33,731 nucleotides of DNA from Clostridiales bacterium. GTDB lineage: Bacteria; Bacillota; Clostridia; Christensenellales; Aristaeellaceae. Shown piece after piece: positions 1-33,731 of this stretch. A program made the translations under genes and the position numbers. The notes under the pieces were generated by a model. That model saw only the letters and a program-made list of their open reading frames with translations. It did not search any database and had not been told where the DNA came from. The stretch lies in NCBI GenBank assembly GCA_012513645.1, contig JAAZBU010000089.1, positions 1 through 33,731 of the forward strand, written 5' to 3'. Position 1 is the first letter of the stretch, and every line of letters starts with the position of its first letter.

Positions 1-137
1 ATCTCGCTGCACAGGTGCACGCACTCGTTGCAGATATAGGCGCCGGGGCCGGCGATCAGGCGCTCGACCTCGTTTTGCGGCTTGCCGCAGAAGCTGCAGT
101 TGTGAATCTTGCGGGGCTCGTCCGGGGCTTTAGGCAT
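1..137 (-). CDS. clpX: ClpX N-terminus, partial (AAA+ unfoldase of ClpXP)
   Basis: Only the first 45 residues lie inside the window; the gene continues past the left edge. They form the ClpX zinc-binding domain, with cysteines at 14, 17, 36 and 39 in two CxxC pairs (NCSFCG and ICNECV). In the family this domain dimerises and recruits substrates and adaptors, and the absent AAA+ part unfolds proteins into ClpP. The ATG at 137 lies inside the last codons of clpP (8-nt overlap) and is preceded by a GAGGAG ribosome-binding site within clpP. The order tig-clpP-clpX is the conserved bacterial arrangement, so the identification is firm despite the truncation. Confidence 0.93.
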
Positions 138-747
138 CAGTCTTTTTCTCCTCATCCCGGCTGCGGGGCTCGTAAATCTGGTCGATGATGCCGTAGCTCA
201 GGGCCTCCTGCGCGGACATGAAGTAGTCGCGCTCCGAGTCTTGGGCCACCTTCTCTACCGGCTGGCCGGTCATCTCGGCCATCATCTTGTTCATCTTGTT
301 CTTGGTGCGCAGCAGCCACTCGGCCCGGATGGTCACATCCGTCGCCTGCCCCTGGGCGCCGCCCGAGGGCTGGTGGATCATTACTTCGCTGTTGGGCAGC
401 GCCATGCGCTTGCCCTTGTCGCCCGCCATCAGCAGGAAGGCGCCCATGGAGGCTGCCATGCCCACGCACACCGTGCGCACCGGGGCCTTGACGTACTGCA
501 TGGTGTCGTAGATGGCCATGCCCGCCGTCACCGAACCGCCCGGGCTGTTGATGTACAGCGAGATGTCCGCGCCCGGGTTCTCCATATCCAGAAACAACAG
601 CTGCGCCACCACGGTGTTGGCCATGCCGTCGTCAATGGGGCCGGACAGGAAGATGATCCTGTCCTTCATCAGGCGGGAATAAATATCGTAGGATCGCTCG
701 CCGCTTCCGCTGCGCTCGACCACGTAGGGGATCAGGTAATTACTCAT
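130..747 (-). CDS. clpP: ATP-dependent Clp protease proteolytic subunit
   Basis: This 205-residue protein is full length for ClpP, the serine peptidase that forms a double heptameric barrel and degrades proteins fed by ClpX or ClpC in the cytoplasm. The catalytic triad is visible as Ser100 (in GMAASMGAF), His125 (in MIHQP) and Asp174 (in SERDYFM). The oxyanion-loop glycines (NSPGGSV) are present near residues 68-73. The ATG at 747 overlaps the tig stop by 8 nt, and its own end overlaps clpX by 8 nt, so the three genes are probably translationally coupled. No separate promoter was seen between tig and clpP. Confidence 0.97.
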
Positions 748-2260
748 CAGTGGGGTTCTCCTCCTTGGGTTGGTCCTTTTTCTTGGGTTTGGCAGGCGCC
801 TTGGCCGCCTTCTTAGGCTTGTCGTCCTCCGCCGCCGGCTCCTTGGCTGCCTTCTTGGCCTTGGGCGCCTTCTTCTCGGCGGGCTCCTCGGCCTCCTCCT
901 CGGGCAGGGCGTTCACCACGTCCTCCAGCACCTGGGCGGGGTCGATGGCGTCCTCCTCCTCCGGGCCTTCGTGCAGGGTGATCTCGGCATTCTTTTCCAG
1001 AATGTCCACCACCATGCGGGAGGCGGCCAGGTCCTTGTAGTAGCCCAGCTGGCGCTCGCTCAATGTCTTGCGGTATTCCTCGGGCTTGCGGCCCATCTCC
1101 TCCGCGTGGCGGTCGATCTGGGCGTCAATGTCCTCCTGGCTGGGTTCGATCTGCTCCGCCTTGGCGATGGCGTCGATCACCAGCTGGGTCTTCACGCTGT
1201 TTTGGGCGTCCGGGCGGATCATGTCGTTGATCTGCTCCTCGGTCTGCCCGGTGTAGCGGATATAATCTTCAAAGCTGATGCCCTGATAGGCCATGCGCAT
1301 CTTCATGTTGCGCAGCTGGGCATCCACCTCGTCGTTGATCATGGCCTCGGGGATGTCGCAGTCGGCCTGGTCGGTGGCCTGACGGATCAGGTCGTTCTCC
1401 AGCGCCGTCTGGGCGTTCTTGTCGCGCAGCTCGGTCAGCTCCTTCTCGATGGACGCCCGATACTCCTTGAAGGTGGTGAAGGCCGACACATCGGCGGCAA
1501 ACTCGTCATCCAGCTCGGGCTTGAGCTTGGCGGTGATGCCATGCAGCTTGACGGCGAACACGGCCTCCTTGCCGGCCAGCTCCTCGGCGTGGTATTCCGT
1601 GGGGAAGGTGACCTTGACGTCCTTCTCCTGGCCGATCTCCATGCCGACCACCTGGTCTTCAAAGCCGGGGATAAAGGTGTTGCTGCCCAGCTCCAGCTTC
1701 TGGCCCTGGGCGGTGCCGCCCTCAAAGGCCACATCGTCCACCCGGCCCAGGTAGTCGATGGTCACCGTGTCCCCCGCCTGGGCGGCGCGGTCGGTTACCT
1801 CCTGCTGGGTGGTGGCCTTATCCACATCGTGGCTGATGCGGTGGTCAATCTGCTCCTGCGTGATGGGGTGCAGGTGCTTGACGGCCTTCAGCTTCTTGTA
1901 GTCGCCCAGCTCCACATCGGGCAGCACAAATACCTCAACGGAGAATTTGAGCTCCTGCCCGGCGCCAATCTGCTGGAGGTCCAGCTCGGGCTTGTCCACC
2001 GGGTGGATGTCCCCCTTGGTGATCGCCTCCTGATACACGTCCGGAAAGATGGCGTCAAACGCCTCATCGTAAAAGACGCCCTCGCCGTACATCGACTCAA
2101 TCAGCCTGCGCGGGGCCTTGCCCTTGCGAAAGCCGGGCACGTTGATGCGGCCGCGAGTCTTCAAATACGCCTTGTGCATCGCCGCATCAAATTCCTCGGC
2201 GGGCACGGTGAAGGAAAGCTTGACTTTGTTGCCGGACAGTTTTTCAGTGGTGAAGTCCAT
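740..2260 (-). CDS. tig: trigger factor, ribosome-associated chaperone, with lysine-rich tail
   Basis: This protein has 506 residues where about 430 is usual. The N-terminal ribosome-docking domain carries the GFRKGKAP signature at 43-50. An FKBP-type peptidyl-prolyl isomerase domain spans roughly 160-245, and the helical chaperone domain runs to about residue 430. The last 70 or so residues are an acidic then lysine/alanine/proline-rich low-complexity tail, which is extra relative to textbook trigger factors. The product binds nascent chains at the ribosome exit and delays folding. The ATG at 2260 follows a strong AGGAGGT site. A promoter candidate lies at 2320-2349. It heads the tig-clpP-clpX operon, coupling co-translational folding with degradation. 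Confidence 0.96.
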
Positions 2261-2319
2261 GGGTACCTCCTGCTAATTTGCGCAATCCGTTTTCCGCAGT
2301 GCAAAAAACGCTACATTAC

Positions 2320-2349
2320 ATAATACCACTCTGACAGCGTCTTATGCAA
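2320..2349 (-). promoter_or_regulatory. candidate promoter of tig-clpP-clpX
   Basis: Read on the minus strand, TTGCAT (2344-2349) and TATTAT (2320-2325) are separated by 18 bases, about 60 bases upstream of the tig start. The match is good at the -10 and fair at the -35. No other convincing pair was found in this gap. Confidence 0.45.
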
Positions 2350-2416
2350 GCATTTGACAGGCACTTTACCCCAATGCGGATATCCTGTGCACATGCATCC
2401 ATTCCCCCTGTCGCCC

Positions 2417-2430
2417 GCCCGCGCGCGGGC
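2417..2430 (-). terminator. GC palindrome after yitT-like gene, weak terminator candidate
   Basis: A perfect 14-base palindrome (GCCCGCGCGCGGGC) begins a few bases beyond the stop codon of the YitT-family gene. It can fold into a short, very stable hairpin but is not followed by a T run on the minus strand, so intrinsic termination is uncertain. Confidence 0.3.
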
Positions 2431-2436
2431 AGTGCG

Positions 2437-3324
2437 CTACATGGCGTTTCGAAAGCCGCGCCCCACGATATCATTGGTGTTGGTGATCAGCAGAAATGAA
2501 TGCGGGCTGTGCGTTTTGACATGGTTTTTCAGCAGCACGGCCTCCCGGGCATTCACCACGGTGACGATCAGCGAGCGCGCCCCCTGCGTATACGCGCCCC
2601 GCCCTTCAAACACGGTGGCGCTGCGCCCCAGCTGGCTGATGATAAAGCTCTCGATGGCCTGCGCATCCTCCGTGATGATGTGAAAGTACTTGCGCTGCCG
2701 TAAGGTATTGAGCACGGCCTGCAGCAAAGCGCCCCGCATCAGCAGGCCGAAGATAGAAAAGATGCCCGTCTTGATATCAAACACGAAGAACGTGGCGGCC
2801 GCGGCCAGAAAATCCGTCAGCATCAGCGCCGTGCCGATGCTGTACAGGTTGGCGTATTTCCTCAGCACCATGGCCACCACATCGGTGCCCCCGCTGGACG
2901 CCCCGATGTGAAACAGCATGCCTGCCGCGGCCGCCGACAGCAACATGGCCACCATCAGCTCCATCAGCGGTTCATCGGTCAGCGGGCCAGCAAGCGGAAT
3001 GAAGCGCTCAAACAGGAACAGCAGCGCCGACAGCAGCAAGGTGCAGTAGATGGTCTTGATGCCAAAGTCCCGCCCGATCGCAGCCAGGCCAATCACAAGC
3101 AGCGCGATGTTGAGGATGTTGCTCAGGCCCGTTACCGTCATCCCGGGGATCAGGCGCACCAGCACCACCGCATACCCCGTGACGCCCCCGGTGGAAAAAT
3201 GGTTGGGAAACTTGAAGAAATATACCCCCACGGCCGACAGCAGGATGGCCAGGGTCATGGTGAGGTAATCCCGAACCATCTCGCCCCGCGCCGCATCAGG
3301 CCGCGTTACAGTCTTTGGTTTCAT
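2437..3324 (-). CDS. YitT family membrane protein (DUF161 plus DUF2179)
   Basis: This 295-residue protein has about five to six hydrophobic segments (around 20-36, 63-82, 88-105, 121-140 and 165-185). They carry the family's glycine-rich motifs GGVTG (46-50) and GASSGGTD (141-148), followed by a soluble C-terminal DUF2179 domain from about 210. YitT proteins are widespread in Bacillota; their transport role is not established, so no substrate is proposed. An ATG 45 bases further upstream is in frame, but the ATG at 3324 is preceded by AAGGAGA at proper spacing and gives the usual length. The gene stands alone between tig and the divergent PucR-type regulator. Confidence 0.88.
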   Translation of the reverse strand: MKPKTVTRPDAARGEMVRDYLTMTLAILLSAVGVYFFKFPNHFSTGGVTGYAVVLVRLIPGMTVTGLSNILNIALLVIGLAAIGRDFGIKTIYCTLLLSALLFLFERFIPLAGPLTDEPLMELMVAMLLSAAAAGMLFHIGASSGGTDVVAMVLRKYANLYSIGTALMLTDFLAAAATFFVFDIKTGIFSIFGLLMRGALLQAVLNTLRQRKYFHIITEDAQAIESFIISQLGRSATVFEGRGAYTQGARSLIVTVVNAREAVLLKNHVKTHSPHSFLLITNTNDIVGRGFRNAM

Positions 3325-3514
3325 TGTCGATCTCCTTGGTGTCTGTTGCGCCTGCCAGGCCGCGCACACCCTTAACTTACCCAGTCATCCCAAGTGAACG
3401 GGGAAATGCATGGAGGAGCGATGGATTTTTTTCGTTTATCCGGGAGAAGAAAAAACGCCTTGGTTGTATCTTGGTATGCCCGCAATGTGCCGTGGGCCAT
3501 GCCCCTGCCTTGCC

Positions 3515-3544
3515 TTTCCATCCCCGCCGCCTTCGTGGTATAAT
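3515..3544 (+). promoter_or_regulatory. extended -10 promoter of PucR-type regulator
   Basis: A perfect TATAAT (3539-3544) carries the extended TGn element (3536-3538). A weak -35, TTTCCA (3515-3520), lies 18 bases upstream. Transcription would start about 40 bases before the ATG at 3589. Confidence 0.6.
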
Positions 3545-3588
3545 GCGCTCAGATCGTGCAAGCGCACATTAAACGGAAGGAAGACCGC

Positions 3589-4653
3589 ATGAACGCACTG
3601 CTGCTGGACAACATCAGGACGCTTCTGGGCTCCCTCAGCCACGAGATCAGGCTGTTGGATCACCTGGGCCGCAGCCTGGTGCCGGCTGACGCGGCAGATT
3701 TTTATCTGCCCGAGCAGCTGCCTGCGGGCGATATCGTGCCCTTCCGCGGCTCCTTTTACCTGCGCCTTGCCGGCGAGGATGGGCTCATCTTGCTCAGCGG
3801 GCCCAACCCCCAGGCCGAGGACATGCTGCGGCTGGCCGAAAGCGCCGTGGCATCCCTCATCCGCCTGCAGCCGCCGCAGGATGCCCTGCAGGCTGCCTAT
3901 CTGCGCCTGGTAGCCGAGCAGCCCGATCCGCTGGAGCAGGCCGGCCTGATCCGCGAGCACCGCATCCCCGACCAGCTGCCCCGCTGCGTGCTGCTGCTGC
4001 GCCCCCAGGCCGTGCGGCAGCCGGCGTACGACTTTTTGCGGGATCTTGTGCCCCTGGGCGAGCAGGATGTGCTGCTGCCGCTGGACCGCGGCTGCGCCAT
4101 CCTCATCCAGGCGATGGAGGACGGCCAGGGCCCGGAGGAGGCGGAGGAGTTTGCCCGCGCGCTGGAGGAGACGGTGCGCGAGGAAAGCGGCCAGGGCCTG
4201 CACTGCGGCATTGGCGATGTGGCCCCCCGGGCGGCTGACCTGCGGCAGAGCTATGCGCAGGCGCTGCGCATGCTTGAGATCGGCCCGGCCTTCCTGCCGG
4301 GGGGCAGCGTGTATGCCTGGCGCAGCATGCTGCTGGCGCGCTTTCTGGCCGAGGTGCCGCCCGAGCGGGCCAGGTACTACCACGGCCTGCTGTTTAACAA
4401 GCGCACCGCCTCGCTCTTTAGCGAGGAGATGCTGGAAACCGCCGCCATGTTTCTGGAGAAAAACCTCAACCTGTCCGACACCGCGCGGCAGCTCTATATC
4501 CACCGCAACACATTGGTCTACCGGCTGGACAAGATTCAGCGCCGATGCGGGCTGGACCTGCGCCGGTTTGAAGATGCCTTCCTGTTCAAGCTGCTGCTTG
4601 ACCTGAACAATACCCTGATGATCCCCAACAAACGGCCGGAAGACGGCCGCTGA
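3589..4653 (+). CDS. PucR/CdaR-type helix-turn-helix regulator
   Basis: This 354-residue protein ends in a PucR-type HTH (HTH_30), residues about 290-345, with the signature NLSDTARQLYIHRNTLVYRLD. That module is shared with PucR and CdaR activators of purine, sugar-acid and amino-acid catabolism. The N-terminal 250 residues are a sensory region with a weak GGDEF-like (CdaR) look from about 135 to 240; no ligand can be inferred. The ATG at 3589, rather than the in-frame ATG at 3556, is chosen because GGAAGGAAG precedes it. The S41 protease gene starts 13 bases after the stop, so the two may share a transcript. Confidence 0.82.
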   Translation: MNALLLDNIRTLLGSLSHEIRLLDHLGRSLVPADAADFYLPEQLPAGDIVPFRGSFYLRLAGEDGLILLSGPNPQAEDMLRLAESAVASLIRLQPPQDALQAAYLRLVAEQPDPLEQAGLIREHRIPDQLPRCVLLLRPQAVRQPAYDFLRDLVPLGEQDVLLPLDRGCAILIQAMEDGQGPEEAEEFARALEETVREESGQGLHCGIGDVAPRAADLRQSYAQALRMLEIGPAFLPGGSVYAWRSMLLARFLAEVPPERARYYHGLLFNKRTASLFSEEMLETAAMFLEKNLNLSDTARQLYIHRNTLVYRLDKIQRRCGLDLRRFEDAFLFKLLLDLNNTLMIPNKRPEDGR

Positions 4654-4666
4654 AAGGCGCTTAGTT

Positions 4667-5881
4667 ATGAACAAGAAACTGTCCCTGATTCTGGTGGTTC
4701 TGATCATGGCCGGGGCCATGCTGGCCGCGGCGGAGGCCATTCCCGTGCGTCCGGGCGACACCGTGACCATCACGCGCGAGGAGTACGAGCGCCTGCAGCA
4801 GTATGAAAAGTTAGACGAGGTCAAGCAATACATCGACGAATACTACTACGAGCAGCCTGACCAGCAGGCGCTGATGGACGGCGCCATCCAGGGGCTGCTT
4901 AGCGGCACCAAGGACGCCTACACCTTCTACTACCCCGAGGAGGCATGGAAGACCCTGTGGGAAGAGGACGAGGGCAAGTACGCCGGCATCGGCATCCAGA
5001 TGCTGGGCAGCTATGAAAACGGCACCGTCACCATCATCCGTGTGTTCAAGGGTACGCCCGCCGAAGCGGCCGGCGTGCGCAAGGGCGATGTGCTGTACAA
5101 GGTGGAGGAGCTGGAGGTAACCACCGCCACCATGCAGGACGCCGTCAACGTGATGCGCGGCACCCCGGGCGACAAGGTGCATGTGGAGGTGCTGCGCGGC
5201 GGCGAGGTGCTGCCCTTTGACATCGTCAAGGCAGAGATCACCGTCAACCGCGTGGAAAGCATGATGCTGGAGGGCCGGGTGGGCTACATCGCGCTGTACG
5301 AGTTTGCGGGCGGCAGCTACGAGGACTTCAAGGCCGCCTTTGATGAGCTGAACAAGCAGGGCATGCAATCGCTGATTGTGGACATGCGCGACAACGGCGG
5401 CGGCTGGGTGGAGGCCGGTGTCAAGCTGGCCGACCTGTTCCTGGATAAGGAGCTGCTGTTCTACACCGAAAACCGCGCAGGCCAGCAGGAGAAGAGCTAC
5501 ACCACCGACGGCAAGAGCGACCTGCCCCTGGTGCTGCTGGTCAACGAAAACTCCGCCTCCACCACCGAAATTGTATCCGCCGCCATGAAGGATCTGGGCC
5601 GGGCCACGCTGGTGGGCACCAAAACCTTTGGCAAGGGTATCATCCAGTATGTGATGGGCCTCAGCGACGGAAAGAGCGGCTTCCAGTTTACCAGCGCCCA
5701 GTATTTCTCCCCCAAGGGCAACAAGGTGCACAAGGAGGGCGTGACGCCCGATATCGAGGTTGAAATGCCCGAGGAGCTGGCCGACAGGTACTTTGACCTG
5801 GGCGACATGGCCGACCCGCAGCTCAAGGCCGCCTACGACGCGGCGCTCAAGCTGATGCCGGCCCAGGCCGCCGCGAAATAG
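4667..5881 (+). CDS. S41 family C-terminal processing peptidase
   Basis: This 404-residue protein has an N-terminal signal or anchor segment (5-24), a PDZ domain (about 105-185) and an S41 protease domain. The catalytic residues fit the CtpB pattern: Ser298 (in NENSAST), Lys323 and Gln327 (in TFGKGIIQ), with the expected 25 and 4 residue spacings. CtpA/CtpB-type enzymes act outside the membrane, trimming C-termini of envelope or signalling proteins. The usual C-terminal peptidoglycan-binding domain is absent. It follows the PucR-type gene by 13 bases with only a weak AAAGG site. Its substrate is unknown. Confidence 0.93.
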   Translation: MNKKLSLILVVLIMAGAMLAAAEAIPVRPGDTVTITREEYERLQQYEKLDEVKQYIDEYYYEQPDQQALMDGAIQGLLSGTKDAYTFYYPEEAWKTLWEEDEGKYAGIGIQMLGSYENGTVTIIRVFKGTPAEAAGVRKGDVLYKVEELEVTTATMQDAVNVMRGTPGDKVHVEVLRGGEVLPFDIVKAEITVNRVESMMLEGRVGYIALYEFAGGSYEDFKAAFDELNKQGMQSLIVDMRDNGGGWVEAGVKLADLFLDKELLFYTENRAGQQEKSYTTDGKSDLPLVLLVNENSASTTEIVSAAMKDLGRATLVGTKTFGKGIIQYVMGLSDGKSGFQFTSAQYFSPKGNKVHKEGVTPDIEVEMPEELADRYFDLGDMADPQLKAAYDAALKLMPAQAAAK

Positions 5882-5901
5882 AATCGCTCACCAACCAAAT
5901 A

Positions 5902-5941
5902 CACAACGAACCCCTTCCCGCACGGGAAGGGGTTCATTGTG
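5902..5941. terminator. long perfect hairpin shared by convergent genes
   Basis: A 19-pair stem with one mismatch (5907/5936) and an almost absent loop (5921-5922) sits between the convergent S41 protease and flavodoxin genes. The stem is symmetric, so it can act in both directions. The T run is short, so it may protect 3' ends as well as terminate. Confidence 0.7.
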
Positions 5942-5955
5942 GAAATGGGAATGTA

Positions 5956-6498
5956 TTATTGGGGCTGACTGTCCTTGAGCACGCGGTTAATCAGGGGCAT
6001 CAGGTTGGCCCGGTCCGTCCAGTCATTCTTCTGATCCCAGCAGTCAACCAGCGCCTTTGCCCACAGCGGCAGCTCGCGGGGCTCCTTCTTGCGCAGGGAC
6101 TTGTACAGCATGCTGCACATGGCACGGTCGATGGGCGTCATGGCCTGCACGTCCCAGGCGCCGCGGGCGTAGAAGAACGCTACATCGGCCAGCGCGCCTT
6201 TTGCGTTGTTTTTCTTCAGCTCCTCCACCACCTCGGGCTCCGCAGGCGAGGCGCCCACCCCCAGGCAGTACAGCCGCTTGCCGGGAAGGGCCGCCGCGTT
6301 GTCCCGCAGGAAGCTGATGCCCTTGATGCCTGTGGCGAACAGGCCGCCGGCCAGGATGATGGCCTCGTAGGCTGCCAGATCGCGCGGCTTAAGCCGCTTG
6401 TTTTCATATAGATCGGCGTCCAGCGCCTCCGCCAGCCACTGGGCATAGCGCTTGGTAGCGCCGTGTTTGGATTGATAGATCACTGCGATTCGCTTCAT
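5956..6498 (-). CDS. flavodoxin-domain protein
   Basis: This 180-residue protein opens with a beta strand and FMN phosphate loop typical of flavodoxins (VIYQSKHGATKRYA, residues 6-19). It continues with an AIILAGGLFATGI segment (around 55-67) that fits the second flavin loop of the Flavodoxin_5/HemG-like group. The C-terminal third is rich in basic and tryptophan residues and is unassigned. Such proteins carry electrons or act as quinone- or protoporphyrinogen-linked oxidoreductases; the partner cannot be named here. The ATG at 6498 is preceded by AGGAGG and is preferred to the longer in-frame start at 6540, which lies upstream of the probable transcription start. Confidence 0.85.
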   Translation of the reverse strand: MKRIAVIYQSKHGATKRYAQWLAEALDADLYENKRLKPRDLAAYEAIILAGGLFATGIKGISFLRDNAAALPGKRLYCLGVGASPAEPEVVEELKKNNAKGALADVAFFYARGAWDVQAMTPIDRAMCSMLYKSLRKKEPRELPLWAKALVDCWDQKNDWTDRANLMPLINRVLKDSQPQ

Positions 6499-6530
6499 GC
6501 CGTCCTCCTGTGCCAAGTACGTGATATGGC

Positions 6531-6536
6531 ATGATA
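6531..6536 (-). promoter_or_regulatory. candidate extended -10 element of flavodoxin gene
   Basis: On the minus strand TGTTATCAT gives an extended -10 (TATCAT at 6531-6536) about 33 bases upstream of the chosen start codon. No clear -35 is visible. Confidence 0.35.
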
Positions 6537-6597
6537 ACACAGCATTTTGCGCATGAAGGGCATTTCACGCGGATTTTACGCAGCCTTCGCCCAAAGA

Positions 6598-6864
6598 TTA
6601 CTTCGCGGCCAATTCCCGCGCAATTTCGTACAGCCAATCCTCCTGGCCGCCCACGGCCTCACGCCGCCCGGCCTCGATGATGATGCTGCGGTAGTCCACC
6701 CCAAAGCGCTCAGCCGCGCGTCTGGCGTGCAGCATGAAGCTGGAGTAGACGCCCGCAAAGCCCAGCATCATGGGGTCCTGTATGGCGGGCAGGCGCACGC
6801 CATGCCGCTCCAGCACCGGGTGCAGCACCTTCGTGCAGGGCAAGTTGTAAGATGAGTTGCCCAT
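6598..6864 (-). pseudogene. C-terminal remnant of 4-hydroxy-2-oxovalerate aldolase
   Basis: The 88 codons match only the C-terminal communication domain of DmpG/MhpE-type 4-hydroxy-2-oxovalerate aldolase. The signatures are [22 protein letters not shown] and the closing [12 protein letters not shown]. The intact enzyme is about 340 residues, with an N-terminal TIM barrel cleaving 4-hydroxy-2-oxovalerate to pyruvate and acetaldehyde; all catalytic residues are missing here. No ribosome-binding site precedes the nominal ATG, and an AT-rich stretch and the iclR terminator lie just upstream. It is therefore read as a decayed gene rather than a small functional protein. The neighbouring IclR regulator may once have controlled it. 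Confidence 0.72.
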
Positions 6865-6914
6865 TATTTCAGTTTTTCATCATTTTTTGTTCTTGTCGGC
6901 AGATCCGTCCCGGC

Positions 6915-6946
6915 AAAAAGCCCCTGACGCAGAGGCGTCAGAGGGC
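6915..6946 (-). terminator. intrinsic terminator of iclR-type gene
   Basis: On the minus strand a 12-position stem (one mismatch) with a CTCT loop (6931-6934) is followed directly by five T (6915-6919). It lies about 35 bases after the IclR stop codon and separates the regulator from the aldolase remnant. Confidence 0.85.
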
Positions 6947-6981
6947 ATGAAGGGCAAGCGAATCTTCCATTTAATTTGGCT

Positions 6982-7728
6982 TCAAAAAAAGGCAGATATC
7001 CCCCGCGCGGCCTCCCGCAGGTCGGCCACGGCCTGCGACAGATCGATCTCGTCCTTGCGGAACTTGGGCATGGAGATGCTGACCGCGTGGTGCGCGGCCC
7101 CCGCCTTGTCAAAGATGGGCACCCCGATGCAATAGAGGCCGTTTTGGTTCTCCTCGTCGTCAATGCTGAAGCCCTGGGCGCGCACGCGGCGCATCTCCTC
7201 GCGCAGGGCATCAGCACCCGTGATGGAGTGCTCCGTCATTGGCGGCAGATGCGTGCGGGCAGCATACTCTGCCGTGCCCTGCTCCCCCCGCCAGGCCAGA
7301 ATGGCCTTGCCCACGGCGGTGCAGTGCAGCGGCATCCGGCCGCCCACGTCGGAGTGGATGCGGATGGATTTGTTGCTCTCCAGCTTATCCAGGTACACCA
7401 CGGCATCCTCCATCGCGCGCACAAAGTGGATGGTTTCATCATAGGTGTCGTTCAGGCGCTGCAGGTACGGCCGGGCAAAGCTGATGACCGAGGTGGCATC
7501 GGCGCTGACCGCCGCCAGCGTTTGCAGGCGATAGGTCACCTGATAGCTGTCCGTCGGCTCGTTTTTAAACAGATAGCCCAGCCCCTCCAAGGTCTTTACG
7601 ATGCCAAACACCGTGCTCTTGTTGAGATTCAACTCGCGTGACAGCTCGCTGATGCCCGCCCCGGCGTGAAAGGTGATGTACTCAAGCACCGCTATGGCCC
7701 GCTGGATGGATTGTATGTTGCCGCTCAT
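6982..7728 (-). CDS. IclR family transcriptional regulator
   Basis: This 248-residue protein has an N-terminal winged HTH (residues about 6-65, including ISELSRELNLNKSTVFGIV) and a C-terminal GAF-like effector domain. The family signatures are GRMPLHCTAVGKAILAW near 130-146 and NQNGLYCIGVPIFD near 196-209. IclR proteins sense small carboxylates or aromatics and control the adjacent catabolic genes, usually as repressors. The ATG at 7728 has a GAGGAG site and gives the standard length; the longer frame adds 18 unlikely residues and starts inside the promoter. A perfect 18-base palindrome overlaps its -35, suggesting autoregulation. Its only candidate target nearby is a dead aldolase fragment. 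Confidence 0.93.
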   Translation of the reverse strand: MSGNIQSIQRAIAVLEYITFHAGAGISELSRELNLNKSTVFGIVKTLEGLGYLFKNEPTDSYQVTYRLQTLAAVSADATSVISFARPYLQRLNDTYDETIHFVRAMEDAVVYLDKLESNKSIRIHSDVGGRMPLHCTAVGKAILAWRGEQGTAEYAARTHLPPMTEHSITGADALREEMRRVRAQGFSIDDEENQNGLYCIGVPIFDKAGAAHHAVSISMPKFRKDEIDLSQAVADLREAARGISAFF

Positions 7729-7763
7729 CGCCCGCTCCTCTGCGCTTGATATCCCTGTGCACC

Positions 7764-7792
7764 ATGATAGCACAATGTTCATACGGCGGCAA
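7764..7792 (-). promoter_or_regulatory. promoter of iclR-type gene
   Basis: On the minus strand TTGCCG (7787-7792) and an extended -10 TGCTATCAT (TATCAT at 7764-7769) are 17 bases apart. The -35 lies within the palindrome at 7784-7801. Confidence 0.62.
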
Positions 7793-7801
7793 TTGCCGCC
7801 G
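7784..7801. promoter_or_regulatory. perfect 18-bp palindrome, probable operator
   Basis: CGGCGGCAATTGCCGCCG is a perfect inverted repeat in the gap between iclR and ychF. It covers the iclR -35 and lies about 27 bases upstream of the ychF -35. The position suits a repressor site, most simply for IclR itself. Confidence 0.55.
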
Positions 7802-7827
7802 CAGCATGTGGCCGGGCAGTGGAAAGA

Positions 7828-7869
7828 TTGTCAACCCATGGCGCAGCGGGTATAATGAACGGGTATAAT
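7828..7869 (+). promoter_or_regulatory. promoter of ychF with duplicated -10
   Basis: TTGTCA (7828-7833) and TATAAT (7851-7856) are separated by the ideal 17 bases. A second TATAAT (7864-7869) arises from a 13-base near-direct repeat (7848-7860 and 7861-7873). Only the first -10 has a matching -35. Confidence 0.68.
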
Positions 7870-7908
7870 AGCTAAGGAAAGCACCGGAAACAAAAGGAGC
7901 GCACACAC

Positions 7909-9009
7909 ATGAAGCTTGGGGTCGTCGGTCTGCCCAACGTCGGAAAATCCACCTTATTCAACGCCATCACCAATGCGGGGGCCATGGCGGCCAACTACCC
8001 CTTTTGCACCATAGAGCCCAACACCGGCGTGGTGCCCGTGCCGGACGAGCGGGTAATTCGCTTAAGCCAGATGTACCACCCTAAAAAGACCACGCCGGCC
8101 GTGATCGAGTTTGTAGACATCGCCGGCCTGGTGCGCGGCGCCAGCCGCGGCGAGGGGCTGGGCAACAAGTTCCTCTCCCACATCCGCGAGGTGGATGCCG
8201 TGGTGCATGTAGTGCGCTGCTTTGAGGATGACAACATCATCCACGTGGAGGGCAGCATCGACCCGGTGCGCGACATGGAGACCGTCAACCTGGAGCTGAT
8301 CTTCGCCGACATGGACACCGTGCAGCGCCGGGGCGAGAAGGCCGGCAAGATGATCAAGACCGGCGAAAAGAAATACGCCCGCGAGGCCGAGCTGGCCACG
8401 CGCGTGCTGGCCCATCTGGAGCAGGGGCTGCCCGCCCGCTCCCTGGCTATCGAAGATGAGGAAGACAGGGAGATCCTGGCGCAGTGGTTTTTGCTGACTA
8501 CCAAGCCGGTGATCTATGCCCTCAACATCGCCGAACACGACCTGGGCAAGCCGGCGGAAGATATCCCCAACGCCCTGCGCGTGCAGGAGGTGGCCGCCCG
8601 GGAAGGGGCGGAGACGCTGCTGATCTCCGCCGCCATCGAGCAGGAAGTCGCCGCCCTGGAGGGCGAGGAAAAGGCCCAGTTTTTGCAGGAACTGGGCATC
8701 GGCCAGAGCGGGCTGGACCGCCTGGTGCAGCGCTGCTACAAGCTGCTGGGGCTGATCAGCTTCCTGACCGTGGGCGAGGACGAGTGCCGCGCGTGGACCA
8801 TTACCCGCGGCACCAAGGCACCCCAGGCCGCCGGCAAGATTCATACCGACTTTGAAAAGGGCTTTATCCGCGCGGAGATCGTGCCCTATGACACCCTGAT
8901 CAACCTGGGCAGCATGGCTGCCTGCAGGGAAAAGGGTCTGGTAAAGAGCGAAGGGAAGGACTATGTGATGCAGGACGGCGATGTGACGCTGTTCCGCTTC
9001 AACGTATAA
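7909..9009 (+). CDS. ychF: redox-regulated ATPase/GTPase YchF (OLA1 type)
   Basis: This 366-residue protein is full length. The P-loop GLPNVGKST is at 7-15 and the switch II motif DIAGL has the hydrophobic residue typical of HAS-type NTPases. The usual NKxD specificity motif is replaced by NIAE, the YchF feature that accounts for ATP preference. A coiled-coil insert lies around 130-200 and a C-terminal TGS domain around 280-365. The protein associates with ribosomes and affects stress responses. AAAGGAG precedes the ATG. An ATP-grasp gene begins three bases after its stop. Confidence 0.96.
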   Translation: MKLGVVGLPNVGKSTLFNAITNAGAMAANYPFCTIEPNTGVVPVPDERVIRLSQMYHPKKTTPAVIEFVDIAGLVRGASRGEGLGNKFLSHIREVDAVVHVVRCFEDDNIIHVEGSIDPVRDMETVNLELIFADMDTVQRRGEKAGKMIKTGEKKYAREAELATRVLAHLEQGLPARSLAIEDEEDREILAQWFLLTTKPVIYALNIAEHDLGKPAEDIPNALRVQEVAAREGAETLLISAAIEQEVAALEGEEKAQFLQELGIGQSGLDRLVQRCYKLLGLISFLTVGEDECRAWTITRGTKAPQAAGKIHTDFEKGFIRAEIVPYDTLINLGSMAACREKGLVKSEGKDYVMQDGDVTLFRFNV

Positions 9010-9012
9010 GCC

Positions 9013-10020
9013 ATGAGCAAAGCAGGCTATCTGATCAAAAGGCTGCGGCGAATGGACTACCGCAGAATGTGGTCCACGCTTGACACCTTGCAGCAGCGCT
9101 CGGGCAAGAGCCGGGCCTGGCTGCTTACGGATATGCTGCGCTGCGGCCTGCGCTACAACGCCGGCTATATGGACTATATGATCGCTGAGATGTACCGCCT
9201 TTCCCCCGCCCAACGCCGCACCGTCATCACCCGCGGCATCAACAACCAGATTGTTCGCCGCATGAACGACAAAATATACTGGCACTCCTTTGACGACAAG
9301 GCGGAGTTTAACAGCGTATTCAAAAAATGGGTGCCCCGCGCGTGGATGCGTACCGACCAGGATACGCAGCCCGAGGCGCTGAACGCCTTTCTGGCGGATA
9401 AAAAGGCCGTGTTCCTCAAGCCCATTGAGGGCTCCAGCGGCGTGGGGGTAAGCAAATATACACCGGCCGACTGGGCGGACGCCCAGGCCTTTTTGCGCAC
9501 GGTGCGCGCCGCCGGCCCCAGCGTGCTGGAGGACTGCGTGGTGCAGCACGAGCACATGAGCGCCCTCAACCCGGGCTCGGTCAACACCGTGCGCATCGCC
9601 ACGCTGCTGGGCGATAAGGCGCAGGGCATCGTCTATGCCTTTTTGCGCATCGGCAACGGCAAGGTGATGGACAATGTGGATTGCGGCGGCATGGCCGCCC
9701 GCGTGGATCTGGACAGCGGCAAGCTGCTCACCGTAGCTGCCGACAAGCAGGGCCATGTGTTTACGCAGCACCCCATCACGGGCATGCCCATCATCGGCTT
9801 TGAGCTGCCCCACTTTGAGCAGGCCAAGGCCATGTGCCTGGAGGCCATGTGTTTGGTGCCCCAGCTGCGCTATGTGGCCTGGGATGTGGCGCTCACCCCC
9901 GATGGCCCCACGCTCATTGAGGGCAACAGCTTCCCCAGCCACGCGGTGCCACAGTTTGCCGCCCATTATCCGGACGGCATCGGCATTCTGCCCGAATTTC
10001 AACGCTTTATCGACATATAA
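9013..10020 (+). CDS. sugar-transfer-associated ATP-grasp protein
   Basis: This 335-residue protein has the ATP-grasp fold of the ATPgrasp_ST group (a family often found near sugar transferases). The nucleotide-binding lysine is in VFLKPIEGSSGVGV (Lys136) and the metal-binding end motif is TLIEGNSFPSH (Glu303, Asn305). Related proteins are found in envelope-polysaccharide loci and probably ligate an amino acid or carboxylate to an acceptor; the reaction is unknown. Its start is only three bases after the ychF stop with no clear ribosome-binding site, so translation probably depends on ychF. No glycosyltransferase is adjacent, which leaves its substrate open. Confidence 0.78.
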   Translation: MSKAGYLIKRLRRMDYRRMWSTLDTLQQRSGKSRAWLLTDMLRCGLRYNAGYMDYMIAEMYRLSPAQRRTVITRGINNQIVRRMNDKIYWHSFDDKAEFNSVFKKWVPRAWMRTDQDTQPEALNAFLADKKAVFLKPIEGSSGVGVSKYTPADWADAQAFLRTVRAAGPSVLEDCVVQHEHMSALNPGSVNTVRIATLLGDKAQGIVYAFLRIGNGKVMDNVDCGGMAARVDLDSGKLLTVAADKQGHVFTQHPITGMPIIGFELPHFEQAKAMCLEAMCLVPQLRYVAWDVALTPDGPTLIEGNSFPSHAVPQFAAHYPDGIGILPEFQRFIDI

Positions 10021-10034
10021 TCCGCCGAATTTGT

Positions 10035-10056
10035 GCCGCCTGCAAGAAACGGCGGC
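10035..10056 (+). other. GC stem-loop after ATP-grasp gene
   Basis: GCCGCC and GGCGGC flank a ten-base loop, starting 15 bases after the stop codon. No T run follows, so it is at best a weak terminator or 3'-end stabiliser. Confidence 0.3.
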
Positions 10057-10112
10057 CCCTCCCCGTTGTATGGCTATAAGCAACTGCCTGCCCTTGGAAG
10101 GAGATGAACGAC

Positions 10113-13100
10113 ATGGATCTGATCAGAGCATTATTGGTCTATATGTCGCTGCTGCTGTCCTCATCAGCGGTGACCAGCCCGGTGCTGACGCCTGTACCGG
10201 CTGACTTTGCCACCCCCACCCCCATTGTGACGACCACCGTGGCGCCCACGCGCAGCCCGGCCCCCACGCTGGTACCCACCGCGACGCCGGCGCCGCTGGC
10301 CACGCTGTACATGGGCGACCGGGGTGCTGCCGTGCGCACCATGCAGCAGCGCCTGAAGGACCTGGGGTACCTGACCGGCAATGTGGATGGCATCTTCGGC
10401 CAGCAGACACGCCGGGCGGTGGAGCGCTTCCAGCACTACAACAGCCTGTCGGTGGACGGCATCGCCGGCCCTAAGACCCTCAACAAGCTGTACTACGACC
10501 GCAATGTAATCCGCAACCCGGTGGACGTGGCCACGCCGCGGCCGGTATCGGCCAATGTGCCGGTGTACTACTACACCACGCGCGGTGTGCTGCTGGGCAG
10601 CGACACGGTGGTGGCCCTGCCGGGCAGCACCATCATTGTGCCCAACCCCGCCCGCGTGCCGCTCAACCACACGCTGATCAGCCCCAGCCGCGTCACCGTT
10701 CAGGTGGATACCCAGGGCAGGGCCAACCCCGCCTCGGTATACTTCACCTACCAGTCCAATGCTGAGCTGACACCGGTAACGGTGCCCATCTTCTACCGCT
10801 CCGACCTCAACCAGCTGCTGGCCACCGACTTTGTCACCGTGCCCATCGGCCAGAGCGTGGTGGTGCGGCCCAACGCGGCCAAGGTGCCTTCCGGCTATTC
10901 GCTGATAACCTCCGGCGCGCTGACGCTCAGCATCTCCAGCCGGGGCGTACCCACCCCCAACGTGCTCACCTTCTTCTACCGCCAGAACGCGCCTGTGCAG
11001 GCCACCGTTCCTGTGCTGTACCGCGATACCAACGGCGCCCTGATTGGCAGCGAGACCAAATCCTACACCGCCGGCACCTACACCGTGACGGCAAACGATG
11101 CCGCGGTGCCCAGCGGATACACCCTGCAGGGCAGCCGCACCCAGCAGGTCACCGTATCGGCCGCGGGGGCAGCCAGCCCAAGCGTCATCACCTTCACCTA
11201 CGCGCCCAATGTGGTCACCGTATCGGTGCCTGTGGAATATGTAGACCAGGTGAGCGGCACCGTGATCCACAGCGACACCTTCTCCGCCCGCACGGGCAGC
11301 AACACCGTAACCGCTAACGACAGCTTTGCCCCCGGCTACACGCTGGTCAGCGCCAGGCAAGTGGCGGTCAGCGTCAGCAATGCCGGCCAGGCCACGCCTG
11401 CCAAGGTCACCTTCACCTACAAGCGCGTCATCAGCGTGCCGGTGGAAGTGCACCTGCTGCTGGAGGGCGGCGGCATGCTGGGCGGCTACAGCATCCAGCT
11501 GGGCGAGGGCAGCCATACCATCGTGCCCAACGACGCCTTCCTCAGCGGCTATACGCTGCTGGACGGCCCCAGCAAGACCGTTACCGTGGATGGCGCCGGC
11601 ACGGCAACCCCTGCCATTGTCACCTTTACCTATCGCAAGGACCAGCAGCCCACCACACCGCCTGCCACCCCTGCCCCGGCCACCGATACCCCCGCGCCGG
11701 CCACAACGGCCCCCGAGGTCAGCGCCGCGGTCACCCTGTGGTACAAGGACACGGATGGCGGCCTGCGGGGCGGCGATGTGATCAATCTGGCCCCCGGCAC
11801 CCATCAGGTGTCCCCCACAATGACCGAGCTGGGCGATCTGGTGCTGCAGGGGCCCAAGACGCAGACCGTTACCGTGAGCGCGCAGGGCGTGGCCAAACCG
11901 GCGGAGTTGACCTTCACCTACGCCAAGGCTGCCCCACCGCCACAGCCCCCGCAACCCCTGCCCCCGGCCGAGGCCAAGGTGGAGGTCCAGTACGTTGACC
12001 AGGCCACCGGAGCAGCCGTGGCTACCGAAAGCTTCACCTACACCGAGGGCACCTACACCATCACCGCCAACGATGCCCTCATGCCGGGCTTCGTGCGCCA
12101 GGAGGAGGCCACCGTCGCAGTCACCGTCAACGTTGATGGCGCGGCCAGCCCCAACCCCGTTGTGTTCAACTATGCCAAGGAAGAATTGCCGCCGCCCGCG
12201 CCTGTTGAGGCTGTGGTGGAGGTACACTACATCGACCAAGCCACCGGCGGCATGATCGGCGCGGAGCAGCTCACCTTGGGCGAAGGCCAGCACACTATTA
12301 CCGCCAACGACAGCGGCTATGCGGGCTATGTGCGCCAGGGGGATGCCACCGTCACGGTCACCGTCAACGCCGATGGCTCTGCCAGCCCAAGCCCCGTGAT
12401 CTTCAACTATCTTAAGGAAGAGGCCCCGCCACCCGCCCCGATAGAAGTACAGGTGGAGGTGCAGTACAAGGACCAGGCCACCGACACGGTCGTGACCAGC
12501 GAAAGCTTTGCCTACACCGAAGGCACGCACACCGTCAACGCCAACGATGCGCTGATGCCGGGCTTCGTGCGCCAGGGTGAGGCGGCCGCCACGGTCACTG
12601 TGGCTGCCGGTGGCACGGCCAGCCCCAACCCCGTTGTGTTCAACTACGTCAAGGAAGAGTTGCCGCCGCCCGCACCCGTTCAGGCTGTGGTGGAGGTGCA
12701 CTACATCGACCAAACTACGGGCGGCATGATCGGCGCGGAGCAGCTCACCTTGGGCGAGGGCCAGCACACCGTCACCGCCAACGACGGCGGCTATGCGGGC
12801 TACGTGCGCCAGGGTGAGGCCACGATCACGGTCACCGTCAACGCCGATGGCTCTGCCAGCCCAAGCCCCGTGATCTTCAACTATGCCAAGGAAGAGGCAC
12901 CCCCGCCCGCCCCGGAGGAGGCGCCGCCTGCACCGCAGGTAAGCCTGCCGCAGCTAAACTATACCGATGCAACTGTGCCCGAGGGCAGCTACGCCGTGTA
13001 TACCGGCCCGGGCGAAACCTACTACCAGACCGATGCCGAGACCCCCTTCACCGGTGGCGCGGTGCGCCTGTACGGTAGTGTAAACGCCGGCCAGGGTGAC

Positions 13101-13409
13101 TGGGCGCTGATCGCCTACGATCTGGGCGGCGGCAACTACCGCATGGGGTATGTGGCGCTGGCCACCCTGGAGGGCATCACCGCCAACCCCGTGCACTTGG
13201 CCGCGGAAGCGTTGACCCTCACCGGCAATGCCACCCTGACCGAAGACCCCTATGGCAACAACCAGATGCTGAGCGCCGGCCTGACGGCAGGCGCCGGCGT
13301 GAAGGCCCTGGCCGCGCTGGATAACTGGGTGTATGTGGAAGTTGCCGACCTGAGCGGCAGCGGCCAGCCCGCCCGCGGGCTTATCCCCAAGGCCAGCCTG
13401 GGCATCTGA
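10113..13409 (+). CDS. secreted peptidoglycan-binding protein with ten MucBP-like repeats
   Basis: This protein has 1098 residues. An N-terminal hydrophobic segment (2-25) is followed by a Pro/Thr-rich linker and a PG_binding_1 domain (about 65-127, including GDRGAAVRTMQQRL and VDGIFGQQTRRAV). Ten roughly 70-80 residue repeats follow, of the type VPVxYxD...G...TVTANDA..PGY...VTFTY, resembling MucBP-like surface modules. Pro-rich linkers (PPPAP, PATPAP) lie between the later repeats. Two SH3-like stretches end the protein (about 960-1098). It is most likely a wall-attached surface protein; ligand unknown. The ATG at 10113 is preferred to that at 10104 because the GGAAGGAG site sits directly against the latter. 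No LPXTG or SLH anchor is seen. Confidence 0.82.
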   Translation: MDLIRALLVYMSLLLSSSAVTSPVLTPVPADFATPTPIVTTTVAPTRSPAPTLVPTATPAPLATLYMGDRGAAVRTMQQRLKDLGYLTGNVDGIFGQQTRRAVERFQHYNSLSVDGIAGPKTLNKLYYDRNVIRNPVDVATPRPVSANVPVYYYTTRGVLLGSDTVVALPGSTIIVPNPARVPLNHTLISPSRVTVQVDTQGRANPASVYFTYQSNAELTPVTVPIFYRSDLNQLLATDFVTVPIGQSVVVRPNAAKVPSGYSLITSGALTLSISSRGVPTPNVLTFFYRQNAPVQATVPVLYRDTNGALIGSETKSYTAGTYTVTANDAAVPSGYTLQGSRTQQVTVSAAGAASPSVITFTYAPNVVTVSVPVEYVDQVSGTVIHSDTFSARTGSNTVTANDSFAPGYTLVSARQVAVSVSNAGQATPAKVTFTYKRVISVPVEVHLLLEGGGMLGGYSIQLGEGSHTIVPNDAFLSGYTLLDGPSKTVTVDGAGTATPAIVTFTYRKDQQPTTPPATPAPATDTPAPATTAPEVSAAVTLWYKDTDGGLRGGDVINLAPGTHQVSPTMTELGDLVLQGPKTQTVTVSAQGVAKPAELTFTYAKAAPPPQPPQPLPPAEAKVEVQYVDQATGAAVATESFTYTEGTYTITANDALMPGFVRQEEATVAVTVNVDGAASPNPVVFNYAKEELPPPAPVEAVVEVHYIDQATGGMIGAEQLTLGEGQHTITANDSGYAGYVRQGDATVTVTVNADGSASPSPVIFNYLKEEAPPPAPIEVQVEVQYKDQATDTVVTSESFAYTEGTHTVNANDALMPGFVRQGEAAATVTVAAGGTASPNPVVFNYVKEELPPPAPVQAVVEVHYIDQTTGGMIGAEQLTLGEGQHTVTANDGGYAGYVRQGEATITVTVNADGSASPSPVIFNYAKEEAPPPAPEEAPPAPQVSLPQLNYTDATVPEGSYAVYTGPGETYYQTDAETPFTGGAVRLYGSVNAGQGDWALIAYDLGGGNYRMGYVALATLEGITANPVHLAAEALTLTGNATLTEDPYGNNQMLSAGLTAGAGVKALAALDNWVYVEVADLSGSGQPARGLIPKASLGI
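11976..12923 (+). repeat. four 237-bp repeats forming a 474-bp tandem duplication
   Basis: Repeats start at 11976, 12213, 12450 and 12687, each exactly 237 bp (79 codons). The first resembles the third and the second resembles the fourth far more closely than neighbours resemble each other. The copies at 12213 and 12687 are nearly identical in DNA, pointing to a recent duplication of a two-repeat block. Confidence 0.88.
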
Positions 13410-13427
13410 GTGCCGACACCCAACCCT

Positions 13428-13462
13428 CGGAGGGAGAGCACGCGCTCTCCCTCCGCCTTTTT
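13428..13462 (+). terminator. intrinsic terminator of repeat-protein gene
   Basis: A perfect 12-bp stem (13428-13439 with 13444-13455) and a four-base loop are followed by a five-T run (13458-13462), about 19 bases after the stop codon. Confidence 0.92.
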
Positions 13463-13507
13463 AATCACTTCTTAATCCTTTATCCTCTGCCTGTCTAATG
13501 TGACAGG
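13461..13507 (+). promoter_or_regulatory. candidate regulator-binding region before DUF4342-RR-HK operon
   Basis: TTAATC occurs twice with an 11-base period (13461 and 13472), the spacing typical of OmpR/PhoB-family dimers, and a related TTATCC follows at 13480. A CCTGTC/GACAGG inverted repeat (13490-13507) lies between these and a TATGAT -10 candidate at 13510-13515. No convincing -35 exists, which fits an activated promoter. Confidence 0.4.
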
Positions 13508-13557
13508 GATATGATATGGTTGTAACGGGAAACATCTTGTTGCCCAAGGAGGAACAA

Positions 13558-14070
13558 ATGGATCACTTTGAAATGGTAGAAAAGCTGCGGGAAAAGGCCA
13601 ACGTATCCTACGAGGATGCCAAGACGGCGCTGGAGGTCAGCGGGTGGGACCTGCTGGACGCGCTGGTTTATTTGGAAAAGGAAGGCAAAATTCAGGAGGA
13701 GGCGTCGGCCAGCTACACCACCCGGCAGGAGCCGCGCCCCGCGCAGCCCCGCGCGGACGACAGCGCCAAGGGCGTGATGGCCCGCCTGTTTGAGGCCTTG
13801 GCCACCCTGATCAACCGCATCAACCGCATCCAGCTGGAGGTACGCCACCGGGGCAAGGTGCTGTACTCGATTCCGCTGCTGGCCTACCTGCTGTTGCTCG
13901 GTTTCGCATTTTGGTTTACCATTGGGGTGATGGTCATCAGCCTGTTCTTTGGCGTGACCTATCGCTTCAAGGGGGCGGACGGGGTAAATGGCGTCAACCG
14001 TGTGATGGACAAAGCCGCCGACATGGCGGACAATATCCGCACCGGCAACCGGGAACAGAACAAGGAATAA
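13558..14070 (+). CDS. DUF4342 membrane protein with UBA-like N-terminus
   Basis: This 170-residue protein starts with a UBA/TS-N-like helical module (residues 1-43, VEKLREKANVSYEDAKTALEVSGWDLLDAL). A flexible Ala/Pro/Arg linker follows, then one long hydrophobic hairpin or two membrane segments (about 100-135), then a polar tail. This matches the DUF4342 family, of unknown function. The ATG at 13558 is preceded by AAGGAGG; the in-frame start at 13516 would place extra residues inside the promoter region. It is the first gene before the response regulator and kinase and is probably cotranscribed, so it may be an accessory or target of that signalling pair. Confidence 0.75.
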   Translation: MDHFEMVEKLREKANVSYEDAKTALEVSGWDLLDALVYLEKEGKIQEEASASYTTRQEPRPAQPRADDSAKGVMARLFEALATLINRINRIQLEVRHRGKVLYSIPLLAYLLLLGFAFWFTIGVMVISLFFGVTYRFKGADGVNGVNRVMDKAADMADNIRTGNREQNKE

Positions 14071-14084
14071 CGCTGAACGAAAGA

Positions 14085-14113
14085 GCAAATGCACTGAGAA
14101 ACCAAACATTTGC
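14085..14113 (+). other. intercistronic inverted repeat before response regulator
   Basis: GCAAATG (14085-14091) and CATTTGC (14107-14113) can pair across a 15-base loop, with outer GAAAG and CTTTC able to extend the stem around small bulges. It lies between the DUF4342 gene and the response regulator and could tune the downstream genes' expression. Confidence 0.4.
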
Positions 14114-14144
14114 GACCGCTTTCAGGATATGAGGGGACAATGGC

Positions 14145-14828
14145 ATGCAGACAATCCTGCTGATTGAGGATGAACAGAAAATCGCCCGCTTTATCGAGCT
14201 GGAGCTCACCCATGAGGGCTATACCGTCATCAAGGCGGAGGATGGCCGCACGGGGCTGGAGCTGGCCGAAAAGGGCGGCTGGGATCTGATGCTGCTGGAT
14301 ATCATGCTGCCCGGCCTCAACGGCCTGGAGGTGCTGCGCCGCCTGCGCAAGTCAAGCGATCTGCCCGTCATCATGCTCACGGCGCGCGATGCAGTGATGG
14401 ACAAGGTGACGGGCCTTGACATGGGTGCGGACGACTATATCACCAAGCCCTTCTCCATTGAGGAATTGCTGGCCCGCATCCGCACGGCGCTGCGCAAGAA
14501 GCAGTCCGCCGCTTTGCCCATGCTGACGGTCGGCCCCTTGCAGATGGACATCGCCCGCCATGCCGTCAGCGTGGACGGCACGCCGGTGGAGCTGACCGGC
14601 CGCGAGTTTTCGCTGCTGCAGCACATGATGGAAAACCAGTCCATCGTGCTCACCCGCGAGGCCCTGATGGAAAAGGTGTGGGGCTACGACTATGTGGGCG
14701 AGACCAACATCGTGGACGTATACATCCGCTACCTGCGCGGCAAGATTGACGAGGCGTTCAATATCAAGCTGCTGCACACCGTGCGCGGCGTGGGCTACAC
14801 GCTGCGGGAGGACAGGCATGAAACCTAA
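14145..14828 (+). CDS. OmpR/PhoB-family response regulator
   Basis: This 227-residue protein has an N-terminal receiver domain (2-115) with acidic pocket residues Glu8/Asp9, the phospho-acceptor Asp52 (in LMLLDIMLPG), the switch Thr near 79 and Lys101 in ITKPF. The C-terminal OmpR-type winged HTH (about 128-222) has the usual ELTGREFSLL and VDVYIRYLRGKID motifs. It is the partner of the histidine kinase whose start overlaps its end by 11 bases. A GAGGGG site precedes the ATG. The stimulus cannot be read from sequence. The 11-base-spaced repeats upstream of the operon are a candidate autoregulatory site. Confidence 0.95.
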   Translation: MQTILLIEDEQKIARFIELELTHEGYTVIKAEDGRTGLELAEKGGWDLMLLDIMLPGLNGLEVLRRLRKSSDLPVIMLTARDAVMDKVTGLDMGADDYITKPFSIEELLARIRTALRKKQSAALPMLTVGPLQMDIARHAVSVDGTPVELTGREFSLLQHMMENQSIVLTREALMEKVWGYDYVGETNIVDVYIRYLRGKIDEAFNIKLLHTVRGVGYTLREDRHET

Positions 14829-16170
14829 GGAGAGCAGGCGCATGACCTCCATCGCCCGGCGCATCAACCGCAGCCAGGTGTTCAGCATGTTCTGGACACT
14901 GCTGCTGGTGGACGGCCTGATCGTGCTGGCTGTGCTGTTGGGCTGGGCCTATGCCATGGAGCGGCAGATGCTGGGCGCCCTGTGGCAGCCCCAGCTGCAG
15001 CGCAGCCTGCAATGGCTGGACGGCGCCAGCGGCCGGCAGCTGATCGAATCGGTGGAGTACATGTTCTCCCTCAATGGGGGCGAGATGCACCGGGTGGCGG
15101 CCGGCGCCTTCCTGCGCATCGTGTCTGACATCGGCAAGGTGCTGCTGGTTACCCAGGGCATCATTCTGGTGCTCAGCTGGCGCGAGGGGCGCAAGCGCAC
15201 CATGCGGCTGCTCAGCCCGCTCCACCAGATGAGCGAGACCGCCGAGCAACTCAGCCGCACCGGCTTTGACGAGCAGAAATACCATGACCTGGAGGACGCC
15301 ATCGCGGCCATCAGCCCATCGGCCCCGGACGCCCGGCTATCCACCGGCGACAGCGACCTGCTGGGGCTGGAAAACGCCGTCAACAACCTGCTCACCCGCA
15401 TGCACGAAAGCTACCGCCAGCAGATTCGCTTTGTGTCGGACGCGTCCCACGAGCTGCGCACGCCCATTTCGGTGATCCGCGGCTATGGCGATATGCTGGA
15501 CCGCTGGGGCAAGGAAGACCCCAAGGTATTGGGCGAGAGCATCGCCGCCATCCGCAGCGAGGCCGACAACATGCAGCAGCTGGTAGAGCAGCTGCTCTTC
15601 CTGGCGCGGGGCGATGCCGGGCGCAACCAGCCCAAGCTCAAGCCCATGGATCTGTCCAAGCTCATGCGCGAGGTGTACGAGGAGTACGCCATGATCGATA
15701 AGAACCACGGCTGGCGCCTGCAGGCAGATGAGGTAGTGCCCGCAGTGGGCGACCCGGCGCAGCTCAAGCAGGCCGTCCGCATCCTGTGCGACAACGCGGC
15801 CAAGTATTCCGCTCTCGGCGCCCCCATCACGCTGCGCAGCTTTGTGGACGAGCAGGGCGTGCCCTGCTTTGCCGTGCAGGACAATGGCACGGGCATCGCC
15901 CCGGCCGATATCCCCCACATCTTCGAGCGCTTTTACCGCGCCGACCCGGCGCGCGCCCGCAATACAGGCGGCACCGGCCTGGGCCTGTCCATCGCCAAGT
16001 GGATTGTGGACAGGCACAAGGGCTATTTCCAGGTGATCTCCCGCGAGGGCGTGGGTACGCGCATGGTGGTATGCCTGCCCAGCAAGGTGGTGGACAAGGG
16101 AACCCCCGCCGAGGCTGCGGCCGGCGAGGCCGGCCTTGCCGCTGCCCCTTTGGAACAAACGGCCAATTGA
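14818..16170 (+). CDS. sensor histidine kinase (HisKA/HATPase_c)
   Basis: This 450-residue protein has transmembrane segments at about 24-46 and 103-121 enclosing an extracellular loop of some 55 residues, then a HAMP-like linker. The dimerisation domain has phospho-acceptor His211 (in DASHELRTP). The ATPase domain shows an N box (CDNAAKYSA), a G1 box (DNGTGIAP), an F box (IFERFYRAD) and a G2 box (GTGLGLSIA). The short sensor loop suggests sensing at or in the membrane. The ATG at 14818 lies in the end of the response-regulator gene with a GGGAGGA site; the longer open frame upstream merely overlaps that gene. Confidence 0.95.
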   Translation: MKPKESRRMTSIARRINRSQVFSMFWTLLLVDGLIVLAVLLGWAYAMERQMLGALWQPQLQRSLQWLDGASGRQLIESVEYMFSLNGGEMHRVAAGAFLRIVSDIGKVLLVTQGIILVLSWREGRKRTMRLLSPLHQMSETAEQLSRTGFDEQKYHDLEDAIAAISPSAPDARLSTGDSDLLGLENAVNNLLTRMHESYRQQIRFVSDASHELRTPISVIRGYGDMLDRWGKEDPKVLGESIAAIRSEADNMQQLVEQLLFLARGDAGRNQPKLKPMDLSKLMREVYEEYAMIDKNHGWRLQADEVVPAVGDPAQLKQAVRILCDNAAKYSALGAPITLRSFVDEQGVPCFAVQDNGTGIAPADIPHIFERFYRADPARARNTGGTGLGLSIAKWIVDRHKGYFQVISREGVGTRMVVCLPSKVVDKGTPAEAAAGEAGLAAAPLEQTAN

Positions 16171-16175
16171 ACCGG

Positions 16176-16203
16176 ATGCCGCTCCCCCGCGAGCGGCATT
16201 TTT
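16176..16203 (+). terminator. intrinsic terminator of two-component operon
   Basis: A perfect 9-bp stem (16176-16184 with 16191-16199) and a six-base loop run into five T (16199-16203), six bases after the kinase stop codon. Confidence 0.92.
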
Positions 16204-16233
16204 ATCGTCCATTTATAGGGCTTGAAATTTTAC

Positions 16234-16271
16234 TTGACACATCAGTTTGAATTCATATATAGTGGCTATAT
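16234..16271 (+). promoter_or_regulatory. promoter of maltodextrin operon
   Basis: A perfect TTGACA (16234-16239) is followed after 16 or 18 bases by TATATA or TATAGT (16256-16263). ATATAG-TGG-CTATAT (16257-16271), an inverted repeat, covers the -10 and start region. The 5' leader is about 110 bases and ends in an AAGGAGG site before the ATG at 16382. Confidence 0.62.
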
Positions 16272-16286
16272 TAGTTATTGGAGGGT

Positions 16287-16300
16287 TGAAAACGTTTTCA
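16287..16300 (+). promoter_or_regulatory. perfect cre/LacI-type operator
   Basis: TGAAAACGTTTTCA is a perfect 14-bp palindrome with a central CG and fits the CcpA cre consensus and other LacI-family operators. It lies shortly downstream of the predicted transcription start, where a bound repressor would block elongation. This suggests carbon-catabolite or maltose-specific LacI-type repression of the operon. Confidence 0.75.
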
Positions 16301-16381
16301 TCCCAAAGCAGACAAACGGACAACCCGCCTTTAAACCGGACCCAGGCAGCGGATGCTGCTGGAATATAAGGAGGTTTATCC

Positions 16382-17569
16382 ATGAAAAAGCTACTCTCTC
16401 TGGCTCTGGTGCTGAGCCTGGCGCTGACGATGGCGCTGCCGGCCTTTGCGGCCGCCCCTGCAAAGCTCAAGGTGTGGGGCGCGCAGGACGATCAGGCGAT
16501 CCTGCAGGAAATGGTTGAGTCCTTCAAGGCCGCTCACCCCGACGTGGCGGTGGAAGTTGAGTTTGGCGTGGTGGGCGAGCCCGATGCCAAGACCAAGTAC
16601 CTGGAAGATCCCGCCGCCGCAGCTGACGTGTTTGCCTTTGCCGGCGACCAGCTGATGGACCTGGTGGCCGCGGGCGCGCTGTACGAGGTGACCCTCAACC
16701 GCGAAGCCATCGAGGCCGCCAACTCCCCCGGCTCCATCGAGGCCGCCACCATTAACGGCACCCTGTATGCCTACCCCATGACGGCCGACAACGGCTACTT
16801 CCTGTACTATGACAAGTCCGTCATCAGCGAGGAGCAGGTGAAGACGCTGGACGGCATTCTGGAAGCCGCCAACGCCGCCGGCCAGAAGGTCATGATGGAC
16901 GTTTCCAACGGCTGGTACATCGCCAGCTTCTTCTTGGGCGCCGGCGGCAAGCTGGGCCTAGACGCGGAAGGCAACCAGACCTGTGACTTCAACAACGAGC
17001 GCGGCGTGGCCGCCGGCGAAGCCATCAAGGCCTTCACCGCCAACGATGCCTTCATGACCGGTGACGTCAACACCATGCTGCCCGGCTCCATGGGCGACAC
17101 CATCGCCGCCGGCGTGGCCGGCACCTGGCTGGCCGAGGGCATCCAGGCCAAGCTGGGCGACAACTACGCCGCCACCAAGCTGCCCACCTTCACCATGGCG
17201 GGCGAGCAGGTGCAGATGGCTTCCTTCGCCGGCTACAAGCTGATGGGCGTCAACTCCCTCACCGAGTACCCCGAAGAGGCCATGGCGCTGGCCGAGTGGT
17301 TCACCAACGAGGAGAACCAGATCAAGCGCTTTGAGACCCGTGCCCTGGGCCCGGCCAACAGCAATGCCGCCGCGAGCGAGGCCGTCAAGGCCAACGTGGC
17401 ACTGGGCGCCCTGGCTGAGCAGTCCGCCTTCGCCGTCCCCGAGAAGGACGTGCGCGGCAACTACTGGACCCCCGCCGAAGCCTTTGGCACCACCATGGAA
17501 GCCAAGGACTACAGCAAGGACGTCAAGACCCTGCTGGACGAGATGGTCGCTGCCATCACCGCCAAGTAA
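16382..17569 (+). CDS. maltodextrin-type extracellular solute-binding protein
   Basis: This 395-residue protein resembles MalE-type family 1 sugar-binding proteins, with the early KLKVWGAQDDQAILQEMVESF motif region and a NEENQIKRFETR-type C-terminal hinge area. It would deliver oligosaccharide to the two permeases encoded downstream. The signal peptide (1-24, MKK start, AFAA cleavage region) has no lipobox cysteine, so the mature protein should be released by signal peptidase I rather than lipid-anchored. This is unusual for a single-membrane Gram-positive. It heads the operon behind the promoter and operator, and a terminator-like hairpin follows it. Maltodextrin is inferred from the downstream enzymes. 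Confidence 0.88.
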   Translation: MKKLLSLALVLSLALTMALPAFAAAPAKLKVWGAQDDQAILQEMVESFKAAHPDVAVEVEFGVVGEPDAKTKYLEDPAAAADVFAFAGDQLMDLVAAGALYEVTLNREAIEAANSPGSIEAATINGTLYAYPMTADNGYFLYYDKSVISEEQVKTLDGILEAANAAGQKVMMDVSNGWYIASFFLGAGGKLGLDAEGNQTCDFNNERGVAAGEAIKAFTANDAFMTGDVNTMLPGSMGDTIAAGVAGTWLAEGIQAKLGDNYAATKLPTFTMAGEQVQMASFAGYKLMGVNSLTEYPEEAMALAEWFTNEENQIKRFETRALGPANSNAAASEAVKANVALGALAEQSAFAVPEKDVRGNYWTPAEAFGTTMEAKDYSKDVKTLLDEMVAAITAK

Positions 17570-17580
17570 CAAACCCTGCA

Positions 17581-17614
17581 CGGGGCTGTACCTTCGGGTG
17601 CAGCCCCGGTTTTT
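17581..17614 (+). terminator. UUCG-capped attenuating hairpin between binding protein and permeases
   Basis: A 12-pair stem (one G-U pair) is closed by a C(UUCG)G tetraloop (loop 17593-17596) and followed by five T (17610-17614). Inside an operon it would stop most transcripts after the binding-protein gene, keeping permease levels lower. Confidence 0.85.
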
Positions 17615-17639
17615 CTATGTATTGCCAGCTGATGAGCTC

Positions 17640-17797
17640 ATACTAAACGAGAACGTTAACGCAAGGATGGGCGCGGGATTTTTTCGGCTGCGTGAAGCCG
17701 AAAGAGGAAGGCGTAGCGGCGCTACGCTGACCGAGAGAGGCAATGCGCAGGCGGAAAAAGACAAGTCCCATCAAAGCGTTAAGGTTTGAGTTAGTAT
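17640..17797 (+). other. 158-nt nested inverted-repeat element, structured RNA or MITE-like
   Basis: Three nested complementary pairs enclose the element: 17640-17646 with 17791-17797 (ATACTAA/TTAGTAT), 17656-17662 with 17776-17782 (TTAACGC/GCGTTAA), and 17666-17671 with 17767-17772 (GATGGG/CCCATC). Inside are two perfect hairpins: 17682-17689 with 17696-17703, and 17711-17717 with 17721-17727. The pattern is that of a multibranched RNA; the ends also read as imperfect 22-base terminal inverted repeats. It follows the operon-internal terminator and ends 13 bases before the permease's ribosome-binding site. I could not match it to a named RNA family. Confidence 0.6.
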
Positions 17798-17821
17798 CAG
17801 CATAATAAAGGAGGGGTCCCC

Positions 17822-19213
17822 TTGACCGGCTTGACGGCGGCCAGGCGCAAGGCCAAAGCGCGCAAAGGCATTTTCCGGGAACTGTATGAAACCTTCAGGG
17901 ATGGCGATGCCGGCACGCGGCTGTCCTTTTTGGTCATGGGCTTTGGCTCCCTGGTCAAAGGGCAGGTCATCAAGGGCCTGCTGTACCTGGCCAGCCAGGC
18001 GCTGCTGGTGTGGTATCTGGCGGGCTTTGCCTGGCAGTACCTGCGCAAGCTGGGCACGCTGGGCGATGTGGGCATGCAGCGGGTGTGGAGCGAAGAGCGG
18101 CAGATCTTCGTGCGCACACCGGGCGATAACTCCCTGCTGATATTGCTTTTCAGCGTGCTGAGCATCATGGTGGTGCTGGGCTTTCTGGCGCTGTGGCGCG
18201 CCAACATCCGCTCGGCCTATCGGGCGCAGCGCCTAAAGCAGCAGGGCAAACGCCTGCCCACCTTTGCGGACGACATCAAGAGCATGCTGGACGAGCGCTT
18301 TCACCTGTCCATGCTGACGATGCCCTCGCTGATGGTGGTGGCCTTTACGCTGCTGCCCACCATCTTCATGATATTGCTGGCCTTTACCAACTTCGACCAG
18401 GCGCACCAGCCGCCGGGCAACATGTTCACCTGGGTGGGGCTTGATAACTTCCGCAACCTGTTCGGCGGCCACCCGCTGATTGCCAATACCTTTGGCAAGG
18501 TATTCGGGTGGACTATGGCCTGGGCGGTGCTGGCCACCTTTACCAACTACCTGCTGGGCATGGTTGTGGCCATCATGATCAACAACAAGGGCATCAAGCT
18601 CAAGGCCATGTGGCGCACCATCTTTGTGGTCACCATCGCGGTGCCGCAGTTTGTCAGCCTCATGCTGATGAGCCAGATATTGCACGACCAGGGACCGCTC
18701 AACGCGCTGCTCAAGCAGTTTGGCTTCATCGAGCAGAGCATCCCCTTTTTGACGGATACGGCCACCGCGCGCCTGACCATTTTGGTGGTCAACCTGTGGG
18801 TGGGCATCCCCTACACCATGCTGATCACCTCGGGCATTTTGATGAACATCCCTAAGGACCTCTACGAAAGCGCCTCCATCGACGGGGCCAGTCCGGCCAG
18901 GATGTTCTTTTCCATCACGCTGCCCTACATGCTGTTTGTCACCACGCCGTACCTGATCACCGCCTTTGTGGGCAACATCAATAACTTCAACGTCATCTTC
19001 CTGCTCACGCGGGGCGGGCCGATGGTCACCGAGTATTATCAGGCCGGCAAGACCGACCTGCTGGTCACCTGGCTGTACCGCCTGACGGTGGACAGGCAGG
19101 ATTATTCGCTGGCATCCACCATCGGCATCTTTGTGTTCGTCATATCGGCCGGGCTGTCGCTGTTGGTATTTAACCTGTCCGGCTCCAGCCGCAGGGAGGA
19201 GGAGTTTCAGTGA
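17822..19213 (+). CDS. MalF-type sugar ABC transporter permease
   Basis: This 463-residue membrane protein has an N-terminal region of about 150 residues with extra hydrophobic segments (around 32-50, 53-68 and 101-122). The MalF-like core of six segments follows from about 165. The EAA loop that contacts the ATPase is visible as ESASIDGASPARMFFSITLP (around 345-364). It forms the inner-membrane channel with the next gene's product. The start is a TTG at 17822, chosen because GGAGGGG lies just upstream and no ATG is available before the first hydrophobic segment. The length resembles Bacillus MdxF. A stable RNA element precedes it. Confidence 0.9.
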   Translation: MTGLTAARRKAKARKGIFRELYETFRDGDAGTRLSFLVMGFGSLVKGQVIKGLLYLASQALLVWYLAGFAWQYLRKLGTLGDVGMQRVWSEERQIFVRTPGDNSLLILLFSVLSIMVVLGFLALWRANIRSAYRAQRLKQQGKRLPTFADDIKSMLDERFHLSMLTMPSLMVVAFTLLPTIFMILLAFTNFDQAHQPPGNMFTWVGLDNFRNLFGGHPLIANTFGKVFGWTMAWAVLATFTNYLLGMVVAIMINNKGIKLKAMWRTIFVVTIAVPQFVSLMLMSQILHDQGPLNALLKQFGFIEQSIPFLTDTATARLTILVVNLWVGIPYTMLITSGILMNIPKDLYESASIDGASPARMFFSITLPYMLFVTTPYLITAFVGNINNFNVIFLLTRGGPMVTEYYQAGKTDLLVTWLYRLTVDRQDYSLASTIGIFVFVISAGLSLLVFNLSGSSRREEEFQ

Positions 19214-20478
19214 ATACTGCTTCAAAGCCCAGGGCACTGCGCCGCGACCTGGTGCACGCGCTGCCCGTCATCGCCGCGCTGGCGGCCCTCAGCCTGCTGC
19301 TTCCCTGGCTGCATGTGCCGGCCCCCGAGGGGGCGGACTTTGCCCGCAAGGGCATCAACCTGCTGCTGTTTGACCGCGGCATATTGCGGCTGGTACCCCT
19401 GGCCGTGGGGGCAGCGCTGGCGCTGCTGCTGGGGCTGAGCCTGCTGGGCCGCGCCAGCCGATGGTCCGTGCGCGCGTTGGTGGCCGCCTTTGCTCTGGCG
19501 GTGATGGGCGGCATCTACACGCTGCTCACCGCCAAGGTGACGGCCGATGCCTCCGGCCTCATGCCCCAGCCCTTTTTGATCAAACATTTGCAGATCGGCT
19601 GCTGGGCGTTTCTGCTGCTGTCGCTGGCGGGGCTGGTGGCCGCGCTGATGGCGCTGCGCCAGCCGGCCACCTATGTGGTGCTGACGGCCATGGCCGTGGT
19701 GTGGCTGCTGCCCATCCTGTGGCTGCTGATTACCAGCCTGCGGGCCGAGGCCGGCGCCTACACGCCCTACATCATCCCCAAGGGGTGGACGCTTGAAAAC
19801 TACACCCGCCTGTTCACCGATACCGCGCAGTTCAACTTCCCCCGCTGGTACCTCAACACCCTGTGGGTGGCCGTGATCACCTGCCTGGTGACCACCACGC
19901 TGGTGTTGATGGTGGCCTACACCCTAAGCCGCCTGCGCTTCCCCTCGCGCCGCACCTTCCTCAACCTGGGGCTGGTGATCGCCATGTTCCCCGGGTTCAT
20001 GAGCATGATTGCCGTGTACCACATCCTCAAGGCGGTGGGGCTGGCCAAGTCCCTTGTCAGCCTGATACTGGTCTATTCGGGCAGCGGCGTGCTGGGCTAT
20101 ACCATCGCCAAGGGTTTCTTTGATACCATTCCACGCTCGCTGGACGAGGCGGCGCTCATCGACGGCGCCAGCAAAAACACCGTGTTCTGGAAGATCATCC
20201 TGCCCTCATCCCGCCCCATCGTGGTGTACACCGCCATCACGGCGTTTATCGCCCCCTGGGTGGACTTTATCTTCGTGTCGGTCATCATGAAGGATGACTA
20301 CGCCAACTACACCGTGGCGCTGGGCCTGTTTCGGATGCTGGAGCGCGAGCACATCTACCAGTACTTCACGCGGTTCTGCGCGGGGGCAGTGTTGGTGGCC
20401 ATCCCCATTACGCTGCTGTTCATCCGCATTCAGAAGTTCTACGTGGAGGGCGTCACCGGCGGCGCGGTCAAGGGATAA
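19210..20478 (+). CDS. MalG-type sugar ABC transporter permease with long N-terminus
   Basis: This 422-residue protein is well above the usual 280 of MalG/MdxG. The first 145 or so residues contain about four additional hydrophobic segments (around 14-32, 55-75, 82-98 and 126-145). The standard six-segment MalG core follows, with the EAA loop DEAALIDGASKNTVFWKIILP (around 312-332). The GTG start at 19210 overlaps the preceding stop (GTGA) and has a GGGAGGAGGAG site. It pairs with the MalF-type permease. No ATP-binding subunit follows, so a shared MsmX-like ATPase encoded elsewhere is likely. Confidence 0.9.
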   Translation: MNTASKPRALRRDLVHALPVIAALAALSLLLPWLHVPAPEGADFARKGINLLLFDRGILRLVPLAVGAALALLLGLSLLGRASRWSVRALVAAFALAVMGGIYTLLTAKVTADASGLMPQPFLIKHLQIGCWAFLLLSLAGLVAALMALRQPATYVVLTAMAVVWLLPILWLLITSLRAEAGAYTPYIIPKGWTLENYTRLFTDTAQFNFPRWYLNTLWVAVITCLVTTTLVLMVAYTLSRLRFPSRRTFLNLGLVIAMFPGFMSMIAVYHILKAVGLAKSLVSLILVYSGSGVLGYTIAKGFFDTIPRSLDEAALIDGASKNTVFWKIILPSSRPIVVYTAITAFIAPWVDFIFVSVIMKDDYANYTVALGLFRMLEREHIYQYFTRFCAGAVLVAIPITLLFIRIQKFYVEGVTGGAVKG

Positions 20479-21965
20479 TGAACAGGCATGCCGTTTGCCG
20501 CACGCTGGCGCTGACCCTGTGCCTGGTGCTGCTGCCCCTTTATGGCCTGACGCAGGTGCAGGGGCCGGTGTATGAGGTGTTTGTCGCCTCCTTTGCCGAT
20601 GGCGATGGCGACCGGGTGGGCGACCTGAAGGGCCTGACGGGCAAGCTGAGCTACATCCGCTCGCTGGGCGCGCGCAGCCTGTGGCTGATGCCCATCAGCC
20701 CCTCCCCCAGCTACCACAAGTACGACGTGACGGACTATCAGGCCGTCGATCCGGCCTACGGCACGATAGAGGATTTCCGCGCGCTGGCCGCCGCCTGCCG
20801 GGCGGAGGGCCTGTCGCTGATCCTGGACCTGGTGGTCAACCACACCAGCAGCGAGCACCCGTGGTTCATAGATGCGGCGCGCAGCCTGAGCACCGGCGCG
20901 CACAGCCCCTACCGGGATTATTACCACTTCGCCCAGTCGGACGGGCACCCGGTGCCCGGCGCGCCCGGCTGGTACTACCAGGGCAGCTTCGGCCCCCACA
21001 TGCCCGACCTCAACCTCGATAGCCCCGCCGTGCGGCAGGAGATTTCGGACATTCTGGCCTTCTGGCTTAATATGGGCGCCCATGGCTTCCGGCTGGATGC
21101 CACCACCCATTACTATGAAGATCATACCGCGCGCAATGTCGAGTTTCTCTCCTGGCTGCATCAGCAGGTCAAGGCCATTGATCCCCGGGCCTACCTGGTG
21201 GCCGAGGCCTGGAAGGACGAGAGCACCATCCTGGCCCTGTACGAAAGCGGCATCGACAGCCTGTTTAACTTCCCCATGGCGGGGGCCACCGGCTGGCTGA
21301 TCACCGCGATGCGGGCAGGGCAGGGGGCGCAGATCGCGCGTCGGGTGGCCGACTGGCAGCAGAAAATCCGCCAGCGCAACCCGCAGGCGGTGGATGCCCC
21401 CTTCCTGAGCAACCACGACATGGGCCGCTCGGCCGGGTACCTGATGTTCAAGCCCCAGCAGATCAAGCTGGCCGCCGCCCTCTACCTCACCATGCCCGGC
21501 CTGCCCTACCTATACTACGGGGAGGAGTTGGGCCTGTCCGGCTCGGGCCGGGATGAGAACAAGCGCTTGCCCATGCTGTGGTCGTCGGATGAGGCGCTCA
21601 ATACACTTGCCCCCGCGGATGCCGACCAGCGCCAGCGGCAAAAGCAGGGCGTGGATGCCCAGGAGCAGGACCCGGATTCTGTCCTCCATTTCTACCGCCT
21701 GCTGGGCAGTTTGCGCGCGCAGTGCCCCGAGCTGGAGCACGGCGACGTGCAGGCGGTGGACCTGGGCAGCCCCAAAGTGGCCGCCTGGCGCAGCACGCTG
21801 GCGGGCAGCGCGGCGCTGGTGATTCACAACGTGGGCCAAGAACCGATGGCCATTCCCCTGCCCGCTGGCAGCCTGCTGGGCGGCTGGGATACCGGCAGCG
21901 GCATGCCCCAGGTGCAGGGCGATCAGCTGGTGCTGCCCCCCTACTCCGGCTGTATTTTCCGCTGA
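20478..21965 (+). CDS. GH13 alpha-amylase, secreted or membrane-anchored
   Basis: This 495-residue protein has a hydrophobic N-terminal signal (about 5-25) followed by a catalytic (beta/alpha)8 barrel. The conserved regions are complete: LDLVVNHT (113-120s), GFRLDATTH with nucleophile Asp207, VAEAW with acid/base Glu243, and SNHD with Asp314. A C-terminal beta domain ends the protein. No carbohydrate-binding module is present. It would release maltodextrins from starch or glycogen outside the membrane for the transporter. The ATG shares its A with the permease's TAA stop (TAATG), indicating coupling. Exact specificity (amylase, cyclomaltodextrinase-like or glucosidase) is uncertain. Confidence 0.92.
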   Translation: MNRHAVCRTLALTLCLVLLPLYGLTQVQGPVYEVFVASFADGDGDRVGDLKGLTGKLSYIRSLGARSLWLMPISPSPSYHKYDVTDYQAVDPAYGTIEDFRALAAACRAEGLSLILDLVVNHTSSEHPWFIDAARSLSTGAHSPYRDYYHFAQSDGHPVPGAPGWYYQGSFGPHMPDLNLDSPAVRQEISDILAFWLNMGAHGFRLDATTHYYEDHTARNVEFLSWLHQQVKAIDPRAYLVAEAWKDESTILALYESGIDSLFNFPMAGATGWLITAMRAGQGAQIARRVADWQQKIRQRNPQAVDAPFLSNHDMGRSAGYLMFKPQQIKLAAALYLTMPGLPYLYYGEELGLSGSGRDENKRLPMLWSSDEALNTLAPADADQRQRQKQGVDAQEQDPDSVLHFYRLLGSLRAQCPELEHGDVQAVDLGSPKVAAWRSTLAGSAALVIHNVGQEPMAIPLPAGSLLGGWDTGSGMPQVQGDQLVLPPYSGCIFR

Positions 21966-21980
21966 AAGGAAAGCGACTTT

Positions 21981-23459
21981 ATGCGACAAAGCGGTATTCT
22001 TCTTCACATCACCTCCCTGCCGGGGCCGGAGGGCATCGGCACCATGGGTCGGGAAGCCTTTGAATTTGTTAATTTTTTAAAGGCCGCGGGCATGGGCATC
22101 TGGCAGGTGCTGCCCATCTCCCCCACGGGCTACGGCGAATCGCCATACCAGAGCTTTTCCACCTATGCGGGCAACCCCCTGCTGATCGACCTGGGCCTGC
22201 TGGCCGAGGAAGGGCTGCTTGCGCCCGATGCGCAGGAGAAACCCTCTGCTGACGCGGAAACTGTGGACTATGTGGCCGTCATCGCCCGCAAGGAAAGGCG
22301 GCTGCGCGAGGCCTTTGAAGCAGCCCGGGGCAAGCTGGACAATGAGGTGCAGGCCTTTAGCCAGGAGCAGGCCCACTGGCTGCCCGACTACGCGCTGTTT
22401 CGTGCGCTCAAGGCGCACTTTGGCGGCGGCTCCTGGCTGGATTGGCCGGATCAGGCCATCCGCCACCGGCAGGCGGAGGCCATGCGGCGCTACGCCGAGC
22501 AGTTTGAGCAGGAGATCGCCTATCACACGTTTGTGCAGTACCTGTTCTTTCGCCAGTGGCGCGCGCTGAAGGAATATGCCAACGGTCAGGGCATCCGGCT
22601 GTTTGGGGACATGCCCATCTATGTGGCCATGGACTCTTCGGATACCTGGGCCCACCCGCAGGCATTTCAGCTGGACCTGAACCTCAAGCCCCTGGGCGTG
22701 GCCGGCGTGCCGCCGGACTATTTCTCCCGCACCGGCCAGCTGTGGGGCAACCCGCTGTACAACTGGAAGGCGCTCAAAAAGAGCGGCTACCGCTGGTGGA
22801 TCGACCGCATGCGCGCCATGGGCACCGCCTTTGACCTAATCCGTGTGGATCACTTCATCGGCTTTGCCAAGTACTACGACGTCCCCTACGGGGCCACCAC
22901 CGCCCGCTGGGGCCAGTGGCGGCGCGGGCCCGGCCGGGCCTTCTTTGACCGACTGAACCGCGAGCTGCCCGGCCTGAACATCGTGGCGGAGGATCTGGGC
23001 GCGGTGGACAACCGGGTGCGTCTGCTGTTAAAGTACTGCGGGTATCCGGGCATGAAGGTGCTGTGCTTCGCTTTCTCGGGGGAAGCGGACAACCCGCACC
23101 TGCCCCACCACATCCCCCGCAACTGCGTGTACTACACCGGCACGCACGACAACGACACCGTGCTGGGCTGGTGGGAGAGCGCCTCCACCAAGGAGAAGCA
23201 GCTGGCCCGCCGCCTGCTTGGGTTTGCAAAGGATGAGGACATCTGCCGGGCCATGATGGAAGGCGTGCTCAAAAACAAGGCCGCCACCGCCATATTGCCC
23301 ATGCAGGACATCCTGTGCCTGCCGACCCAGGCGCGCATGAACACCCCGGGCACCTTGGGCGGCAACTGGCAGTGGCGCATGAAGCCCGGCGCAGCCGATG
23401 AGCAGCTGGCCGCCCGGCTGCGCAAACTCAATGACCAATTTGGGAGAGGAAAAACCTGA
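21981..23459 (+). CDS. malQ: 4-alpha-glucanotransferase (amylomaltase, GH77)
   Basis: This 492-residue protein is typical of GH77. It begins with the family's RQSGILLHITSLPGPEGIG region. The catalytic residues are visible: nucleophile Asp290 (in LIRVDHFIGF), acid/base Glu337 (in IVAEDLG) and Asp390 (in GTHDND). It transfers glucan segments between maltodextrins in the cytoplasm, lengthening short chains so that the phosphorylase encoded next can use them and releasing glucose. It begins 15 bases after the amylase stop with an AAAGGAAAG site and overlaps glgP (TGATG). Confidence 0.97.
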   Translation: MRQSGILLHITSLPGPEGIGTMGREAFEFVNFLKAAGMGIWQVLPISPTGYGESPYQSFSTYAGNPLLIDLGLLAEEGLLAPDAQEKPSADAETVDYVAVIARKERRLREAFEAARGKLDNEVQAFSQEQAHWLPDYALFRALKAHFGGGSWLDWPDQAIRHRQAEAMRRYAEQFEQEIAYHTFVQYLFFRQWRALKEYANGQGIRLFGDMPIYVAMDSSDTWAHPQAFQLDLNLKPLGVAGVPPDYFSRTGQLWGNPLYNWKALKKSGYRWWIDRMRAMGTAFDLIRVDHFIGFAKYYDVPYGATTARWGQWRRGPGRAFFDRLNRELPGLNIVAEDLGAVDNRVRLLLKYCGYPGMKVLCFAFSGEADNPHLPHHIPRNCVYYTGTHDNDTVLGWWESASTKEKQLARRLLGFAKDEDICRAMMEGVLKNKAATAILPMQDILCLPTQARMNTPGTLGGNWQWRMKPGAADEQLAARLRKLNDQFGRGKT

Positions 23460-25783
23460 TGAACGCAAATCAACTGATCTTTCAGGCCGAGGAAAAAGCC
23501 CGGCTGTACTACCGCTGCCCCTTTCAGGAGCTGGAGCCCTGGCAGCTGCATGAAACGCTGGGCGAGGCGCTGATGGAGCAGATTGCCCCCCAATGGCAGC
23601 GCGACGAGCGCGGCCGCCAGCAGGGGAAGCAGGCCTTTTACCTGTCGATGGAGTATCTGCTGGGCCGCATGGTCTTCAACAACCTTTACTGCGCTGGCGT
23701 GTTGGATGAGGTAAGCGCTTTGCTATCCGAGCGCGGGATCGACCTGCGCGCGCTGGAAGACATTGAGGACCACGCCTTTGGCAACGGCGGCCTGGGCCGC
23801 CTGGCCGCCTGCTACCTGGACAGCGCCGCCGCCCACAGCATCCCGCTGACGGGCTATGGGCTGCGCTACCGCTTTGGCCTGTTCAAGCAGAGCTTTGTGG
23901 ATGGCCGCCAGGTGGAGCTGCCCGACGACTGGTCCCGCCTGGGCGATCCCTTCAGCGTGCGCCGCTATGACCTGCGGGTCACGGTGCGCTTTGGCGATCA
24001 GGAGGTTGTGGCCGTGCCCTATGACATGCCGGTCATCGGCTATGGCATGAGCAGCATCGGCACCCTGCGCCTGTGGCAGGCCGAAAGCCCGCAGGAGGTG
24101 GACTTCCCCCTGTTTAACCAACAGGAGTATGAGCAGGCCAGCGCCATGAAAAACCGCGCGGAGGACCTGACCAAGTTCCTCTACCCCAACGATTCGGGCC
24201 GGGCAGGCAAGCTGATGCGCATCAAGCAGGAGTATCTGCTGTGTTCGGCCACCATGCAGGATATCCTGCGCGGCTGCCTGGCGCTGCTCGGCAAGGAGTT
24301 TGATCACTTCCCCGATCACTACGCCATCCAGCTCAATGACACCCACCCGGTGATGGCCATCCCCGAGCTCATCCGCCTGCTGATGGCGGAGGGCGCCGAC
24401 TTTGAGCGCGCCTTTGACCTCGCCCGGCGCACCTTCAGCTACACCAACCACACCGTCATGTCGGAGGCACTGGAGAGCTGGGAGGCCGGGCTGCTGCGCG
24501 AGGCCGTGCCCCACCTGTACCCCATCATCCGCCGCATCAACCAGCGGCTGCTGAACGAGCTCAAGCGCCCCGAGCTGTCCTTCATCCGCGGCGGCCGGGT
24601 GCACATGGCCGACCTGGCCATCTACGCCTCCAGCCGCGTCAACGGCGTGGCCGAGATCCACAGCCAGATCCTGCGCGACAGCGTATTTAAGGATTGGTAC
24701 GATCTGTACCCCGAGCGCTTTACCAACGTCACCAACGGCATCACCCAGCGGCGGTGGCTGGCGCTGTGCAACCCGCAGCTCACCGGCCTGGTCGCCGATA
24801 CGCTGGGCACGGACGACTTCATCCGCCACCTGGACCGGCTGGGCGACGGCCTGGCAAAGATTGACAACCGCATGTGCGAGCGGTTTATCCAGATCAAGCA
24901 GGAGAAAAAGCGCGAGCTGGCCGACCTCATCCTGCGCAGGGAGGGCATCCTGATCCCCGAGCACTTCGTGTTTGACGTGCAGGTCAAGCGCCTGCACGAG
25001 TACAAGCGCCAGCTGATGAACGCCCTGTCCATCATGGCCATCTACCAGGGCCTCAAGGACGGCAGCATCAAGCACTTTGCCCCCACCGCCTTCATCTTCG
25101 GCGCCAAGGCCGCGCCGGGCTATGACCGGGCCAAGTCCATCATCTACTACATCAACCAGATGGCCGACCTCATCAACGCTGACCCCGACATGCAGGACCT
25201 GATGCGCGTGGTGTTTGTGCACAACTACAACTGCTCCTACGCTGAGCACATCTTCCCGGCGGCCGACATCTCCGAGCAGATTTCGCCCGCGGGCACCGAG
25301 GCCAGCGGCACGGGCAACATGAAGTTCATGCTCAACGGCGCGGTGACATTGGGTACCTTTGACGGCGCCAACATCGAGATCGTGCGCGAAGCCGGGCAAG
25401 AGAACAACTACATCTTCGGCGCCACGGTGGACGGCATCCGCGAGCTGGGCAAGGAGTATGACCCCGTTGCCCGCTACAAAAAGAACGCGGTGCTGCGCCG
25501 CGCGGTGGACACCCTGATCGACGGCACCTTTGAAGACGAGGACGGCGGCCTGAAAGCCCTGCACGATTCGCTGCTCAAGGGCGCCAGCTGGCACACGCCT
25601 GACCACCAGTACCTGTTCCTGGATTTCCCCTTCTACCTGGAGGCCAAGCTGCGCGCCATCGGCGACCATCAGAACCAGATGACCTTCGCCCGCAAGTGCC
25701 TGCACAATGTGTTCAGCGCGGGCAAGTTCTCCTCCGACCGCTCCATACAGGACTATGCCCGGGAAATCTGGCAGCTGAGTTAA
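23459..25783 (+). CDS. glgP: glycogen/maltodextrin phosphorylase
   Basis: This 774-residue protein is a GT35 phosphorylase. The pyridoxal phosphate lysine is Lys622, in EASGTGNMKFMLNG. Other signatures include FGNGGLGRLAACYLDS near the N-terminus, IQLNDTHPVMAIPEL and VKRLHEYKRQLMN. It releases glucose-1-phosphate from the non-reducing ends of maltodextrin or glycogen in the cytoplasm. It completes the operon's route from imported maltodextrin to phosphorylated glucose. The start overlaps the malQ stop by one base. A convergent-gene hairpin follows 16 bases after the stop. GlgP versus MalP cannot be separated by sequence alone; the context favours maltodextrin use. Confidence 0.96.
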   Translation: MNANQLIFQAEEKARLYYRCPFQELEPWQLHETLGEALMEQIAPQWQRDERGRQQGKQAFYLSMEYLLGRMVFNNLYCAGVLDEVSALLSERGIDLRALEDIEDHAFGNGGLGRLAACYLDSAAAHSIPLTGYGLRYRFGLFKQSFVDGRQVELPDDWSRLGDPFSVRRYDLRVTVRFGDQEVVAVPYDMPVIGYGMSSIGTLRLWQAESPQEVDFPLFNQQEYEQASAMKNRAEDLTKFLYPNDSGRAGKLMRIKQEYLLCSATMQDILRGCLALLGKEFDHFPDHYAIQLNDTHPVMAIPELIRLLMAEGADFERAFDLARRTFSYTNHTVMSEALESWEAGLLREAVPHLYPIIRRINQRLLNELKRPELSFIRGGRVHMADLAIYASSRVNGVAEIHSQILRDSVFKDWYDLYPERFTNVTNGITQRRWLALCNPQLTGLVADTLGTDDFIRHLDRLGDGLAKIDNRMCERFIQIKQEKKRELADLILRREGILIPEHFVFDVQVKRLHEYKRQLMNALSIMAIYQGLKDGSIKHFAPTAFIFGAKAAPGYDRAKSIIYYINQMADLINADPDMQDLMRVVFVHNYNCSYAEHIFPAADISEQISPAGTEASGTGNMKFMLNGAVTLGTFDGANIEIVREAGQENNYIFGATVDGIRELGKEYDPVARYKKNAVLRRAVDTLIDGTFEDEDGGLKALHDSLLKGASWHTPDHQYLFLDFPFYLEAKLRAIGDHQNQMTFARKCLHNVFSAGKFSSDRSIQDYAREIWQLS

Positions 25784-25799
25784 TCAATCCCGCTACAAA

Positions 25800-25840
25800 C
25801 AAAACCATCGGCGCGCGGTTCACTGCGGCCGGTGGTTTTG
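25800..25840. terminator. bidirectional terminator between glgP and dsdA
   Basis: A 13-pair stem (25800-25812 with 25828-25840, one G-U) has TTTT on its right arm and AAAA on its left arm, so a T-rich side is present in either direction. It lies between convergent genes. Confidence 0.75.
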
Positions 25841-25852
25841 CGTTGACGGGGC

Positions 25853-27214
25853 TTAGAGCAGGCTCAGCCCCTTGCGGTAATAGCTTTCCAACTCCTGGGC
25901 TGGCACCATGCTGCCGCCGGTGGCCCACACGATGTGCGCTGCCCGGGGCATGGTTTCCTGCAGGCCCTGCCGGCGAATATAAGCCGCAAAATCCGGGTCT
26001 TTGGCCGCCAGCACCGGCCCCCACATGCCGGCCAGGGCGCTGGGTTCCAGCCGGATGCCCTCCGTATCCACCAGCCGGGCCAGCATGCGGAACATCCGCT
26101 CATCGCTTAGGGTATAGCAGCCGCTTAAATACGGCTCCATCAGGCGGCCCACAAAGCCGGAGGGACGGCCCACGGCCAGGCCGTCGGCCACCGTCACATT
26201 GTCCACGCCAAAGTCCTGCACGCTGACCTCCTGATGCAGGCCGGTGGCCATGCCCAGCAGCATGCAGCCGGCGTGCGTTGGCTCGGCAAAGAAGGCATGC
26301 ACATGGTCGCCAAACACCATCTTGAGGCCAAAGGCCACGCCGCCCGGCCCACCGCCCACCCCGCAGGGCAGGTAGACAAACAGCGGGTGCCCCTCATCCA
26401 CGGCGATTTGGGCCTTGCGCAGCTGCTCCTTTAGCCGCAGGGCAGCCGCCGCGTAGCCCAGAAACAGCGTCTGCGAGTTCTCATCGTCAACGAAGATGCA
26501 CATGGGGTTTTCCATGGCCTGCTGGCGCCCCTGGGCAATGGCCACGCTGTAGTCGGCCGCGTACTCCACCACCTGCACGCCCTTTTGGCGCAGCAGGTCC
26601 TTCTTCCACTGGCGCGCATCGGCGGACATGTGCACCGTCACCCGAAAGCCCAGCGCCGCGCTCATGATGCCGATGGACAGCCCCAGGTTGCCGGTGGAGC
26701 CCACGGCAATCTCATAACGCGAAAACAGTTGGCGGAAATTGTCCCCGCCAAACACACGGTAATCATCCCCCGGTTTGAGCAGGCCGTGGCGCAGGGCAAT
26801 GTCCTCCGCGGTCTTTAGCACCTCGTAGATGCCGCCCCGCGCCTTGATGGAGCCCGAGATGCCCAGGTGGCTGTCCATCTTGAGCCATAGCCTACCCGGG
26901 ATGGTGCAGCCATTGTCCCGCTCCAGCTCGGCCTTCATGCCGACGATTTCCTTGAGCGGCGACTCCAGGATGCCGCCCGTTGCTGCCGTCTGCGGAAAGG
27001 CCTCCATCAGATAGGGGGCGAAGCGCGCCAGCCGGTCGGCGGCCTCCTGAATATCCGCCATGGTGAGCGGGCTGGCAGCCGCGGCCTGCGCCACAGGCAC
27101 GAGCCTGGGATTGATCCAGCACACCTCCCGCAGCGCCTGCATTTCCTCAATGATGGGCACCTGCCGGTGCCAGTCCTTTTCGCTTTTGCCCAGGATCATC
27201 CGCTGCTCGCTCAT
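25853..27214 (-). CDS. dsdA: D-serine ammonia-lyase (D-serine dehydratase)
   Basis: This 453-residue protein is the size of DsdA, a fold-type II PLP enzyme converting D-serine to pyruvate and ammonia. The PLP lysine is Lys124 in the motif [12 protein letters not shown], and the phosphate-binding loop is [11 protein letters not shown]. Other DsdA-like stretches include the N-terminal [15 protein letters not shown] region and [16 protein letters not shown]. The ATG at 27214 overlaps the LacI regulator's stop (ATGA) with a GGAGG site, so regulator and enzyme are coupled; a much longer open frame upstream is only overlap with that gene. The enzyme may detoxify or use D-serine; a related D-amino acid substrate is possible. 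Confidence 0.92.
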
Positions 27215-28251
27215 TCCCCTGCCTCCGTCTTTCGTTGTTCCCCGGCGATGGCCTGCACCGAGCCGCCCGGCTGCCACAGGCCATCCAGCAGCACATGCCG
27301 CCCCGGCTTGCCGCGGCGCATATCGTTTAGCAGCTCCAGCGTGATGCGGGCGATATCCTCCGCCGGCTGGGACATGGTGGCCAAAGACGGCGTGCAAAAG
27401 CGCCCCTGCTCCACCCCGTCAAACCCCACCACCGATACATCCTGGGGCACGCGGATGCCCCGGTCGTGCAGGGCCTTCATAGCGCCCATGGCCACGGTGT
27501 CGGACATGGCGATCAGCGCGGTAAAGGGCCTCCCCCGGTCAATCAGCTCGCTGGCCGCGTCCCACCCGCGCTGCAGGGTGAAGCTGCAATCCACAAACAG
27601 CTCTTCATCAAAGGGCAGGCCGTGGGCATGCAGCCCATCCCGCACGCCGTACAGCCGCCGGCCGGTGGAATCGGCCTCGCCGCCAAAGTAGCCCAGGGTG
27701 GCAATGCGGCGGTGCCCCATGCGCACCAGCGCCTCCGCCACCGCCCAGCCGGCCTGGTAGTTGTCCACCCCCACCGAGGCCACCTGCGACAGCTTGAGCG
27801 CCGAGGCATCCACCGTGGCAAATACGCAGGGCAGATCCAGCCGCTTCAAATCCAGCTCGCGTCCCAGCAGGTTGGACCCCAGGAAGATGATGCCCGACAG
27901 CTTTCGCTCCAGGTACAGGCTGCGGGCAGCCATAAACTCGTCCGCCCGCTCGTCGATAAACTCCAGCAGAAACTGCAGCCGCGTGCCCCGCCCCAACGAG
28001 ACGATGCGCTCGGCCAGGTCGGTTAAAAATACATTGCGCCGCCCGCGCAAAATCACTGCGGCAAAGCCCGTATGGCACTGCTTGAGGTTGGAGGCATTGG
28101 CGTTGCGCACATAGTTGAGGCGCCGGATGACCGCCTGCACGCGCTCGGCGGTGTTGGCATCCACCTCCTCGGGGTGGTTGAGCACGCGGGACACGGTGGT
28201 GATGCTGACCCCCGCCTCGCGCGCCACATCCCGGATGGTGACTACCCTCAT
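27211..28251 (-). CDS. LacI family transcriptional regulator
   Basis: This 346-residue protein has an N-terminal LacI HTH ([24 protein letters not shown], residues 3-25) and hinge. A periplasmic-binding-protein-like effector domain follows from about 60, including the conserved [17 protein letters not shown] and [10 protein letters not shown] stretches. The ATG at 28251 is chosen because the longer in-frame start at 28296 falls at the predicted transcription start. Its stop overlaps the dsdA start, so dsdA is its most direct target. It could also be the repressor acting at the maltodextrin operator at 16287, although nothing proves this. Confidence 0.93.
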
Positions 28252-28298
28252 GCCCTGCCCCCCATATTCATGCGTCATTGCCCTGAAACTTCCCATGC

Positions 28299-28327
28299 AG
28301 TATACGAATCCACTGCCCTGCTGTCAA
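28299..28327 (-). promoter_or_regulatory. promoter of lacI-dsdA operon
   Basis: On the minus strand a perfect TTGACA (28322-28327) and TATACT (28299-28304) are exactly 17 bases apart, about 50 bases before the chosen ATG. Confidence 0.75.
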
Positions 28328-28328
28328 C

Positions 28329-28351
28329 GGCGCGTAAGCGCCAAACGCGTT
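28329..28351. promoter_or_regulatory. palindromic sites between divergent promoters
   Basis: GGCGC-GTAA-GCGCC (28329-28342) and AACGCGTT (28344-28351) lie between the two divergent -35 elements. They are possible regulator sites, for instance for LacI autoregulation, but neither fits the standard CG-centred LacI operator well. Confidence 0.35.
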
Positions 28352-28379
28352 GTCCCCACTGGGTGTTTTATGCTACAAT
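28350..28379 (+). promoter_or_regulatory. promoter of envelope operon
   Basis: TTGTCC (28350-28355) and TACAAT (28374-28379) are 18 bases apart, with an extended TGC before the -10. The start codon TTG at 28412 follows about 30 bases later. Confidence 0.55.
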
Positions 28380-28411
28380 GCCTGTATAAGACACGGAAAG
28401 GAGGCGCGCGG

Positions 28412-30493
28412 TTGACAGTCCAACGCCCATCCGGCAGCGCCCCCCCATCCGGGCAGACGCGCCGCGCCGGCCTGCTCTCCTTCTCCCCCCTGATTGACTA
28501 CCTATACTGCCTGCTGGCCTCCACCGTGCTGGTGGGGCAGCCGCTGCCCGGCGGGGCCCTGTATATGACCGCCCAGGTGACCCATCTGGGCGGTCAGCTG
28601 CTGCACCCCCGCATGCTGCACCATCTGCCGCGCCGCATGCGCGCGGCCGGGGCCGTGCTCAGCGCCCTCTCCATGATGGTGGCCCTGGGCCTGCTGCTGA
28701 TCTACCCCCGGGCGGTCAACCCGCCCTATCTGTGGGTGCTGTTTGGCGTGGTGGTGCTCATCAAGCTGCGCCAGGCCCTCTGCCGCCGCCTCAACGCCTC
28801 CTGCATACAGCGCGGCCTCAGCCGCATCCAGCGCGCCTTCCGCCTGGGCGAGGCCAGCCTGCTGTTCCTGCTGCTGCTTGCCCCGCTGCTGTTTTTCTCG
28901 CAGCCGACGGATACCTCCTGGTACCTGTTGGGCGGCTACGCGCTGACCACGCTGATTGGCGTATACGCCCTGTATCACAGCGAGCCTGTCAGCAGGCCGC
29001 CGGTACAGCCCGCAGCACGCACGGAGGCGGAAGACCTGTCCGGCGTCAACGCGCTGCGCAGCTTCCGGGTGATATCGCTCATCACGGTCACAGCCCTTCA
29101 GGTCACCATGATTTTAGGCTACACCCTCATCGGCACCACGGCGGGCGACCTGCTGATCTGCATGGGCATTGCCTTTGTGTGCACCTACATCCCCATGCGT
29201 GTGGCATGGGTCTTGCTGCACAGCCGGCACATCAGGCGGCGCGACCCCACCAACATGCTGGTGTTGGGCCTGGCCGTATGGCTGATCAGCCTGCTGGCCC
29301 TGTGGCTCAGCCTGGGGCGCGGGCACATGGTAGTAGCCTTTATCTCCCTGGCCTTTTGCACGGCGGGCACCGCCATGGCGCTCACCTCGCTGCAGTCGCT
29401 GGACGGCCACATGCGGGAAGTCATCCTCTTTGCCACCGGCAGGGCGCCCGACGCGGGCGAAGACAGCCTGCACGGCATGCGTGCCTCCTATGCCAGCCTG
29501 GCCGGGCAGATGATCGCCCTGATCGGCCTGGGGCTGATGCTGTTCTTTGGCGGCGGCCGGGCGGTGGATCGCCTCAACCTGCAGCCCACGCTGCTGCTGC
29601 CGGCGCTGGCGCTGGTGATTGCGGCGCTGCTGGCCGCGCTGCGCTTCCCGCTGGATCAGCGGGTGGCGCAGAAGCTGCACCGCTTTCTGATGCTCAAGGA
29701 AAACGGCGAGACCAACCAGCCGCTGCAAAAGCAGCTGGAAGACCTGGTCATCAAGGTGAGCCACCGCCACTACGGCATCAAGCTGCTGATGCTGGTGCTG
29801 CGCCCCTTCTTTTACATCCGCTTGGGCAGCCGCGAGCACGTGCGGCTGGACCGGCACACCGCCTGTGTATTCACCTGCAACCATGGCGAGCTGTACGGCC
29901 CCATCGTCACCAATCTCTACGTGCCCTATTCCTTCCGGCCGTGGGTCATCAGCGAAATGGTGGAGCGCGACCAGATTGCGGACTATATCTACACCTACAC
30001 CGTCAAGCGGCAGCGCTGGCTGCCCGAGGGGTGGAAGCTGCCCATCAGCCGGGTGCTGGCCCCTTTTCTGGCCTGGGTGATGGAGAGCATCGACAGCATC
30101 CCCGTGTACCGCAACACCCCGCGGGAGTTGATCAAGACGCTGCGCCTGTCCGCCGCCGCCATGGAGGCGGGCGACAACCTGCTGATCTTCCCCGAAAACC
30201 CCAACCACGAAGGCCAGGCGCAAAACGGCTACCTGCGGGACACCGTGGGCGAGTTCTTCACCGGTTTTGTTACGGTGGCGCAGCTATACCACAAGCGCAC
30301 GGGCAAGTGCGCCCAGTTCTTCCCCCTGTACGCCGATAAAAAGAACCGCATCCTGCACTTTGGAAATCCTGTGCGCTACAACCCGGATGTTCCTCCCCGG
30401 GAGGAGCAGCAGCGCATTTCCGATGCCTTGCGCCAGGAGATGCTGCGCATGGCCGCCATCGGCCAGGGTGATGCAGCGGAGGAGGGCAGCTGA
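28412..30493 (+). CDS. membrane-transporter-like/acyltransferase fusion protein
   Basis: This 693-residue protein starts at TTG 28412, chosen because AAAGGAGG precedes it and the promoter lies just upstream. The first 420 residues are a polytopic membrane region with about ten to twelve hydrophobic segments, MFS-like in layout. The C-terminal third (about 475-690) is PlsC-like: a TCNHGELYGP motif (His491, Glu493) replaces the usual HX4D, and FPEN (593-596) corresponds to the FPEG block. The layout recalls lysophospholipid flippase-acyltransferase fusions (LplT-Aas), suggesting flipping and acylation of an envelope lipid. It couples by a one-base overlap to the next gene. Substrate unknown. 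Confidence 0.7.
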   Translation: MTVQRPSGSAPPSGQTRRAGLLSFSPLIDYLYCLLASTVLVGQPLPGGALYMTAQVTHLGGQLLHPRMLHHLPRRMRAAGAVLSALSMMVALGLLLIYPRAVNPPYLWVLFGVVVLIKLRQALCRRLNASCIQRGLSRIQRAFRLGEASLLFLLLLAPLLFFSQPTDTSWYLLGGYALTTLIGVYALYHSEPVSRPPVQPAARTEAEDLSGVNALRSFRVISLITVTALQVTMILGYTLIGTTAGDLLICMGIAFVCTYIPMRVAWVLLHSRHIRRRDPTNMLVLGLAVWLISLLALWLSLGRGHMVVAFISLAFCTAGTAMALTSLQSLDGHMREVILFATGRAPDAGEDSLHGMRASYASLAGQMIALIGLGLMLFFGGGRAVDRLNLQPTLLLPALALVIAALLAALRFPLDQRVAQKLHRFLMLKENGETNQPLQKQLEDLVIKVSHRHYGIKLLMLVLRPFFYIRLGSREHVRLDRHTACVFTCNHGELYGPIVTNLYVPYSFRPWVISEMVERDQIADYIYTYTVKRQRWLPEGWKLPISRVLAPFLAWVMESIDSIPVYRNTPRELIKTLRLSAAAMEAGDNLLIFPENPNHEGQAQNGYLRDTVGEFFTGFVTVAQLYHKRTGKCAQFFPLYADKKNRILHFGNPVRYNPDVPPREEQQRISDALRQEMLRMAAIGQGDAAEEGS

Positions 30494-32457
30494 TGGCAGC
30501 GTTTGTGTATCTGGCGATCTGCCTTGCCTGCGGCGTGCTGGCCATGCAGTGGCTGCTGCCCGGGCAGCGCGCCTTGTACCGGCTGTGGCTGGGCCTGTGC
30601 CTGGGGCTGATGGCCATGATGTGGCTGCCGGCGCTGGTGGCCTTTGTGCTCCGGTTCTCCGTCGCCGGGCACCTGTGGGCGCTGGGCCTGCTGGCCCTGC
30701 TGATGGCCCTGTGCTGGCTGGCGCGCGACCGGCGTACCCCGCTGCGGCGCTGGGGCGGGGAGGACCGCCGCGACCTGCGCCTGCTGGTGGTGATTGCCCT
30801 GCCGCTGACGCTGCTGGGCGCGTATCTGCAATTCACCCACAACCTGCGCACGGAGGGCGGCGCGCTGTACGTCGGCCAGAGCACCTATGGCGACCTGGCG
30901 CTGCACACGGGTATCATCACCTCGCTGCGCGATGCGCGCTTTCCGGCGGACTACAGCATTCTGCCCGGCGCGCGGCTCAGCTACCCCTTCCTGGCGGACA
31001 GCCTGTCCACCACCTTCATGCTGTTGGGGTGCAGCCTGCAGGTGGCGCTGGTGGCGCCGGGCACGCTGATGATGGCGCTGGTGTTCTCGGGCTACCTGCT
31101 GCTGGCGCTGCGCATGGCCACCAGGCGGCGGGCGGCCGCGCTGGCCGCGCTGCTGCTGTTCATCAACGGCGGGCTGGGTTTCCTCTATAGCTTTGACATG
31201 ATGGGCGTCAGCCTGGGCACGCCGGGCGCCAACGCCCTGCAATCCGGCACCTGGCTGCAAAGGCTGCGCACCATCCTGGATGGCTGGTACCAGACGCCGG
31301 TCAACCACGCGGAGTTTACGCAGTACAACCTGCGCTGGAGCAACATCATCGCCGACATGCTGATCCCCCAGCGCGCCTTTCTGGCCGGATGGGTGTTTTT
31401 GCTGCCCTGCCTGTACCTGCTGTACGATGGCCTGCGCCCCCGGCAGCGCAATGTGCGTGCCTTTGCCCTGTTGGGCGTCATGGCGGGCGGCCTGCCGCTG
31501 ATCCACACCCACTCCTTCCTGGCGCTGGGGCTGGCAAGTGCTGGCTGGCTGGTGTGGGATCTGTTCAGGCGGCGGCCCCTGGCCCCCTGGCTGGTGTACG
31601 GCGGGGTGGTGCTGGTGCTGGCGCTGCCGCAGTTAGTTGGGTTTACCTTTCGCCAGAGCGGGGCAGAGGGCTTTTTGCGGGTGCAGTTTAACTGGGTCAA
31701 CAATTCGGGCGGCGCCGGCCTGCGGGATGGCTACCTGTGGTTCTGGATTAAGAATGTTGGGCTGCCCTTTGTGCTGATTGTGCTCAGCCTGTTTGAAAAA
31801 AATGAGAAGCACCGCTTTATGTACACGAGCGCGTTTGCCATCTTCATCGTGGCCGAGCTGGTGCTCTTTCAGCCCAATGAGTACGATAACAACAAGCTGT
31901 TCTACGTGTGGTACGCGCTGTGCCTGGTGCCCGCCAGCGAATATGCCTTCACCCTGTGGGACAGGCTGCGCGGCCTGCGCGCGCGACCGCTGCTGGGCGT
32001 GCTGGCGGGGGTGGTCTTCTTCCTGTCGGGCGCGCTGTCCATCGCGCGGGAGTGCGTGAGCAACGTGCAGGCCTATTCCCCCGCGGCCGTTGCCGCCGCG
32101 CGCTATGTGGAGCAGGATACGCCCCCCCACAGCGTGTTCATGACCAGCCATGCCGACCACCTCAACCCCGTCAGCGCGCTGGCCGGGCGCACCATCGTCT
32201 GCGGCCCGGGCCTGTGGCTGCACTGGCATGGGTTTGAGCAGGAGCTGTCCCTGCGCCAGCAGGAGATCGACCGCTTCTACCGCGACCCGCAGGCAAACCT
32301 GCCTGTGCTTCAAAAGTACGGGGTGGACTATGTGCTGCTGGGCCCGTCGGAGCGCAATTTGGGCCGTGTGGATCAGGCTGCGCTGGACAGCGGCTTCACG
32401 CTGGTGTACCACGATGCGCAGGATACCTACCGCATCTACGAGGTGCCCGAGGGATGA
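30493..32457 (+). CDS. large polytopic membrane protein, putative GT-C glycosyltransferase
   Basis: This 654-residue protein has a dozen or so hydrophobic segments up to about residue 525, then a soluble extracytoplasmic domain of some 130 residues. The first large loop contains an acidic GDLALHTGIITSL motif (around 134-146), as found in lipid-linked-sugar-dependent GT-C enzymes. The C-terminal part (HSVFMTSHADHLNPVSALAG, then YGVDYVLLGPSERN) resembles the tail of large prokaryotic membrane glycosyltransferases. The assignment to GT-C is inferred from architecture. The ATG overlaps the previous stop by one base and its own stop overlaps the next ATG (ATGA). GtrA downstream supports a role in glycan attachment outside the membrane. 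Confidence 0.62.
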   Translation: MAAFVYLAICLACGVLAMQWLLPGQRALYRLWLGLCLGLMAMMWLPALVAFVLRFSVAGHLWALGLLALLMALCWLARDRRTPLRRWGGEDRRDLRLLVVIALPLTLLGAYLQFTHNLRTEGGALYVGQSTYGDLALHTGIITSLRDARFPADYSILPGARLSYPFLADSLSTTFMLLGCSLQVALVAPGTLMMALVFSGYLLLALRMATRRRAAALAALLLFINGGLGFLYSFDMMGVSLGTPGANALQSGTWLQRLRTILDGWYQTPVNHAEFTQYNLRWSNIIADMLIPQRAFLAGWVFLLPCLYLLYDGLRPRQRNVRAFALLGVMAGGLPLIHTHSFLALGLASAGWLVWDLFRRRPLAPWLVYGGVVLVLALPQLVGFTFRQSGAEGFLRVQFNWVNNSGGAGLRDGYLWFWIKNVGLPFVLIVLSLFEKNEKHRFMYTSAFAIFIVAELVLFQPNEYDNNKLFYVWYALCLVPASEYAFTLWDRLRGLRARPLLGVLAGVVFFLSGALSIARECVSNVQAYSPAAVAAARYVEQDTPPHSVFMTSHADHLNPVSALAGRTIVCGPGLWLHWHGFEQELSLRQQEIDRFYRDPQANLPVLQKYGVDYVLLGPSERNLGRVDQAALDSGFTLVYHDAQDTYRIYEVPEG

Positions 32458-32705
32458 GCTTGACCCGCCGTTTTTTGCGCTACTCGCTGGAGCGCGGCCG
32501 CCCCATCAAGGTGATGCTGCTGCGCGACGGCATGCCCTGGAGCGGCAACATCACCGTGCTGTCGCTGGATGACCACCAGTTTACCTACATCACCGCCAGA
32601 AACAAAAAAACGCCCCAGCTGCTGCACCCGAACGACCTGCTGTCCGCCGGCTACGCGCGGGGCGATGAGGGCGATCCCCTCGCCCCCAGGAAGGATGCAC
32701 CATGA
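32454..32705 (+). CDS. 83-residue protein of unknown function
   Basis: A small, basic, soluble protein with no signal or membrane segment. The N-terminus is Arg-rich (RRFLRYSLERGRP), followed by alternating hydrophobic stretches (IKVMLLRDG, NITVLSLDD, FTYITAR) suggestive of a small beta-barrel and a charged end. I do not recognise a family. Both ends overlap neighbours by four bases (ATGA), so it is translated as part of the envelope operon between the GT-C-like protein and GtrA. This location and the in-phase overlaps argue that it is a real gene. Confidence 0.7.
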   Translation: MSLTRRFLRYSLERGRPIKVMLLRDGMPWSGNITVLSLDDHQFTYITARNKKTPQLLHPNDLLSAGYARGDEGDPLAPRKDAP

Positions 32706-33196
32706 TCGACAAGCTCAAGGCATTATTCAAGGACAGGGAATCCCTGCGCGAGCCCCTCACCTACATCCTGTATGGCGTGCTGACCACGCTGGTCAACTGG
32801 GTGGTCTATTTCCTGCTGACCGCCTGGCTGCGGCCGGACAGCTACCCCACGGCCAGCGCTGCGCGCGCGTGGATCCTCAACGGCTCGCAGATCACCGCCT
32901 GGCTGGTGTCGGTGGTGTTTGCCTACCTGACCAACCGGCGCTATGTGTTTCAAAGCAAGGTGCGGGGCGGCGCGGCGGTGCGGGAGTTCTTTCTGTTCGT
33001 ATCGGCAAGGGTATCCAGCTACCTGCTGTTTGACCTGCTGCTGTTCAACCTGTGCGTGTTCGCCCTGGGCCTCAACCACAGCGTGACCAAGCTGCTGATG
33101 AACGTGCTGGTGGTCATCTTCAACTACTTCGCCAGCAAGTTTGTCATCTTCCGCAAGGAAAGCAAATCAGGCAGCCAGCAACCCGACGGCCAATAG
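32702..33196 (+). CDS. GtrA family membrane protein
   Basis: This 164-residue protein has four hydrophobic segments (about 21-42, 62-80, 98-120 and 126-146) and the GtrA pattern: YGVLTTLVNWVVYFLL near the start, FAYLTNRRYVFQSK in the middle and NYFASKFVIFRK at the end. GtrA proteins are thought to flip polyisoprenyl-phosphate-linked sugars across the membrane for O-antigen, teichoic acid or protein glycosylation. The ATG overlaps the preceding stop (ATGA). It is the last gene of the operon, and its product could supply lipid-linked sugars to the GT-C-like protein. Confidence 0.92.
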   Translation: MIDKLKALFKDRESLREPLTYILYGVLTTLVNWVVYFLLTAWLRPDSYPTASAARAWILNGSQITAWLVSVVFAYLTNRRYVFQSKVRGGAAVREFFLFVSARVSSYLLFDLLLFNLCVFALGLNHSVTKLLMNVLVVIFNYFASKFVIFRKESKSGSQQPDGQ

Positions 33197-33217
33197 AAGC
33201 TTCTTAACAGAAATGCT

Positions 33218-33260
33218 GCAGCGCCGCACATTGAACTGTACGGCGCTGCTGCTTGTTTTT
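33218..33260 (+). terminator. terminator of envelope operon
   Basis: A perfect 9-bp GC stem (33218-33226 with 33241-33249), with three more possible pairs in the loop, is followed a few bases later by five T (33256-33260). It lies 21 bases after the gtrA stop and before a convergent gene. Confidence 0.75.
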
Positions 33261-33273
33261 GTTATATTCAGTA

Positions 33274-33731
33274 TCAGTTTCTGCTGCGGCTGTTGCTGCG
33301 GCTGAGCAAAATCAGGCGCGCCAGCTGCAGGATGGCGCCGATGGCGGCGGCCACATAGGTCAGCGAGGCGGCGCGCAGCACCTTGCGCACGCCCTGCTCC
33401 TCCTCGCGGGTGATGTATCCGCCGGCGTTGAGCATGGCAATGGCGCGGCGGCTGGCGTCAAACTCCACCGGCAGGGTGATCAGCGTAAAGACCACCGCCA
33501 GGCCAAACAGCACGATGCCCACCGTCACCAGCGCGGGGATGGACATCACAAGGCCCAGGATGACGATGGGCATGCTGAGGTTGGAGCCGATATTGACCAC
33601 CGGTACCAGCAGGCTGCGCAGCGCCAGGGGGCCATAGCCCTCCTTCTTCTGCATGGCGTGGCCGGCCTCATGGGCAGCAATGCCCAGCGCCGCCACGCTG
33701 GAGGAGCCATACACCCCCTCCGACAGACTGA
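33274..33731 (-). CDS. zinc metallopeptidase, YugP type, partial
   Basis: The frame is open to the right edge, so the N-terminus is missing; 152 residues are visible. The zinc-binding HEAGH (in GIAAHEAGHAMQ) and the following EGYGPLALRSLLVPVVNIGS fit the membrane Zn_peptidase_2 (YugP) family. Hydrophobic segments follow the active site. The EFDASRRAIAML motif supplies the likely third zinc ligand, Glu. Function is not well established beyond membrane-associated peptidase. It converges on the envelope operon. Confidence 0.93.
   Translation of the reverse strand, partial: SLSEGVYGSSSVAALGIAAHEAGHAMQKKEGYGPLALRSLLVPVVNIGSNLSMPIVILGLVMSIPALVTVGIVLFGLAVVFTLITLPVEFDASRRAIAMLNAGGYITREEEQGVRKVLRAASLTYVAAAIGAILQLARLILLSRSNSRSRN

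Follow-up and report, generated by a model that had tools for sequence, protein, structure and literature searches.

The near-palindromic sequence between the binding-protein and permease genes analysed here is, in all probability, a miniature inverted-repeat transposable element (MITE) specific to its lineage, of which about 40-50 copies, this one included, are present in the 2.0-Mb genome of an uncultured member of the Clostridia. The family is lineage-specific and MITE-like, with an unusual conserved internal fold, and is itself new. "The window" denotes the whole 33,731-nt stretch of DNA that was analysed. A first-pass annotation had singled out nucleotides 17640-17797 and had offered a non-autonomous mobile repeat with terminal inverted repeats as one of several readings; dispersed copies, target duplications and an empty site now speak for that reading, and the covariance-model search that it proposed has found copies at many unrelated sites, the outcome that it had assigned to a mobile repeat.

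The families of the genes that surround the element suggest an operon for malto-oligosaccharide uptake and use, with a second permease, an amylase, a glucanotransferase and a phosphorylase lying 3' of the ABC permease. Its relevant features are the following:

16382-17569, + strand: upstream gene, extracellular solute-binding protein (SBP_bac_8)
17581-17614, + strand: operon-internal intrinsic terminator, 12-bp stem and T run, 3' of the binding-protein gene (terminator scan)
17822-19213, + strand: downstream gene, ABC permease (BPD_transp_1), starting 24 nt past the element

The strong terminator hairpin (17581-17608, followed by a T run) lies ~30 nt before the element, which had been correctly placed directly after an operon-internal terminator and just before the permease ribosome-binding site. 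Since a terminator-like hairpin is found at the matching place in the relatives L031-L035, all without the element, the terminator is older than the insertion. The window copy would have landed just past this ancestral terminator of the binding-protein gene and ahead of the ribosome-binding site of the permease, in a gap that is short and without the element in L032-L035 and in the same-genus genome G003. The closest relative (L031, in the gap upstream of 3001) has at the window site a different insert of ~80-100 bp, apparently palindromic (AAGGAACGCT...AGCGTTCTT).

The element itself can be divided as follows:

17638-17640, no strand: left copy of the target-site duplication, TCA (from the sequence and the TNA statistics of 81 copies)
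17641-17796, + strand (the better-folding strand): element proper, TACTAAAC...GTTAGTA, a near-palindromic MITE-like repeat of 156 nt
17641-17661, + strand: left terminal inverted repeat, the 5' arm of the outer helix (helices 1-3)
17674-17760, + strand: core module with cross-genus conservation (model R2)
17700-17738, + strand: apical part, with three tandem G.A motifs and the apical hairpin 17711-17727
17700-17701 with 17737-17738, + strand: tandem G.A motif
17704-17705 with 17733-17734, + strand: tandem G.A motif
17708-17709 with 17729-17730, + strand: tandem G.A motif (A.A/A.G in the window copy)
17774-17796, + strand: right terminal inverted repeat, the 3' arm of the outer helix
17797-17799, no strand: right copy of the target-site duplication, TCA (from the sequence and the TNA statistics of 81 copies)

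The outer A (17640) and T (17797) of the stretch originally singled out are thus parts of the flanking TCA duplicates; the right arm of the window copy lacks one T of GTTTAGTA. The + strand of 17640-17797 folds at -76.1 kcal/mol, as a single long interrupted rod (shuffled sequences, -42.2 +/- 3.4; z -10.06), and none of 200 shuffles folds as well, which upholds the proposal of a fold beyond chance. Two perfect hairpins had also been described, and both are present in the sequence, but only the one at 17711-17727, the apical hairpin of the rod, is conserved. The other (17682-17703, TTTCGGCT/AGCCGAAA) competes with the long-range fold, is broken at one pair in about half of the copies and is not conserved. 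A coding role was rejected: all six frames of the window copy contain a stop codon and no frame is conserved.

BLAST identifies ~40 copies in the element's own genome, many of them full-length and 90-97% identical, at unrelated sites on many contigs and in both orientations. The covariance model returns 42 strong full-length copies, together with weaker and truncated ones (matches of the model to the opposite strand, which are expected for a palindrome, being left out of the copy counts). When these copies are aligned with their flanks, the ends are fixed (ATACTAAAC...GTTTAGTAT) and the sequence outside them is unrelated. There are two subfamilies, beginning TACTAAAC... and TACTGAAC..., and most copies have the terminal inverted repeats TACTRAAC...GTTYAGTA. 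Among the flanks of 81 copies, T occupies position -2 in 80% and A position +2 in 91%, and the bases at -1 and +1 are identical in 51 copies, where 22 are expected and the maximum of 500 shuffles is 35. These statistics imply a 3-bp TNA target duplication and an element proper that runs TACTAAAC...GTTTAGTA. The TNA duplicates match in 63% of copies and differ in the rest; the window copy is flanked by TCA on both sides. Two other accounts of the flanks were tried and set aside: a TA-only (IS630-like) duplication, because the 81-copy test gave TNA, and stop-codon targeting alone as the source of variable 3-nt TYA repeats, for which target duplication accounts.

A filled site and its empty counterpart are available at yajC-rph (names given by similarity read off the translated sequence rather than by a family search). 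In the element's own genome this site reads CTCGCCTAA, then the element (TACTGAAC...GTTCAGTA), then TAATGC (TAATGCATC after the element); the duplicated triplet is TAA, and yajC terminates at the first of the two. In a same-genus genome CTCGCCTGATTTGG is uninterrupted. The element is missing from G001 and G004, and also from G003, where the alignment is less certain.

The IS1031 subgroup of the IS5 family is reported to prefer TNA targets and to generate exclusively 3-bp repeats (PMC12016507). The element resembles it in both target and repeat length, but has no transposase gene, and no insertion sequence (IS) with matching ends was found at the loci of the two transposase families searched; the reported ends of ISLrh (GAACCTGTCTAGTATCT) differ from those of the element. 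The TNA duplication agrees with mobilization of a MITE by a transposase of the IS5/IS1031 type, and we infer that a DDE enzyme of that type, acting in trans, would recognize the TACTRAAC ends and cut at TNA. The transposase loci of these two families, PF01609 and PF13340, revealed no autonomous element bounded by TACTRAAC in the relatives, which are metagenome-assembled genomes (MAGs) with poorly assembled ISs. Searching two genomes for the terminal-repeat pattern yielded, in the loci inspected, ends of the element, longer variants of it and truncated copies. Close to a contig edge, the end of another IS interrupts one own-genome copy (L016:1503-1661, G000:C92:8080-8237), which suggests that ISs have been lost from the assembly. 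The right end of this truncating IS is GTTAATCAGCGGTTCCTTAA, and it matches the inverted repeats of an IS in a same-genus genome (L191:1004-2241) that encodes a 347-aa PF01609 transposase.

Derivatives of the element keep both ends; some are shortened internally to 87 bp, and others, 264-318 bp long, have gained hairpins at the apex. The latter, with this added hairpin-forming sequence, were seen in G170 (L211, L212, L213, L222 and L223), and the 318-nt form folds with z -7.4; a 259-bp form (L074) is present in the element's own genome. At L122, L123, L116, L125 and L126 the same core lies within other terminal repeats, possibly with CTAG or TTAA duplications, and the terminal repeats of L122 resemble those of the IS in L191.

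The distribution of the family is narrow at high rank and broad within the host's family, where related elements occur in 63 of 150 genomes and 28 of 50 genera. Order-wide, 18 of 297 genomes have matches, with weaker scores outside the host's family except for L237, which belongs to another family of the order and is a full-length relative with the same ends. Class-wide, the two matching genomes of 391 are the element's own and one of the same family. The nearest named database records are MAGs, the closest being labelled uncultured Clostridia bacterium; viral contigs (searched with an exact core pattern), phages and plasmids gave no match. Weak model matches in other families of the order (L242-L248) are other palindromes that share a CGTAGC...GCTACG-like apical hairpin, and are possibly distant relatives.

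Insertion follows a distinctive pattern. No own-genome copy lies inside a called gene. Because TAA and TGA are TNA triplets, insertion into such a stop codon rebuilds it, and insertion would accordingly be tolerated both between genes and in stop codons. In 18 copies the right-hand duplicate coincides exactly with the stop codon of a gene that is directed at the element; the mirror case occurs once (binomial p 8e-5). At the right end 60 of 87 neighbouring genes face the element (p 5e-4), while those at the left end show no preference; the better-folding strand is thus usually antisense to the gene that touches the element. Relative to upstream genes the + strand has no preferred direction (47 co-directional, 39 not), and a lagging-strand preference of the HUH kind was not seen in the GC skew (12/24 and 18/39). 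Some called genes (at L021, L066, L138, L148 and L149) end ~20 nt inside the element, consistent with its right end supplying them with a short C-terminal tail and a stop codon. Integron attC sites were considered for their foldable strand and stop-codon position and rejected on end consensus and dispersal: attC sites have RYYYAAC...GTTRRRY ends and lie in cassette arrays, whereas the element has CTRAAC...GTTYAG ends and its copies are dispersed in both orientations. The YPAL repeat of Yersinia reportedly also inserts closely downstream of stop codons.

What might such an insertion do where it now lies? By analogy with REP, ERIC and YPAL repeats, a co-transcribed role in mRNA stability between binding protein and permease is plausible. 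A specific version, in which the element stabilizes the mRNA of the binding protein or serves as an RNase III cleavage site and so sets the binding-protein:permease ratio, is a reasonable candidate, though we would not call it probable. The position between terminator and permease ribosome-binding site and the great stability of the hairpin are in its favour, as are reports that NEMIS and ERIC RNAs affect adjacent mRNAs (PMC2229807). On the other side, most binding-protein transcripts should stop at the upstream terminator, and relatives do without the element. Since the window copy lies past the terminator, only read-through transcripts would carry it; in these, as a stable hairpin, it may influence how the permease message is degraded or processed.

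The analogies are themselves imperfect. The ERIC, NEMIS/Correia and RUP MITEs are likewise 100-160 bp long, intergenic and bounded by terminal inverted repeats, with folded transcripts and proposed effects on mRNA, but they have a TA target in place of TNA, and the literature searched yielded no description of internal loops conserved across genera in them. The REP/BIME sequences at E. coli malE-malF, of a class linked to Y1 transposases, are likewise stem-loop DNA repeats between binding-protein and permease genes. REPs are 20-40 bp long (PMC3733652), compared with 156 bp and a target duplication for the element. YPAL (RU-2), a multicopy repeat of 168 bp, is reported to have folded transcripts, target duplications and filled and empty sites (PMC2229807), but the duplicated stretch ranges from 3 to 26 bp and the inverted repeats lie internally, in contrast to the fixed TNA duplication and terminal repeats of the element; it belongs to a different phylum, and the likeness is one of descriptions, not of sequences.

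Two features are more than a plain MITE needs: several types of terminal repeat around the same core (L116, L122, L123 and L125), and the conserved inner fold. The orientation of the element relative to stop-codon targets (18 copies to 1) likewise goes further than the usual MITE. Comparison of the aligned copies indicates that this fold is conserved on one strand only. Among 38 own-genome copies, pairing reaches 96% (34-43% in slid controls) and 22 of 44 pairs show compensatory double changes, a count that none of 500 shuffles reaches; among 45 core sequences from many genera, the values are 94% (36-51%) and 21 of 25 pairs, with the reservation that the compared sequences share ancestry, so that covariation counts overstate independence. 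In each of the 38 own-genome copies the + strand gives a better fold than the complementary strand, and G-U exceeds A-C among minority cells by 55 to 21, and by 60 to 30 in the core set, although palindromic copies went into building the models and G-U is permitted by the structure. The tandem G.A motifs are kept in 34-39 of the 45 core sequences, with standard pairs at those positions in only 0-5, while neighbouring pairs change with compensation; the three motifs, like an A-A loop, vary less than many of the helix pairs that surround them.

One tentative reading of these observations is that the element is a mobile structured-RNA or single-stranded DNA (ssDNA) element, its conserved + strand core being the working part and its DNA ends exchangeable. 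The retention of the G.A motifs amid compensated pairs, the excess of G-U, which is expected under constraint on the + strand, and the similar cores within other terminal repeats (L116, L122, L123 and L125) all point that way; the non-independence of the counts and the construction of the models weigh against it, as does the absence of a preferred direction relative to upstream genes. The proposed binders of the core (a transposase, an RNA-binding protein of the host or a trans-acting regulator) are hypothetical. More speculative still is a DDE-type miniature transposon whose spread needs a conserved folded single strand, an RNA or ssDNA module with the three tandem G.A motifs, movable between terminal repeats via several transposases and subject to a gene-end orientation rule. 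On the preferred MITE reading itself, the fold would have been kept because the + single strand, as RNA or ssDNA, is recognized by something that the element needs.

It is rather unlikely that the covariation between the arms instead reflects DNA-level correction of the palindrome by template switching at replication. Terminal pairs do change together in single copies (L006, L018, L020 and L070), but correction should remove internal mismatches as well, and the bias towards G-U also argues against it. Because it would erase the tandem G.A loops, which stay unpaired, the data are better read as selection for a fold of the single strand. A riboswitch, or any other cis-regulatory RNA particular to this transport operon, which had been suggested and for which position upstream of the permease ribosome-binding site, structure and covariation might have spoken, is highly improbable and was rejected on the distribution of the element's ~40 copies at unrelated sites: conservation at the window locus only was not found, the element being absent from that gap in the relatives compared, and an Rfam search (gathering threshold and E up to 10) gave nothing credible.

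The usual view of small mobile repeats is that they are inert remnants of transposons. In more than 24 genera, however, this family has preserved a specific single-strand architecture while its arms drift with compensation, and so lets one ask, in nature, whether a functional RNA or ssDNA module is part of bacterial MITEs. Its self-repairing stop-codon targets and strong orientation rule would also provide a simple account of how such an element settles harmlessly at the ends of genes.
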